A DNA stretch of 64,000 nt from Arthrobacter gengyunqii (GTDB lineage Bacteria > Actinomycetota > Actinomycetes > Actinomycetales > Micrococcaceae), in assembly GCF_023022985.1 (NCBI RefSeq), contig NZ_CP095461.1, forward strand, positions 1,302,001-1,366,000, read 5' to 3'. Shown piece after piece: positions 1-64,000 of this stretch. Position 1 is the stretch's first letter. Each line of letters begins with the position of its first letter. Below the pieces are notes generated by a model, which was not told the origin of the DNA, did not search any database, and saw nothing but the letters and a program-made list of their open reading frames with translations. The translations under genes and the position numbers were made by a program.

Positions 1-83
1 TGGTTCTCTCGGTGCTGGGTCGTCTCGCTGAACAGTCCGAGGAGGAAGAGCGTTCGAACGGTAAGCAGCGTTCGCGGAAGTAG
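1..83 (+). CDS. C-terminal tail of an upstream gene (partial)
   Basis: An open frame (phase 3) runs in from the window edge and ends with TAG at 81-83, giving about 26 residues that begin VLSVLGRLAEQ and end in a charged, Lys/Arg-rich tail. In related actinobacteria a DinG-type ATP-dependent helicase often lies beside lexA, and the short leucine-rich stretch would suit its C-terminus, but that identification rests on gene order only. The fragment is too short to assign by sequence. Confidence 0.4.
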   Translation, partial: VLSVLGRLAEQSEEEERSNGKQRSRK

Positions 84-151
84 GGGCGCAACCCTGCCCG
101 TAGGCCTCGAATGGGTGGGCTGGAAAACGCAGAGGTCCAGTCGCCGTCGGT

Positions 152-509
152 TCAGATTGCCGCGGCGGCCGGACCTGACGGCGCCAACGGGTACGGCTCC
201 TGCTCGCCGCCGTTGACGACCACGCAGGGGGCTTCGGGTACTTCCTGCCACGCGCCGTGCAGGTCCCCCCAGGGCTCGGAGACCACCAGCCGGGAGTCGT
301 TCGAGAGTTTATTGAGCAGCGCATTCGCCGGGTACAGGGCTTGGAGGGCGAAATGTCCCTGCTGGTGAAAAGGGACCGCGACTTGCCCTCGCTGGAGTAG
401 CGGAACGCCGAGATCGTGTCTCCGTCGGTGCCTGCGACCGTCATCTGGAGGGGTAGGGAACGTCATCCAACCGGATGGGGGAACCTGAATAGGCTAGCCA
501 TCGACACAT
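152..509 (-). pseudogene. Class II glutamine amidotransferase remnant (YafJ-like), internally deleted and frameshifted
   Basis: On the minus strand an ATG at 509, preceded by an AGGAG motif, opens MCRWLAYSGSPIRLDDV, which is the family N-terminus with the catalytic Cys at position 2. After about 22 codons the frame hits TGA. A second frame then gives MTVAGTDGDTISAFRYSSEG and SLFTSRDI, which belong to the C-terminal third of the family. A further shift near 355-360 gives LQALYPANALLNKLSND, SRLVVSEPWGDL and the end at 152. The family is normally about 260-290 residues; about 118 codons remain, so the middle of the domain is missing. It is a decayed gene with at least one large deletion and one frameshift, and no functional enzyme can be made. 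Confidence 0.8.
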
Positions 510-666
510 GTCGTCTCCTGGCGCCGGAGTTCCTCACCGCGACGCAGCCGGTCCACCCAACGGTCCCCGGAACCGTCCCAACGCCAGGCGACCGCACAAC
601 GAGGATAAGTTCTACGCGTACAGGCTGCCTTTTGCCACCCGGCCTGCGCCGCCGGGCGGACCTTCG

Positions 667-1515
667 CTACAGCGAACGCATGACTGAAACAACCTTGCCC
701 ATGATCACGGCGTGATCGCCAACGATCGGCTCGTACCGGGTGTTCTGGGGCAGCAGCCATGTGTGGCCGTTACGCTGGCGGAAGGTTTTGACCGTAGCCT
801 CGTCGTCGAGCAGGGCAGCCACTATGTCGCCGTTCTCCGCCGTAGGCTGGCGGCGGACAACCACCCAGTCGCCGTCGCAGATGGCCGCATCCACCATGGA
901 GTCGCCGGAGACCTTCAGCATGAAGAGGTCTCCGTGTCCCACCAGCTGGCGGGGCAGCGGCATGATGTCCTCGACAACCTGTTCCGCGAGGATGGGACCG
1001 CCGGCAGCGATGCGGCCAACCAGGGGCACCATGGCGGTGTCAACGGAAGTGGCAAGCTCGGTTACCGATGCCAGTGCCGGGGCAGGCTCTGCTCCCTCGT
1101 CCTGCCGGACAGTGCTGCCGCCCGCAGCCGCGGAGACGGCTGGACCGTTGCCGGCCGCGTGGTTGCGGGCGGTCCCGGAGCCGGGACGTCCCGAGTCGCC
1201 TTCTCCGGCACCGGAGGTTCCGTCGCGCAGCATCAGGGGAATGAGGATCTCCATGGCGCGCGGGCGCTTCGGATCACGCCGGATGTAGCCAAGCTTTTCC
1301 AGCTGCATGAGCTGGTGGGTCACGCTGGACAGGCTGGCCAATCCCACGGTGTCACCGATTTCGCGCATGGTGGGCGGGTAGCCGTTGGTGCTCACGGACC
1401 GCTGAATCATTTCCAGGACGGTCTTCTGCCTCGGAGTAAGCCCCTTGGCACGCGCACGGGTGCCTGCGGCAGCTGGTTTGTTGGTGCTGTCTTCGGAAGC
1501 AGTCCTGCGGGCCAC
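667..1515 (-). CDS. lexA: LexA SOS repressor
   Basis: LexA represses DNA-damage genes and cleaves itself when RecA filaments form. The GTG start at 1515 is chosen because AAGGGA lies seven bases upstream; an in-frame ATG at 1572 has no ribosome site. The product is 282 residues. The winged-helix DNA-binding domain spans about 27-92. The cleavage site is Ala171-Gly172 in [13 protein letters not shown], with catalytic Ser206 (SGDSM) and Lys243 (ATVKTF). The linker between the domains (about 98-160) is unusually long and rich in Gly, Ala and Ser. Three LexA-box-like sites lie between it and the divergent LysM gene, as expected for autoregulation. Confidence 0.95.
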
Positions 1516-1752
1516 GTCGGGTTCCCTTCGGGTCAGCTGGTCCCGGCGGTGCCGGGGCTGGGCGGTAAACATCTGATCAGGTGAATGCCGGGACGGTACT
1601 GGCTGCGAAAGCCGTTCCGGCGGTTATGTCAGAGGCAGCTGATTCAGTGGTCCTGTTGAACCGCTCCGATGCCTGGACTCCGGGGGTCGATCCGACAGAA
1701 CCGTTTAGTGGCTCCCTCTTGTCCTCAACGTTAATCGAGCGGAGCAGGGTTT

Positions 1753-1768
1753 TCAAACATTTGTTCGA
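1753..1768. promoter_or_regulatory. lexA operator: LexA (SOS) box 1
   Basis: TCAAACATTTGTTCGA differs at one position from the actinobacterial LexA site TCGAAC-N4-GTTCGA. It lies in the divergent lexA/LysM intergenic region, nearest to lexA. Confidence 0.75.
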
Positions 1769-1819
1769 GCGAGTCTCGACTTTATTAGTAAATAGGTGCT
1801 AGAAATAGGTCAGCAGGAA

Positions 1820-1835
1820 TCGAACATACTTTCGA
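1820..1835. promoter_or_regulatory. LexA (SOS) box 2
   Basis: TCGAACATACTTTCGA has a perfect left half site (TCGAAC) and one mismatch in the right half (TTTCGA for GTTCGA). It starts 67 bases after box 1. Confidence 0.75.
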
Positions 1836-1883
1836 CCTCCGTCCTTCGTAAGGGTCGGGGTCGGTCGATTAGCTTCCAATCGT

Positions 1884-1899
1884 TCGAACATCGTTTCGG
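1884..1899. promoter_or_regulatory. LexA (SOS) box 3
   Basis: TCGAACATCGTTTCGG has a perfect left half and two mismatches in the right half. It starts 64 bases after box 2 and about 40 bases before the LysM gene start, close enough to block that gene's promoter. Confidence 0.6.
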
Positions 1900-1936
1900 G
1901 TATTTGCCCGTGACATCGAACCGGAAAGGTGTTGCA

Positions 1937-2449
1937 ATGACAACCCAAACAGTCCCGCCCGCCCAGAAAGCTTCATCGCTCGACTCAAGCACGCTCGACT
2001 CAAGCACGCTCCTCCAGGCGCGTGTTCCAGCGCAAAGCGCAGTCCACGGTGCAACCCAGGACACTGCTTCGGCCCCCAATGCCCCAGCTGCCCGGACGGG
2101 TTCTCCGCTGCAGGCAGAGTCTCCGGTGCCGGTGAAGCCGCAAGCACTGCGACTGACGCGCCGGGGTCGGCTGGTTTTCATAGGTGTGCCGCTGATGCTG
2201 GCCGCCGCCGCGGCGCTCACTGTGCTGGGCTTCTTTACCGCTCCCGCCATGGCTTCCAATGGGGGGCCGGAGGTGACCCAAACGGTGCAGGTCAGCGTTG
2301 CTGCGGGAGACTCCCTGTGGGGTCTGGCGCATGAGTTCGCCCCGGATCGTGACCCCCGGGACGTCATGGACGACATCATGGAACTCAACAACCTGACGGA
2401 TCCCCGACTCGCTGTCGGCGCCCAGCTGTACATTCCCATCGAACGCTGA
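1937..2449 (+). CDS. LysM-domain membrane protein, likely SOS-induced cell-division inhibitor (ChiZ/DivS-like)
   Basis: The ATG at 1937 follows GGAAAGG with good spacing and gives 170 residues. Residues 1-75 are a disordered Ser/Thr/Pro/Ala segment with a short repeat (SSLDSSTLDSSTL, encoded by a direct DNA repeat near 1980-2010). A single transmembrane helix lies at about 79-105. A LysM peptidoglycan-binding domain lies at about 116-168 (VAAGDSLWGLA...LYIPIER). Genes of this layout placed divergently from lexA (Rv2719c/ChiZ in Mycobacterium, DivS in Corynebacterium) are LexA-controlled and restrain cell division during DNA damage. The same job is inferred here from context and the LexA boxes; sequence similarity outside LysM is expected to be low. 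Confidence 0.8.
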   Translation: MTTQTVPPAQKASSLDSSTLDSSTLLQARVPAQSAVHGATQDTASAPNAPAARTGSPLQAESPVPVKPQALRLTRRGRLVFIGVPLMLAAAAALTVLGFFTAPAMASNGGPEVTQTVQVSVAAGDSLWGLAHEFAPDRDPRDVMDDIMELNNLTDPRLAVGAQLYIPIER

Positions 2450-2589
2450 CATCCCCGCGTTTGTCCGCTGAAACAGCGATGACCGCAGCAGGTCCAGCAG
2501 CTGCAACAAGCAACAACTGCAACAACAACAACACTGCGTAACAAGACGGACCAGCCAGTGCGGATTCTTCCCGCTCAGCGTTCGAGACT

Positions 2590-2595
2590 TAAGCT
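2590..2595 (+). promoter_or_regulatory. Candidate -10 element for a leaderless hisC mRNA
   Basis: TAAGCT (TANNNT form) lies exactly six bases before the GTG start of hisC, and there is no Shine-Dalgarno sequence. Transcription would start at or next to the start codon. The region 2450-2589 upstream is C/A-rich (repeated CAA units) and shows no other clear signal. Confidence 0.5.
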
Positions 2596-2601
2596 GTACA
2601 G

Positions 2602-3711
2602 GTGACTGAACAGCTGGCGAGACTGAACCGACTTCCCCTGCGCGATGACCTCCGCGGCCTGACGCCTTACGGCGCGCCGCAGCTGGACGTGCCCATCCTG
2701 CTCAACGTCAACGAGAACACGCATGGATTGCCCGTGTCGGTGCGCGAGGCGATCGCAGCATCCGTGGAGCAGGCCGTGGCTGGCCTGAACCGCTACCCGG
2801 ACCGTGAATTCACCGAACTGCGGGAGCGCCTTGCTGCCTACCTCGGCCACGGCCTCACGGCCGAAAACATCTGGGCAGGCAACGGTTCCAATGAGGTCCT
2901 GCAGCAGATCCTCCAGGCCTTCGGTGGCCCGGGGCGCACAGCCATGAGCTTTCCTCCCACCTATTCCATGTATCCGCTGCTCGCCAGCGGAACCGGCACC
3001 CGCTACGTCACGGGAACCCGGGACTCCGACTTCGGGCTCACTGCGGAGGCGGCCGCGGAGCAGGTTCGCGCCCAGGCACCGAACATCGTCTTCCTTTGCA
3101 CTCCGAACAATCCCACGGGCACGGCGCTCTCCCTTGATGTCATCGAGGCGGTCTATGACGCGGGAGCCGCCTCGCAGGCCATTGTGATCGTGGATGAGGC
3201 CTACGGCGAGTTCTTCCATGCCGGCACGCCCAGCGCGCTGCAACTGCTGCCCGGACGCGAACGCCTGATCGTTTCAAGGACCATGAGCAAAGCCTTCGCG
3301 CTCGCCGGAGCGCGGGTTGGCTATCTGGCCGCCGCCCCCGAGGTCACTGACGCCCTGCGTCTGGTCCGGCTGCCGTACCACCTTTCTGCCATCACGCAGG
3401 CTACGGCCAATGCAGCACTGGAACACGCGGACGCTCTGCTCGCCAACGTGGAAGCCATTAAGGTTCAACGCGACCGCATCGTCTCCGAACTGCTGGCCCT
3501 GGGCCTGAAGCCGGCCGCCTCTGATGCTAACTTCGTCTTCTTTGGCGGGCTGGAGAATCCCCGCGCTGTCTGGGAAGGCCTGCTCGAGGCAGGTGTGCTG
3601 GTGCGCGACGTCGGCATTCCCGGACATTTGCGTGTCACCGCAGGCACGGAACCCGAGACCGGAGCCTTCCTCGCGCGGCTGCGGGAGCTGCTGGCAGGCG
3701 GCGTCCGGTAA
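2602..3711 (+). CDS. hisC: Histidinol-phosphate aminotransferase
   Basis: This PLP enzyme converts imidazole-acetol phosphate plus glutamate to histidinol phosphate in histidine synthesis. The product is 369 residues, normal for HisC. Visible features are NVNENTHGLP near the N-terminus, the TPNNPTGTAL loop at about 167-176, the VDEAYGEF aspartate region at about 198-204, and the PLP lysine K230 in SRTMSKAFALAGARVGYL. The GTG start is preceded by a TANNNT box and no ribosome site, suggesting leaderless translation. It heads the hisC-hisB-hisH-(peptide)-priA run. Confidence 0.95.
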   Translation: MTEQLARLNRLPLRDDLRGLTPYGAPQLDVPILLNVNENTHGLPVSVREAIAASVEQAVAGLNRYPDREFTELRERLAAYLGHGLTAENIWAGNGSNEVLQQILQAFGGPGRTAMSFPPTYSMYPLLASGTGTRYVTGTRDSDFGLTAEAAAEQVRAQAPNIVFLCTPNNPTGTALSLDVIEAVYDAGAASQAIVIVDEAYGEFFHAGTPSALQLLPGRERLIVSRTMSKAFALAGARVGYLAAAPEVTDALRLVRLPYHLSAITQATANAALEHADALLANVEAIKVQRDRIVSELLALGLKPAASDANFVFFGGLENPRAVWEGLLEAGVLVRDVGIPGHLRVTAGTEPETGAFLARLRELLAGGVR

Positions 3712-3825
3712 TCGGGCGCCCGCCACCGCGTCGCCCCCGTCGCCCCTGCCTGCGCACACCGGGCCGGGCCGTCATTGGCAGCCACTAAACTGATAGCAGA
3801 GACCACCTTCTTTCAAAGGAAAACC

Positions 3826-4443
3826 ATGACTGTGGAGACCACCACCGGCCGCACGGCCCGCCTCGAACGGGTCACCAGCGAATCGTCAGTGGTTGTGGAG
3901 CTGGACCTGGACGGAAGCGGCCAGTCCAATATCAGCACTTCGGTGCCGTTCTACGACCACATGCTGACGGCCCTGGCCAAGCACTCCCTGATGGATCTCA
4001 CGGTCCAGGCAACCGGTGACACCCATATCGACGTCCACCACACCGTCGAGGACATTGCCATCAGCATCGGCGAGGCGCTGAAGACGGCGCTGGGTAACAA
4101 GGCAGGCATCCGGCGCTTCGGCGAGGCCACCGTTCCGCTTGATGAGGCGCTGGCCAACGCGGTCGTGGATATTTCCGGCAGGCCCTACCTCGTGCACACG
4201 GGTGAACCTGCAGGCCAGGAGTACCACCTGATCGGCGGGCACTTCACCGGCTCGCTTACCCGCCACGTCTTCGAAGCGATCACGTTGCACGCCCAGATCT
4301 GCCTGCACATGACCGTCCTCGGAGGACGGGACCCGCACCACATCGTGGAAGCCCAGTTCAAGGCTTTCGCCCGGGCACTGCGTGCTGCCGTGGAACCGGA
4401 TCCCCGCGTCGACGGCATCCCGTCCACCAAGGGAGCCCTATGA
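3826..4443 (+). CDS. hisB: Imidazoleglycerol-phosphate dehydratase
   Basis: HisB removes water from imidazole glycerol phosphate to give imidazole-acetol phosphate. The ATG at 3826 is preceded by AAAGGA with five-base spacing; an upstream in-frame ATG has no such site. The 205 residues match the monofunctional family. The metal-binding histidine motifs DVHHTVED (about residues 73-80) and DPHHIVEA (about residues 171-178) are both present, as is FYDHML near the N-terminus. The stop overlaps the hisH start as ATGA, indicating translational coupling. Confidence 0.95.
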
Positions 4444-5075
4444 GCCGCAACGTGACAGTCCTGGACTACGGCTCCGGGAACATCCGATCCGCCGTCCGCG
4501 CACTGGAACACGTCGGAGCCAACGTCACCCTGAGCTCCAAATCCACGGATGTCCTGAACGCCGACGGGCTGCTGGTGCCCGGCGTTGGCGCGTTCGCCGC
4601 GGTCATGCAGGGCCTGAAAGAGGTTGACGCGCTGCGCCTGATCGGCCGCCGCATTGCCGGCGGACGTCCCGTGATGGGGATCTGCGTGGGCCTCCAGGTC
4701 CTGTTCGACGAGGGCGTGGAGCACGGCGTGCGGACTCCGGGAATGGGGGAGTGGCCCGGAGTCGTGGAGCGTTTGGACGCCGAAGTGGTGCCGCACATGG
4801 GCTGGAACACCGTGCAGCCGCCTGAAGGCTCCAAGCTGTTCGCAGGCATTGAGGACGAACGGTTCTATTTTGTGCACAGCTACGGCGTGCAGAAATGGGA
4901 CTTCGACGTTACCCAGCCCGCCATGCGCGCACCCGCTGTCACCTGGGCCGAGCACGGGAGCCGCTTCATCGCGGCCGTGGAGAACGGTCCGCTGACGGCT
5001 ACGCAGTTCCATCCTGAAAAGTCCGGTGACGCCGGTGCGGCGCTGCTGGAAAACTGGCTGAAGACGCTGGGTTAG
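4440..5075 (+). CDS. hisH: Imidazole glycerol phosphate synthase, glutamine amidotransferase subunit
   Basis: HisH releases ammonia from glutamine and feeds it to HisF. The product is 211 residues. The class I amidotransferase triad is visible: nucleophile Cys82 in [10 protein letters not shown], and His191 and Glu193 in [20 protein letters not shown] at the N-terminus is typical. It overlaps hisB by four bases. No hisF is present in the window, so the partner subunit must be encoded elsewhere. Confidence 0.95.
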
Positions 5076-5079
5076 GGCT

Positions 5080-5238
5080 ATGTGGAGCGTCATCTTGATG
5101 GGCCTGGCCGGAATTCTGAGCGGCGGCGCCATTTCCTTCCGCCGACAGGGCATGTCCAAAATCATCACCGTTAGTTTTTGGGTCCTTGCGGGAATGTCCC
5201 TGCTCGGCGCCTACCTCTTGATCGACAGCAGCGTCTGA
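5080..5238 (+). CDS. Small membrane peptide (52 aa) in the his cluster
   Basis: An ATG four bases after the hisH stop opens 52 codons: MWSVILMGLAGILSGGAISF, a short basic turn (RRQGMSK), then a second hydrophobic helix of about 22 residues ending in SSV. Two transmembrane helices linked by a positively charged turn are predicted. The position directly behind hisH and 40 bases before priA suggests co-transcription. I do not recognise a function; it may be a real conserved small membrane protein, supported by open frame, position and hydrophobic pattern only. Confidence 0.6.
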   Translation: MWSVILMGLAGILSGGAISFRRQGMSKIITVSFWVLAGMSLLGAYLLIDSSV

Positions 5239-5277
5239 CCCTCCGCCGCTGCCGGAATTCCCACGGAAAGCAGAACC

Positions 5278-6027
5278 ATGTCACTTGTTGAAACACCCGT
5301 CCTTGAGCTCCTGCCCGCCGTGGACGTAGCCGACGGCCAGGCCGTCCGCCTGGTCCAGGGTGAGGCCGGGAGCGAAACCAGCTACGGCGACCCGCTCGAT
5401 GCAGCTATGGCCTGGCAGAACGACGGCGCCGCCTGGGTCCATCTGGTGGACCTGGACGCTGCCTTCGGCCGCGGTTCCAACCTGCCGCTGCTCAAGCGCG
5501 TGGTGGACCAGCTGGACATCAAGGTGGAGCTGTCCGGCGGCATCCGCGACGACGCCTCCCTGGACATGGCCCTGGAACTGGGAGCCAGCCGGGTCAACCT
5601 CGGCACGGCCGCCCTGGAAAACCCGGAATGGACGGCCAGCGCGATTGCCCGCTACGGCGAGGCGATCGCCGTCGGCCTCGATGTCCGCGGCACCACCCTG
5701 GCCGCCCGCGGCTGGACCAAGGAAGGCGGGGACCTCTGGGAGGTCCTGGCCCGCCTGGAAGACGCCGGCTGCCCGCGCTATGTGGTCACCGACGTCACCA
5801 AGGACGGAACCCTGCGCGGACCCAACCTCGAGCTGCTGCGCGAGGTGCTGCAGCGCACCGACCGTCCCGTGGTCGCCTCCGGCGGCATCTCGTCCCTGGA
5901 TGACCTGGCCGCTCTGCGCGAACTTGTTCCGCTCGGCCTCGAGGGCACGATCGTGGGCAAGGCCCTTTACGCCGGGGCCTTCACCCTGCCGCAGGCCTTC
6001 GACGTCGCCGGCCACCCGGAGCGCTAG
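5278..6027 (+). CDS. priA: Phosphoribosyl isomerase A (bifunctional HisA/TrpF)
   Basis: PriA is the actinobacterial (beta-alpha)8-barrel isomerase that acts on both ProFAR (histidine path) and PRA (tryptophan path). The product is 249 residues. The catalytic aspartates are visible: Asp16 in [18 protein letters not shown] and Asp176 in [13 protein letters not shown]. The phosphate-binding ends [10 protein letters not shown] and [13 protein letters not shown] are present. The ATG follows GGAAAG about ten bases upstream. Dual activity is inferred from the actinobacterial lineage; the window contains no separate trpF. Confidence 0.9.
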
Positions 6028-6032
6028 GATCC

Positions 6033-6881
6033 ATGGCTGAACGCGCCCTTCCCGGCCACATTGCCGCCGCCCTTGCCGGGGCAGGCGGCCCGGCCGACTC
6101 CGCCGGCCAGTCCTGGGCCGGCCGGGACCTGTCCGGCGACGGCAACCCGCTGCACAATTTCGACGCCGACGATGGCAGTGCCGATGCCGGCTACCTGACC
6201 GCGCTGGCCGCCCTGGAAGAGGGCAGCGGGACTGAAGCGCAGGTGGTGGCCACGCTGGCCACCGCCCGCGTGTTCGTTCCCATCGTCGCCACCCTGGCCG
6301 AGGAGGCGGAATCAGACCACGGGCTGGTTGCGGACAAAGAAGCCGACATGGCGCTGGTCACGCTCACGGCCCCTGACGGACGCAAGGCCCTGCCGGTGTT
6401 TACGTCCGTGCCTGCGTTGCAGAAGTGGCATCCGAAGGCCCGTCCGGTCGCCGTGTATGCCGCACGTGCTGCGCTCTCGGCCGTGTCGGAGGAGGCCCAG
6501 CTGCTGGTGGTGGATCCCGGTGCGGACATCACGTTTGTGGTGCGCCGTCCGGCCATGTGGGCGCTCGCCCAGCAGCGGGACTGGACGCCGTCGTACGCTG
6601 ATCCGGAAGTGGCCCGGGCAGTGTCCGCGGCAGTCGACGTCGAACCGTCCGTTACAGGTGTGGAGCTCGTCCAGGGGCCGGGGACGGCGACCCGTTCGGC
6701 GCGCGGGTCAGTCATCGCCGGAGGCGGTGCCGGTCCTGAGCTTAGAATGGTTCTTCACCTGGCACCGGGACTGGATGCACAGGCGGTGCAGGGCATCGCC
6801 GGATTGCTGCAGCAACGCCTCGCTGCCGATCCTTTATTTGTTGAGCGCGTGGATTCACTGGAACTGAAAATCACGCGCTGA
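6033..6881 (+). CDS. SseB-family protein
   Basis: The product is 282 residues. The N-terminal 50 residues are low-complexity Ala/Gly/Asp. The SseB-like region (about 45-175) contains the typical pattern TARVFVPIVATL, DMALVTLTAPDGRKALPVFTS and ARAALSAVSEEAQLLVVDPG. The C-terminal half (about 200-282) resembles the appended domain of actinobacterial SseB proteins. The molecular function is not established in this family; in enterobacteria the name reflects enhanced serine sensitivity. It starts five bases after priA, so it probably belongs to the same transcript. Confidence 0.8.
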   Translation: MAERALPGHIAAALAGAGGPADSAGQSWAGRDLSGDGNPLHNFDADDGSADAGYLTALAALEEGSGTEAQVVATLATARVFVPIVATLAEEAESDHGLVADKEADMALVTLTAPDGRKALPVFTSVPALQKWHPKARPVAVYAARAALSAVSEEAQLLVVDPGADITFVVRRPAMWALAQQRDWTPSYADPEVARAVSAAVDVEPSVTGVELVQGPGTATRSARGSVIAGGGAGPELRMVLHLAPGLDAQAVQGIAGLLQQRLAADPLFVERVDSLELKITR

Positions 6882-6916
6882 CCCGTTGGGCGGGGGACCG
6901 CCGGAAGAGAAGTGCC

Positions 6917-8212
6917 GTGAATTTTGCCTCCTACGGGGAGCTGCTCCGTGTTGCCCCGATCCGCCGGCTGCTGCTGGTGGGAATGATTGCCCGGTTCCCG
7001 CACTCAGCGGCCGGAGTGCTGCTGACCCTGCACGTGGTGATGACCATGGACATGGGGTATGCCAAGGCCGGCGCCGTTGCCGCCGTGGTCACGGTGGGCA
7101 TCGCCTTCGGTGCCCCGTGGCGCGGCCGCCGGGTGGACAATGTGGGGCTGCGCCGGGCACTGATTCCTTCCGTCATCTCCGAGGCGGTCATCTGGTCCAT
7201 TGCGCCGCACGCCAGCTATGAGTGGCTGCTGGTGCTGGCGCTGATCGGCGGCGTCTTTACGCTCCCCGTCTTCAGCGTGGTCCGGCAGTCCCTGGGCGTG
7301 ATGGCAACGGGAGAGCAGCGCCGGACGGCCTTTGCCCTGGATTCCATCGCCACCGAGCTCGTCTTCATGGGCGGACCGGCACTTGGCGCCATCCTTGCCA
7401 CCTCACTGTCCTCCGTGGTGGGACTGACCCTGGTGGGTATTTCGACATCGCTCGCCGGCCTGCTCCTGATCTGGTTCAACCCGCCCACGCGTTCCGAAAA
7501 CCCCCGAGACGCAGCCACTGAAGCTCAGGAGCGGGAGGCCGCCAACGCCGCCGTGGTGGCCGCAGCTCCAGCCCACTTGGCGGAGGCATCCTCGGAGCTT
7601 CAGCCGCTGGCAGTGCTGAGCCGCCGGGACCGGCTGCGCTCCGGCTTCTCCTGGTTCACGCTCAGCGTGGCCGTGGTTTTTGCCGTTGCTGTTGGTGCAG
7701 GACTGCTGCTGGCCAGTTCCGACGTCGGCATGGTGGCCCTGGTGGAGTCCTCCGGGAACCCCCAGGAAGTGGGGATCGTCTTCGCTGTCTGGTGTGCCGC
7801 GTCAGTGGTGGGCGGGCTGATCTACGGGGCAATGCGCCGACGGATTTCGCCCTTGCTGCTCCTGCTGGCAATGGCCGTCCTCACCCTTCCCATGGCTTTG
7901 GCCACGGACACCATCAGCCTGGCGCTGCTGTCCATTCCGGCCGGGCTGCTGTGCGCTCCGGTGCTGTCCTCCGCTTCCGAACGTGTCGCCGATCTGGTGT
8001 CCGAAGAACGCCGGGGCGAAGCGATGGGCTGGTACGGGTCCGCGCTGACCTCCGGCACGGCACTCGGAGCTCCGCTGGCCGGTGCCGCGATCGACTTCGT
8101 GGGTCCCTGGGCAGGCTTTGCCTTCGCCGGGGTGTCCGCATCCCTGCTGGTGCTCGCCACGTTGACTGTGCGCTGGTTCAGCCGCCGGGGATCGCGTCTT
8201 CCAGCGGCCTGA
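6917..8212 (+). CDS. Major facilitator superfamily transporter
   Basis: The product is 431 residues with about twelve hydrophobic segments split by a hydrophilic loop (about residues 190-245), the usual MFS 6+6 layout. The short motif RGRRVDNVGLRRAL after helix 2 fits the MFS loop 2-3 motif. The GTG start is preceded by GGAAGAGAA. It follows the SseB-like gene after 35 bases. The substrate cannot be told; the overall pattern resembles drug/metabolite efflux carriers of actinobacteria. Its stop codon directly abuts the stop of the convergent acetyltransferase gene. Confidence 0.85.
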   Translation: MNFASYGELLRVAPIRRLLLVGMIARFPHSAAGVLLTLHVVMTMDMGYAKAGAVAAVVTVGIAFGAPWRGRRVDNVGLRRALIPSVISEAVIWSIAPHASYEWLLVLALIGGVFTLPVFSVVRQSLGVMATGEQRRTAFALDSIATELVFMGGPALGAILATSLSSVVGLTLVGISTSLAGLLLIWFNPPTRSENPRDAATEAQEREAANAAVVAAAPAHLAEASSELQPLAVLSRRDRLRSGFSWFTLSVAVVFAVAVGAGLLLASSDVGMVALVESSGNPQEVGIVFAVWCAASVVGGLIYGAMRRRISPLLLLLAMAVLTLPMALATDTISLALLSIPAGLLCAPVLSSASERVADLVSEERRGEAMGWYGSALTSGTALGAPLAGAAIDFVGPWAGFAFAGVSASLLVLATLTVRWFSRRGSRLPAA

Positions 8213-8755
8213 TCAGGGATCGGATTGGACGCGGGCGTAGAGAGCAACATCCAGGCGCGCCTTACCAACCGGCAGCGCTGAGCGCAGGACTCCTTCCAAG
8301 GCGAAACCGAGACGCTCGGGCACCGCTGCGCTCTTTCGGTTTTCGGCTGCTGTCCTAATCTCGACGCGCTTCACGCCGACTGAGTCTGCATGCTCCAGCA
8401 GCGCCCGGCAGGCACGGGACACGGCGCCTCTGCCTTCGAAGCCCGCGTCGACCCAATAGCCCAGCTCCGCGGTTTTCAGGTAGGAGTTGAGCCGCAGGGA
8501 CACGGCGCCGATCAGCGAATCCCCACAAATGATTACGGCGGGAAGTACCGTTCCGGCAACGAAGTCCGCAAGCTGTGCGCGGGTGAAATCCACCGACCCC
8601 GACAGTGTCTGTGCCTCATGAGCCCAGGGTTCCCAGGCTTGGAGCCGGTCCAGGTTTCGAAGCGTCAACTGATGCATCTCCTCGGCCGTGTCCATGGTGC
8701 GCAGTCCTAGGGAAAAGCCGCCGCCGATGTCATGGATAAATTGCATGAGGTACAT
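8213..8755 (-). CDS. GNAT N-acetyltransferase (RimJ/RimL type)
   Basis: The ATG at 8755 (or 8746, two codons of context later) gives about 180 residues: MQFIHDIGGGFSLGLRTMDT..., SLIGAVSLRLN..., AELGYWVDAGFEGRGAVSRA (the acetyl-CoA loop region, with GFEGRGAVS in the place of the Q/RxxGxG/A motif) and NRKSAAVPERLGFALEGVLR at the end. These are the hallmarks of ribosomal-protein-alanine or serine acetyltransferase-like GNAT proteins. The substrate is unknown. A longer reading upstream is open but lacks family similarity. It is convergent with the MFS gene with no gap. Confidence 0.8.
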   Translation of the reverse strand: MYLMQFIHDIGGGFSLGLRTMDTAEEMHQLTLRNLDRLQAWEPWAHEAQTLSGSVDFTRAQLADFVAGTVLPAVIICGDSLIGAVSLRLNSYLKTAELGYWVDAGFEGRGAVSRACRALLEHADSVGVKRVEIRTAAENRKSAAVPERLGFALEGVLRSALPVGKARLDVALYARVQSDP

Positions 8756-8853
8756 TCTGCCGCGTGGGCCGGTGGACGGAGCGGAGATTTCCCTAGCGTG
8801 TCCACCGCCGGCTTGAGCGAATCCAGCCGCGCCTGTGCCGGTGCGTTCAGAGG

Positions 8854-9537
8854 TCAGACATTGCCCTGCGGGCCGGGCAACCGGGCACGCAACCGTTCGC
8901 CCATACGGCGCACCCAGCTGCGGAGGCCGGACTGCTGCGCCTTGCCCGCGACTGCGCTTTCGTCGGCTTCTACAAATCGGACTACGGAGCCCTCCTCGGT
9001 CGTGCCTGCGCGCATTCCGCGCCGAGCCCGCCACCCGAGCACCTCTTCGTCAACGTTCCGGAGCTTGGTGATGACGGGAGGCCCGCCCTGCAACTGGCGC
9101 CGCGCATCGATGACCCGGAGGTTGAAATCCTCCACGGCATCGCGCACCTGCCGCTCCGACGGCAATTCGTCCAGCCGCCCTTCGAAGTTCTTGTCTTCCA
9201 CCCGAAGCAGCAGGGCGGGAGGCCCCAAGCCGCTGATGTTTTCCCGTTTGATCAGCCGCTTGATCCACCAGTCCGGATCGGGATCATCGAGTCCGGGAAT
9301 GGGTTTTCCGGCATATCGGAGGTTATCGAACTCGCCGCGGTTCATAGCGTCCCGGATGAGGTAGTCCGCCTTCTGTGCCTCGCTGATCCTGCGCTTTTTC
9401 TGCTGCGCTTCCTCGGATTCGGAGGCACCCAAACCCTCGGGCAGCTTGTAGCCAGCCGGTTCGGCGGTTCCGGCGGCCTTGAGCCGTGCCGCCCGTTCCA
9501 GCCTTTTCCGATAAGCCTCTGCACCGCGGCCAGCCAT
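8854..9537 (-). CDS. DUF1992 (DnaJ homologue subfamily C member 28-like) protein
   Basis: The product is 227 residues. The conserved DUF1992 core lies at about residues 50-120: ADYLIRDAMNRGEFDNLRYAGKPIPGLDDPDPDWWIKRLIKRENISGLGPP, with the characteristic F-DNL-GKP and WW-K-LI pattern. The N-terminus is basic and helical; the C-terminal part carries paired Arg residues. The family is widespread but of unknown role, and this copy has no J domain. It is transcribed on its own on the minus strand. Confidence 0.85.
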   Translation of the reverse strand: MAGRGAEAYRKRLERAARLKAAGTAEPAGYKLPEGLGASESEEAQQKKRRISEAQKADYLIRDAMNRGEFDNLRYAGKPIPGLDDPDPDWWIKRLIKRENISGLGPPALLLRVEDKNFEGRLDELPSERQVRDAVEDFNLRVIDARRQLQGGPPVITKLRNVDEEVLGWRARRGMRAGTTEEGSVVRFVEADESAVAGKAQQSGLRSWVRRMGERLRARLPGPQGNV

Positions 9538-9618
9538 TGCGCCTTACCGCCTCCCGATCAACGTCCCCTCAAGGCTACGCAACCGGAACAGGCAGGGAAA
9601 GCGGACTCGTCCCGGCCG

Positions 9619-9650
9619 ATGCGGACGCGGATGCCCATGCGGACGCGGAT
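9619..9650 (+). repeat. Short tandem direct repeat
   Basis: ATGCGGACGCGGAT occurs at 9619-9632 and again at 9637-9650. It lies in the gap between the DUF1992 and DUF1844 genes, beside the terminator, and has no evident role. Confidence 0.6.
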
Positions 9651-9657
9651 ATGGAAA

Positions 9658-9697
9658 AGCCCGGTGGGCCCGCCGCGTACGGCGGGCCCACCGGGCT
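9658..9697 (-). terminator. Rho-independent terminator of the DUF1844 gene
   Basis: A perfect 18-bp inverted repeat (arms 9658-9675 and 9680-9697) encloses a four-base CGTA loop. On the minus strand the hairpin is followed by TTTTCC. It begins 18 bases after the DUF1844 stop codon. Confidence 0.9.
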
Positions 9698-9714
9698 CAG
9701 GGGAAACGGAAGAA

Positions 9715-10143
9715 CTAGTTGACGGGACCGGTGAACTTTTCGCCCGGACCCTTGCCCGGAGCGTCCTGGAGTTCGGAGGCCTCACGGAAAGCCAGCTGCA
9801 GCGAACGCAGTCCGTCGCGCAACGGACCGGCGTGCTGGCTGCCAATCTCGGGTGCCGCAGCGGTCACAAAACCGGCCAGGGCGGTGATCAGCTTGCGGGC
9901 CTCGTCGAGGTCCTTCAGCTCTTCGGCGTCGTCGCCGTCCGCCAAGCCGCACTTGACGGCGGCGGCGCTCATCAGGTGCACTGCGGCGGTGGTGATGACT
10001 TCAATAGCGGGAACCTCGGCGATGTCGCGCATCTGGGCCGCCACTTCCTGCTCTTCAGCGGACGGGGCGTGCACCTCTTCCGTGGTTCCGGGGAAGGAAT
10101 GGCGGGTGTGCTCGCCCGCCGGGTTGCTCTGTGGGGTACTCAT
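9715..10143 (-). CDS. DUF1844 protein
   Basis: The ATG at 10143 (MSTPQSN...) gives 142 residues. The DUF1844 core is seen as AAQMRDIAEVPAIEVITTAAVHLMSAAAVKCGL and DLDEARKLITALAGFVTAAAPEIG, followed by LRDGLRSLQLAFREAS. The N-terminal 35 residues are disordered. The family is conserved in actinobacteria, often upstream of infC as here, and has no known function. It is divergent from infC and ends in a strong terminator. Confidence 0.85.
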   Translation of the reverse strand: MSTPQSNPAGEHTRHSFPGTTEEVHAPSAEEQEVAAQMRDIAEVPAIEVITTAAVHLMSAAAVKCGLADGDDAEELKDLDEARKLITALAGFVTAAAPEIGSQHAGPLRDGLRSLQLAFREASELQDAPGKGPGEKFTGPVN

Positions 10144-10357
10144 ACTGGTAAGCTTGTCACAGACCGACTGGTTGTCGTTACTTTCAGCGCCTTTGCAGGC
10201 ACCGCTCTTCACGGAGCGGATGTTGACTGTCTCGCATCAGCCAGTATGCAAGCGGAGACTCCTCCCACCCGCGTCAGCCTGAATCTTCAGTCCACGTGCC
10301 TTAGGGCGCCTGTGCAGAAGCAGAGTTGCCGGGTATGGTCGGCCCCCGGTGGTGGGT

Positions 10358-10453
10358 CCAGGCATTGCCTGGCCAGCCAATCCGGGAGGTTGCTGCTGAT
10401 GCGGCACCCGCCGACCCCTCGAGGCCTCCGATTGCGCGTGCAATTGGGGGCCT
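10358..10453 (+). promoter_or_regulatory. infC leader with hairpin/attenuator-like element
   Basis: The 358-base gap between the DUF1844 start and infC holds a small hairpin (CCAGGC-ATT-GCCTGG, 10358-10372). A larger one follows: arms 10422-10435 and 10440-10453 pair over 14 bp with two G-U pairs around a GCGT loop, then TCTTCAGTT. The second looks like a weak intrinsic terminator 48 bases before the infC start. Leaders of this operon in other bacteria respond to L20 or IF3; that link is inferred. Confidence 0.5.
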
Positions 10454-10501
10454 TCTTCAGTTGCAGGCGGTAGCCGTTTTGAATTAAACAGGAGCTGCAA
10501 C

Positions 10502-11554
10502 ATTAGCGAGCCAAGAATCAATGATCGAATCCGCGTCCCTGAGGTGCGGCTGGTAGGACCGGCTGGAGAGCAAGTTGGGGTTGTCCGTATCGAAGACGCC
10601 CTGCGTCTGGCAGCCGAATCCGACCTGGATCTTGTTGAGGTGGCACCGCAGGCTAAGCCTCCGGTGTGCAAACTAATGGACTTCGGCAAGTACAAGTACG
10701 AAGCCGCTGTCAAGGCCCGTGAGGCACGCAAGAACCAGACGAACACCGTCCTGAAGGAAATCCGGTTCCGTCTGAAGATTGACACCCACGACTACGAAAC
10801 CAAGCGCGGGCACGCCATGCGCTTCCTCGCAGCCGGTGACAAGGTCAAGGCCATGATCCAGTTCCGCGGCCGCGAACAGCAGCGTCCGGAAATGGGCATG
10901 AAGCTGCTGAACAAGTTCGCAGCCGACGTCGCCGAGGTGGGTGTGGTTGAGTCCACCCCGCGCATCGACGGCCGCAACATGGTTATGGTTATCGGCCCGC
11001 TGAAGAACAAGGCTGAGGCCAAGGCCGAAGCCCGCCGCGCTACGCAGCGTGCCGACGCCAAGGCAGCCAATGAAGCAGCCAAGAACGGCGAGGCTCCTGC
11101 TCGTGTGGACACTTCCGCTGAGAACAAGGCGCCGCTGACGCAGAGCCTGGCGGATCTTCTGCCGGATGGCCTGCGTCTTGGTTCCTCCGCTGCCGAAGCC
11201 GACAAGGCCCGCGCAGAGAAGGAAAAGGCTGACAAGGAAATGGCCGAAAAGCGGGCACAGGCTGCAGCTGAAAAAGCTGCTTCCGATGCACGCCGTGCGG
11301 CGCAGGCTGCCAAGGCTCCGGCTCCCCAGCCAGCCGCTGAAGCACCTGCAGCACCAGCAGCTCCGGCTGCCGCCCCGGCCGAGTCCAAGCCCGCACCGGC
11401 CCCCAAGCCGGCAGCAGTGCCCAAGCCCACGGCCATGAAGCCCGCACCGAGGCCTGCCGCCCGGCCCAAGCCTGCAACTGCTTCCAAACCTGCTGGCAAG
11501 GCTGCTCCTTCACGGGGCGCAGCAAGCCAGAACAAGCCCGGAACTGCGGAGTAA
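10502..11554 (+). CDS. infC: Translation initiation factor IF-3 with long C-terminal tail
   Basis: IF-3 binds the 30S subunit and checks start-codon pairing. Homology begins at [20 protein letters not shown], so the start is the ATT at 10502, preceded by AGGAG at 10490-10494. An AUU start is the classical infC feature that lets IF-3 limit its own translation. The 350-residue product holds the N-domain (about 1-75), the linker and the C-domain (about 83-170). It then has an extra 180-residue Ala/Lys/Pro tail rich in PAP and KPA units. Usual IF-3 is about 180 residues; long tails are known in Arthrobacter relatives but their role is not. Confidence 0.93.
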
Positions 11555-11599
11555 AGTCTCAGCTTTTCCCGCAGGACGTCCCGGCGTCCAGTAACCCCT

Positions 11600-11643
11600 G
11601 GCACCTGCAAAGGTGCCCAAAGCCCCGCGGGCCAGTCCCGCGG
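11600..11643 (+). promoter_or_regulatory. Two hairpins in the infC-rpmI gap
   Basis: GGCACCT-GCAA-AGGTGCC (11600-11617) and CCGCGGG-CCAGT-CCCGCGG (11625-11643) are perfect short hairpins just before the rpmI ribosome site. They could serve RNA processing or ribosomal-protein feedback; there is no T-run for termination. Confidence 0.4.
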
Positions 11644-11665
11644 AAACCAAAGGAGATCGGTAGTC

Positions 11666-11860
11666 ATGCCGAAGATGAAGACCCACAGTGGCGCCAAGAA
11701 GCGCTTCAAGCTGACCGGTACCGGCAAGCTCAAGCGCCAGCAGGCCAACCGCCGCCACTACCTCGAGCACAAGCCGTCCACGCTGACGCGCCGCCTCGCC
11801 AGTGACAAGCTTGTTGCCCCGGCAGACGCCAAGGTCATCAAGAAGATGCTGGGCATCTAG
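11666..11860 (+). CDS. rpmI: 50S ribosomal protein L35
   Basis: The product is 64 residues: [20 protein letters not shown] at the N-terminus and [20 protein letters not shown] near the C-terminus, a complete L35. It follows an AAAGGAG ribosome site in the infC-rpmI-rplT operon. It binds 23S rRNA in the large subunit. Confidence 0.97.
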
Positions 11861-11876
11861 TTCTTCCCCCTCGACA

Positions 11877-11896
11877 GGCGGCCCGTTTGGGCTGCC
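11877..11896 (+). promoter_or_regulatory. Hairpin in the rpmI-rplT gap
   Basis: GGCGGCCC-GTTT-GGGCTGCC forms an eight-pair stem with one G-U pair, 16 bases after the rpmI stop. It is not followed by a T-run, so a processing or feedback role is more likely than termination. Confidence 0.35.
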
Positions 11897-11980
11897 GTCA
11901 CCCCACCAAGCTTTCCCGGGCCTGAAGACCAGGCCGAGCACTCAGCCGTGCACGGGAGATTTATCTAAAGGAGTACGCAC

Positions 11981-12628
11981 GTGGCACGTGTGAAGCGGGC
12001 GGTAAACGCCCACAAGAAGCGTCGGGTTATTCTCGAGCGCGCCAAGGGTTACCGCGGACAGCGTTCACGCCTGGTCCGCAAGGCCAAAGAGCAGCTGCTG
12101 CACTCGTTTGTGTACAGCTACGGCGACCGCCGCAAGCGCAAGGGTGACTTCCGTCGCCTGTGGATCCAGCGCATCAATGCTGCATCCCGCGCCAACGGCC
12201 TGACCTACAACCGTCTGATCCAGGGTCTGAAGGCCGCTGAGATCCAGGTTGACCGCCGCATGCTGGCTGAACTGGCCGTCAACGACGCAGCCGCTTTCGC
12301 CACGCTGGTGCAGATCGCCAAGAACGCCCTGCCCTCCGACACCTCCGCTCCGGCCGTTGCCGCTGCTCCGGCTGCAAAGGCCGCTCCGGTTGCCTCCAAG
12401 CCCGCTGCTGCTGTTGCCGACGCCAAGGGTGGCTTCAAGGCTTCCGAGGGCGATGCCCCCGAGGGCTTTGTCATCAAGGGCAACCTGGGCTCCGGCAAGT
12501 ACCACGTTCCGGGTTCCACCTGGTACGAGCAGACTGTAGCCGAGTACTGGTTCAACTCCGTCGAAGCAGCCAAGGCTGCCGGCCTGGAGCCTGCTGGCGG
12601 AGAATCCCGCCAGAAGTTCCAGGGCTAG
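11981..12628 (+). CDS. rplT: 50S ribosomal protein L20 fused to a C-terminal actinobacterial domain
   Basis: Residues 1-118 are a complete L20 ([20 protein letters not shown]..., [20 protein letters not shown]). An Ala/Pro/Lys linker (about 119-155) joins it to a compact extra domain at about 162-205: [20 protein letters not shown] followed by a Trp-Phe pair and AAGLEPAG. This KGN-x-S-x-YH-PGS-x-Y-x-T-AE-WF-AAG pattern is also found as a tail on other actinobacterial proteins. The GTG start follows AAAGGAG. L20 is needed for early 50S assembly; the tail's job is unknown. Confidence 0.93.
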
Positions 12629-12648
12629 AAATCGGTTATTAGCCGATC

Positions 12649-13578
12649 ATGAGTATCGATGGGCGCCCGCCGGCTCCGCTAATGTCCAACCCCCGAGCAG
12701 ATCGGGTCAGGGATGTAGCGAAGCTGGCCGGGCGCCCAGCGCGTTTAAAGACCGGCCGCTTTGTGGCCGAAGGGCCGCAGTCCGTCCGTGAGGCGCTGCT
12801 GTCGCACCGGGCCGACGTCGAAAGCGGCGGCACCGGCGTCGTGCTGGAAGTGTTCGCTACGGATGCCTGCCTGGACCGGCTGCCCGAACTGGCTGAACTG
12901 GCCACTGATGTGCCCCTGCGCATGGCTACCGACGAAGTCATCGGCGCTATGGCCACCACCATTTCGCCGCAGGGCATCGTTGCGGTGTGCCGCATCGCTG
13001 AGTATGACCTTGATGATGTGCTCTCCTCCGGCGCTCGGCTGATCGCCGTCATGTGCGAAGTCCGCGATCCCGGTAACGCCGGAACGATCCTGCGCGCCGC
13101 TGATTCCGCCGGCGCTGATGCAGTGGTGCTGACGGCCTCCAGCGTGGACATCCACAACCCCAAAGCCGTGCGTTCCACCGCCGGCTCGCTGTTCCATCTG
13201 CCGGTGGTCACCGGCGTCGACTTTGATTTCCTCATGTCTGCCTTCCGCGCCCACGGCCTGACCGTTTTGGCTGCGGACGGTTACGGCAATGTGGACCTTG
13301 ACCGGCTGCAGGACGAGAGCGCCTTCCGCCGCCTGGCTCCGCAGCAGGCCCAGGCCGACGACGACGAGGGCGCCGCTGCACCCGGATCTTCCCAGCCGCG
13401 CCTGGAAAACCCCACGGCCTGGCTTTTCGGCAACGAGGCGCAGGGTTTGTCCGACGGCCAGCTCGCTGACGCCGACTACCGCGTAGCGGTGCCCGTGTAC
13501 GGCCGCGCCGAGAGCCTGAACGTGGGAACTGCCGCGACCGTGTGCCTGTACGCTTCGGCGCGTGCCCAAAACCGCTGA
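12649..13578 (+). CDS. TrmH/SpoU-family RNA 2'-O-methyltransferase
   Basis: The product is 309 residues. It has an N-terminal RNA-binding substrate domain (about 15-115, with GRFVAEGPQSVREAL) and a SPOUT knot: motif 1 VRDPGNAGTILRAADSAGAD, motif 2 WLFGNEAQGLSD and motif 3 VPVYGRAESLNVGTAATVCL. It methylates ribose in rRNA, probably 23S, using S-adenosylmethionine. An Asp/Glu-rich insert (about 240-250) sits before motif 2. Actinobacterial genomes place this gene between rplT and pheS, as here. Confidence 0.9.
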   Translation: MSIDGRPPAPLMSNPRADRVRDVAKLAGRPARLKTGRFVAEGPQSVREALLSHRADVESGGTGVVLEVFATDACLDRLPELAELATDVPLRMATDEVIGAMATTISPQGIVAVCRIAEYDLDDVLSSGARLIAVMCEVRDPGNAGTILRAADSAGADAVVLTASSVDIHNPKAVRSTAGSLFHLPVVTGVDFDFLMSAFRAHGLTVLAADGYGNVDLDRLQDESAFRRLAPQQAQADDDEGAAAPGSSQPRLENPTAWLFGNEAQGLSDGQLADADYRVAVPVYGRAESLNVGTAATVCLYASARAQNR

Positions 13579-13579
13579 A

Positions 13580-13634
13580 GCCTTCCCGTATCTCGCTGAG
13601 TCCCGTCCAGTATCTCGCTGAGGCCTTCCCGTAT
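13580..13634 (+). repeat. Nested direct repeats after the methyltransferase gene
   Basis: GCCTTCCCGTAT occurs at 13580-13591 and 13623-13634, and GTATCTCGCTGAG at 13588-13600 and 13610-13622. The copies lie directly behind the stop codon. They look like slippage duplications; no function is evident. Confidence 0.6.
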
Positions 13635-13756
13635 TTGTTGTGTGCTCCGGACTCTCCTGGAGCTGGCGGCAACTGATCAGTACCCTGCGAACGGTAAAGT
13701 GAGCCCACGATGATTCCCCGCGACGGGGCCATCACACCTGCGAAACGGGTTCCATC

Positions 13757-14715
13757 ATGTCTGCCAGCGGCGGTAACAAGGCGGTGGTTGCGGCTTTGTC
13801 CGCGAACCTCGCCATTGCAGTCCTTAAATTCGTGGCGTTCGCCTTGACGCGATCTTCCTCCATGCTTGCCGAAGCGATCCACTCCGTGGCGGACTCCGGC
13901 AACCAGGTGCTGCTGCTGGTGGGCGGCAAACGCGCCGCCCACCAGGCGAGCCCGGAGCATCCCTTCGGGTACGCCGCGAGCGGTACATCTACGCGTTCAT
14001 CGTCTCCATAGTCCTGTTCAGCGTGGGCGGCCTCTTTGCCCTCTACGAGGCATACTCCAAATAGCAGCACCCCCACCCGATTGAAGGACAGTGGTGGTGG
14101 GTGCCGCTGGCCGTTCTGGTGGGTGCCATCCTTGCCGAGGGTTTCTCCTTCCGGACCGCCATGCGCGAATCCAACCGCACCCGGGGCAAGAAGTCCTGGA
14201 CCGAGTTTGTCCGCACGGCCAAGGCCCCGGAGTTGCCCGTGGTACTGCTCGAGGACTTCGGCGCATTGCTGGGGCTTCTCTTTGCGCTCTTCGGCGTCGG
14301 CATGACCCTGATCACCGGGAACGGTGTCTGGGATGCAGCCGGGACGGCCATGATCGGCCTTTTGCTCGTGGCCATCGCGGCAGTGCTGGCCGTGGAAACC
14401 AAGTCGCTGCTGCTGGGTGAATCGGCGACTGCGGGCGACGTGCGCAGCATCGAGGAAGCGATCACCGCCGACGGCACGCGGATCATCCACCTGAAGACCC
14501 TGCACCTGGGTCCGGAGGAGTTGCTGGTGGCCGCGAAGCTTTCCGTGGACGAGTGCGAGACAGGAGAGCACATCGCTCAAGCCATCAACGCAGCCGAAGA
14601 ACGGATCCGGGCGGCAGTGCCTATCGCACGGGTGATTTACCTGGAACCGGACGTGTATGCGCCGCGTCAGCCCCGGCAGGTTCCTTCTGACCCTTCCGGT
14701 CCAGCAGGCCACTGA
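13757..14715 (+). pseudogene. Cation diffusion facilitator transporter, broken by a frameshift and a stop
   Basis: The first frame (13757-about 13973) encodes MLAEAIHSVADSGNQVLLLV and HPFGY, the helix 2 metal-site region of CDF carriers. Near 13971-13976 one base is missing; the continuing frame reads RERYIYAFIVSIVLFSVGGL and FALYEAYSK, then meets TAG at 14062-14064. The next frame-matched part, QHPHPIEGQWWWVPLAVLVG, runs on through transmembrane helices and the C-terminal cytoplasmic domain to 14715. The protein would be about 319 residues if intact. Two separate lesions argue for a real pseudogene over a single read error. Its 3' end overlaps the convergent MFS gene by about 95 bases. Confidence 0.85.
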
Positions 14716-15865
14716 ACAGGGCGATGCCCAGTCCCATCAAGGCCAGGACGGCTCCGACGATGGCGGGGGAGCGGTAGCCCCAGCCCCAGGCGATGACGAG
14801 TCCGCCCAGGAGTGCACCGAGGGCGTTGGCCATGTTCAGGGCGGAGTGGGTCAGGGACGACGCCAGGGACTGTGCGTCGGGGGATACATCGAGCAGACGC
14901 GTCTGCAGCGGCGGAACCAGCATGGAACCGATGGTTCCGACCAGGAAAACCAGGGCGAGTGCACCGGCCTTGTACTGCACCAGCCACGCATATGACGCCA
15001 GAATGAGGACGGTGCCGGCCAAGATCCCGTAGATGCTGCCCATGACGTTGCGGTCCGCGAGCCGGCCGCCGGCAATGTTCCCCACCACGTTGCCCAGACC
15101 GTACAGCCCAACAATCAATGGCAGCAGACCGGTATCAAAGCCGGCAACATGGGTCATGGTCGGCGAGATGTAGGCGTAGACCGCGAAGAACCCGCCGAAG
15201 CCCACCGTGCCCACCAGCAGGGCCAGCCACACCTGGACCCGGCGCAGGGCGCCAAGTTCGCGGCGGATGCTGGCGCCCGGAAGCGTCGCCTGGTGCGGTA
15301 CGAAGCGCACCATCAGGATGACCGTGAGCAGTCCTATCAATCCCACCAGGACGAACATCCAGCGCCATCCGGCCTGTTGTCCCAGCCAGGTGGCAAACGG
15401 AACGCCGACGACGTTGGCAATGCTCAGTCCGAGCATCACCATCGATATGGCGCGGGCACGGCGGGTGGGAGCGACCAGGGATGCGGCGATGACCGCGGCG
15501 ACGCCGAAGAAGGCTCCGTGCGGCAGGCCGGAGACGAAACGGCTGACCAGGAGCCAGTGGTAATCCGGGGCAAAGAACGAGGACAGGTTTCCGACGGCGA
15601 AAACCATCATCAGCCCCACTGCCAGTTTCTTCCGGGGCATTCGGGCGCCCAGGGCCGCCAGGACCGGAGCGCCAATCACCACGCCCAGGGCGTAAGCGGA
15701 GATGACGTGGCCGCCGGCCGGCACGGAAATGCCCAGATCGGTGACCATCTCCTGGAGCAGGCCCATGATCGCGAATTCGGTGGTGCCGATGGCAAATCCA
15801 CCCACGGCGAGGGCGAAGATGGCCAGGGACGCCCGCTTGGCATTGAGCGCGGGTGCTGAAGACAT
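14621..15865 (-). CDS. MFS transporter (DHA1, AraJ/Cmx-like)
   Basis: The ATG at 15865 with GAAAGAG upstream gives 414 residues with about twelve transmembrane helices. Family signatures are FAIGTTEFAIMGLLQEMVTD in helix 1, GARMPRKKLAVGLM in loop 2-3, SRFVSGLPHGAFFGVAAVIA in helix 4 and GGRLADRNVMGSIYG in the second half. Such carriers export sugars, chloramphenicol or related drugs by proton antiport; the substrate here is not known. The last 95 bases overlap the 3' end of the broken CDF gene on the other strand. Confidence 0.88.
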   Translation of the reverse strand: MSSAPALNAKRASLAIFALAVGGFAIGTTEFAIMGLLQEMVTDLGISVPAGGHVISAYALGVVIGAPVLAALGARMPRKKLAVGLMMVFAVGNLSSFFAPDYHWLLVSRFVSGLPHGAFFGVAAVIAASLVAPTRRARAISMVMLGLSIANVVGVPFATWLGQQAGWRWMFVLVGLIGLLTVILMVRFVPHQATLPGASIRRELGALRRVQVWLALLVGTVGFGGFFAVYAYISPTMTHVAGFDTGLLPLIVGLYGLGNVVGNIAGGRLADRNVMGSIYGILAGTVLILASYAWLVQYKAGALALVFLVGTIGSMLVPPLQTRLLDVSPDAQSLASSLTHSALNMANALGALLGGLVIAWGWGYRSPAIVGAVLALMGLGIALFSGLLDRKGQKEPAGADAAHTRPVPGKSPVR

Positions 15866-16049
15866 TGAACTCTTTCGGAAAGGATGCGGTTTAAGAGCAT
15901 TGCCGCCGCCCGGAGGTGGAAAGCGGGCCACGAGAACGAAACAGTGAAGGTGGGGAAGGACGCGCAGTGCACCGGGCCGATGGCCTCCGGGTGCTGGGCG
16001 GGAGTCCCGCAACAGCGCTGTCAGGGCAAGCTTAGTCCAGGGCGGCCCG

Positions 16050-16055
16050 TAGACT
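16050..16055 (+). promoter_or_regulatory. -10 element, leaderless mutT mRNA
   Basis: TAGACT lies six bases before the GTG start of the MutT gene, with no Shine-Dalgarno site. This is the same geometry as at hisC, the HExxH gene, the PNPOx gene, mpg and apt. Confidence 0.55.
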
Positions 16056-16061
16056 CGATCC

Positions 16062-16496
16062 GTGGATATTTCGGAACTCAAACAAGTTGTCGGTGCCGCT
16101 GTGGTGGACAGTCTGGCCGCTCCCACGAAACTGCTGGCCGCCCGGCGCACCGCACCGGAGCAGTATGCCGGAATGTGGGAGTTTCCCGGCGGGAAAGTGG
16201 AGCCGGGGGAAACCTGCGAGGAAGGCCTGCACCGGGAGCTGGACGAGGAACTGGGGATCCGGGTTCGGCTCGGCGCGGAGGTGCGCGGACCCGGTCCACA
16301 GGGGTGGCCGTTGAATGCGAAGGCTGCGATGCGGGTGTGGCTCGCCGAGGTCACCGAAGGAACTCCGGCTCCGCTCGAGGATCACGATGAGCTGCGGTGG
16401 GTTGCGCTTGATCCTGAGAAGTTGGATGCCCTGGCCTGGATTCCGGCTGACCTGCCGATCGTTGGCGCCATGCTGGAGACCGTGCGTTCCTCATAG
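16062..16496 (+). CDS. mutT: MutT-type NUDIX hydrolase ((d)NTP sanitising)
   Basis: The product is 144 residues. The full Nudix box is present: GKVEPGETCEEGLHRELDEE followed by LGI (G-x5-E-x7-RE-x-x-EE-x-G, here with HREL), with WEFPGGK before it. MutT-like enzymes hydrolyse 8-oxo-dGTP and so prevent oxidative mutations; the exact substrate is inferred. The GTG start at 16062 is leaderless by the upstream TAGACT. It is transcribed alone, divergent from the MFS gene. Confidence 0.88.
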   Translation: MDISELKQVVGAAVVDSLAAPTKLLAARRTAPEQYAGMWEFPGGKVEPGETCEEGLHRELDEELGIRVRLGAEVRGPGPQGWPLNAKAAMRVWLAEVTEGTPAPLEDHDELRWVALDPEKLDALAWIPADLPIVGAMLETVRSS

Positions 16497-16527
16497 GCTG
16501 TGCAGACCCCCAGCAGATGTGCACCCC

Positions 16528-17597
16528 TCAGAAGAGGGGTAGTTCTGCCTGCCCCGGCATTCCCGCTGCGCCGACTTCGCCGCCCTCTCCGGCGGCACGG
16601 GTGGGCGGGCCGGCTTCAGATGCCGCGCTGCCCCGCACGGGGAGAAACTGAGCCTTGGCAGTGAAGCCGTGTTTTTTCCGAAAGAACTGCACCCGGCCGG
16701 CCAGCCACTGCCGGTATTCCTTGGAGGCATAGGTTCCGCCGCCGTAAAGCCTGGCGTACTTGCCGCTCAGATGGGGGTAGTCGCGGGCGATGAATCCGAG
16801 GAACCATTCACGGGCACCGGGCCGCAGATGCAGTGCTCCGGCAGTGACCCCGGTGGCGCCCGCTGCGGCCAGCGCACCGAACAGGGCGTCGAGGGATTCG
16901 TCGCCGTCGGTTAGCCAGGGCAGGATGGGCATGGCCATCACGGAGCATGGAAGTCCGGCGTCGCGCAGCCTGCTGATCAGGTCCAGCCGGCTTTGGGTGC
17001 TGGGGTGCCCGGCTCCACCCGGTGGGCCAAATCCGGATCCAGCAATGCCAGGGAAATGCCCATGCCAATCTCGGTGTCCCGGCCGGCGCTTTTCAGTAGG
17101 GGAATGTCCCGTGCCAGCAGGGTGCCCTTGGTCAGGATGGAGAACGGCGTTCCTGAAGCTGCCAGCGCCTTGATGATGTCCGGCATGAGCCGATAGCGGC
17201 CCTCGGCCCGCTGATAGGGATCGGTGTTGGTTCCCATCGCCACATGCTCCCGCTGCCAGGACGGCCGTGCCAGGTCCCGGCGCAGGACCTCGGCAATGTT
17301 GGTTTTGACCACCAATTGGCTGTCGAAATCAAGTCCGCTGTCCAGGTCCAGATAGGTGTGTGTCTTCCGTGCGAAGCAGTAGACGCAGGCGTGGCTGCAG
17401 CCCCGGTAGGGGTTGATGGTCCAGCCGAACGGCATGCCGGAGGTTTTACCGACCTTGTTGAGGGCGGATTTGGCGATGACCTCGTGGAAGGTGATGCCGG
17501 CAAATTCAGGGGTCTTCACGCTGCGCACCACGCCCTGGAGTGCGAGGAGTGCGTCCTCGGCACCCGCGGCCTTGGGTTCCTGCGCTTGCCATCTCAT
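16528..17597 (-). pseudogene. Rv2578c-family radical SAM protein, single frameshift
   Basis: The upstream part (17597 down to about 16990) has the 4Fe-4S motif C-x3-C-x2-C in YRGCSHACVYCFARKTHTY and the typical GTNTDPYQRAEGRYRLMPDI. At about 16986-16992 the frame runs into TGA. The next frame continues at once with RLDLISRLRDAGLPCSVMAM and PILPWLTDGDESLDALFG to 16528. One missing base in a C/G run explains the break. Whole length would be about 356 residues. It could be a true frameshift mutation or a sequencing error. The function of the family is not established; a LexA-like palindrome covers the start region. Confidence 0.85.
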
Positions 17598-17602
17598 GAC
17601 CA

Positions 17603-17626
17603 CTATTAGAACACATGTTCTAATAG
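17603..17626. promoter_or_regulatory. LexA-box-like perfect palindrome upstream of the radical SAM gene
   Basis: CTATTAGAAC-ACAT-GTTCTAATAG is a perfect inverted repeat with ten-base arms and contains GAAC-N4-GTTC, the LexA core. It ends six bases before the ATG (17597) of the radical SAM gene, where a bound repressor would block initiation. As I recall it, the mycobacterial homologue is in the LexA regulon; that supports but does not prove the call. Confidence 0.65.
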
Positions 17627-17643
17627 GAAGCGGTGGACAGGGA

Positions 17644-18039
17644 CTATTGGTAGCCGCCGTCTTCCAGTCCGGCCAGACGTTCGAAGACGTTGCCCGAGGC
17701 CGGATCCCCGGTCCTCAGCTTGGAAAGGCCAGCGGCCAGGAAGTACAGCGGGAGGAAGGCCATCCCCAGGCCGGCGTACTGGCCGGCGTGCCGTGCCTCA
17801 TGCCGGAGCAGGGCGCTGGGACCGTCCGGACCTGGCAAAAAGGACCGGGCAACCCGATCGCGGTACAGGATCACGTTGCCCACGGTGAAGGCTGCGGCCT
17901 TCGGCAGGGGAAAGGTCCAGCCGCCTGCCAGCAGGAGTCCGTCAGGTCCGTGCTCCACGGGGCATCCTCCCGCCCGGGCGAGCAGCAGGCCTGCCGGCGT
18001 CGTCAGGTTGAGGGTATTCAATAGTCGGCGCAGATCCAC
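17644..18039 (-). CDS. Conserved protein with HExxH motif and one membrane segment
   Basis: The GTG at 18039 lies six bases after a TAGACT box, suggesting a leaderless start; an in-frame GTG at 18045 touches the box. The product is 131 residues. It contains RHEARHAGQYAGLG (HExxH at residues 80-84), a hydrophobic stretch AFLPLYFLAAGLSKL (about 94-108) and NVFERLAGLEDGGY with Glu120. HExxH with a downstream Glu resembles small zinc metallopeptidases, but proteolysis is only a guess. Similar short proteins occur in other actinobacteria. Confidence 0.7.
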   Translation of the reverse strand: MDLRRLLNTLNLTTPAGLLLARAGGCPVEHGPDGLLLAGGWTFPLPKAAAFTVGNVILYRDRVARSFLPGPDGPSALLRHEARHAGQYAGLGMAFLPLYFLAAGLSKLRTGDPASGNVFERLAGLEDGGYQ

Positions 18040-18045
18040 TTTCAC

Positions 18046-18051
18046 AGTCTA
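18046..18051 (-). promoter_or_regulatory. -10 element, leaderless mRNA for the HExxH protein
   Basis: On the minus strand TAGACT is followed by GTGAAA and then the GTG at 18039, the same six-base gap as at the other leaderless starts. Confidence 0.5.
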
Positions 18052-18218
18052 GGAGCGGACCGGTGGCACGTCACGGGACGGTCACCCCGGGGAGCCGTGC
18101 CCCGGTTCGCAGGCTGGGTTGGTTAGACTGGAGGCTACGGGCATTTTCGCTTGCTTTCATACACCCAACGCCCATCAAAACGTCCATCAACAGGGCCGGA
18201 AATAGGTAAGAACTGTAC

Positions 18219-19301
18219 ATGTCGAACTCCATACCGGGGACGCACTCCCCAGACACCGTCCCCGAACCGCCCAACCCGCTGGATGAAGCGGCAGTTGCCG
18301 CCGCCGTCGAAGCGGCGCTCGCCGCGATTGCCGCCGCCGCTGATCTGGATGGCCTCAAGGACGTCCGCATCGCCGTCGCCGGCGACAAGTCGCCGCTGAG
18401 CCTGGCCAACCGCACCATCGGTTCCCTTCCCAAGGACCAGAAGTCCGCCGCCGGCAAGCTTGTGGGCCCCGCCCGCGGCCGCATCAACGCCGCGCTCGCC
18501 GCCCGCACAGTGGAGCTGGAAGCAGAGCGCGACGCGCGGATCCTGGTTGAGGAGGCGGTCGACGTCACCGCCGCTCCGCGCCGCCGCCGCATGGGCGGGC
18601 GCCACCCGCTGTCCACCCTGCAGGACCGCGTCATCGACGTGTTCGTGGGCATGGGCTGGGAAATCGCCGAAGGCCCCGAGGTCGAATCCGAGTGGTTCAA
18701 CTTCGACGCACTGAACTTCAAGCCGGACCACCCGGCCCGTGAAATGCAGGACACCTTCTTTGTTGAGCCGCCCGAAGCCCACCTGGTGATGCGCACGCAC
18801 ACCTCGCCGGTGCAGGTCCGCTCCATGCTCGAACGCGAGCTGCCGATTTACGTCCTGTGCCCGGGCAAGGTGTTCCGCACCGATGAACTCGATGCCACGC
18901 ACACCCCTGTCTTCCACCAGTTCGAGGGCCTGGCCATCGACAAGGGCCTGACCATGGCAGACCTCGTGGGCACGCTGGAGCACTTCACCCGCGTGTTGTT
19001 CGGCGATCAAGCCAAGGTGCGCCTGCGCCCGAACTACTTCCCCTTCACCGAGCCCAGCGCCGAGCTGGACATCTGGCACCCGGGAGCCAAGGGCGGCCCG
19101 CGCTGGATCGAGTGGGGCGGCTGCGGCATGGTCAATCCGAACGTGCTCCGCGCGGCCGGCATTGATCCCGAGGTCTATTCAGGTTTTGCCTTCGGCATGG
19201 GTATTGAGCGCGCACTGATGTTCCGCAACGAAGTGGGGGACATGCGCGACATGATCGAGGGCGATGTACGTTTCAGCGAACACTTCGGGATGGAGATCTA
19301 A
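18219..19301 (+). CDS. pheS: Phenylalanyl-tRNA synthetase alpha subunit
   Basis: The product is 360 residues: an N-terminal coiled-coil (about 20-95) that binds tRNA, then the class II catalytic core with motif 1 ([20 protein letters not shown]), motif 2 ([25 protein letters not shown]) and motif 3 ([13 protein letters not shown]). It charges tRNA-Phe as an alpha2-beta2 enzyme with PheT. A possible -10 box TAGACT lies at 18124-18129. The stop is immediately followed by the pheT start. Confidence 0.96.
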
Positions 19302-21845
19302 GTGAGAATCCCACTTTCCTGGCTGCGCGAGTATGCCCAGGTTCCGGCGGACGCAACCGCCGAAGACGTCATGGCCGAACTGGTCAAGGTTGGCCTGGAG
19401 GAAGAGGACGTCCACCGTCCCACCGACGAACTCTCGGGCCCGATCGTTGTTGGCCAGGTGCTCTCCAAGGAGCCCGAGCCGCAGAAGAACGGCAAGACCA
19501 TCAACTGGTGCTCCGTCCGCGTGGTGCCCGAGGGTACCGAGCAGACGCTCACCGGTGACGGCATTGACCCGTCCGGCGTTCAGGGCATCGTGTGCGGCGC
19601 GCACAATTTCGAGGTAGGGGACAAGGTTGTTGTCACCCTGCCCGGCGCCGTGCTGCCCGGAGACTTCCGGATCAGCCCGCGCAAGACCTACGGCCACGTG
19701 TCCGCCGGCATGATCGCCTCCGTGCGCGAACTGGGCATCGGCGAAGACCACGACGGCATCCTGGTGCTCTCCACCCTGGGACTCGATCCCGAGGTCGGCA
19801 CCGACGCCATGGACCTGCTTGGCCTCTACGACCAGGCCGCGGAAATCAACGTCACTCCGGACCGCGGGTACGTCTTCTCCATCCGCGGCGCGGCCCGTGA
19901 GTACGCCCACGCAACAGGCACCAGGTTCACCGACCCCGCCGGCACGGTGGAGGTACCGGAAGCCGACGGCGCCGGGTACCCGGTGCGCCTGGCCGACGAA
20001 TCCCCGATCTACGGCAAGGCCGGATGCGACCGCTTTGTGGCCCGCACCGTCCGCGGCGTGGACCCGACCCGTCCGACGCCGCCGTGGATGTCTTCGCGCC
20101 TGCGCCTGGCCGGAATGCGTTCGATCTCCCTGGTCGTGGACATCTCCAACTATGTGATGCTTGAGCTCGGCCAGCCGCTGCACTTCTACGACCTGGACAA
20201 GCTCACCGGCGAGATTGTGGTCCGCCGTGCCAACCCGGGCGAAACGCTGAAGACCCTGGATGACAAGGTCCGCACCCTGGACCCCGAGGACCTGCTGATC
20301 ACTGACGGGTCCGGTGCCATTGGCATTGCCGGCGTCATGGGCGGAAACGCCACCGAGGTCTCCGACGCCACGCAGAACGTCCTGATCGAGGCCGCACACT
20401 TCGAGGAAGTGTCCATTGGACGCTCCCGCCGCCGCCACAAGCTCCCCTCGGAAGCGTCCAAGCGCTTCGAGCGCGGCGTTGACTGGTACATCGCGGACAT
20501 CGCAGCGCAGCGCGCCGTCGACCTGCTGGTGGAACTGGCCGGCGGCACCGCCGACGCGTCCATCACCGACGCCGGCACCAGGCCCGAGGCCAAGGCCATC
20601 GACCTGCCCGCAGACTTCGCCTCCAAGCTGATCGGTTACGACTTCAGCAAGGACCAGATCACCGGAACACTGCGTGACCTGGGTGCCGAGGTGGCGGAAA
20701 CGGCTGCCGGCTACTCCGTGACCCCGCCGAGCTGGCGCACGGACCTGGAAACCCGCGAGGACCTTACCGAGGAAATCATCCGCCTGGTGGGCTACGAGCA
20801 CATTCCCTCCACCCTGCCCACGGCCCCTCCCGGCCGCGGCCTGACCCGGATCCAGCAGCAGCGCCGCCGCCTGCAGCAGGCCCTCGCCGCTTCCGGCCTG
20901 ACCGAGGTGCTGTCCTACCCGTTCGTGACGGAGGAGGACAACAACACCTTCGGAACGCCCGACGCCGGCACCTCGCCTGCCGCGGTCAAGCTGGCCAACC
21001 CGCTCAGCGCGGAGTTCGGCTACCTGCGCACCTCGGTGCTGCCGGGGCTGTTCGAGGTGGCCAAGCGCAACCTCTCCCGCGGCTTCCGGGATTTGGCCCT
21101 GTTCGAATCCGGATCGGTCTTCCTGCCCGGTGAGCAGCTGGGGACGACAACAATTCCGCCGCTGGGCGTGAAGCCCTCCGAGGAAGTCCTGGACTCGCTG
21201 TACGAGGGTGTTCCGGACCAGCCGCTGCACATCGGCGTGCTGTTCACCGGCCACGAGTCGCAGCCCGGAGCCGGTTACGCACCGCGCGCCTGGGACTGGG
21301 CCGATGCCGTGGACACCGCGCGCCTGATGGGCGACGTGCTCGGTGTGGAACTGGTGGTGAGCCAGGGCGAACACCAGGCCTTCCATCCGGGCCGCACCGC
21401 CAAGCTCTCGCTGCGCAGCGGCGAGACGGTGGGCTACGCCGGCGAGCTGCACCCCAAGCTGCTTGCAGCAAGGGACCTGCCGGCCCGCACCGTGGCGCTG
21501 GAGCTCGACGCCGACGCACTGTTCGACGCCGCACCCGAAGTCATCGTGGCCCGCGCGATTTCCTCGTTCCCCGCCACCACCCAGGACGTTGCTCTGGTGG
21601 TGGAGGCGTCCATCCCCGCCGAGACGGTGCTTGAAACCCTGCGCGAAGGCGCCGGGGAACTTCTTGAGGACATCGCGCTGTTCGATGTCTACTCCGGAAA
21701 GGGCATTGAAGAGGGGCACAAGTCCCTGGCCTTCGCCCTGCGCTTCCGCGCCGGGGACCGGACCCTGACCGCCGATGAGGCGTCAGAGTCCCGGGCGGCC
21801 GCAGTAGCCCTGGCAGCCGAACGGTTTGGCGCCGTCCAGCGCTGA
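19302..21845 (+). CDS. pheT: Phenylalanyl-tRNA synthetase beta subunit
   Basis: The product is 847 residues, full length. Domains in order: the N-terminal region MRIPLSWLREYAQVPADAT, an OB-fold tRNA-binding/EMAP-like domain (about 40-155), B3/B4 editing domain (about 200-400, with SISLVVDISNYVMLELGQPL), B5, catalytic-like domain and a C-terminal anticodon-binding FDX-ACB domain (SSFPATTQDVALVVEASIPA). The GTG start directly follows the pheS TAA with no gap, so translation is coupled. Confidence 0.96.
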   Translation: MRIPLSWLREYAQVPADATAEDVMAELVKVGLEEEDVHRPTDELSGPIVVGQVLSKEPEPQKNGKTINWCSVRVVPEGTEQTLTGDGIDPSGVQGIVCGAHNFEVGDKVVVTLPGAVLPGDFRISPRKTYGHVSAGMIASVRELGIGEDHDGILVLSTLGLDPEVGTDAMDLLGLYDQAAEINVTPDRGYVFSIRGAAREYAHATGTRFTDPAGTVEVPEADGAGYPVRLADESPIYGKAGCDRFVARTVRGVDPTRPTPPWMSSRLRLAGMRSISLVVDISNYVMLELGQPLHFYDLDKLTGEIVVRRANPGETLKTLDDKVRTLDPEDLLITDGSGAIGIAGVMGGNATEVSDATQNVLIEAAHFEEVSIGRSRRRHKLPSEASKRFERGVDWYIADIAAQRAVDLLVELAGGTADASITDAGTRPEAKAIDLPADFASKLIGYDFSKDQITGTLRDLGAEVAETAAGYSVTPPSWRTDLETREDLTEEIIRLVGYEHIPSTLPTAPPGRGLTRIQQQRRRLQQALAASGLTEVLSYPFVTEEDNNTFGTPDAGTSPAAVKLANPLSAEFGYLRTSVLPGLFEVAKRNLSRGFRDLALFESGSVFLPGEQLGTTTIPPLGVKPSEEVLDSLYEGVPDQPLHIGVLFTGHESQPGAGYAPRAWDWADAVDTARLMGDVLGVELVVSQGEHQAFHPGRTAKLSLRSGETVGYAGELHPKLLAARDLPARTVALELDADALFDAAPEVIVARAISSFPATTQDVALVVEASIPAETVLETLREGAGELLEDIALFDVYSGKGIEEGHKSLAFALRFRAGDRTLTADEASESRAAAVALAAERFGAVQR

Positions 21846-21860
21846 CAGCTGTGGTGCGCT

Positions 21861-21893
21861 GAAGGGTCCTGCCGGGTTTCGGCGGGGCCCTTC
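21861..21893. terminator. Bidirectional terminator after pheT
   Basis: Arms 21861-21874 and 21880-21893 pair over 14 bp (two G-U pairs) around a GGTTT loop. The hairpin lies between the convergent pheT and NTF2-like genes. The following sequence is T-poor, so it is a weak or rho-assisted terminator. Confidence 0.65.
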
Positions 21894-21908
21894 GCCGTTC
21901 CGATGCCC

Positions 21909-22298
21909 TCAGCGGCCGCCCTTGGCGAGGTAGTCCGCGCCGTCATAGTGGACGTGGAGGGTATCGATGCGCCCAGCCCCGTCGAAGGTGAAAAACTCCG
22001 CGAACCGCACGTTTCCGCCAGGCATGGCGGCATCGTAGAGTACTGCCGACGATGACTCGTCGTGAACCTCCCGGAGAATGTCGAGGCCTTCCACAGTTGC
22101 GATGAAGCCGCTGACTCCCTGCAAGAAGCCCTCAGTGGCATCCGGACGGTGGCCGGCCATGGCGCCGGTGAAGTCAAGCCGCTCGGACAGGAGAGGGCGC
22201 AGGGTGCTTCCGTCGCCAAAGGCCTCCGGCCCCTCGGACATGATGCGGTAATACTCGTGCAGTGCCGGCGGTGCCGAGGGGGCGAGATTTCCGTCCAT
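21909..22298 (-). CDS. NTF2/SnoaL-like fold protein
   Basis: The ATG at 22298 follows AAGGAAG and gives 129 residues. The pattern HEYYRIMSEGPEAFGDGSTL, LDFTGAMAGHRPDATEGFLQ and VRFAEFFTFDGAGRIDTLHV fits nuclear-transport-factor-2-like proteins: a cone-shaped fold with a small ligand pocket. The likely role is a small-molecule isomerase or cyclase-like function, but substrate and pathway are unknown. It lies alone between pheT and the polysaccharide operon, 133 bases after the GH114 gene end. Confidence 0.7.
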   Translation of the reverse strand: MDGNLAPSAPPALHEYYRIMSEGPEAFGDGSTLRPLLSERLDFTGAMAGHRPDATEGFLQGVSGFIATVEGLDILREVHDESSSAVLYDAAMPGGNVRFAEFFTFDGAGRIDTLHVHYDGADYLAKGGR

Positions 22299-22431
22299 GA
22301 TTGCTTCCTTGTCTGGGCGCAGGCGGTCCGTCCGGTCCGCCACCCACGTTTTCCGGGGTCAGCATAAGTGTGGCAGCGGAGGGCGGGTCACGAACAGTGA
22401 TCCGGAAGTATCTCCTTGAGGGAAATGCCGC

Positions 22432-23271
22432 TCAGCAGGAGGACCTGGCCGGCCCAAGATCCAGCGGTTTCAGCATGGAGGACAGGCCGATCCGCCGGGA
22501 CTCGGCGCAAAAGTCCAGCGACCCTTGGTATTCGACGTGCAGAACGGCCTTCCCCTCGTCGGCAAAGGGCTTGTATGCCTCACATTCCCCGTACCGAAAA
22601 CACTCCTCATTGACGGCAAAATCAAAGTCATCCACCAGTTCGGGAATCTGGTCGATGTCGTTCTTCAAGCCCACCGACAATCCGCGGGCATGGGCCAGTT
22701 CTGCAACGGCCCGGTTGTAGGCCAACTGGTCATCCGCCTTCAGCGGGAAGCCCGTCTCATTGACATAGCCGTCAACATTGTCCGGTTCCACGGCATCGAA
22801 TCCCTTCGCCGCGCAGGTATCCATGCGTGCTGCCATGATCGGCAGGAGAACGTCCATCCGGCGGATGTCCAGCCACCGCTCATCCGGCCAGCCATCCAGG
22901 GTGTTCCCCAGGACCGCTTCCGGAAACAGGCCCGCGTCCCCCCGGAAGTCCTCCCAGGAACCAACCGACAAATAGCAGATCGAGCGCCTGCCTTCAGTGT
23001 TCAACGCGAGTATGTCCGCTGGCGTTGTTGTCTCGTAGTCCACGTCGTAGATGTCAGCGTCCACCGACAGATCAAGGGCACCACTGAGCTGCCACTGCCA
23101 GGTGAGGGCCGGAGCAGGTATCCACCGTGCGGAATCCGCCTTCGTCCGCGCTTCCGGGATGGCCCCTGCTGCGCCGTCAGGGGCCGGTGCGCACGCGCCC
23201 AGGGAGAAGAGGAGGAACACTGCGGTCACCACAGCGACAAGGCGGTCCCTGGCACCGGGGCGTCCTTTCAC
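22432..23271 (-). CDS. GH114 endo-alpha-1,4-polygalactosaminidase-like lipoprotein
   Basis: The product is 279 residues. An N-terminal signal ends in the lipobox LFSLGAC, so Cys27 would be lipidated and the enzyme anchored outside the membrane. The GH114 barrel shows WQWQLSGALDL (about 58-68), YDVDYE, RSICYLSVGSWEDFR (about 96-110), GFDAVEPDNVDGY (157-169; Glu162, Asp164), GLKNDIDQIPELVDDFDFAV and NEEC (221-224). The family cleaves alpha-1,4-linked galactosamine chains. The GTG start overlaps the stop of the spherulin-4 gene by four bases (GTGA). It is the last gene of the four-gene operon. Confidence 0.9.
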   Translation of the reverse strand: MKGRPGARDRLVAVVTAVFLLFSLGACAPAPDGAAGAIPEARTKADSARWIPAPALTWQWQLSGALDLSVDADIYDVDYETTTPADILALNTEGRRSICYLSVGSWEDFRGDAGLFPEAVLGNTLDGWPDERWLDIRRMDVLLPIMAARMDTCAAKGFDAVEPDNVDGYVNETGFPLKADDQLAYNRAVAELAHARGLSVGLKNDIDQIPELVDDFDFAVNEECFRYGECEAYKPFADEGKAVLHVEYQGSLDFCAESRRIGLSSMLKPLDLGPARSSC

Positions 23272-23987
23272 CGGCGGACCGCATCACGCCGGGCAGCGAG
23301 ACGCCGGGCACCTCGATGACCGGCAACCAAGTGCTCCGAAACAGCGGTGGGGGTCCCGCGCCAGGGATTGGGCAGGGAGCGGTCGGTGGCAAAGACATGC
23401 CCTGCGCCGTGGCTTCCTGCGGCAAGGCGGACGACGGCGATCTCTCCGGGGCTGCAGTCGTACACCAGATGCCACATCCGCGCCGGCGGCACGTCGCGCG
23501 CCCATGCAGGCTGCGCAAACTCCGCGTACGACCCGGCCGTGCCCTCAAAAACTGCCGTGACGTCGAACAGATCCATGTGCGCCAGCGTGGGAAAGCGGCC
23601 GGGGTTGGCTGCCAGAAACTTGATTCCTGCGTTTCGTGCCGCTGCGGCGTACTGAGCGCAGCGGGCCAGGCTTTGCGGAACGGAGGGAAGCTCATCGAGC
23701 ATGATTCCGTCGAGCCCGTACAACCTTTGCCAGGAATGAATATCCCGGGCTACGTCCGCCACGGGCCGGTTTCCGTAGTCGACCCGTACGTAGCCAAGGA
23801 GCTGTATGCGCGGCCGCAGTTCCGCCACGGCGGCGGGATAGTACTCATCGTCGTCGCTTCCCGGCCCGTCGTGGACGTTGAGAACGGCAAAGGATATCTT
23901 TCGGCGCTGAGCGGCCAACCAGGACCATTCCTGCGGAGCCTCGGCAGGATGGACATACCAGGGAACAGCGGTCTGTGCTTTTCTCAC
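23268..23987 (-). CDS. Spherulation-specific family 4 (GH135-like) glycoside hydrolase
   Basis: The GTG at 23987 overlaps the stop of the membrane-protein gene (GTGA) and gives 239 residues. The spherulin-4 barrel is clear: TAVPWYVHPAE (7-16), FAVLNVHDGPG, LGYVRVDYGNRP (64-75), GIMLDELPS with Asp98/Glu99, and TAVFEGTAGSYAEF with Glu148. These match the catalytic acids of Sph3, the fungal galactosaminogalactan hydrolase. No signal peptide or membrane helix is visible, unlike fungal Sph3, so a cytoplasmic or non-classically placed enzyme is implied unless the start lies elsewhere. The C-terminus is Arg-rich. Confidence 0.85.
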   Translation of the reverse strand: MRKAQTAVPWYVHPAEAPQEWSWLAAQRRKISFAVLNVHDGPGSDDDEYYPAAVAELRPRIQLLGYVRVDYGNRPVADVARDIHSWQRLYGLDGIMLDELPSVPQSLARCAQYAAAARNAGIKFLAANPGRFPTLAHMDLFDVTAVFEGTAGSYAEFAQPAWARDVPPARMWHLVYDCSPGEIAVVRLAAGSHGAGHVFATDRSLPNPWRGTPTAVSEHLVAGHRGARRLAARRDAVRR

Positions 23988-25315
23988 GCGTACGTCCTCG
24001 GATCGGAAACGCGCATCAGCAGCACGCCGATGCCGGCGACCAGGAAGGCCATGGCTACGAGTATGCCAGCTGCGTTTCCCCCTGTTATCCAGGCTTCCGA
24101 AGAAAGAAACGCGGCACCGGCAAAAACGACTCCGCTGCCAGGCAGCCCGAACGCCGCCAGTGTGGTGGACGTCGTGGCCAGGGAGCTGAAGGCGGCAGCC
24201 ACCAGCACAGTGGCGGCAACCCGGGTGTCCCCGACCAGGAAAATGACCACAAGGGCGGAAACGGAAGCCGATATGACAACTATCGCCGCGGACATTGCCA
24301 TGGTGAGCGAGCGTGCATTCCGGGCTGCGTGCCGCAGCAGCGGTGTTCGGTTGGAGGACCAGACAAGCCGCTGGCGCATGAGCACCAGGGCCGGATCCGT
24401 GGCAGCCGCGGCGATGACTGTCGCGACCACGAGCGCTTTTCCTTCCCAAGCCGGCATCCGGGTCAGAGCCACCGATAGGGCGGCGGCAAGGAAGGATGCC
24501 TGGGCTGCCGGTGCGACGGCAGCCAGCCAGTTTCCGCGTCCGAACAAGCGGCGGTCGCTGCTCGTCCGGAGGTGCGTCACCAAGGCCAGCGTGACTGCGG
24601 CCAGCACCAGAACGGCAACGGACACAACGATGGGCAGGGCAGCGGAGTGACCGAGGACCAGCGTCAAGGCGGCAATCGTGACAGCAACGGACAGGATGGT
24701 CAGCAGGTACCATGAACGGCCGAGGATCACGAGCATGGAGACGACGCAGGAATACCAGCACCAGGCCATCAGGAGGCCCGCCCAGCTTCCGTCCTGACCG
24801 GGAATGACCAGTGACACCGCCATGTAACAAGCCAGAACGAGCATGACGACGATGGTTGCGCCGGTTCCGCGGGCGATTCCGCGGTTCACCTGGCCTGCGC
24901 CGGCGTGTGCCCAGACAATTCCCGATATCGATTGTCCGATGATCCAGGCACCAATGCCGGCAACCAGGACTTCCCGGGTGTTGGCTGCCATTACCGTGGC
25001 GGTGAGGCCGCCCAGAAAAGCACCTAAAACCAGGACAATGCCGCGCCTGACGGCCTCCAGCAGCGCATCCCGGGAAATCCAGGACTCCGAGGGGCCGGAA
25101 ACCTGGGCTGCGGAACGTACTTGAACAAGGGATTGTGCGTAGTCAAAAACATCCTTGGCCCCGTGGCGTTTCCGTGCAGTGCGGTCGCTGATCCCGGATG
25201 CCTCCAGGCGGGCGGTAATCTCGTACACATCAACGGCATCGAACCCTGCGTGCTCGTTCTCAAAAACCGCCACAGGCTTTCCCTTTCCATGCACCGCAAC
25301 GCTGTCCGCGCTCAT
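23984..25315 (-). CDS. Polytopic membrane protein of the PelF operon
   Basis: The ATG at 25315 overlaps the PelF stop (ATGA). The product is 443 residues. Residues 1-90 are soluble and contain DVYEITARLEASGISDRTA with a following GAKDVFDYA, a predicted helical motif. The rest is about eleven or twelve transmembrane helices beginning at RRGIVLVLGAFLGGLTATVM. Position suggests it takes the place of PelG, the flippase-like partner of PelF, or of the membrane part of fungal Gt4C; sequence similarity to PelG is not obvious by eye. It probably carries the polymer across the membrane. The role is inferred. Confidence 0.8.
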   Translation of the reverse strand: MSADSVAVHGKGKPVAVFENEHAGFDAVDVYEITARLEASGISDRTARKRHGAKDVFDYAQSLVQVRSAAQVSGPSESWISRDALLEAVRRGIVLVLGAFLGGLTATVMAANTREVLVAGIGAWIIGQSISGIVWAHAGAGQVNRGIARGTGATIVVMLVLACYMAVSLVIPGQDGSWAGLLMAWCWYSCVVSMLVILGRSWYLLTILSVAVTIAALTLVLGHSAALPIVVSVAVLVLAAVTLALVTHLRTSSDRRLFGRGNWLAAVAPAAQASFLAAALSVALTRMPAWEGKALVVATVIAAAATDPALVLMRQRLVWSSNRTPLLRHAARNARSLTMAMSAAIVVISASVSALVVIFLVGDTRVAATVLVAAAFSSLATTSTTLAAFGLPGSGVVFAGAAFLSSEAWITGGNAAGILVAMAFLVAGIGVLLMRVSDPRTYA

Positions 25316-26853
25316 GCCGACAACCTCAGTTCAGCTGCGCCGGCACCCATCGGAACCGACGGTGCCAGCAACGGCACGGGAGGCACCAGGATGGCAGGGC
25401 TTTGTCGCCGCCGGAGCAATCTGCCGTCACGGGCCGCAGCATAGGCCTCCCGATAGCTCGTTAGGCATTTTTCGAGTGTGAACTCGGAGAGCGCACGCTT
25501 CCGTGCCGCCGTCCCCATGGACGCCCTGAGCTCCGGGTTGGTGAGAAGGGCCACACAGGCATCCGCAAAAGCAACGTGATCCCGGGCGGCAACCAGCATG
25601 CCCGTTGTCTGCTGTTCGTCCAGGCATTCGGCCACACCTCCGACATCAGTATTGACCGTGGCGCGGCCGCACATCATCGCTTCGATCAGCGTGAACGGCA
25701 GGCCTTCTGAAACGCTGGACAGCGCTACTACGTGGCCGGCCTCGATGGCAGGCCGGCTGCCTTTGCTGGGCCCCTCCCAATGGACTGCCTCGGCTACCCC
25801 GAGGGCGTTGGCCATCGCAACCAGCAGATCTTTGTAAGCTGCGTTCTCTTTGGGGGTCGGCCCGAAGACGCGCAGTTGGGCATTGGGCACCTGCTCACGA
25901 ACCAGCGCGAAAGCGGATATCAGCGTTTCCAGGTCCTTGAGGGGATCGATGCGTCCCACGAAGCTGATGGTTGGCAGATCCGGTTCACTGGTAACGGGCA
26001 GAAAGGTCAACGGATCGACGCCGTTGGGAATGGTGTGGATACGGTCCGGAAGGGCGCCCAGCCTGCGCTCCCAGCGGGCATTGAACTGGTTCAAGGGAAG
26101 GACCATGTGTGACTGCACATTGACCACTTGGCACAGCCGCCGCAGGAATGCGGTCACTGCGCGCCGCACCGGCCAGGACAAATGGGCCCCATAGAGCGCA
26201 AGGTAGCGTTCGCGCAGATAAACGCCGTGCTCCGTCAAGAGAATCGGAGTGCCGTGCCGCCAGGACTGGGCCAGGGCCAGCAGTGACGAGGGGCCGTTGC
26301 TTGAGGCATGGACTACGTCGACGTTGCCAAGCCGGTGGTCGACGAGCGCGAGAGCCCGGTCCACGATGCTGGCAGCCATGACCGCGTCTGCGACCGAGAT
26401 GGGAGGTTCGCCGGTGCTGACCACATGCTGTGTCCAAGCTGCGATGATGGGTGCCACGGATCCACGGGTCGCGAGTGAGTGGGCCAATCCCACACGGTCA
26501 CTAATGCCAACGAGGTGCTGCAGGGCGTTTGCGGTTCGCCCCACCGGGTCATGCTGCTCCGATCCCAGGGCCGCGTCCCACAGCCGGGTCAGTTCATACT
26601 GAGTTGAGTCGATCCACCTCCGGCGCCGGGGGTGGGGGCGAAGCGGAGAGGCAGCGGGTCCCCAGACCGGAATCAGTCGAACTGCCTGGACATTCGGGGG
26701 TACCTTCCAGACGGGTTTGTCGGCCCCGCTGCCGGTCAAGGCGACGATATCGAAGTCGTGCTCCGGAATGCCGGTCAGGAGCTGATCGCACCACGTGCTG
26801 ACTCCGCCTGTAACGGCCGGGTAGGTTCCCTCAGTGATAAGCGATATTTTCAT
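25312..26853 (-). CDS. pelF: PelF-like GT4 glycosyltransferase
   Basis: The ATG at 26853 follows GAAGGGG and gives 513 residues, close to PelF of Pseudomonas (about 507). The DUF3492 start MKISLITEGTYPAVTGGVST is diagnostic. Next come LTEHGVYLRERYLALYG (about 238-254) and the GT4 domain: HTIPNGVDP, GRIDPLKDLETLISAFA and SEGLPFTLIEAMMCGRATVN with the E-x7-E donor motif. PelF polymerises UDP-linked N-acetylhexosamine (GalNAc/GlcNAc) in the Pel pathway. It is the first gene of a four-gene overlapping operon. The C-terminal 50 residues are an extra Pro/Ala tail. Confidence 0.9.
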   Translation of the reverse strand: MKISLITEGTYPAVTGGVSTWCDQLLTGIPEHDFDIVALTGSGADKPVWKVPPNVQAVRLIPVWGPAASPLRPHPRRRRWIDSTQYELTRLWDAALGSEQHDPVGRTANALQHLVGISDRVGLAHSLATRGSVAPIIAAWTQHVVSTGEPPISVADAVMAASIVDRALALVDHRLGNVDVVHASSNGPSSLLALAQSWRHGTPILLTEHGVYLRERYLALYGAHLSWPVRRAVTAFLRRLCQVVNVQSHMVLPLNQFNARWERRLGALPDRIHTIPNGVDPLTFLPVTSEPDLPTISFVGRIDPLKDLETLISAFALVREQVPNAQLRVFGPTPKENAAYKDLLVAMANALGVAEAVHWEGPSKGSRPAIEAGHVVALSSVSEGLPFTLIEAMMCGRATVNTDVGGVAECLDEQQTTGMLVAARDHVAFADACVALLTNPELRASMGTAARKRALSEFTLEKCLTSYREAYAAARDGRLLRRRQSPAILVPPVPLLAPSVPMGAGAAELRLSA

Positions 26854-27074
26854 GCGGACGCCCCTTCGGCTCGGCGCGGGAGACGGGCGCCCGTCGGGCT
26901 TTCCTGATGGGACGGGACGGATACATACGACATTTGAGACTCTCTTACGGGATCGGGATACCGGCTCCAACAGCCAGCACCCTTGCAGATATCGATCTCA
27001 GTAAATGTCATTGGCAGGTTTCAATCACGAGTAACGCCTACGTGCCTGCTACGTGCGTGCCGCGGAATTGAGGC

Positions 27075-27386
27075 TCAGGAAGAAGTGTGCTCTCCGAAAT
27101 CGATGACTTCGCGCAGGAAGGCGACATGGCCCTCGAAGGCATCTCGCCCCTTGTCGGTAAGTTCAGCCCAGGTGCGGGTTCGTCCGGCCAAGCCCGGTCC
27201 CTTGAGCAATTGCACGTAACCTGCCTGTTCCAGGTGTTTCAGGTGTTTGCTCAGCGTCGGGTCGCTCACCTGGAGGGTGTCCCGCAGCAGGGCAAATTCC
27301 GTGCTTCCCAAACGTGCAAGCATCCCGCAGATCCGCAGCCTGACCGCACCGTGAATAACGTCATCAAAGCGGGCGCTGGCCGGCAT
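27075..27386 (-). CDS. Winged-helix transcriptional regulator (HTH_34 type)
   Basis: The product is 103 residues. The ArsR/MarR-like winged helix shows LRICGMLARLGSTEFALLRD, the recognition region SDPTLSKHLKHLEQAGYVQL and the wing GRTRTWAELTDKGRDAFEGH. The start codon overlaps the stop of the upstream membrane gene by one base (TGATG). The perfect palindrome at the upstream gene's start is the obvious candidate operator, so the pair is probably autoregulated. The inducer is unknown. Confidence 0.82.
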   Translation of the reverse strand: MPASARFDDVIHGAVRLRICGMLARLGSTEFALLRDTLQVSDPTLSKHLKHLEQAGYVQLLKGPGLAGRTRTWAELTDKGRDAFEGHVAFLREVIDFGEHTSS

Positions 27387-27841
27387 CAGGCGCCCTCGGT
27401 AATGGAGCGGACCAGTGCCCGTTCCATCCGAAGACCAAGCACCAGGCTGCCCATGAAGGTCACCAGAACGGCGGCGCCCAGCAGCACGGGCGAATCGGCC
27501 GGCTTTACGGCAAACATGCCCAACACCACCCCGACCGCTACGATTGCGGCCTGTCTGATGCCCACCAACAGTGAGGCGCGGTAGGCCCATGGGTCAGCGC
27601 GGGTGCCGGTAATGATCGGCCGCAGCATTCCCAGCAGCACCAGAAGAACGGCAGAAATTGAAAATCCCGTTGCTTCCCAACGGCCAAGCCCGAAGGACGT
27701 CACGAAACCGGCAATGCAAAGGGACTGGGCAAAGACATACCAGAACGGAGCTCCGGAGCGGGCGCCGGCAACGGCACCGTCGGCCTGCAGCGTGTCGAGG
27801 TGCAGTTTCGCGGTCCGTGGGTCGAGGCCGTGGCTTTCCAT
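27386..27841 (-). CDS. Small membrane protein co-transcribed with the winged-helix regulator
   Basis: The product is 151 residues with about four hydrophobic helices (FWYVFAQSLCIAGFVTSFGL, ISAVLLVLLGMLRPIITG, IRQAAIVAVGVVLGMFAV and VLLGAAVLVTFMGSLVLGL) after a short soluble N-terminus. The ATG at 27841 lies inside the 40-bp palindrome, seven bases after a TAGAGT box, so the mRNA is probably leaderless and repressor-blocked. Genes of this layout (membrane protein plus HTH_34 regulator) recur in actinobacteria, without a known substrate. I do not recognise a function. Confidence 0.7.
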   Translation of the reverse strand: MESHGLDPRTAKLHLDTLQADGAVAGARSGAPFWYVFAQSLCIAGFVTSFGLGRWEATGFSISAVLLVLLGMLRPIITGTRADPWAYRASLLVGIRQAAIVAVGVVLGMFAVKPADSPVLLGAAVLVTFMGSLVLGLRMERALVRSITEGA

Positions 27842-27873
27842 GTCGGCAACTCTAGAGTTGCCGACATGGAAAG
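27834..27873. promoter_or_regulatory. Perfect 40-bp palindrome over the start of the membrane gene
   Basis: Each 20-base half is the exact reverse complement of the other, with no spacer; the centre is AACTCTAGAGTT. It contains TAGAGT-N7-ATG on both strands, and the minus-strand ATG is the start of the membrane gene. It is a likely dimeric operator for the winged-helix regulator. Confidence 0.85.
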
Positions 27874-27892
27874 TCCAGCATGGCCGCGCGCC

Positions 27893-28858
27893 TTACGGGA
27901 CCAGCAGCACCTTGCCCGTGGTCTTCCGGCCTTCCAGGTCCTCCTGGGCCCGCGCTGCCTCGGACAGCGGATAAGTAGCGCCAATGCGTACGTCCAGGGT
28001 TCCCTCGCGGACCATTTCGAACAGGTCATGGGCGCGCCACTGCCGCTCCTCCGGGGTGAGCAGGTAATCGCCCAGCGTGGGGCGGGTGAGGTACAGCGAC
28101 CCCGAGGAGTTCAGCCGCTGGATGTCGAACGGCGGCACCTGGCCGGAGGCCCCGCCGAACAGCACCAGCATCCCGCGCTTGCGCAGGCTGACCAGGGAGC
28201 CGTCAAAGGTTGCCTTGCCCACGCCGTCGTACACCACGTCCACACCCGCGCCGTCCGTCAGATGCCGGACTTCCTCGGCAAAGCCGTCATAGGGGAGGGC
28301 GTGGTCGGCACCGGCGGAGCGGGCCAGCTCCCGTTTCTCATCGGTGGATGCCGTGGTGATGACCGTGGCCCCCTTGGCCTTGAGCAGCTGGATCAGCAGC
28401 AGGCCCACGCCGCCGGCACCGGCGTGGGTAAGGACCGTCTGCCCTTCTTCGACGGGGAAAGCGGAATTGCACAGGTAATGCGCGGTCATGCCCTGCATGG
28501 GCAGCGCCGCCGCAATCTCATCACTGACGCCGTCGGGGATCGGCAGCGCCTTGTCCGCCTCCATGATGGTGTACTCCGAATAAGTGCCCCCGCCCTCGGC
28601 GGTGGCAACCCGGGCGCCTTCGCGGAACGCCGTAACATCACGGCCGGCCGCAACCACTGTTCCGGCAGCCTCGGCACCCGGAATGAACGGGTACTCCATC
28701 GGGTACACGCCGCTGCGCTTGTAGGTATCGATGAAATTGACTCCGGCCGCGGCCACCCGCACCAATAGTTCCTTGGGGCCGGGCTGGGGGAGGTCCACGT
28801 CTTCGAAACGCAGGATTTCCGGGCCGCCGGGCGCGGGGACCACAATAGCTTTATGCAT
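27893..28858 (-). CDS. NADPH:quinone oxidoreductase (zinc-independent MDR)
   Basis: The ATG at 28858 follows AGAAGAG and gives 321 residues. The medium-chain reductase fold has a GroES-like domain (about 1-125) and a Rossmann domain with THAGAGGVGLLLIQLLKAKG (about 142-161). VAAAGVNFIDTYKRSGVYPM near the N-terminus is typical of quinone oxidoreductases. It likely reduces quinones with NADPH, protecting against redox stress. It lies divergent from argC with the ARG boxes between them. Confidence 0.92.
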   Translation of the reverse strand: MHKAIVVPAPGGPEILRFEDVDLPQPGPKELLVRVAAAGVNFIDTYKRSGVYPMEYPFIPGAEAAGTVVAAGRDVTAFREGARVATAEGGGTYSEYTIMEADKALPIPDGVSDEIAAALPMQGMTAHYLCNSAFPVEEGQTVLTHAGAGGVGLLLIQLLKAKGATVITTASTDEKRELARSAGADHALPYDGFAEEVRHLTDGAGVDVVYDGVGKATFDGSLVSLRKRGMLVLFGGASGQVPPFDIQRLNSSGSLYLTRPTLGDYLLTPEERQWRAHDLFEMVREGTLDVRIGATYPLSEAARAQEDLEGRKTTGKVLLVP

Positions 28859-28978
28859 GGAATGTCTCTTCTGTAAGGGCATGGGCGTTTGCTGCCATGG
28901 TAGGGCAGCCAGGGAGTCCGCGCACGGGCTCCGCCCGCGAAGCTGCGGCATGGAGCCGGAATCAGGCTCGCGTCATCT

Positions 28979-29012
28979 ATGCATAAATATGAAGGTACCT
29001 GTATAAATCTGC
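28979..29012 (+). promoter_or_regulatory. Tandem ARG boxes of argC
   Basis: ATGCATAAATATGA (28979-28992) and CTGTATAAATCTGC (28999-29012) are spaced 20 bases centre to centre. They lie just before the argC ribosome site AGGGTGAAG. Both have the A/T-rich TATAAAT core of actinobacterial ArgR sites. The second overlaps the likely -10 region. ArgR itself is encoded in the operon. Confidence 0.75.
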
Positions 29013-29017
29013 TGTAG

Positions 29018-30057
<1,040 letters not shown>

Positions 30058-30058
<1 letters not shown>

Positions 30059-31287
30059 TGAGCACCACCGACAACAGCATTGAGGCAACCGGCAGCACGC
30101 CCGCGCCTACTGCAGCCACCGTTCCTGCTGCCGGCACGGGCGTCACGGCCCCCGCCGGCTTCCGTGCCGCCGGCATCACCGCCGGGTTGAAGCTGTCCGG
30201 CGGGCGGGACATGGCTCTGGTGGTTAACGACGGCCCGTCCAAGGCTGCCGCCGGCGTTTTCACCCGCAACCGGGTTGCCGCCGCTCCGGTGCACTGGTCC
30301 CGTCAGGTCCTCACGGACGGCCGGGCCGACGCCGTCGTCCTCAACTCCGGCGGCGCCAATGCCTGCACCGGCCCGCAGGGTTTCCAGAACACCCACGCCA
30401 CCGCTGAGAAGACGGCTGACGTCCTGGGCATCTCCGCCTCCGATGTGGTGGTGTGCTCCACCGGACTCATCGGCGAACAGCTGCCGATGGAAAAAATCCT
30501 TCCCGGTGTCGAGGCCGCCGCTCAGGCATTGGCGGCCGACGGCGGTGCTTCCGCCGCCGAAGCGATCATGACGACGGACACCGTTTCCAAGCAGGCAGTG
30601 TTCACCGGCAGCGGCTACACTGTCGGCGGCATGGCCAAGGGCGCCGGCATGCTGGCCCCCGGGCTGGCGACCATGCTCGTGGTGCTGACCACTGACGCCG
30701 AGCTGCCCGCTGCCGCCCTGGACGCGGCGCTGCGCTCCGCCACCGCCGTCACGTTTGACCGCACCGACTCCGACGGCTGCATGTCCACCAATGACACAGT
30801 GGTGCTGATGGCTTCCGGTGCTTCCGGCACCACCCCGGACCCGGCGGAGTTCACCGCCGGCCTGACCGAAGTCTGCCATTCCCTGGCCCAGCAGCTGATC
30901 ACCGATGCCGAAGGTGCCAGCCACGACATCGCCGTCACCACAGTCAACGCTGCCAGCGTGTCCGACGCCGAGACCGCCTCCCGCGCCGTCACCCGCTCCA
31001 ACCTTTTCAAGACCGCGATCTTCGGCAACGATCCGAACTGGGGGCGCGTTCTGTCCGCGGTGGGCACCACCGATGCAGCGTTTGAACCGGACCGGATCAA
31101 TGTCAGCATCAACGGAGTGCAGGTATGCCGCAACGGCGGCATCGGAGATTCCCGCGACCTGGTGGACCTGACCGGCCGCAGGGTGACGGTGGAAATCGAT
31201 CTCCAGGCAGGTACGGAGAGCGCCACCATCTGGACCAATGACCTGACCACGGACTACGTCCACGAAAACTCGGCCTACAGCAGTTAA
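30058..31287 (+). CDS. argJ: Ornithine acetyltransferase / N-acetylglutamate synthase
   Basis: ArgJ transfers acetyl from N-acetylornithine to glutamate, recycling the acetyl group. The ATG at 30058 overlaps the argC stop (TAATG) and gives 409 residues. The N-terminal 30 residues are a Thr/Ala/Pro extension. The self-cleavage site is ALA-Thr in GLATMLVVL, making Thr205 the nucleophile. The C-terminus ...ENSAYSS is family-typical. Bifunctionality (use of acetyl-CoA as well) is not decided by the sequence. Confidence 0.95.
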
Positions 31288-31299
31288 TCGGGGACTGAC

Positions 31300-32223
31300 A
31301 TGAGCACATCAGCAGAAGTTCGGGAACAACTGGCCGCCCAGGACAAGGCCGCGACCCTCATCGAAGCGCTGCCCTGGATCCAGCGGTTTGCCGGCAGCAT
31401 CATGGTGATCAAGTACGGCGGCAACGCCATGGTCAATGATGACCTGCGCCGTGCCTTCGCGGAGGACATTGTTTTTCTGCACCACGTCGGAGTGCATCCG
31501 GTGGTGGTGCACGGCGGCGGGCCGCAGATCAGTTCGCTGCTGGAACGCCTGGGCATCAAGTCCGAGTTCAAGGGCGGACTGCGCGTGACCACTCCGGAAG
31601 CCATGGATGCCGTCCGCATGGTGCTCACCGGCCAGGTGGGCCGCGAGCTGGTGGGCATGATCAACGCCCACGGTCCGTACGCCGTCGGGCTCTCCGGGGA
31701 AGACGGCGGGCTGCTGCAGGCAACGCGCATCGGAACCATGGTCGACGGCGAAGAAGTGGACCTCGGCCAGGTCGGCGAGGTGACCGGGGTGAATCCGGGA
31801 GCCATTGTTGACCTGCTCGATGCCGGCCGCATCCCCGTCATTTCCACGGTTGCGCCGGAGATCGACGCCGACGGCGGCCTCACCAGTGCCGTGCTGAACG
31901 TGAACGCGGATACTGCAGCCGCCGCACTGGCCGTGGCGCTGGGTGCTTCGCGCCTGGTGGTACTGACCGATGTCGAAGGTCTGTACTCCAACTGGCCGGA
32001 CAAGACGTCCCTGATTTCCGCGCTGACGGCGGGAGAGCTGCGCGACATGCTGCCCTCACTGGAAGCGGGCATGATTCCCAAGATGCAGGCCTGCCTCACG
32101 GCGGTCGACGGCGGGGTGGACCGCGCAGCAGTGGTGGACGGACGGATGGCCCATTCCATGCTGCTGGAAGTCTTCACCACCGCCGGCATCGGCACCCAGG
32201 TTGTTCCGGAGGAGCAGGCATGA
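31300..32223 (+). CDS. argB: Acetylglutamate kinase
   Basis: ArgB phosphorylates N-acetylglutamate with ATP. The product is 307 residues. [14 protein letters not shown] (about 29-42) is the phosphate-binding loop, [20 protein letters not shown] binds substrate, and [17 protein letters not shown] and [14 protein letters not shown] follow in the ATP site. This enzyme is the usual point of arginine feedback control. The argD start overlaps its stop (ATGA). Confidence 0.96.
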
Positions 32224-33593
32224 GCAACGGTTCCCAGATCCAGACAGAGATCCACACGAACCCCACCCCCGCGGACGCCGTCCTCGCCGAACTTACCGGT
32301 ACGTCGGAGGACTGGCTGCGGCGCTACGGCTCCTCGCTGATGGGTGTCTTCGGCACCCCGCAGCGCGTCCTCGTCCGCGGCAGCGGCTGCACCGTCTGGG
32401 ATGCGGACGGCAAGCCGTATCTGGACCTGCTCGGCGGCATCGCCGTCAACGCGCTCGGCCATGCCCATCCGTTCCTGACCTCGGTCATCAGCAGCCAGCT
32501 CGCCACGCTGGGTCATGTTTCCAACTTCTTCACCAGCCCCACACAGGTGGCACTGGCGGAAAAGCTGCTGGAACTCTCCGGCGCCCCCGAAGGTTCCAAG
32601 GTCTTCTTCGCCAACTCCGGCACAGAAGCCAATGAGGCAGCGTTCAAGCTTGCGCGCCGCAATAGCGGAACTGCAGCGGGCGGCGGCGTTTCATCGGACG
32701 GCGGCGCTTCCACAGGCAGGGGCGTGCAGCGCACCCGGATCATCGCGCTCGAGGGCGCGTTCCACGGCCGGACCCTCGGCGCTCTGGCCCTGACCGCCAA
32801 GAAGGCCTACCGGGCGCCGTTTGAGCCGCTGCCCGGGGGAGTGGAACACGTTCCCTTCGGCGACGTCGAGGCCCTGCGCGCTGCAGTGGATGACACCGTG
32901 GCCGCAGTATTTGTGGAGCCCATCCAGGGGGAAGCCGGCGTGGTTCCGCTGCCCGCCGGATATCTGCAGGCAGCCCGCGAGATCACTGCTGCCGCCGGCG
33001 CCCTGCTGATCGTGGACGAAGTCCAGACCGGCATCGGCCGCACCGGTCAGTGGTTTGCCTCTGAAGGTGTTCTGCCGGACGCCATGACCCTGGCCAAGGG
33101 TCTGGGTGGGGGCTTCCCGGTCGGCGCACTGATCACCTTCGGGGAGAAGACATCGTCGCTGCTGTCCGCCGGCCAGCACGGCACCACGTTTGGCGGCAAC
33201 CCCGTGGCCACCGCAGCCTCGCTGGCCACGCTGCACGTGATTGAATCCACCGGGGTGCTGGAGAACGTCCAGCAGACCGGAAAGCACCTGCGCTCGGAGC
33301 TGGCAGCCGTTCCCGGCGTCACCGAAGTCCGGGGTGCCGGCCTGCTCATCGGCTTCGATCTTGTCGAGGAGATTGCGCCGGCTGCCGTGACTGCCGCTCT
33401 GGAGGCCGGGTTCATTATTAATGCCACCGGGCCGCGAACCCTGCGCCTGGCACCGCCGCTGATCCTGACCCGCGATCAGGCAGACTCCTTTATCGCTGCG
33501 CTGCCGGGAATCCTCGCGGCCGCCAAGGCTGTCGAACGGGCCGCAACCACCGGACAAGCTCCTGCCACCGCACCAACCGAAGGAAAACCATGA
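32220..33593 (+). CDS. argD: Acetylornithine aminotransferase
   Basis: ArgD is a PLP enzyme of class III that makes N-acetylornithine. The product is 457 residues, longer than the usual about 400. The difference comes from an N-terminal extension and an insertion ([18 protein letters not shown]) after KLARRNS near residue 155, rich in Gly and Ser. Motifs: [36 protein letters not shown] and the PLP lysine in [16 protein letters not shown]. It overlaps argB and argF by four bases each. Confidence 0.95.
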
Positions 33594-34573
33594 CCCGCCA
33601 TTTCCTGGTCGACACCGACCTCACCCAGGCCGAGCAGACCGAAGTGCTGGACCTGGCGGACCTGCTGAAGAAGGACCGCTACAAATACCAGCCGTACGCC
33701 GGCGAGTCCACGGGCCGCCAGACGGTGGCCGTGATCTTCGACAAGACCTCCACCCGGACCCGGGTGTCCTTTGCCGCCGGGATCTCCGATCTTGGCGGTG
33801 TTCCGCTCATCATTGGTGCAGGGGAGTCACAGCTCGGGCACAAGGAAAGCGTCACGGACACCACCAAGGTCCTGGAGCGCATGGTGTCCACCATCGTCTG
33901 GCGCACCTACGCACAGTCCGGCCTCGAGGAAATGGCAGCCGCATCCCGGGTTCCCGTGATCAATGCGCTGTCCGATGACTATCATCCGTGCCAGCTGCTG
34001 GCGGACCTGATGACGATCCGTGAGCACAAGGGCACCCTCGCCGGCCTCACCCTGGCCTATCTGGGTGACTGCGCCAACAATATGGCCAACTCCTACCTGC
34101 TGGCGTGCGTCACTGCGGGCATGCATGTGCGGGTCGCCGGTCCGATCGGTTACCTGCCGGATCCGCTGATTGTCGACGCCGCGGCAGCCCGCGCAGAGGA
34201 AACCGGCGGTTCGGTGATGATCACCACCGATTCCGCCGAAGCCTTGGCCGGAGCCGATGTCGTTGCCACGGACACCTGGGTTTCCATGGGCCAGGAGGAC
34301 GAGAAGGCAGCGCGTTCCGAGTTGTTCCGCAGCTATGCCGTGGATGCCGCAGCGATGGCGCGGGCGGCGGATGACGCCGTCGTCCTGCATTGCCTGCCCG
34401 CCTACCGGGGCTATGAAATTTCGGCCGACGTCATCGACGGACCGCAGTCCGTGGTCTGGGATGAAGCGGAGAACCGCCTGCACGCGCAAAAGGCGCTGAT
34501 GGTGTGGCTGATGGCGCGCTCGGGACTGACCGGCGTGCCGGAGGGACGAGCCGTTTCAGGGGGCGCCGCATGA
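33590..34573 (+). CDS. argF: Ornithine carbamoyltransferase
   Basis: ArgF joins carbamoyl phosphate and ornithine to citrulline. The product is 327 residues with the carbamoyl phosphate motif [11 protein letters not shown] (about 52-62), [12 protein letters not shown] and the ornithine loop [10 protein letters not shown] near the C-terminus. Both stop and start overlap neighbours by four bases (ATGA), so argD-argF-argR are translationally coupled. Confidence 0.96.
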
Positions 34574-35106
34574 GCATGCCGGCCACGAAAACCGCGCGTC
34601 AGGCCCGCATCCGCACGCTGCTGACCAGCCGGTCGATCCGGTCCCAGGCGGAGCTCGCTGCGCTGCTCGCCGACGACGGCGTCCAGGTCACCCAGGCCAC
34701 GCTGTCCCGGGACCTGGTGGAGCTGGGCGCGGTGCGCATGCGCGGCAAGGAAGGCGTGCTGGTGTACGCGGTGCCCTCCGAAGGGGGTCAGCGTGCGCCG
34801 CAGTCGGGCGTTTCAGCGGAGGTCCTCGACGCCCGCCTGGCCCGGCTGTGCGGGGAGCTGCTGGTCACTGCCGAGGCCTCGGGCAACATTGTGGTGCTGC
34901 GGACTCCGCCGGGTGCCGCGAACTTCCTGGCCCTGGCCATCGACCATTCAGTGATGCCGTCCATTCTGGGCACCATTGCCGGTGACGATACGGTGGTGAT
35001 GGTCACCCGCGAGCCCGACGGCGGGGCCGACGTGGCGGCGCGCTTCCTGCGGATCGCGGATGAAGCCACCGCCAACGGGCAGGCTCCGGACAGCCGCATC
35101 CTGTGA
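34570..35106 (+). CDS. argR: Arginine repressor
   Basis: ArgR binds ARG boxes when arginine is bound. The ATG at 34570 overlaps the argF stop. The product is 178 residues: a winged-helix N-domain ([35 protein letters not shown]) and a C-terminal hexamer and arginine-binding domain ([34 protein letters not shown]). It most likely represses argC through the boxes at 28979-29012 as well as its own operon. Confidence 0.95.
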
Positions 35107-35206
35107 CGCCGGTTTCCGCAGCCGCACCGCATCCATCAACTTTCCCTTTACTTTCATCGACAGGCAGCCTTTCACGGCTGCGCACAACGCAAGAGGAGCA
35201 TATTTC

Positions 35207-36415
35207 GTGAGCGAACGCATTGTATTGGCCTACTCCGGTGGCCTTGATACTTCGGTGGCCATCGGCTGGATCGCCGAAGCAACCGGTGCTGAGGTTATCG
35301 CCGTGGCCGTGGACGTCGGACAGGGCGGCGAATCCCTGGAAACCATCCGCCAGCGCGCCCTGGCCTGCGGCGCCGTCGAAGCCTACGTTGCAGATGCCCG
35401 GGACGAATTCGCGTCCGAGTACTGCATGCCGGCGCTGAAGGCCAACGGCCTGTACATGGATTCCTACCCGCTGGTCTCCGCCCTGTCGCGCCCGGTGATC
35501 GTCAAGCACCTCGTTGCTGCCGCCCGCGAGTTCGGCGCCACCACCGTGTCCCACGGCTGCACCGGCAAGGGCAACGACCAGGTCCGCTTTGAGGTCGGAA
35601 TCCAGACCCTCGGCCCGGACCTGAAGTGCATCGCCCCGGTCCGCGACCTGGCCCTGACCCGCGACAAGGCCATCGCCTTTGCCGAGGAAAAGAACCTGCC
35701 GATCGTCACCACCAAGAAGAACCCGTTCTCCATCGACGCCAACGTCTGGGGACGCGCCGTGGAAACCGGTTTCCTGGAAGACATCTGGAACGGCCCCACC
35801 CCGGACGTGTACGAGTACACCTCTGATCCCGCTGCCGGCCTTCCCGCCGACGAAGTGGTCATCACCTTCAAGGAAGGCGTTCCGGTAGCGATCGACGGCA
35901 AGCCCGTCACTCCGCTGCAGGCCATCGAAGAGATGAACCGCCGCGCCGGCGCCCAGGGCATCGGCCGCATCGACATTGTCGAAGACCGCCTTGTCGGCAT
36001 CAAGAGCCGCGAAATCTACGAAGCCCCCGGTGCCATGGCGCTCATGCAGGCACACCGCGAACTGGAAAACGTCACGGTGGAACGCGAGCAGGCCCGCTTC
36101 AAGAAGACCGTCGGCCAGCGCTGGACCGAACTGGTCTACGACGGCCAGTGGTTCTCACCGCTGAAGAAGTCCCTTGACGCCTTCATCGAGGACACCCAGA
36201 AGTACGTCTCCGGCGACATCCGCATGAACATGCAGGGCGGTCGTGCAGTGGTGACCGGACGCCGCTCCGACTCCTCGCTGTATGACTTCAACCTGGCCAC
36301 CTACGACACCGGTGACAGCTTCGACCAGTCCATGGCCCGCGGCTTCATCGAGCTGTTCGGCATGTCCTCCAAGGTGGCCTCCGGCCGCGACCAGCGTTTG
36401 GCAGAAGGTAAGTAA
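35207..36415 (+). CDS. argG: Argininosuccinate synthase
   Basis: ArgG condenses citrulline and aspartate with ATP. The GTG at 35207 after GAGGAG is the start; an open frame continues upstream but without similarity. The product is 402 residues. The ATP pyrophosphatase loop [15 protein letters not shown] lies at about 8-22, and [13 protein letters not shown] in the middle. The 100-base gap after argR contains no clear separate promoter. Confidence 0.96.
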
Positions 36416-37876
<1,461 letters not shown>

Positions 37877-37921
37877 CAGGTTTACTGACCGGATATCCCG
37901 CCAGACCGGACGCGACCAGCG

Positions 37922-37960
37922 AAAGGACCCCGGAGAGCTGCCCGCTTTCCGGGGTCCTTT
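37922..37960 (+). terminator. Terminator of the arg operon
   Basis: A perfect 13-bp inverted repeat (37922-37934 with 37948-37960, AAAGGACCCCGGA type) encloses a 13-base loop, 45 bases after argH. It ends in CTTT and is followed by CCCGGTTTTCCC. Confidence 0.8.
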
Positions 37961-38006
37961 CCCGGTTTTCCCGTCGCTGCCAGGCATGTCACCGGGGCCC
38001 GGCGGC

Positions 38007-38012
38007 TACCCT
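38007..38012 (+). promoter_or_regulatory. -10 element, leaderless PNPOx-like mRNA
   Basis: TACCCT sits six bases before the ATG at 38019 and no ribosome site is visible. Confidence 0.45.
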
Positions 38013-38018
38013 TGGTCC

Positions 38019-38537
38019 ATGGATGACTCCTTCCGGCTGATGCTGCGTGCGCTTCCCGACTTTCCGGAGGACCTGCCGAAATTCGATCCCGCCGGCGCAC
38101 CGGCCGATCCTGCTGAGCTGTTCCGCTCCTGGCTGGAGGAGGCCCTGGCCGCCGGCGTCCGCCAGCCTCATGCCTTTTCGCTGGCCACGGCCGACGCAGG
38201 AGGGAACCTGTCCTCACGGATGCTCATCCTGAAAGATCTTGACGACGACGGCTGGCACTTCGCCACCTCCCGCACCTCACGAAAGGGCCGGGAGCTCGAG
38301 GCGAATCCCCGTGCTGCCATGAACTTCTACTGGTCCGAGCTGGGACGGCAAATCCGGGTGGCCGGCGCCGTTGTCCAGCTGTCGGAGGCGGCCTCGGCCC
38401 GTGACTGGGATGAAAGGCCGGCCGCCGATGGCTCGGCCAATCCCGAATGGCAGCTGTATTCGCTGCAGCCCATGGAAGTGGAATTTTGGCAGGCGGATCC
38501 GGGCCGGCGCCACATCCGCCACCGCTACCAGCTCTGA
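38019..38537 (+). CDS. Pyridoxamine 5'-phosphate oxidase-family flavoprotein
   Basis: The ATG at 38019 gives 172 residues; an in-frame ATG at 37986 would add 11 residues but the TACCCT box favours the later start. SLATADAGGNLSSRMLILKD, FATSRTSRKGRELEANPRAA and FYWSELGRQIRVAG are the split-barrel FMN-binding motifs of PNPOx, and the end has HIRHRYQL. It resembles PdxH but is shorter than the usual about 215 residues and may lack PLP specificity; related actinobacterial proteins act on other substrates. Confidence 0.75.
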   Translation: MDDSFRLMLRALPDFPEDLPKFDPAGAPADPAELFRSWLEEALAAGVRQPHAFSLATADAGGNLSSRMLILKDLDDDGWHFATSRTSRKGRELEANPRAAMNFYWSELGRQIRVAGAVVQLSEAASARDWDERPAADGSANPEWQLYSLQPMEVEFWQADPGRRHIRHRYQL

Positions 38538-38587
38538 CACGCGCTTTCACTGCCGGCAAAACTTTGTCCGACCCTTAAGGTGGGTCA

Positions 38588-39445
38588 ATGACTGGTATTT
38601 ATCAAGCTCCGGGTTCGTCTGCGTCCAAACCCTCGGACCGCGCTGCATCCTCCCAGCTGCTGTCCAATATGGAAGCTGCTGCATCGGATTTTCGGGGACG
38701 CATCGCCTCCCTGACGGACACCGATGTCCGTGCTCCCTCACGACTCCCGGGCTGGTCCCGCGGACATGTACTGGCGCACGTGGCCGGTGTTGCCGGGGCG
38801 ATGGCACGCCAGCTTGAATATGCCGCCCGGGGCGAAACGACCGACCTTTACGAAGGCGGCTCTGATGGCCGGAACCGTGCGATTGAAGAGGGGGCCGTTC
38901 GCTCCGCCGACCGGCTTCGCGGCGAGCTGGACGACGCACTGGACCGCGCACTTTCGGCGTTCCGCAATCTGGGCGACGCGGACTGGACCGCACCCATTTC
39001 CTATCGCGGGGGAGTGGTGAGGGACGGCGGGCTGGCTCTGTGGCGGGAACTCGTTATCCACGGCACCGATCTGGGCACCGGGGGCGAAGCCGACGCCTGG
39101 TCCCCGCAGTTCTGCGAGCACCTCTTTGGGTTCTTGTCCGCTCGGGTTCCTGCCGGGATGCGTTTGAGGGTGCAGCCTTTTGGCATGGCTCCCCGCGTAC
39201 TGAGTGCAAATCCGGAATCTGCCCTTTCACCGGCCTCTCCCTCGGAGAACGGTCCCTCGGTGAACAGCGCGTGGATAAAGACCGCCTCGGTAAACACCAT
39301 TTCGGTAAACGGCATGGCAACGGACATCGCCGCTTGGCTCGCCGGAAGGACCCCGAACCTGGGGAGCCTGCGAGCCGAAGCAGCCGCTGACGGTGTCGAC
39401 CTTCCCAAACTGCTGCCCTGGCCGTCCGGCATTCCTGCCAAATAA
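38588..39445 (+). CDS. Mycothiol-dependent maleylpyruvate isomerase-family protein
   Basis: The product is 285 residues. LPGWSRGHVLAHVAGVAGAM is the metal-binding helix of the DinB-like mycothiol-dependent domain (about 1-160, with RELVIHGTDLG). The C-terminal part is the SCP2-like domain. A Ser/Val/Asn insert (NGPSVNSAWIKTASVNTISV) at about 220-240 is encoded by short repeated DNA (TCGGTAAAC). Such proteins act with mycothiol on maleylpyruvate or other substrates; the true substrate is unknown. RBS TTAAGGTGGGTCA precedes the ATG. Confidence 0.8.
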   Translation: MTGIYQAPGSSASKPSDRAASSQLLSNMEAAASDFRGRIASLTDTDVRAPSRLPGWSRGHVLAHVAGVAGAMARQLEYAARGETTDLYEGGSDGRNRAIEEGAVRSADRLRGELDDALDRALSAFRNLGDADWTAPISYRGGVVRDGGLALWRELVIHGTDLGTGGEADAWSPQFCEHLFGFLSARVPAGMRLRVQPFGMAPRVLSANPESALSPASPSENGPSVNSAWIKTASVNTISVNGMATDIAAWLAGRTPNLGSLRAEAAADGVDLPKLLPWPSGIPAK

Positions 39446-39846
39446 CCGCCAATATCTCGAACCGACCAGGACACGGGTTTGTGAGGAGGACCGGGCAGAA
39501 CGGCCGGTCTCAGCGTCCTGAAAAAGGTCCCATCAGGCGGAGCGCAGGACCAGGGAACCGCTGAGTCCGTTGGGATATCCGGCTGCGGACCAGCTGGGGG
39601 AGCATTGCCCCTCGATAGATCCGCATTAAACACGGAGTTGGTTTCAGCCCTTCAGCCCTTCAGCCTTTCAGCCGCCACCGACCTTTCGGCAGCCGAAGCC
39701 CCGTGAAAAACCAGGTAAGCCCGACGTAAAAGCGAGTACCGGTTTCCGGCGGGTGAACCGTGCGCGGAACCTTACGGATCCGCCTGGCCGCGGGCTAGGC
39801 TGAACAAAACCCCAATCCGGCCGTACCCGGACAGGAGGAAACTGCC
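39446..39846. other. 401-base gap without a gene
   Basis: No convincing gene was seen. It holds an eight-base repeat tract at 39643-39673 (TTCAGCCC, twice, then two degenerate copies). A possible -10 box TAGGCT lies at 39795-39800 about 46 bases before the next start. Confidence 0.5.
39643..39673 (+). repeat. Octamer tandem repeat (TTCAGCCC-like)
   Basis: Four consecutive units of TTCAGCCC, TTCAGCCC, TTCAGCCT and TTCAGCC with period eight. It lies in non-coding DNA and is a candidate slippage site. Confidence 0.7.
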
Positions 39847-40695
39847 GTGCCTGGACAGATCACTTCCGCCCCCGTTCCCGAAGGCCGAATCGAGAAGCTT
39901 TCCGACGGATACGCGGTGGCCTTCGACCGCCAACTCGACTACCCCACAGCCCATATTTGGGACATCCTGACGAATCCGGAAAAGGTCCCGCTCTGGCTCG
40001 GCCAGCTGAGCCCCGCATGGCAATTGGGTAAGGAATACACGCTGGAGATGGACGGTGGATCCAGTAGTGGAACCGTGCTCCAGCTCGAACCTCGTTCAAG
40101 CCTGCAGATCACTTGGGAAGACCAGCTGGGATCGGAATCAGTGCTGGAATGGCAGGTCCTGGCAAGCAGCGGGGGAGCGTTGCTGCTGTTCCGTTCCCGC
40201 ACTGACACACCGGATTTCCTCGCTGAGGGCAGTGCCGGGTGGCAAGGCATTTTGGCCGCTTTCGCCAGCGTTGCGGCAGGACAGGAACCCGCCCGGGACA
40301 GCATGGAGACGTGGGTGGCCCTGAGGAATGCTTATGCCGAGGATTTCGATGTCTCGCCCACCATGGGGCTGGTCACTGGATCGGGAGCTGACGCAGCGCT
40401 GGTCTTCGATCGCTGGTACCGGGCTCCCGCCGAGGACGTGGAGGCTGCCGTGGACGCCGCCGGCCGCAGGCTCGGCGTTGGCCGTGAAGCGGGGTTGGAG
40501 ATGACGGACGACGGCGAGGAAACCAGGGCCACCATCCGCCAGCCGGTGACCGGAAGCCAGGACCAGACCGCTGCCCTGCTGGCAACCTGGCACATGGCTT
40601 TGGACTCAGCGCGTGACCAGCTCGACGGCAGCATGCCCCATCCCAATTCGCACCGTCTGGCCGCTTTGGAGCGTTTGTACCGGCCCATGGTGTAG
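39847..40695 (+). CDS. SRPBCC/AHSA1-like domain protein
   Basis: The GTG start follows AGGAGG and gives 282 residues. The N-terminal half (about 15-160) is a START-like fold: FDRQLDYPTAHIWDILTNPE and KVPLWLGQL, and the end of the domain GWQGILAAFASVAAGQEP. The C-terminal 120 residues show no clear family match, though their length and the paired layout suggest a second helix-grip domain (DRWYRAPAEDVEAAVDAAG). These proteins bind hydrophobic ligands or chaperones. The specific function is unknown. Confidence 0.7.
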   Translation: MPGQITSAPVPEGRIEKLSDGYAVAFDRQLDYPTAHIWDILTNPEKVPLWLGQLSPAWQLGKEYTLEMDGGSSSGTVLQLEPRSSLQITWEDQLGSESVLEWQVLASSGGALLLFRSRTDTPDFLAEGSAGWQGILAAFASVAAGQEPARDSMETWVALRNAYAEDFDVSPTMGLVTGSGADAALVFDRWYRAPAEDVEAAVDAAGRRLGVGREAGLEMTDDGEETRATIRQPVTGSQDQTAALLATWHMALDSARDQLDGSMPHPNSHRLAALERLYRPMV

Positions 40696-40737
40696 TTCGG
40701 CGAGCCGACCGATTCCACGGGACTGCATCGCAATTGC

Positions 40738-40743
40738 TACGGT
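40738..40743 (+). promoter_or_regulatory. -10 element, leaderless mpg mRNA
   Basis: TACGGT is followed by six bases (CGGAAG) and then the ATG of mpg; no other ribosome site is nearby. Confidence 0.5.
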
Positions 40744-40749
40744 CGGAAG

Positions 40750-41394
40750 ATGGAAGACAAAAGCGAGAGGTCACGGCTTGCGGTGCCGGCGACAGAGGCC
40801 GCACGGCTCCTGCTGGGTTCGGTGCTGACGCACGACGACGGCAGGGAACCGGTGAGCGTGCGCGTCACCGAGGTGGAGGCGTACATGGGAGACGTTGACC
40901 CCGGCTCCCACGCCTTCCGGGGCCGCACCGCCCGCAACAACACCATGTTCGGTCCCGCCGGCCATCTGTACGTCTACTTCACATATGGGATGCATTACTG
41001 CGCCAACGTGGTGTGCGGCGAGGACGGCCATGCCACCGGGCTGCTGCTGCGGGCGGGGGAAATCGTGGGCGGAGTCGAAACAGCAAGGGAGCGCCGCAAC
41101 AACCCGCGGACCGATCTGGACCTGGCCCGCGGCCCTGCCCGGCTGGCCCAAGCGCTGGGCATTAACCGCGATCTCGACGGCGCCGACGTCTTTGCTGCCC
41201 CGCTGCGTCTGGAACTGCCGGCTGAGCCCGTCCCGGCGGGCGAGGTGTCCAGCGGACCGCGGGTTGGCGTTAGCGGACCCGGAGGCACGGTTGAGTACCC
41301 TTGGCGGTACTGGCTGACGGGGGAGCCCACCGTTTCGAAGTACCGTCCCGCGCAGCCCAAACGCAGGCCAGCCGCCGGAGCGACCGCCCGGTAA
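40750..41394 (+). CDS. mpg: DNA-3-methyladenine glycosylase (Mpg/AAG type)
   Basis: The enzyme removes alkylated purines such as 3-methyladenine in base excision repair. The product is 214 residues with the AAG core: VRVTEVEAYMGDVDPGSHAF (catalytic Glu and Tyr region), GRTARNNTMFGPAGHLYVYF and TYGMHYCANVV. A C-terminal tail (KYRPAQPKRRPAAG) is Pro/Arg-rich. The gene is leaderless by the TACGGT box. Confidence 0.93.
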   Translation: MEDKSERSRLAVPATEAARLLLGSVLTHDDGREPVSVRVTEVEAYMGDVDPGSHAFRGRTARNNTMFGPAGHLYVYFTYGMHYCANVVCGEDGHATGLLLRAGEIVGGVETARERRNNPRTDLDLARGPARLAQALGINRDLDGADVFAAPLRLELPAEPVPAGEVSSGPRVGVSGPGGTVEYPWRYWLTGEPTVSKYRPAQPKRRPAAGATAR

Positions 41395-41404
41395 CGTGAA
41401 AGCA

Positions 41405-41457
41405 GTCAGGCGGAAAAGCGTGAGCGGCGCCCGGGATCATCCCGAACGCCGCCTGAC
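41405..41457. terminator. Bidirectional terminator-like hairpin between mpg and the aldo/keto reductase gene
   Basis: Outer arms GTCAGGCGG (41405-41413) and CCGCCTGAC (41449-41457) pair perfectly around a second, inner hairpin (CGGGA/TCCCG flanked by CGGCG/CGCCG). The two genes are convergent. There is no T-run. Confidence 0.6.
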
Positions 41458-41498
41458 CACGAAACCCCGCTGACAATCGAAGCCTTACCGGCAGCCGT

Positions 41499-41528
41499 GT
41501 CTTTCTATACGGCGTCTTTCTATACGGC
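41499..41528 (+). repeat. 15-bp tandem duplication at the stop codon of the aldo/keto reductase gene
   Basis: GTCTTTCTATACGGC occurs twice back to back. One copy carries the gene's stop codon, the other lies just outside it, so the repeat probably does not change the protein. Confidence 0.75.
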
Positions 41529-42515
41529 GCCCGGCAGGGGTGCCTGTGGTGAGATCAGCTTGTTCTCCAGCAGTTCATCCCAGAAAGCGCCGGGGATCTG
41601 TGCCTTCATTGCCGCGATATCCTCCGCCACGCGCTCGGGCCGGCTGGAACCCGGGATGACCGCGGCCACAGCGGGGTGGGCGGTGGAGAACTGCAGCGCA
41701 GCGGCTTTCAGGCTCACATCGTACCGCCGGGCGATTGCCGTCAGCTGATCGATCCGCTCCTTGACCTGCGGCGGGATCGGCGCATAGTCGAAGTACTCCC
41801 CGCCCAGCAGAGCGCCGGAGTTGAAGGGACCGCCGACGACGATACCCACTCCCTTCTCTTGTGCAGCGGGCATCATGCGCTGCAGGGCACGCTCGTGCTG
41901 CAGCAACGTGTACTGGGTAGCGGAGAGGCTCATGGTCGGAGCCGCCACGTCCATGTCCATGGCCAGTTCGATGGGCTCGGTGGTGTTTACCCCGAGGCCC
42001 CAGCCATTGATCACCCCTTCGTCCTGCAACCGGGCCAGTACGCGGAAGGCACCGGTCCGGGCCTCATCGAACTTGGCCACCCACTCATCTCCCAGGAAGT
42101 CCCGGGACGTGTCATGGATGAAGACAAAGTCCAGCCGGTCGGTCTTCAGCCTCGTCAGACTTTCCTCGATGGACCGCAGCGTGGCATCAGCCGTGTAATC
42201 CGTGGCGATCTTATTCGCCCGCCCGTGGTTGAAGAGGCCGTCGCTCTTCTCCTCTTCCTCGTCCAGGATCAGCCGTCCCACCTTGGTGCTCAGGGCAAAC
42301 TCGTCGCGATTGTGCTGCGAAAGCACTTCGCCCAAGCGGGATTCAGCCAAACCGGCTCCATAAAACGGAGCGGTATCAAAATAACGGATGCCTTCGTTCC
42401 AAGCGGCCTCGACAGTGGCCAGCGCTTCGTCCTGGGGAATGTCCCGGAACATATTTCCCAGCGGAGCTGTCCCGAATCCGAGTTTGTTCTTCAGCACTTC
42501 GCGCATGTTAGCCAT
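41520..42515 (-). CDS. Aldo/keto reductase
   Basis: The ATG at 42515 with GAGGA upstream gives 331 residues. The (beta-alpha)8 barrel carries the catalytic tetrad in IRYFDTAPFYG (Asp, Tyr), LSTKVGR (Lys) and LDFVFIHD (His), and GLAESRLGEVLS. It resembles the L-fucose/D-threo-aldose dehydrogenase or pyridoxal 4-dehydrogenase branch. NADP or NAD use cannot be told. The stop is within a tandem 15-bp duplication. Confidence 0.9.
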   Translation of the reverse strand: MANMREVLKNKLGFGTAPLGNMFRDIPQDEALATVEAAWNEGIRYFDTAPFYGAGLAESRLGEVLSQHNRDEFALSTKVGRLILDEEEEKSDGLFNHGRANKIATDYTADATLRSIEESLTRLKTDRLDFVFIHDTSRDFLGDEWVAKFDEARTGAFRVLARLQDEGVINGWGLGVNTTEPIELAMDMDVAAPTMSLSATQYTLLQHERALQRMMPAAQEKGVGIVVGGPFNSGALLGGEYFDYAPIPPQVKERIDQLTAIARRYDVSLKAAALQFSTAHPAVAAVIPGSSRPERVAEDIAAMKAQIPGAFWDELLENKLISPQAPLPGAV

Positions 42516-42693
42516 GTGTTTCAAATCCTCACTGTAAATTCCGGGTCCTCTCCGAAGGACCCGCGCAAACGTGGAAACCACCTCACTGCGGACTTTTATT
42601 CCACCCGACTATTCCGTCCGGCTCCGGCACCGCGGCCGTCGAGACAAGTGCCACAGCGGCCCGTCCAACCACGAGGTCCTGCAGCCGAGCGGG

Positions 42694-42699
42694 TAAGGT
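42694..42699 (+). promoter_or_regulatory. -10 element, leaderless apt mRNA
   Basis: TAAGGT, then six bases (GGACGG), then the apt GTG at 42706; no Shine-Dalgarno sequence. Confidence 0.5.
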
Positions 42700-42705
42700 G
42701 GACGG

Positions 42706-43263
42706 GTGAAAGAAACGCCCGCGGACACCGCACAGAGTATTGAACCCATTGCCGAAACCATCGAACGTCTGGGCGCAGTTGTGCCGGATTATCCCAAGCC
42801 GGGCGTCGTCTTTCGTGACCTGACACCAGTCTTCGCCGACGGCCCCGCCTTCCGAGGCGTCGTGGACGCATTGCTGGCCGAGTATGAGGGCCGCTTCGAT
42901 TACGTGGCCGGTGTGGAAGCCCGCGGCTTCCTCCTCGCAGCAGCCGCTGCCTATGCGGCTGACAAGGGCGTCATCACCATCCGCAAGCCCGGCAAGCTGC
43001 CGCGCCGCGTGTTCTCTGAGAGTTACTCGATGGAATACAGCGAGAACACGCTGGAAGTCCACCAGGACGACATCCCCGCCGGCTCCCGGGTGCTGATCAT
43101 GGATGATGTGCTTGCCACCGGCGGCACCCTCAGCGCCACGGCCCGGCTCATCGAAAAGGCCGGCGGCACAGTGGCCGGATTCGGCGTCGTACTGGAACTG
43201 AAGGATCTCGGCGGCCGCGCCGCACTCGAGGGTTACCCCGTCCACGCTCTCCTGGGCTACTAG
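42706..43263 (+). CDS. apt: Adenine phosphoribosyltransferase
   Basis: Apt salvages adenine with PRPP to AMP. The product is 185 residues with PDYPKPGVVFRDLTPVFADG (about 28-47), GVEARGFLLAAAAAY, and the PRPP loop RVLIMDDVLATGGTLSATAR at about 128-147. The GTG start is leaderless by the TAAGGT box. Confidence 0.95.
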   Translation: MKETPADTAQSIEPIAETIERLGAVVPDYPKPGVVFRDLTPVFADGPAFRGVVDALLAEYEGRFDYVAGVEARGFLLAAAAAYAADKGVITIRKPGKLPRRVFSESYSMEYSENTLEVHQDDIPAGSRVLIMDDVLATGGTLSATARLIEKAGGTVAGFGVVLELKDLGGRAALEGYPVHALLGY

Positions 43264-43390
43264 CCCTTTTTACGCTCTTCCATCCGGCGGAGCACCACCG
43301 CGGCTCCGGACGGAGGCGCACCTAGACCCATCCGGCAAGGGCCGGCGTCACTTAAATAGCTCAGTGCATGGAAAAAGTCCAAATGCACGC

Positions 43391-43396
43391 TAAACT
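43391..43396 (+). promoter_or_regulatory. Possible -10 box of helD
   Basis: TAAACT lies 33 bases before the helD ATG, giving a short leader with the ribosome site GAGAGGGAA. No good -35 box can be assigned. Confidence 0.4.
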
Positions 43397-43429
43397 TGTG
43401 GGTCTGCCTTTGCGAGAGGGAACGCGAAC

Positions 43430-45697
43430 ATGCCTGAAACGTCTTCTGCCCACCACGAGCTGGAACACGAGCGACACTACGTCGCCGGTTTGTACCAGCG
43501 ACTCGACGAACTGCGTGAAGAAAAGCGCGAGCAGCTGGCACAGGTGCGACGCAGCACCTCGGCCGGTTCACACCAAAACCGCTCCGAGCGTGATGCCTTC
43601 GCGACCATGTATGAGGACCGCCTGGCGCAGCTTAACGCCGTAGACGACCGGCTGGTTTTCGGCCGCCTGGACCTCGACGACGGCGAGGAACGGTACATCG
43701 GCCGGATCGGCCTGTCCACTGCTGATCTGCAGCGCCTGATGGTGGACTGGCGTGCCCCTGAGGCCGGAACCTTTTACCAGGCGACGGCTTTTGAGCGTCA
43801 GGGCGTCCGGCGTCGGCGTCACCTGATCCTTAAAGGCAGGAACGTCCAGGCCATCGAAGACGACGTGCTGGACTACAGCCTGCTCGAGGAGGAAGAAGCG
43901 CTCCAGGGTGAAGGTGCCCTGCTGGCCGCACTGAACTCCAAGCGCACCGGGCAGATGTCGGACATTGTCGGCACCATCCAGGCCGAGCAGGACCGCATTA
44001 TCCGGGCACCCCTCGCCGGCACCCTCGTAGTGCAGGGCGGGCCGGGAACGGGAAAGACCGCCGTCGCGCTCCACCGTGCTGCGTACCTGCTGTACACGCA
44101 CCGTGAACGGCTCAAGTCCGCCGGCGTGCTGCTGGTCGGCCCTTCCAACGCCTTCATCCGGTACATCGAACGCGTCCTCCCGTCGCTGGGTGAGACCGGC
44201 GTCGTCATGTCCAGCCTTGGACAGCTGATGCCCGGCATCGCCGCTGTCCCGGAAGAGGACGCGCAGGTCGCCGAGATCAAGGGCCGCATTTCGATGGCCG
44301 ACGTGGTGGCCCGCGCCGTCGCGAACCGTCAGCGCATGCCGCTGGAACCGCGGAAACTGAACGTGGAGGGAACCATCCTCCTGCTGACGCCGAAGATGGT
44401 CCAGCGCGCCCGCGACCGGGCACGCGCGACCGGCAAGCCGCACAACGAGGCCCGCGTGACCTTCGTGAAGATCCTCCTGCGCGAACTCACCGAGCAGTTG
44501 ACCGAACAGCTGGAAGAGTCCTCCGGTGCTGGCAACAGCACCGACCGGGCCTATCTGGCCGAGGATGTCCGCAGCTCCCGTGACGTGCGCGTGGCGCTGA
44601 ACCTGTGCTGGATGCCGCTGACGCCGGAGAAGCTGCTGTCTGAACTCTTCAGCAAGCCCGGTCACCTTGAAGGTGCGGCCCCCGATCTGAGTGCCGAAGA
44701 AATCGCACTGCTGCGCCGCAGCCCTGACGCGCCTTGGACGGAAGCGGATGTTCCGCTGCTGGACGAGGCCGCCGAACTGCTGGGGGAGCTGGATGCTTCT
44801 GCAGGACGCGACCACGCCCTGCGGGAAGAGCAGCGGAAGCGGGACCTGGCCAACGCCGAGCGCGCCATCGAGAACACCGAAGGGTTCCTGGAGGACTCCG
44901 GTGCCCACGGCATCCTGTCCGCCGAGGACCTTGCCGACCACAACACCGTGGGGGAAGCCCGCTTGACCGCGGCCGACCGCGCCGCCGTCGACCGCACCTG
45001 GGCCTTTGGGCACATCGTGGTGGACGAGGCGCAGGAGCTTTCCGCCATGCAGTGGCGTCTGCTGATGCGCCGGTGCCCGCTGAAGTCCTTCACCGTTGTG
45101 GGTGACATTGCCCAGACCAGCTCCGCCGCCGGGGCCACTTCCTGGCAGCAGGCGCTGACGCCGTTCGTGGGGGATCGCTGGACCCTCGAAGAGCTCACGG
45201 TGAACTACCGCACGCCCGCGCAGATTGCCGAAGCCGCCGTGCGCATGGCCAATGCCGCGGGCCTTGTGGTGTCCGCCCCCAAGGCGGTGCGCGAGGGACG
45301 CTGGGCGCCCTTCATTGACTCGGTTCCCGATGGCGGGCTGGTTGGCCGCCTGATGGAGACTCTGCCGGAGGACCTGGAAGCGCTCGAGGGCGGACTCCTT
45401 GCGATTATCGCCGAGGAGCACCACCTCGAGGCCGTCCGCCGCGAAGTCGGAGCAGTTTACGGAAAGCGGCTGGGCACAGGTGCCGGCGGTTTGGAGCAGG
45501 ACATCGTGGTCACCTCGCCACGGGAGGCGAAGGGACTGGAGTTCGACGGCGTCGTCATCCTGGAGCCCGAAGAGCTGCTGACCGCTGCGGCCGGGAAAGT
45601 CGGAGATCTGTATGTGGCGATGACCCGCCCCACGCAGCGCCTGCGTCTTATTGCGGCCCGTCCGGTTCCCGCTGGAATTATCGACGAAGAAGACTGA
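43430..45697 (+). CDS. helD: HelD-like RNA polymerase-associated helicase-fold ATPase
   Basis: The product is 755 residues. The N-terminal coiled coil (about 1-70, EHERHYVAGLYQRLDELREE) inserts into RNA polymerase in characterised HelD proteins. The superfamily 1 ATPase shows Walker A VVQGGPGTGKTAVALHRAAY (about 203-222), Walker B GHIVVDEAQELSAMQWRLL and motif VNYRTPAQIAEAA (motif IV/V), TSPREAKGLEFDGVV and VAMTRPTQRL near the C-terminus. HelD recycles stalled RNA polymerase in actinobacteria and Bacillus. A UvrD-like DNA helicase is the alternative, but the coiled coil favours HelD. Confidence 0.88.
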   Translation: MPETSSAHHELEHERHYVAGLYQRLDELREEKREQLAQVRRSTSAGSHQNRSERDAFATMYEDRLAQLNAVDDRLVFGRLDLDDGEERYIGRIGLSTADLQRLMVDWRAPEAGTFYQATAFERQGVRRRRHLILKGRNVQAIEDDVLDYSLLEEEEALQGEGALLAALNSKRTGQMSDIVGTIQAEQDRIIRAPLAGTLVVQGGPGTGKTAVALHRAAYLLYTHRERLKSAGVLLVGPSNAFIRYIERVLPSLGETGVVMSSLGQLMPGIAAVPEEDAQVAEIKGRISMADVVARAVANRQRMPLEPRKLNVEGTILLLTPKMVQRARDRARATGKPHNEARVTFVKILLRELTEQLTEQLEESSGAGNSTDRAYLAEDVRSSRDVRVALNLCWMPLTPEKLLSELFSKPGHLEGAAPDLSAEEIALLRRSPDAPWTEADVPLLDEAAELLGELDASAGRDHALREEQRKRDLANAERAIENTEGFLEDSGAHGILSAEDLADHNTVGEARLTAADRAAVDRTWAFGHIVVDEAQELSAMQWRLLMRRCPLKSFTVVGDIAQTSSAAGATSWQQALTPFVGDRWTLEELTVNYRTPAQIAEAAVRMANAAGLVVSAPKAVREGRWAPFIDSVPDGGLVGRLMETLPEDLEALEGGLLAIIAEEHHLEAVRREVGAVYGKRLGTGAGGLEQDIVVTSPREAKGLEFDGVVILEPEELLTAAAGKVGDLYVAMTRPTQRLRLIAARPVPAGIIDEED

Positions 45698-45703
45698 TAT
45701 TTT
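45698..45703 (+). promoter_or_regulatory. Candidate -10 box of leaderless tyrS
   Basis: TATTTT lies seven bases before the GTG at 45711. A purine-rich GGAAG sits too close to the start to be a normal ribosome site. Confidence 0.4.
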
Positions 45704-45710
45704 GGAAGAC

Positions 45711-47030
45711 GTGACTACCGAAACCCCAGCGGGCCTGAGCGCCCAAAAGAATGATCCGACTTTCGAGAATGTTTGGCAGGAACTGAAGTGGCGTGGACTG
45801 GTCCATGTCTCCACGGATGAGGCCGAACTTGAGAAACTGCTCGCCGGGGAATCGATCACCTATTATTGCGGCTTCGATCCGACGGCGCCGAGCCTGCACC
45901 TGGGAAACCTGGTGCAGCTGCTGACCATGCGCCGCCTGCAGCTGGCCGGTCACCGGCCGCTCGCCCTCGTGGGCGGATCCACCGGACTGGTGGGGGATCC
46001 GCGCCCGACGGCGGAACGCACCATGAACACCAAGGAAACCGTCTCGGAATGGGTCGGCTACCTGCAGGGACAGGTGCAGCGCTTCCTCAGCTTTGAGGGG
46101 GACAACGCCGCGCAGATGGTCAATAACCTTGACTGGACCGCGCCCATGAGTGCCATCGACTTCCTGCGGGACATCGGCAAGCACTTCCGGGTGGGCACCA
46201 TGATCAAGAAGGAGATCGTGTCCTCGCGCCTGAACTCTGACGAGGGCATCTCCTACGCGGAGTTCAGCTACCAGGTGCTGCAGGGCATGGACTACCTCCA
46301 GCTCTTCCGCGACTACAACTGCGTGCTGGAAACCGGCGGATCGGACCAGTGGGGCAACCTCACCTCCGGCACCGAACTGGTGCGCAAGGTGGAAGGCAAG
46401 AGCGTCCACGCCCTGGGCACCCCGCTGATCACCAACTCGGACGGCACCAAGTTCGGCAAGAGCGAGGGCAACGCCATCTGGCTGGACGGCACCATGACCA
46501 GCCCGTACGCGATGTACCAGTTCTGGCTCAACACCTCGGACGCCGACGTCGTTGACCGGCTTAAGGTCTTCACCTTCCTCTCGAAGGCGGAGATCGAAGA
46601 ACTGGCCCGTGCAGTGGCAGAAGAGCCGCACAAGCGTGCGGCCCAGCGCCGGCTCGCGTATGACGTGACCTCCCTGATTCACGGGGTGGACGCAACGGAG
46701 AAGGTTATTGCCGCGTCCGCCGCATTGTTCGGGCAGGGCGAGATCAGCGAACTGGATGAAGCTACGCTGACCGCCGCCACGGCGGAGCTCCCGCGGGTAG
46801 TAGTGGACCGCAGCGGCCTGGGCATCATCGACCTGATGGTCGCCTCGGGGTTGTCGGGCACCAATTCTGCCGCTCGCCGGACCATCGCCGAAGGCGGCGC
46901 GTATGTGAATAACCGCAAGGTCACGGACGCCGAGACAGTGATCCCTGCCGCCGAGCTGCTGCACGGAAAGTACTTGCTGCTGCGCCGCGGCAAGCGCACG
47001 TTGGCAACGGTCGAGGTTAGCGAAGCGTAG
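45711..47030 (+). CDS. tyrS: Tyrosyl-tRNA synthetase
   Basis: TyrS charges tRNA-Tyr. The GTG at 45711 gives 439 residues; a TTG at 45702 is the alternative. The class I signatures are GFDPTAPSLHLGNLVQ (HIGH-type, PSLHLGN) at about 57-72 and KFGKSEGN (KMSKS-type) at about 246-253. GGSDQWGNLTSGTELVRKVE binds tyrosine. The C-terminal S4 domain starts at about 365 (SAARRTIAEGGAYVNNRKVT). It is followed by the rRNA operon. Confidence 0.94.
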   Translation: MTTETPAGLSAQKNDPTFENVWQELKWRGLVHVSTDEAELEKLLAGESITYYCGFDPTAPSLHLGNLVQLLTMRRLQLAGHRPLALVGGSTGLVGDPRPTAERTMNTKETVSEWVGYLQGQVQRFLSFEGDNAAQMVNNLDWTAPMSAIDFLRDIGKHFRVGTMIKKEIVSSRLNSDEGISYAEFSYQVLQGMDYLQLFRDYNCVLETGGSDQWGNLTSGTELVRKVEGKSVHALGTPLITNSDGTKFGKSEGNAIWLDGTMTSPYAMYQFWLNTSDADVVDRLKVFTFLSKAEIEELARAVAEEPHKRAAQRRLAYDVTSLIHGVDATEKVIAASAALFGQGEISELDEATLTAATAELPRVVVDRSGLGIIDLMVASGLSGTNSAARRTIAEGGAYVNNRKVTDAETVIPAAELLHGKYLLLRRGKRTLATVEVSEA

Positions 47031-47099
47031 GGCGAGTTAGCCCACTGATTGGACTGTGCTGATCGTCCCCGCGCAATCGGAGGGTTAGCCAGCACAGGA

Positions 47100-47166
47100 G
47101 AAGGCCGGTTTTCGGCTCCGCAGGTCCAGGTATATCCAGGAGTGCGGGGGCCGGAAGCCGGCCTTC
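47100..47166 (+). terminator. Large hairpin between tyrS and the rRNA operon
   Basis: Arms 47100-47116 and 47150-47166 pair over 17 bp with two G-U pairs; inside are further pairs (CCGCA/TGCGG). It lies 70 bases after tyrS and 55 before the rRNA promoter, so it may end tyrS transcription. There is no T-run. Confidence 0.5.
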
Positions 47167-47220
47167 CGTGCATCCCGGGACCGGGCATTCACTGCGTGCA
47201 GCAGATCACGTGCTCCCGGG

Positions 47221-47249
47221 TTGCACGGACCGGCCAGGCTGTGTAAAGT
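47221..47249 (+). promoter_or_regulatory. rRNA operon promoter P1
   Basis: TTGCAC (47221-47226), a 17-base spacer and TAAAGT (47244-47249) form a strong sigma-70/HrdB-type promoter. It lies about 425 bases before the 16S gene, which implies a long leader. Confidence 0.7.
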
Positions 47250-47675
47250 TTAGTGAGTTGCCCCGGTGAGTGTCTGGCGGACAAGGTTCGCAGGCAAGAC
47301 TCCCGATCCGGCAACAGCCCACAACAAAGCAACGGACGAAAATCCGGACACTTCGTGACGGGCTCATCCGGTTGTTTCAGCCCGGTTCCGCGAATACCGC
47401 GGAATTGCTAAAACAATCCGAATGGAATAGAATAAAGAAACACTGCAGCGAAGAGAAAAGAAAAACAATTATTGTTTTTCCGAGTATTTCGGATGCATCT
47501 GTTGTTTGAGAACTCAATAGTGTGCCAAGTTTATTGATACCAATTATTTTAATTGGTTGAACTGGTTGTTACCGCCCACCCCGTGGGTATGGGACAGCTT
47601 TTTTAGCTGGTTTCGAATTTAGTGCAGGACTGTGCCGCCAATTTTCCTTGGCTCCGGTTCTGTGTCTGTAACACA
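47250..47675 (+). ncRNA. rRNA leader with processing stem
   Basis: The A/T-rich leader contains a 21-bp inverted repeat at 47460-47480 and CCAATTA/TAATTGG arms at 47540-47556. The segment 47512-47528 (ACTCAATAGTGTGCCAA) pairs with 49452-49468 in the spacer after 16S over 17 bp with two G-U pairs. This is the stem from which RNase III would cut pre-16S. Confidence 0.7.
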
Positions 47676-52904
<5,229 letters not shown>

Positions 52905-53206
52905 CACACCATGATCTGGGCAGGAAACGACTTCAAACGTTCCCGCCAAAGAAGGATCATGTTGATCATGCTGCTTGCGTCCACTATGTGGTTCCCGGAT
53001 AACAAACCCGTGTGTGGTTTGTCACCGAAGGAACTGGTACTGAATCATCTGTTATGGGTGGTTTGGTGCCGTAGAATAAAGGAAGTGTTCATTCTTACGC
53101 GTGAACATCTTTTTCATGACAGGCACCCCGTGAAGGGTGTGTTTGGTTGTGACCCATGTTTTCCCCTCCACCGGGTGCAGTTTTGGCTGGTGGTGCGGGT
53201 GGTAGG
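52905..53206 (+). other. 23S-5S spacer
   Basis: About 300 bases. It carries the 3' arm of the 23S processing stem at 52977-52993 (GCGTCCACTATGTGGTT). No tRNA or gene is seen. Confidence 0.75.
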
Positions 53207-53324
53207 GTTACGGCGGTCATAGCGTGGGGGAAACGCCCGGTCCCATTCCGAACCCGGAAGCTAAGACCCACAGCGCCGATGGTACTGCATCCGGGAGGAT
53301 GTGGGAGAGTAGGTCACCGCCGGA
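53207..53324 (+). rRNA. rrf: 5S ribosomal RNA
   Basis: About 118 nt from GTTACGGCGGTCATAGCGTG to AGGTCACCGCCGGAC; the terminal helix (GGCGGTCA... with ...TCACCGCC) closes. CCCATTCCGAACCCGGAAGC is the universal 5S loop region. Confidence 0.95.
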
Positions 53325-53342
53325 CAATATTTTGGTTGAGAG

Positions 53343-53377
53343 GTTGAGGCCCGTACCTTTTTGGTACGGGCCTCAAC
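53343..53377 (+). terminator. rRNA operon terminator
   Basis: A perfect 15-bp stem (53343-53357 with 53363-53377, GTTGAGGCCCGTACC type) with a TTTTT loop is followed by TGTTTAACC, 18 bases after 5S. Confidence 0.92.
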
Positions 53378-53504
53378 TGTTTAACCAGTCGCAGCTGCAC
53401 AGAGGACTTCTGCCCAGCTGCTGCTGGGCCCGGAGGTGGGAAGACTCACCTATTCCCAGGCGTCCCGCACGCCCAGGGGTGACCATCCCGGAACGTACCT
53501 GGAC

Positions 53505-53510
53505 TAGAAT
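53505..53510 (+). promoter_or_regulatory. Possible -10 box of the repeat-protein gene
   Basis: TAGAAT lies 115 bases before the ATG at 53625 in the 300-base gap after 5S. No good -35 match could be assigned. The rest of the gap shows nothing else clear. Confidence 0.4.
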
Positions 53511-53624
53511 CAGACTGTGCCTGTTTAGGCCCCCAAACTTTAGTACCGACTTTTATATATCCATAGTGACGAGCGACTGCAGTAAATTCCGTTGGTCGGC
53601 TCACGACGAGAGGAACTCACCAGC

Positions 53625-55820
53625 ATGTCAGAGCAAAATAACAGGGATCAGCGCGGCGACGGAAACAATGCCGCCCGCAGCAGCAGCTCGTCGGATAAGC
53701 GGGACGACCGCGGACGCCCCGCCACGAACGACCGAAATGCCCCCAAGCGGTTCGAAGACCGCAAGCCGTCCTTTGGCGGTCGCCCGGCGCGTGATGGTGA
53801 GCGGAAGTCCTTCGGTGACCGTGGCGCGTCCTCGGAGCGCAAGCCGTACTCCAAGGACCGCAAGCCGTCCTTCGGTGACCGGCCTGCCCGCAGTGACGAC
53901 GACCGCCGGCCCCCGCGTGATGGTGAGCGCAAGCCGTTCTCGGAGCGCAGCGGTGAGCGGAAGTCCTTCGGTGACCGGGGTGACCGGAAGCCTGCCTTCG
54001 GCGACCGTGGCGATCGTAAGCCGTCGTTCGGTGGCGATGACCGTCGTCCGCCTCGTGATGGTGAGCGGAAATCCTTCAGTGACCGTGGCGAGCGCAAGCC
54101 TGCCTTCGGCGACCGTGGCGATCGTAAGCCGTCCTTCGGCGACCGTCCTGCCCGTGGTGGCGACGACCGCCGTCCGGCTCGCGACAATGACCGTAAGCCG
54201 TCTTTCGGTGACCGTAAGCCTTCGTTTGGCGGCGACGACCGTCGTCCTCCCCGTGATGGTGAGCGGAAGTCCTTCGGTGACCGTGGCGATCGTAAGCCGT
54301 CCTTCGGCGACCGTAAGCCGTCGTTCGGTGGCGATGACCGTCGTCCTCCCCGTGATGGTGAGCGGAAATCCTTCGGCGACCGCAGTGACCGCAAGCCGTC
54401 GTTCGGCGACCGCGGCGATCGCAAGCCCTCCTTCGGCGACCGCGGTGACCGTAAGCCGTCGTTCGGCGGCGACGACCGTCGTCCTCCCCGTGATGGTGAG
54501 CGGAAGTCCTTCGGCGACCGTGGCGATCGTAAGCCGTCCTTCGGTGACCGCAAGCCTTCGTTCGGCGGCGACGACCGTCGTCCTCCCCGTGATGGTGAGC
54601 GGAAGTCCTTCGGCGACCGCGGTGACCGTAAGCCGTCGTTCGGCGACCGTGGCGATCGCAAGCCCTCGTTTGGTGACCGTCCTGCCCGTGGTGGAGATGA
54701 CCGCCGTCCGGCACGTGACTCCGCGCCGCGCTCATTCTCCAAGGGCCGTCCGGCCCGCGGCGAGGACGCACCGGTTGTTGAGCACAAGCACAACGCCCGC
54801 GACCTCCGCAGTGCCAACCGTCCGGACCGCGAGCGTTCCCCTGAGATCGACGACGACGTCACAGGACAGGAGCTCGACAAGGTCACCCGCGCTCAGCTGC
54901 GTATCCTGGAAGAAGTCAACGGTGAGTGGGTCTCCAAGCACCTGGTGATGGCTGGACGCCTGATCGACATTGATCCGGAACTGGCCTTCCAGCACGCGCT
55001 GGCAGCGAGCCGCCGCGGCGGACGCATGGCAGCGGTTCGTGAGGCTGTTGCTCTGACGGCGTACGCCTCGGAGAACTTTGCCGAAGCGCTGCGCGAATTC
55101 CGTACCTACCGCCGGATCAGCGGCTCCAACGCCTACCTGGCCATGATGGCCGACTGCGAACGCGGGCTCGGCCGTCCGGACCGTGCCCTGGACATCTCGC
55201 GCTCGGATGAGGCGAAGGAACTGGACACTGCCGGCCAGGTGGACATGGCCATCGTCGCTTCCGGTGCCCGGATGGACATGGAGCAGTACGACGCCGCCGT
55301 AACCGCACTGGAAATCCCGCAGCTGGACAAGAACCGTGCGTTCTCCTTCAGCCCCCGCCTGTTCCGCGCCTACGCCGACGCCCTCGAGCTGGCCGACCGC
55401 AACGATGAAGCCGAGCAGTGGCGCAACCGTGCGCTGCTCGCCGAGAAGGCCCTCGGCATCGGCGAGTTCGCTGAGCCCGATATCTACGACCTCGACGACG
55501 AAGAGGACAAGCCGGAAAAGCCGCGCCGCGGCCGTGAGGACCGCGACCGTGAAGGTCGCGACGATCACCGCGGTGCCGAGCGTTCGGAGACTCCGTTCGC
55601 TGCTCCGGTTGAAACCGAGACGGTGGATGCCAACGGCGAGCTGGACCTGACCGACGACGTCGACAACCTGCCCTCCGATGAGCAGGAAGGCGTCATCGGC
55701 GTCCTGGAAGCCGAAGAAGACGATGATGACAACGCCGTCGAACTGCAGGAAGACGGCAACGACAACGACGAGTTTTCCGCTGACGCACCTGCCGGTGACG
55801 CCGACGAGGACCGCGCGTAG
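53625..55820 (+). CDS. Arg/Asp/Gly-repeat protein with TPR-like C-terminal domain (Rv1691-like)
   Basis: The ATG at 53625 follows GAGAGGAA and gives 731 residues. Residues about 45-385 are a low-complexity, highly charged repeat region: about fifteen RKPSFG units, plus five exact GGDDRRPPRDGERKSF units. Residues about 406-625 are helical and TPR-like (VTRAQLRILEEVNGEWVSKH, LAFQHALAASRRGGRMAAVR), the part shared with the Rv1691 type found between tyrS and tlyA in mycobacteria. The C-terminal 100 residues are acidic. The function is unknown; the disordered Arg-rich tail suggests RNA or ribosome contact. Confidence 0.85.
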   Translation: MSEQNNRDQRGDGNNAARSSSSSDKRDDRGRPATNDRNAPKRFEDRKPSFGGRPARDGERKSFGDRGASSERKPYSKDRKPSFGDRPARSDDDRRPPRDGERKPFSERSGERKSFGDRGDRKPAFGDRGDRKPSFGGDDRRPPRDGERKSFSDRGERKPAFGDRGDRKPSFGDRPARGGDDRRPARDNDRKPSFGDRKPSFGGDDRRPPRDGERKSFGDRGDRKPSFGDRKPSFGGDDRRPPRDGERKSFGDRSDRKPSFGDRGDRKPSFGDRGDRKPSFGGDDRRPPRDGERKSFGDRGDRKPSFGDRKPSFGGDDRRPPRDGERKSFGDRGDRKPSFGDRGDRKPSFGDRPARGGDDRRPARDSAPRSFSKGRPARGEDAPVVEHKHNARDLRSANRPDRERSPEIDDDVTGQELDKVTRAQLRILEEVNGEWVSKHLVMAGRLIDIDPELAFQHALAASRRGGRMAAVREAVALTAYASENFAEALREFRTYRRISGSNAYLAMMADCERGLGRPDRALDISRSDEAKELDTAGQVDMAIVASGARMDMEQYDAAVTALEIPQLDKNRAFSFSPRLFRAYADALELADRNDEAEQWRNRALLAEKALGIGEFAEPDIYDLDDEEDKPEKPRRGREDRDREGRDDHRGAERSETPFAAPVETETVDANGELDLTDDVDNLPSDEQEGVIGVLEAEEDDDDNAVELQEDGNDNDEFSADAPAGDADEDRA
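53760..54720 (+). repeat. Coding tandem-repeat block
   Basis: Nearly identical units of roughly 27, 48 and 75-81 bases, all multiples of three, built around the codons for RKPSFG and GGDDRRPPRDGERK. Many units match at the DNA level, so recent slippage or recombination is likely. It creates long false frames on the opposite strand. Confidence 0.85.
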
Positions 55821-55824
55821 CACT

Positions 55825-56823
55825 ATGGCGGACACTTCGCTGATTGCCGGTTACGACGCCGTCCTTTCGGACTTGGACGGCGTGGTCTACGCTGGCCCGC
55901 ACGCCATTGAAGGGGCCGTCGAGGCGTTGCAGCGCCTCGACGGCGCCGGCGTGCAGCTGGCCTACGTCACCAACAACGCTTCGCGTTCCTCCGAAACGGT
56001 GGCCGCGCACCTGCGTGAGCTGGGGGCGCCGGCAACAGCTGAAACCGTGTTTGGCTCGGCGCAGGCCGGTGCGGAGTTGTTGGCAGCTTCGGTGCCGGCA
56101 GGCGCCACGGTCCTGGTGACCGGCAGTGCGTGGCTCACCGAGCAGGTCCTTGAACAGGGACTGGTCCCGGTGCTCTCGGCCGATGACCACCCTGACGCCG
56201 TCATCCAGGGTTTTGATCCCGGCCTCGGCTGGACGGATCTGGCAGAGGCTGCCTTTGCCGTGGAACGGGGCGCCGTGTGGGTTGCAACCAACACTGACAT
56301 GTCCATTCCGCAGGCACGGGGGATCGCTCCCGGCAACGGAACGCTGGTGGCAGCCGTTGCTGCGGCCACCGGAAGGACGCCCCTTGTAGCCGGAAAACCC
56401 GAGGCTCCGCTGTTCCTGACGGCGGCACGCCATTTGGGGGCCGAAACACCGCTCGTGGTCGGTGACCGGCTGGACACCGACATCCTCGGCGGCAACAACG
56501 CCGGGTTCGCGACGGCAATGGTGCTGACCGGCGTCGACACCCCGCAAACAGCGCTGGCAGCCCGCACATCTGAGCGGCCGACGTACCTGATCCCAAACCT
56601 CGATGCGCTCTACCGGCCGTACCCTCGGGTCGAAACCGTCGACGGCGTCAGCCGCTGCGGTGCCGCGGTGGCCAGGGTGAGCGGGGACACCGTGGAAATC
56701 ACGGGCGACAGCACCGATCTGGACAGCTGGCGGGCGGCCTGCGCGGCCTGGTGGAATGCCCGTCCGGATGAGGAAATTGCCACCGAGCCGGTGCTCAGCT
56801 GGACTGTCACCGCCGGCGGATAA
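55825..56823 (+). CDS. HAD-IIA family phosphatase
   Basis: The ATG at 55825, four bases after the preceding stop, gives 332 residues. VLSDLDGVVYAGPHAIEGAV (about 12-31) is HAD motif I, with the nucleophile Asp pair DLDGV. AYVTNNASRS is motif II (Thr/Asn), GKPEAPLF and VVGDRLDTDILGGNNAG motifs III/IV. The usual mycobacterial neighbour Rv1692 is a glycerol-3-phosphate phosphatase; the same activity is plausible. The C-terminal 60 residues are an extra tail of the actinobacterial form. Confidence 0.88.
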   Translation: MADTSLIAGYDAVLSDLDGVVYAGPHAIEGAVEALQRLDGAGVQLAYVTNNASRSSETVAAHLRELGAPATAETVFGSAQAGAELLAASVPAGATVLVTGSAWLTEQVLEQGLVPVLSADDHPDAVIQGFDPGLGWTDLAEAAFAVERGAVWVATNTDMSIPQARGIAPGNGTLVAAVAAATGRTPLVAGKPEAPLFLTAARHLGAETPLVVGDRLDTDILGGNNAGFATAMVLTGVDTPQTALAARTSERPTYLIPNLDALYRPYPRVETVDGVSRCGAAVARVSGDTVEITGDSTDLDSWRAACAAWWNARPDEEIATEPVLSWTVTAGG

Positions 56824-56864
56824 GCTGGGCTCGAAACGTTCGAAAAGGGATAGGCAGACGCCGG

Positions 56865-57083
56865 ATGGATAACAGCCAGATGGATAATACAAGCGAAGAC
56901 CTACCGGCCGCCCGCCCCTGGCCGTCTCTTCGGGTGCAGACCCAGGATCCCGCGGTTGATGCTGCCCTGTCCGGACTCGAAGAAATCCCCGGACTGCCCA
57001 CATCCGGGCACCATGCCGTGTACACCGCGCTCTACGGCAGTCTGCTGGCTGAACTGAACGCCGACCTGTCAGAGGAGCACTAG
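56865..57083 (+). CDS. Small conserved protein (72 aa, Rv1693-like)
   Basis: The product is 72 residues, with the core WPSLRVQTQDPAVDAALSGL and LEEIPGLPTSGHHAVYTALY. It lies between the HAD phosphatase and tlyA, the same position as Rv1693. The function is unknown. Its stop is three bases before the tlyA GTG. A near palindrome TCGAA-ACG-TTCGA lies upstream at 56831-56843. Confidence 0.75.
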   Translation: MDNSQMDNTSEDLPAARPWPSLRVQTQDPAVDAALSGLEEIPGLPTSGHHAVYTALYGSLLAELNADLSEEH

Positions 57084-57086
57084 AAA

Positions 57087-57965
57087 GTGGCAAGGCTTGA
57101 CCAGGAATTGGTGACGAGGGGGCTGGCCCGCTCCCGGACCCACGCGGCCAAACTCATCGCTGCGGGCCGGGTTTCCCGCGCCGGTACGGTGCTGGGCAAG
57201 GCATCGGCGTCCGTCACCGGCGAGGACGCCCTTTCAGTGCTCGACGACGGTGTTCCCGACTATGTCAGCCGCGCCGGCCATAAGCTCGCAGGCGCCCTCG
57301 AGGCATTCCCGCAGGTTCAGCCCGCGGGGCTGCGCTGCCTGGACGCCGGCGCCTCCACCGGGGGGTTTACCGATGTCCTGCTGCGGCGCGGTGCCGAGCG
57401 TGTGGTGGCCGTCGACGTCGGGCACGATCAGCTGGTCGAGGTGCTGCGGCAGGACCAGCGTGTTGACGTTCATGAAGGCATGAACGTGCGGTATCTGAAG
57501 CCGGAGGACATCGGGGGACCGGTGGACCTGACCGTGGCCGACCTCTCCTTCATCTCCCTGACCATGGTGGTGGCTTCGCTGGCAAAGGCGACGCGCCCGG
57601 GGGGAAGCCTGCTGCTCATGGTCAAGCCGCAGTTTGAAGTCGGCCGTGAGAAGCTGGAGAAGGCCGGGGTCGTTCTCGACCCGCAGAAGCACCGGATGGC
57701 AGTGGCACGCGTGGTGGAATCTGCGCTGATGGAAAACCTCCGCGTTGCGGGCCTGGCGCCCAGTCCGCTGCCGGGCCAGAACGGCAACGTTGAGTTTTTC
57801 CTGTGGCTGCAGGTGCCAACACCGGCAACGTCCGTTCCGGAAGCGCCCGTTGATGCACAGGCAACCGCCCGGCGTTTGGTGGATGACGCCTTTGACAGGT
57901 TTGATGGAGCCGGAACAAAGCCTGCTGATCGGTTTGCAGACGAGGAACGCCCCGCAGAAGACTGA
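57087..57965 (+). CDS. tlyA: TlyA 16S/23S rRNA 2'-O-methyltransferase
   Basis: TlyA methylates cytidines in 16S and 23S rRNA and so affects capreomycin sensitivity in mycobacteria. The product is 292 residues: an S4 RNA-binding domain (about 1-62, RLDQELVTRGLARSRTHAAK) and an FtsJ-like methyltransferase with CLDAGASTGGFTDVLL at about 88-103. The C-terminal 50 residues are an extra acidic tail. The GTG start follows GAGGAG. Confidence 0.92.
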   Translation: MARLDQELVTRGLARSRTHAAKLIAAGRVSRAGTVLGKASASVTGEDALSVLDDGVPDYVSRAGHKLAGALEAFPQVQPAGLRCLDAGASTGGFTDVLLRRGAERVVAVDVGHDQLVEVLRQDQRVDVHEGMNVRYLKPEDIGGPVDLTVADLSFISLTMVVASLAKATRPGGSLLLMVKPQFEVGREKLEKAGVVLDPQKHRMAVARVVESALMENLRVAGLAPSPLPGQNGNVEFFLWLQVPTPATSVPEAPVDAQATARRLVDDAFDRFDGAGTKPADRFADEERPAED

Positions 57966-58012
57966 CGGAATTCCAATCAGCTCCCTCGGGGGCGGAACAG
58001 GACGATACAGAC

Positions 58013-58984
58013 ATGAGCAGACGGATACTCGTGCTGGCCCACACCGGCCGGCAGGCTGCCATGGCTGCCGCCCAGGAGGCGTGTACCCAGCTTCACACCT
58101 CCGGCCTGATCCCGGTCATGCGGCGCAAGGACCTGGAGGACATCCAGTCCGTTTACGGCGTCCTGACCGCACCCACCGAAATCCTGGATGAAGACGTAGA
58201 CCTCCACGGCGTGGACCTGGGCATGGTTCTCGGCGGCGACGGCACCATCCTGCGCGCGGCGGAACTGGTCCGCGACACCAACGTTCCCCTGCTGGGCGTC
58301 AACCTTGGCCACGTGGGATTCCTGGCCGAAAGCGAACGCGCTGACCTGACGCAGACCGTGCACTGGGTGGTGGAGCGGGCCTATACCGTTGAAGAACGCA
58401 TGACCATTGACGTCAAGGTCTGGTTCGAGAACCGGCTGATAGCGCACACCTGGGCTTTGAACGAAGCAGCCATTGAAAAGGCCGACCGGCAGCGGATGCT
58501 CGAGGTGGTGGTGGAAGTCGATGCCCGGCCCATCAGTTCCTTCGGCTGCGACGGCGTTGTCCTGGCCACCCCCACCGGCTCCACTGCGTATTCCTTCTCC
58601 GCCGGCGGCCCCGTGGTGTGGCCCGAGGTGGAAGCTCTCCTGATTGCGCCAATCAGCGCCCACGCACTGTTCTCCCGGCCGCTCGTCGTCGCCCCCACCT
58701 CCATTCTTGCCGTGGAAGTCCTGACCCGCACCGACGCTGCCGGAGTGCTCTGGTGCGACGGCCGGCGCAGCGTGGAGCTGCCGCCGGGCGCGCGCGTAGA
58801 AGTCACGCGCTCCTCAATCCCGGTGCGGCTGGCCCGCACCCACTCAACACCGTTCTCCGAACGCCTCGTGCGCAAATTCCAGCTGCCCACCCAAGGTTGG
58901 CGCGGGCCGGCCGGCAGCCCCGGAGAACTGTCGGACAGTGTTGAACTATCCCGGCACACGGCAGACAGCGGAGGTACGGCATGA
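58013..58984 (+). CDS. nadK: NAD kinase
   Basis: NadK phosphorylates NAD to NADP. The product is 323 residues with GMVLGGDGTILRAAELVRDT (GGDG motif, about 71-90), ALNEAAIEK (substrate NE) and SFGCDGVVLATPTGSTAYSF. The N-terminus ILVLAHTGRQAAM and C-terminus are typical of the actinobacterial form. It overlaps recN by four bases (ATGA). Confidence 0.95.
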   Translation: MSRRILVLAHTGRQAAMAAAQEACTQLHTSGLIPVMRRKDLEDIQSVYGVLTAPTEILDEDVDLHGVDLGMVLGGDGTILRAAELVRDTNVPLLGVNLGHVGFLAESERADLTQTVHWVVERAYTVEERMTIDVKVWFENRLIAHTWALNEAAIEKADRQRMLEVVVEVDARPISSFGCDGVVLATPTGSTAYSFSAGGPVVWPEVEALLIAPISAHALFSRPLVVAPTSILAVEVLTRTDAAGVLWCDGRRSVELPPGARVEVTRSSIPVRLARTHSTPFSERLVRKFQLPTQGWRGPAGSPGELSDSVELSRHTADSGGTA

Positions 58985-60708
58985 TCGAAGAAATCCGCAT
59001 CCGCGACCTCGGTGTCATCACCGACGCCACGCTGGAGCTTGGCCCCGGTTTCACCGTGGTTACCGGTGAAACCGGTGCCGGTAAAACCATGGTCATCACG
59101 GCTCTGGGCATGCTGCTGGGTGCCCGGACCGACGCCGGAGCTGTCCGTACCGGAGCGAAGGCAGCCCTGGCGGAAGCTGTGGTTCGGCTTCCGCCGGAAA
59201 ACGCCGCCGTCGTCCGTGCGGAAGACGCCGGTGCGGAACTGGAAACGTACGACGGCGTCACCGAGCTGATGCTCGCCCGCACCGTCAGTGCGGCAGGCCG
59301 CAGCCGGGCCCACGTGGGGGGACGGTCCGCGCCGGTGGGTGTCCTGGCCGAGGTGGGCCAGCACCTGGTGGCGGTGCACGGACAGTCCGACCAGCTCCGG
59401 CTCAAGAGCACAGCGGCGCAGCGCGAAGCTCTCGACAAGTACGCCGGCCCGGTGCTGGCCACCCTGCTGTCGTCCTACCAGACGGACTACGCGCGCTGGC
59501 GGGCGGCCGTCACCGAGCTGGCCGATCTGCGGACCCAGGCCCGTGAACGCCTGCGCGAAGCAGACTACCTCTCGGCTTCGCTGGAGGAAATCGACGCCCT
59601 GGAGCTGCTGCCCGGCGAGGACGACACCCTTAAGGCCGAAGCTACCCGGCTCAACAACTTCGAAGAGCTGCGCACCGCCGCGGTGGGCGCACACCAGGCG
59701 CTGATCGCCGGAGACTTCTCCGACGGGTCCGACGCCACCTCTCTCGTGGAAGCAGCCAAACGGCAGCTGGAACTGGCGGGCGAGCACGACCCGGCGCTGG
59801 CTGACTCCGCCAAACGACTGGCCGAAGTGGGGTACATCCTTACCGACATAGCCGCCGAGCTGGCCAGCTACAGTGCCTCCCTGGACGGGGAGGGCCCCGA
59901 ACGGCTGGCCGAGGTGGAATCCCGCAGGGCCGACATCACGGCACTGGTCCGCAAATTCGCCCCCTCCGTGGACGAAGTCCTGGAATGGGCCGAGACCAGC
60001 CGCGCCCGGCTGGCCGAACTGAGCGATGACGGCAGCCGGATAGAGGCGCTTGAAACGGAAATCACCGAGCTTCAGGCCGGACTCACATCGGCGGCAGCTG
60101 ACCTGACGAAGCTTCGGACCGAAGCCGCAGCTGACCTCGCCCGGCGGGTCAGCGACGAACTGTCCGCCCTGGCCATGGCCAACGCCAATCTGGTCATCGA
60201 GGTCACCGCCGTCGAAGAACTCAGCATGCACGGGGCGGACAGCATCTCCTTCCTCCTGCAGCCGCATCCCGGTGCCCCGGCACGGCCGCTGGGCAAGGGC
60301 GCCTCCGGCGGTGAGCTCTCACGCGTCATGCTGGCCATCGAAGTGGTGCTGGCCGAAGTGGACCCCGTTCCCACCTTCATTTTCGATGAAGTGGACTCGG
60401 GGGTCGGCGGAAAGGCGGCTGTCGAAATCGGGCGCCGGCTAGCCATGCTCGCGAAGCACGTGCAGGTGATTGTGGTCACCCACCTTCCGCAGGTGGCCGC
60501 GTTTGCCGACCATCACATCCGGGTGATTAAGATGTCCGCAATGGGGGAAGATGGAACAGGCGTAACCGCCAGCGACGTTACCGTTCTGGACGATGCAGAG
60601 CGGATCAAGGAACTTGCCAGGATGCTTGCAGGCCAGGAGGACTCCGAGTCCGCCCGGGCACACGCCGTCGAACTCCTGGCAGCGGCGGGACATCCGCCGC
60701 GTCAGTAG
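58981..60708 (+). CDS. recN: DNA repair protein RecN
   Basis: RecN is an SMC-like ATPase for double-strand break repair. The product is 575 residues. Walker A is [15 protein letters not shown] (about 29-43), the long coiled coil spans about 150-375, and the ABC signature and Walker B are [20 protein letters not shown] and [12 protein letters not shown] near 435-480. No LexA box is visible before it; it is translationally coupled to nadK, so the regulation may lie upstream. Confidence 0.95.
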
Positions 60709-60731
60709 TCCAGTGCCGCAGGAAGAATTCC

Positions 60732-62453
<1,722 letters not shown>

Positions 62454-62460
62454 CAATCCC

Positions 62461-63132
62461 GTGAGCGAGACCAGAGGGTTCGCCGACGAACAGAGTCCCC
62501 GCCGCCTGCTGAGTTCCTCCGTGGAATACACCGGGCGCGTCTGGGACGTGGTCAGCGAGAAGTTCCAGCTGACCGACGACGGCGAACCCCTGGTCCGCGA
62601 CTACATCCGCCACCCCGGCGCCGTGGCCATCCTGGCCATGAACGACGCCGGCCAGGTGCTGCTCATCAACCAGTACCGCCATCCGGTGCGGATGACGCTC
62701 TGGGAAATCCCCGCGGGTTTGCTGGACATTGACGGCGAAGACTTTCAGGTGGGGGCTGCCCGGGAACTGGCCGAAGAAGCCGATATCGAAGCCAGCGAAT
62801 GGAATGTCCTCACGGACCTGTTCCTCTCGCCCGGTTCCTCCCGCGAGGCCCTGCGTATTTACCTCGCCCGCGGCATTACCGAGGTTCCCGCAGCGGACCG
62901 CCATGCGCGGACCGACGAGGAAGCGGAAATCCGCTTCCTGTGGGTGGACCTCGATGACGCCGTCCAGGCAGCATTGGACGGGCGGCTCCACAGCCCCTCG
63001 GCAGTGGCCGGCGTTTTGGCCGCAGCGGCAGCCCGTCCCTCGGGTTTTGCGAACCTGCGCCCCGGGGATGCCCCCTGGCCCGAACACCACTCCCAGCACT
63101 CCACCTGGCCGCAGGGCCCCGTTTCTTCTTAG
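62461..63132 (+). CDS. ADP-ribose pyrophosphatase-like NUDIX hydrolase
   Basis: The product is 223 residues. The ADPRase-type box is WEIPAGLLDIDGEDFQVGAA followed by RELAEEADI, and LFLSPGSSREALRIYLARG with the nearby acidic residues completes the active site. These enzymes split ADP-ribose into AMP and ribose 5-phosphate. The GTG start lies eight bases after pyrG. The C-terminal Pro/His tail is extra. Same position as Rv1700. Confidence 0.9.
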   Translation: MSETRGFADEQSPRRLLSSSVEYTGRVWDVVSEKFQLTDDGEPLVRDYIRHPGAVAILAMNDAGQVLLINQYRHPVRMTLWEIPAGLLDIDGEDFQVGAARELAEEADIEASEWNVLTDLFLSPGSSREALRIYLARGITEVPAADRHARTDEEAEIRFLWVDLDDAVQAALDGRLHSPSAVAGVLAAAAARPSGFANLRPGDAPWPEHHSQHSTWPQGPVSS

Positions 63133-63145
63133 GACACTGACTGCC

Positions 63146-64000
63146 ATGGCCGCCTCCGATCTCCCTGCAGGCGGACACGCGCCGGCGCCGGCCGGCCTAT
63201 CCGTGCCGATTGACTATCCGGCCGCGCAGGCCAACGACACCGTGGTGTTCGATTTCTCCGCGATCAACGCCACTCTGCGGCTGGACTCGCCCGCCGAACT
63301 CCTGCGCGCCGCGCTTGCCCAGGACAAGGCCAACGGCGAATCCGCGGCGAAGGCAGCTGGAACCGCAACGGTGGCGGTGCCTGCCGGCGACACGGCTACG
63401 GCTGCGGAAACCGCGTCCGCATCCGGTAAGGCTTCCGCCGCGACTAAGAAAACCCCGGCACCGAAGGGCCCGTCCGCCGCGGACGAGCTGCGCGCCACCG
63501 CCGTCGGCCGCGAAATCGGCGGCTATCTGCAGCACATGGCCGTGGAACGTGGACTGGCCGTCAACACCCTGGACGCCTACCGCCGCGACCTGCTCCGCTA
63601 CGCCCGTTTCCTGGCCTCCCGCGGGGTGGAGGACGTTGCCCGGATTTCCCGCCACGACGTCACGGCCTTCGCCCAGTCGATCGTTGAGGGCTCCGACGGT
63701 GCCTCCGCTCTGAGCGTCCGCTCCGCAGCCCGCACCGTCGTTGCGGTTCGCGGACTGCACAAATTCTGGGCTCTGGAAGGGCTGACCACCGCCGATCCCG
63801 CTGCGGATGTGCATCCGCCGCTGCCCGGCAAGCGCCTGCCCAAAGCCATCAGCGTCAATGAAGTCACCCGGATCCTGGAAGCGGTCTCCACCGAGACCCC
63901 CACCGGGCTGCGGGACCGGGCGCTGCTCGAATTCCTGTACTCCACCGGCGCCCGCATCAGCGAGGCCGTTGGTTTGGACATTGACGACCTGTCGCTGGAG
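63146..64000 (+). CDS. xerD: Tyrosine recombinase XerD (partial, cut at window end)
   Basis: XerD works with XerC at dif to resolve chromosome dimers. The ATG at 63146 gives 285 visible codons without a stop. Residues about 1-120 are an unusual Ala/Thr/Gly-rich extension (including TATAAETASASGKASAATKK). The SAM-like N-domain starts at about 121 with GREIGGYLQHMAVERGLAVN and TLDAYRRDLLRYARFL. The catalytic domain begins KRLPKAISVNEVTRILEAVS and RDRALLEFLYSTGARISEAV; the Arg of GARISE is the first catalytic residue. The remaining catalytic residues lie past the edge. Confidence 0.9.
   Translation, partial: MAASDLPAGGHAPAPAGLSVPIDYPAAQANDTVVFDFSAINATLRLDSPAELLRAALAQDKANGESAAKAAGTATVAVPAGDTATAAETASASGKASAATKKTPAPKGPSAADELRATAVGREIGGYLQHMAVERGLAVNTLDAYRRDLLRYARFLASRGVEDVARISRHDVTAFAQSIVEGSDGASALSVRSAARTVVAVRGLHKFWALEGLTTADPAADVHPPLPGKRLPKAISVNEVTRILEAVSTETPTGLRDRALLEFLYSTGARISEAVGLDIDDLSLE

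Follow-up and report, generated by a model that had tools for sequence, protein, structure and literature searches.

Four adjacent genes of the soil bacterium Arthrobacter gengyunqii probably form a reduced, CE18-free actinobacterial operon of the galactosaminogalactan (GAG)/Pel-like kind, in which a GT4 glycosyltransferase would polymerize a chain, a membrane protein of predicted MOP fold would export it, and two hydrolases would cut it, the polymer remaining largely N-acetylated. Judged from sequence comparison, the genes most likely serve to make a mostly acetylated polymer of the alpha-1,4 GalNAc type and to move it out of the cell. Operons similar to the fungal GAG cluster have already been predicted in Actinobacteria, as the available text of Bamford et al. 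2020 (PMC7229062) states, so the earlier sequence-only reading of this DNA, which proposed an actinobacterial GAG-type system, was right about parts and linkage but described a class already in print. New here are the MOP-fold prediction, the natural fusions, the GH135 without an export signal, and the CE18-free lineage of Arthrobacter and its sister genus. Our literature search, which had preprints and most subscription papers outside its scope, found in the texts available to it no report of the MOP assignment and none of a cytosolic GH135 or a CE18-free lineage.

Organization and Distribution of the Block

The block occupies positions 22432-26853 of the window, by which we mean the whole 64,000-nucleotide stretch analyzed (contig NZ_CP095461.1). 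Its four minus-strand genes run in the order PelF-like GT4, 12-helix membrane protein, GH135, and GH114 lipoprotein, and neighbors are joined by three 4-base overlaps, ATGA at the GT/membrane gene junction, GTGA at membrane gene/GH135, and GTGA at GH135/GH114, exactly to the base as the sequence-only reading had them. The parts it had named (PelF-like GT4, polytopic membrane protein, GH135, and GH114) were also borne out, by the PelF equivalog, 12 predicted helices, PF12138, and PF03537, respectively. The features are as follows.

25312..26853, minus strand: PelF-like GT4, 513 aa, predicted polymerase (ATG start; DUF3492 + GT4; PelF equivalog)
23984..25315, minus strand: 12-helix membrane protein, 443 aa, predicted MOP-fold exporter (ATGA overlap with the GT)
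25112..25243, minus strand: conserved N-terminal helical segment of the membrane protein, residues about 25-68 (conservation and model)
24005..25072, minus strand: twelve predicted membrane helices, residues 82-437 (structure model)
23268..23987, minus strand: GH135 (Spherulin4), 239 aa, no export signal (PF12138; Sph3 alignment)
23694..23696, minus strand: GH135 putative catalytic Asp98 (aligned to Sph3; D in 81/81 named domains)
23544..23546, minus strand: GH135 putative catalytic Glu148 (aligned to Sph3; E in 81/81 named domains)
22432..23271, minus strand: GH114 (Ega3-like), 279 aa, probable lipoprotein (PF03537; Ega3; LGAC lipobox in leader)
22780..22782, minus strand: GH114 putative catalytic Asp164 (Ega3 alignment; in 24/24 aligned rows)
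22606..22608, minus strand: GH114 putative catalytic Glu222 (Ega3 alignment; in 24/24 aligned rows)

The named GH135 domains come from the best 80 of 534 relatives. All four genes are under purifying selection (dN/dS = 0.09-0.29 over 20 comparisons with 5 relatives), which rules out a decayed relic. A promoter and terminator scan found no promoter-like site and a single terminator-like site, outside the block.

The membrane protein was found in 11 of the 59 genomes searched, all 11 inside the genus, and GH135 lies adjacent to it in exactly the same 11 of the 29 genus genomes. The PelF-like gene adjoins in 11/11 carriers and GH114 in 10/11, being about 3.5 kb off in the other (G002); the linkage that the sequence-only reading expected of relatives is thus seen when their neighborhoods are compared. 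At the named GH135 loci (best 80 of 534 relatives), scored with thresholds of our own choice, a GT and a membrane protein accompany the hydrolase in 69/80, and 64 of those 69 also have an Agd3-like (CE18) deacetylase; the PelG profile used on these 80 loci was built from one sequence. The phylum search covered 16 of the 17 non-window GH135 places (G238:C4 was left out), and the family search 2 of the 6 G707 places.

A GT4 Enzyme and a Predicted MOP-Fold Exporter

By Pfam, the GT combines a DUF3492 match (8.3e-45) with a GT4 domain. Its score against the NCBIfam PelF equivalog NF038011 is 157.9 bits, above the cut-off of 100; 35 NCBIfam families match in all, PelF being the best and, among the 25 listed, the sole one over its cut-off. 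In a GT tree of 44/45 rows (L106 yielded none and L012 was left out; quick search without bootstrap), Arthrobacter and the sister genus form one clade.

Pfam and NCBIfam searches with the membrane protein returned no match. The sequence-only reading had called it simply polytopic, which the 12 helices uphold and which we correct to a predicted MOP-fold exporter: a fold search with its model returned the MOP-fold proteins MATE, WzxE, and MurJ, with 4-13% identity in those rows. Lys and Arg number 13 on the N-terminal side of the protein versus 4 on the opposite side. On the strength of the predicted fold, the protein probably fills the role of PelG with no detectable PelG similarity (hhalign against one PelG, 0.05%); the membrane proteins of the Arthrobacter operons belong to one family with those of the Streptomyces operons (hhalign 98.1%). 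The fold does not give the cargo, because MATE, WzxE, and MurJ share it. Recognition of this predicted exporter would offer a marker for operons missed by PelG searches.

Besides the 4-13% identity, two traits set the protein apart from other MOP superfamily exporters. One is an extra conserved N-terminal segment, modeled as helices at 30-39, 44-51, and 56-68, in which E38, G41, and F57 are three of the four columns invariant across 55 aligned relatives. The other is natural fusion of the family to a GT4 in some relatives: among 18 long relatives examined, 15 unite a GT with the membrane part, one unites the membrane part with a GH135, and one with an epimerase. The model of a GT-membrane fusion is confident (pLDDT 85.2, pTM 0.84); GT matches filled the list in its fold search, which gave no independent confirmation of the membrane half.

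The Two Hydrolases

The GH135 matches Spherulin4 PF12138 at 5.7e-31 (108.3 bits, threshold 30.2) and the Sph3 structure 5c5g at 2.1e-8, with 50/152 residues identical to Sph3 (33% of the aligned part). The GH114 matches PF03537 at 2.1e-84 (282.8 bits, threshold 27) and A. fumigatus Ega3 (6ojb) at 3e-53, with 92/220 residues identical (42% of the aligned part). Both enzymes retain the Asp and Glu residues predicted to be catalytic, and at the level of sequence the claim that the block shares its parts with the fungal GAG set stands. For Asp98 and Glu148 of the GH135, we take the catalytic roles over from the family. A lipobox pattern is present in 10/16 GH114 genes.

Hydropathy and motifs served to assess export signals, and by these measures the window GH135 has no hydrophobic leader and probably works inside the cell, in the cytosol. 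Because it has no export signal, it need not trim polymer outside, which amends the sequence-only picture of a system that makes and trims its polymer. The enzyme is not intracellular everywhere, since three operon GH135s of Thermomonosporaceae (L084, L113, L122) bear twin-arginine-like leaders. An automatic leader test flagged 4/72 GH135s (L077, L130, L084, L122), of which L077 and L130 are in our judgment artifacts of reading into the upstream gene that overlaps them, and L113 was added by eye; in the comparison that gave the lipobox count, gene calling missed the GH135 of L016 and misplaced the start in L013. GH135 with no GT or membrane protein nearby occurs at L169, L170, L171, and L173 in the same family, and also at L048; among the named loci, L079 (which has a GT), L106, and L126 carry GH135 outside the GT-membrane pair.

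Probable Loss of the Deacetylase

Genome-wide, an Agd3-like (CE18) deacetylase was found in 0/29 genus genomes, which agrees with the sequence-only statement that the block has no obvious one, and it is also absent from the three sister-genus carriers, giving 0/14 carriers. The query matched 5/5 control genomes, including the one it was taken from, and nothing in the genus, so we class the block as a CE18-free variant of the Agd3-containing GAG-like operons rather than as a full member. PelG (PF16933) was likewise found in 0/29 genus genomes, with the control Thermotoga maritima matched, and PelD (PF16963) in 0/29, with the control genomes also giving no match. No PelADA or Agd3-like gene lies within the block. 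On the GT tree, the closest relatives have the CE18 deacetylase and the trait changes three times in all (in L051 and L053, loss was scored from the gene list rather than by profile); its absence from Arthrobacter and the sister genus is best explained by one loss. The sequence-only reading had called the block smaller than known pel loci; this compactness is probably derived, given that its closest GT-tree neighbors have the deacetylase.

Relation to Known Systems

As far as the available text of PMC7229062 describes them, the Agd3-containing GAG-like bacterial operons resemble the block in a cytoplasmic GT, a multispanning membrane protein, and a GH114, and some actinobacterial ones share its spherulin-4 (GH135); Arthrobacter differs in the missing Agd3-like deacetylase. 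In the fungal GAG cluster (Uge3, Gtb3, Agd3, Sph3, Ega3; A. fumigatus, N. crassa), Ega3 corresponds to GH114 and Sph3 to GH135, and a GT with a membrane part is common to both systems, although in Arthrobacter these are separate genes. The Arthrobacter block further differs in having neither deacetylase nor epimerase, and in a GH135 with no membrane anchor or leader. A search aimed at the fungal GT4-membrane fusion (Gtb3) returned 41 proteins, none fungal by name and most nameless. The Gram-positive pel operon pelDEADAFG, as presented in the accessible part of Whitfield et al. 2020 (PMC7112168), likewise has a PelF-family GT and a multi-helix membrane exporter, whereas Pfam detects no PelG in the Arthrobacter genomes.

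Proposed Function and Alternatives

A housekeeping GalE gene is present in the genome (455 bits), and its product may supply UDP-GalNAc and/or UDP-Gal. The PelF-like GT4, to go by its family, would polymerize the sugars at the inner membrane face, working with the MOP-fold protein, a pairing seen in synteny and natural fusions; that protein would carry the chain out in PelG's role. A GH135 on the cytosolic side might cut the nascent acetylated chain for length setting, release, or jam clearing, and the GH114 lipoprotein may cut or remodel surface polymer outside. With the CE18 deacetylase probably lost in the common ancestor of Arthrobacter and the sister genus, the polymer would be expected to keep most of its N-acetyl groups and to carry less positive charge than Pel or GAG, barring the action of some unrelated deacetylase. 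Such a lineage separates polymer synthesis from charge and would be a natural experiment on an acetylated Pel/GAG-like polymer. In Neurospora, by the available text of PMC11356417, a deacetylase mutant lost adherence to glass, and the acetylated form bound particles better than wild type.

A stronger form, which we offer tentatively, makes GT4, MOP protein, and GH135 one synthase complex in which cytosolic cutting is part of synthesis or export, yielding in Arthrobacter and the sister genus an essentially fully N-acetylated GalNAc-type polymer after a single CE18 loss. Why the polymer-cutting Sph3 is required for GAG in A. fumigatus is unexplained in the accessible text of PMC8647848, and the GT4-MOP-GH135 operons of non-pathogenic bacterial hosts, with an apparently intracellular GH135 and one exporter fusion, make that question directly testable; if the synthase-complex reading is true, it could be studied in bacteria through them. 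Counting against the proposed function as a whole are the GH135 loci with no GT or membrane protein, the leaders of L084, L113, and L122, and the Neurospora GH135 deletion, whose hyphae are described in PMC11356417 (available text) as still adherent, like wild type.

The acetylated-polymer reading has its own difficulty in the GH114. In Pel systems the deacetylase is of a non-Agd3 type, for example PelA or PelADA, which are not known to belong to CE18, and an unrelated deacetylase encoded elsewhere could replace CE18 and give a cationic polymer as in Pel and GAG. Ega3-type GH114 is reported, in the available text of PMC7229062, to need deacetylated GAG, which fits a deacetylase-free system badly and would suit the retention of a GH114 with intact putative catalytic residues. 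Against such a replacement stands the Agd3-like gene count of 0/14 carriers, from a search that covered the Agd3-like family, and we consider it rather unlikely.

Less probable still is that the product is a lipid-linked wall glycopolymer (teichuronic-type or other), assembled and flipped by the GT and MOP protein and remodeled by the hydrolases, rather than a secreted Pel/GAG-like exopolysaccharide. WzxE and MurJ, which flip lipid-linked sugars, are indeed among the fold matches, and GT4 enzymes serve many pathways, in keeping with the number of NCBIfam families that match; however, PelF is the best of these and over its cut-off, most relatives add an Agd3-like gene, and both hydrolase families have endo-galactosaminidase activity on GAG, according to the accessible text of PMC12054363. 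A foraging or competition block, with hydrolases that attack fungal or actinobacterial galactosamine polymers and a GT and membrane protein serving another purpose, could draw on the orphan GH135s with leaders (L048, L126) and on the GH114 retained alone in 3/29 genus genomes (G009, G016, G026), the G026 copy descending from operon copies in a quick 33-row tree without bootstrap, but is improbable given the leaderless window GH135, the joint presence or absence of GT, membrane protein, and GH135 across 29 genomes, and the natural fusions in which the membrane protein is joined to a GT or a GH135.

Genomic Setting

No epimerase gene lies within the block. The placement between pheT and argC that the sequence-only reading gave is right for the window but not general: these genes are absent from the fetched stretch in 5 of the 14 carriers, and pheT and/or argC lie within it in 9, namely the window, 7 of the 10 other genus carriers, and one of the three from the sister genus.

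Organization and Linkage of the Four-Gene Block

The sequence-only reading placed four minus-strand genes in the window, each start overlapping the preceding stop by four bases, and both the positions and the overlaps are borne out.

22432-26853, minus strand: block of PelF-like GT4 (GT), 12-helix membrane protein, GH135 and GH114 lipoprotein
21909-22343, minus strand: small ORF in the pheT/GH114 interval, no Pfam match

In NCBIfam, the GT passes the cut-off of the PelF equivalog, and in Pfam it has DUF3492 and GT4; the third gene matches Spherulin4 (GH135), and the fourth matches GH114, with a lipobox, LGAC, read from the sequence of its leader. The membrane protein has no match in Pfam or NCBIfam; its predicted fold is that of the MOP superfamily (MATE, WzxE, MurJ). 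The block is under purifying selection, as dN/dS is 0.09-0.29 for its genes (20 comparisons, five relatives). Counterparts of the small ORF occur in stretches L013 (92% identical) and L014 (68%).

The linkage holds when neighborhoods are compared across 29 Arthrobacter genomes. Of these, 11 have the membrane protein and the identical 11 have GH135, side by side, with the PelF-like gene adjoining them in every carrier; GH114 adjoins this trio in 10 and lies about 3.5 kb off in the other, G002. Three more genomes contain GH114 without the trio: in G009 (L062) and G026 (L064), it sits between pheT and argC, as the window's block does, and in G016 (L063) it lies at another place. The GH114 of G026 falls together with that of G008, an operon copy, in the tree of this family (SH-aLRT 96), so the trio was probably lost in G026 while GH114 stayed behind. 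The distribution and the lone GH114 genes therefore point to a core of GT, membrane protein, and GH135, from which GH114 is separable. A second PelF-like paralogue of 565-593 aa is present in six of the 29 genomes (L056-L061) and absent from the window's genome; in L056 it adjoins a 495-aa membrane protein with no Pfam match and a GHL15 protein (PF14885), and the gene list of L061 shows similar neighbors.

Distribution and Relation to Published Systems

GH135 occurs at 18 places in 11 of 396 genomes of the phylum, the window's own included, and a related GT lies in the same stretch at 13 of the 16 non-window places fetched. Among the best 80 of at least 534 GH135 loci, which are mostly from Streptomyces, with Blastococcus, Dermacoccus, Kocuria, Propioniciclava, Granulicoccus, Actinomadura, Lentzea, and others, the GT is present at 70, the membrane protein at 72, both at 69, both with a gene for an Agd3-like (CE18) deacetylase at 64, GH114 at 60, and the Pel exporter PelG at none at the threshold used. 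Eleven of these best 80 lack the GT-membrane pair; eight have <4.5 kb before the match because the contig ends, and L079, L106, and L126 lack the pair though not so shortened. Four GH135 genes from the family of Arthrobacter (L169, L170, L171, L173) have neither partner in the stretch fetched. Many Streptomyces operons additionally carry two SDR-type genes and a nucleotidyltransferase. In G707, a member of the Arthrobacter family, GH135 has six matches; the two stretches fetched hold an Agd3-GT-membrane-GH135 operon (L172) and the isolated GH135 of L171.

Bamford et al. 2020 (PMC7229062) describe bacterial operons of an Agd3 homologue, a cytoplasmic GT, and a multispanning membrane protein, often with GH114 and in some actinobacteria with spherulin-4, and support a bacterial origin of the fungal galactosaminogalactan (GAG) cluster. 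Measured against the papers cited here, the window operon is a variant of a class already predicted in print, and the variant itself is new. The endo-galactosaminidase families GH114, GH135, GH166, and GH191 are treated in PMC12054363, which puts the fungal GH114 Ega3 and a GH114 from Fusarium at 34.9% identity; over 220 residues, Ega3 and the GH114 of the window share 41.8%. A Gram-positive operon, pelDEADAFG, is described by Whitfield et al. 2020 (PMC7112168). PelG has no match in the 29 Arthrobacter genomes. For the window operon, we infer the substrate, the polymerization, and the export and acetylation state of the polymer.

Absence of the Agd3-like Deacetylase

Singly, Agd3-like proteins are weak in Pfam (L050 falls below cut-off, L040 above, and L042 has no match), and a profile built from them finds the solved Agd3 structure 6nwz at 3.7e-16. 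The Agd3-like query has no match in any of the 29 Arthrobacter genomes and matches all five control genomes, among which is the genome it came from. The gene is also absent from three carriers in the sister genus and present in G707. Within the best 80 of at least 534 loci, the GT and membrane protein occur without Agd3 at L065, L066, and L067 (all Arthrobacter, L065 beginning at a contig end), L086 (at a contig end), and L141. The GT tree unites the 13 rows from Arthrobacter and its sister genus in a single clade (SH-aLRT 100), nested in a 16-row group (SH-aLRT 94) that adds Blastococcus and Kocuria rows carrying Agd3; the trait needs at least three changes over this tree, in which several rows neighboring the clade have long branches. 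This leaves a puzzle: an Ega3-type GH114 reportedly requires a polymer that has been deacetylated, but by the Agd3-like query this lineage carries no known deacetylase. The gene lists of L051 and L053, from large genomes of the same class, have GT, membrane protein, SDR, and GH135, and no Agd3-like gene.

Natural Fusions and the Location of GH135

The GT and membrane part are joined in 15 of 18 long relatives examined, the membrane match being weak in P0197 and P0198 and partial in P0129, P0189, and P0199. The predicted model of one such fusion, P0132, is confident (pLDDT 85.2, pTM 0.84); the GT half of this fusion most resembles GT4 enzymes such as HepE and BshA. Only the GT was detected in P0179. 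P0196 joins the membrane part to GH135 and P0188 joins it to an epimerase, a joint that could be an artefact because the epimerase retains its own apparent start.

We infer the location and role of GH135. In the window and in genus relatives with a readable start, it opens directly at the domain, with no hydrophobic leader. At the 72 membrane-protein loci among the best 80 of at least 534, at most 19 residues (median 0) separate the domain from the nearest start ahead of it, and four were flagged automatically as leader-like. Epimerases are normally cytosolic, and the C-terminal fusions to this membrane family are one GH135 and one epimerase, which makes a cytosolic GH135 the simplest reading for the window. 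Hydrophobic leaders are found on GH135 of L040 and L041, which are PelG-type loci, and of the orphan L048. In Thermomonosporaceae (Actinomadura, Actinocorallia), the leaders of L084, L113, and L122 were judged twin-arginine-like, which suggests a change of location there. L040 and L041 are mixed loci in distant members of the phylum; L040 encodes a GAF/GGDEF protein, a TPR protein, a PelF-like GT, a true PelG (PF16933, 463.6 bits), and an Agd3-type deacetylase, with the leader-bearing GH135 on the opposite strand.

Evidence on the fungal need for GH135 is mixed: an Aspergillus mutant is without GAG (PMC8647848), whereas a Neurospora GH135 mutant remains adherent (PMC11356417). All 81 GH135 domains from the best 80 of at least 534 loci keep the putative catalytic Asp and Glu. 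In L051 and L053, Ala or Ser replaces the catalytic Glu, and this GH135 may thus be a pseudo-enzyme.
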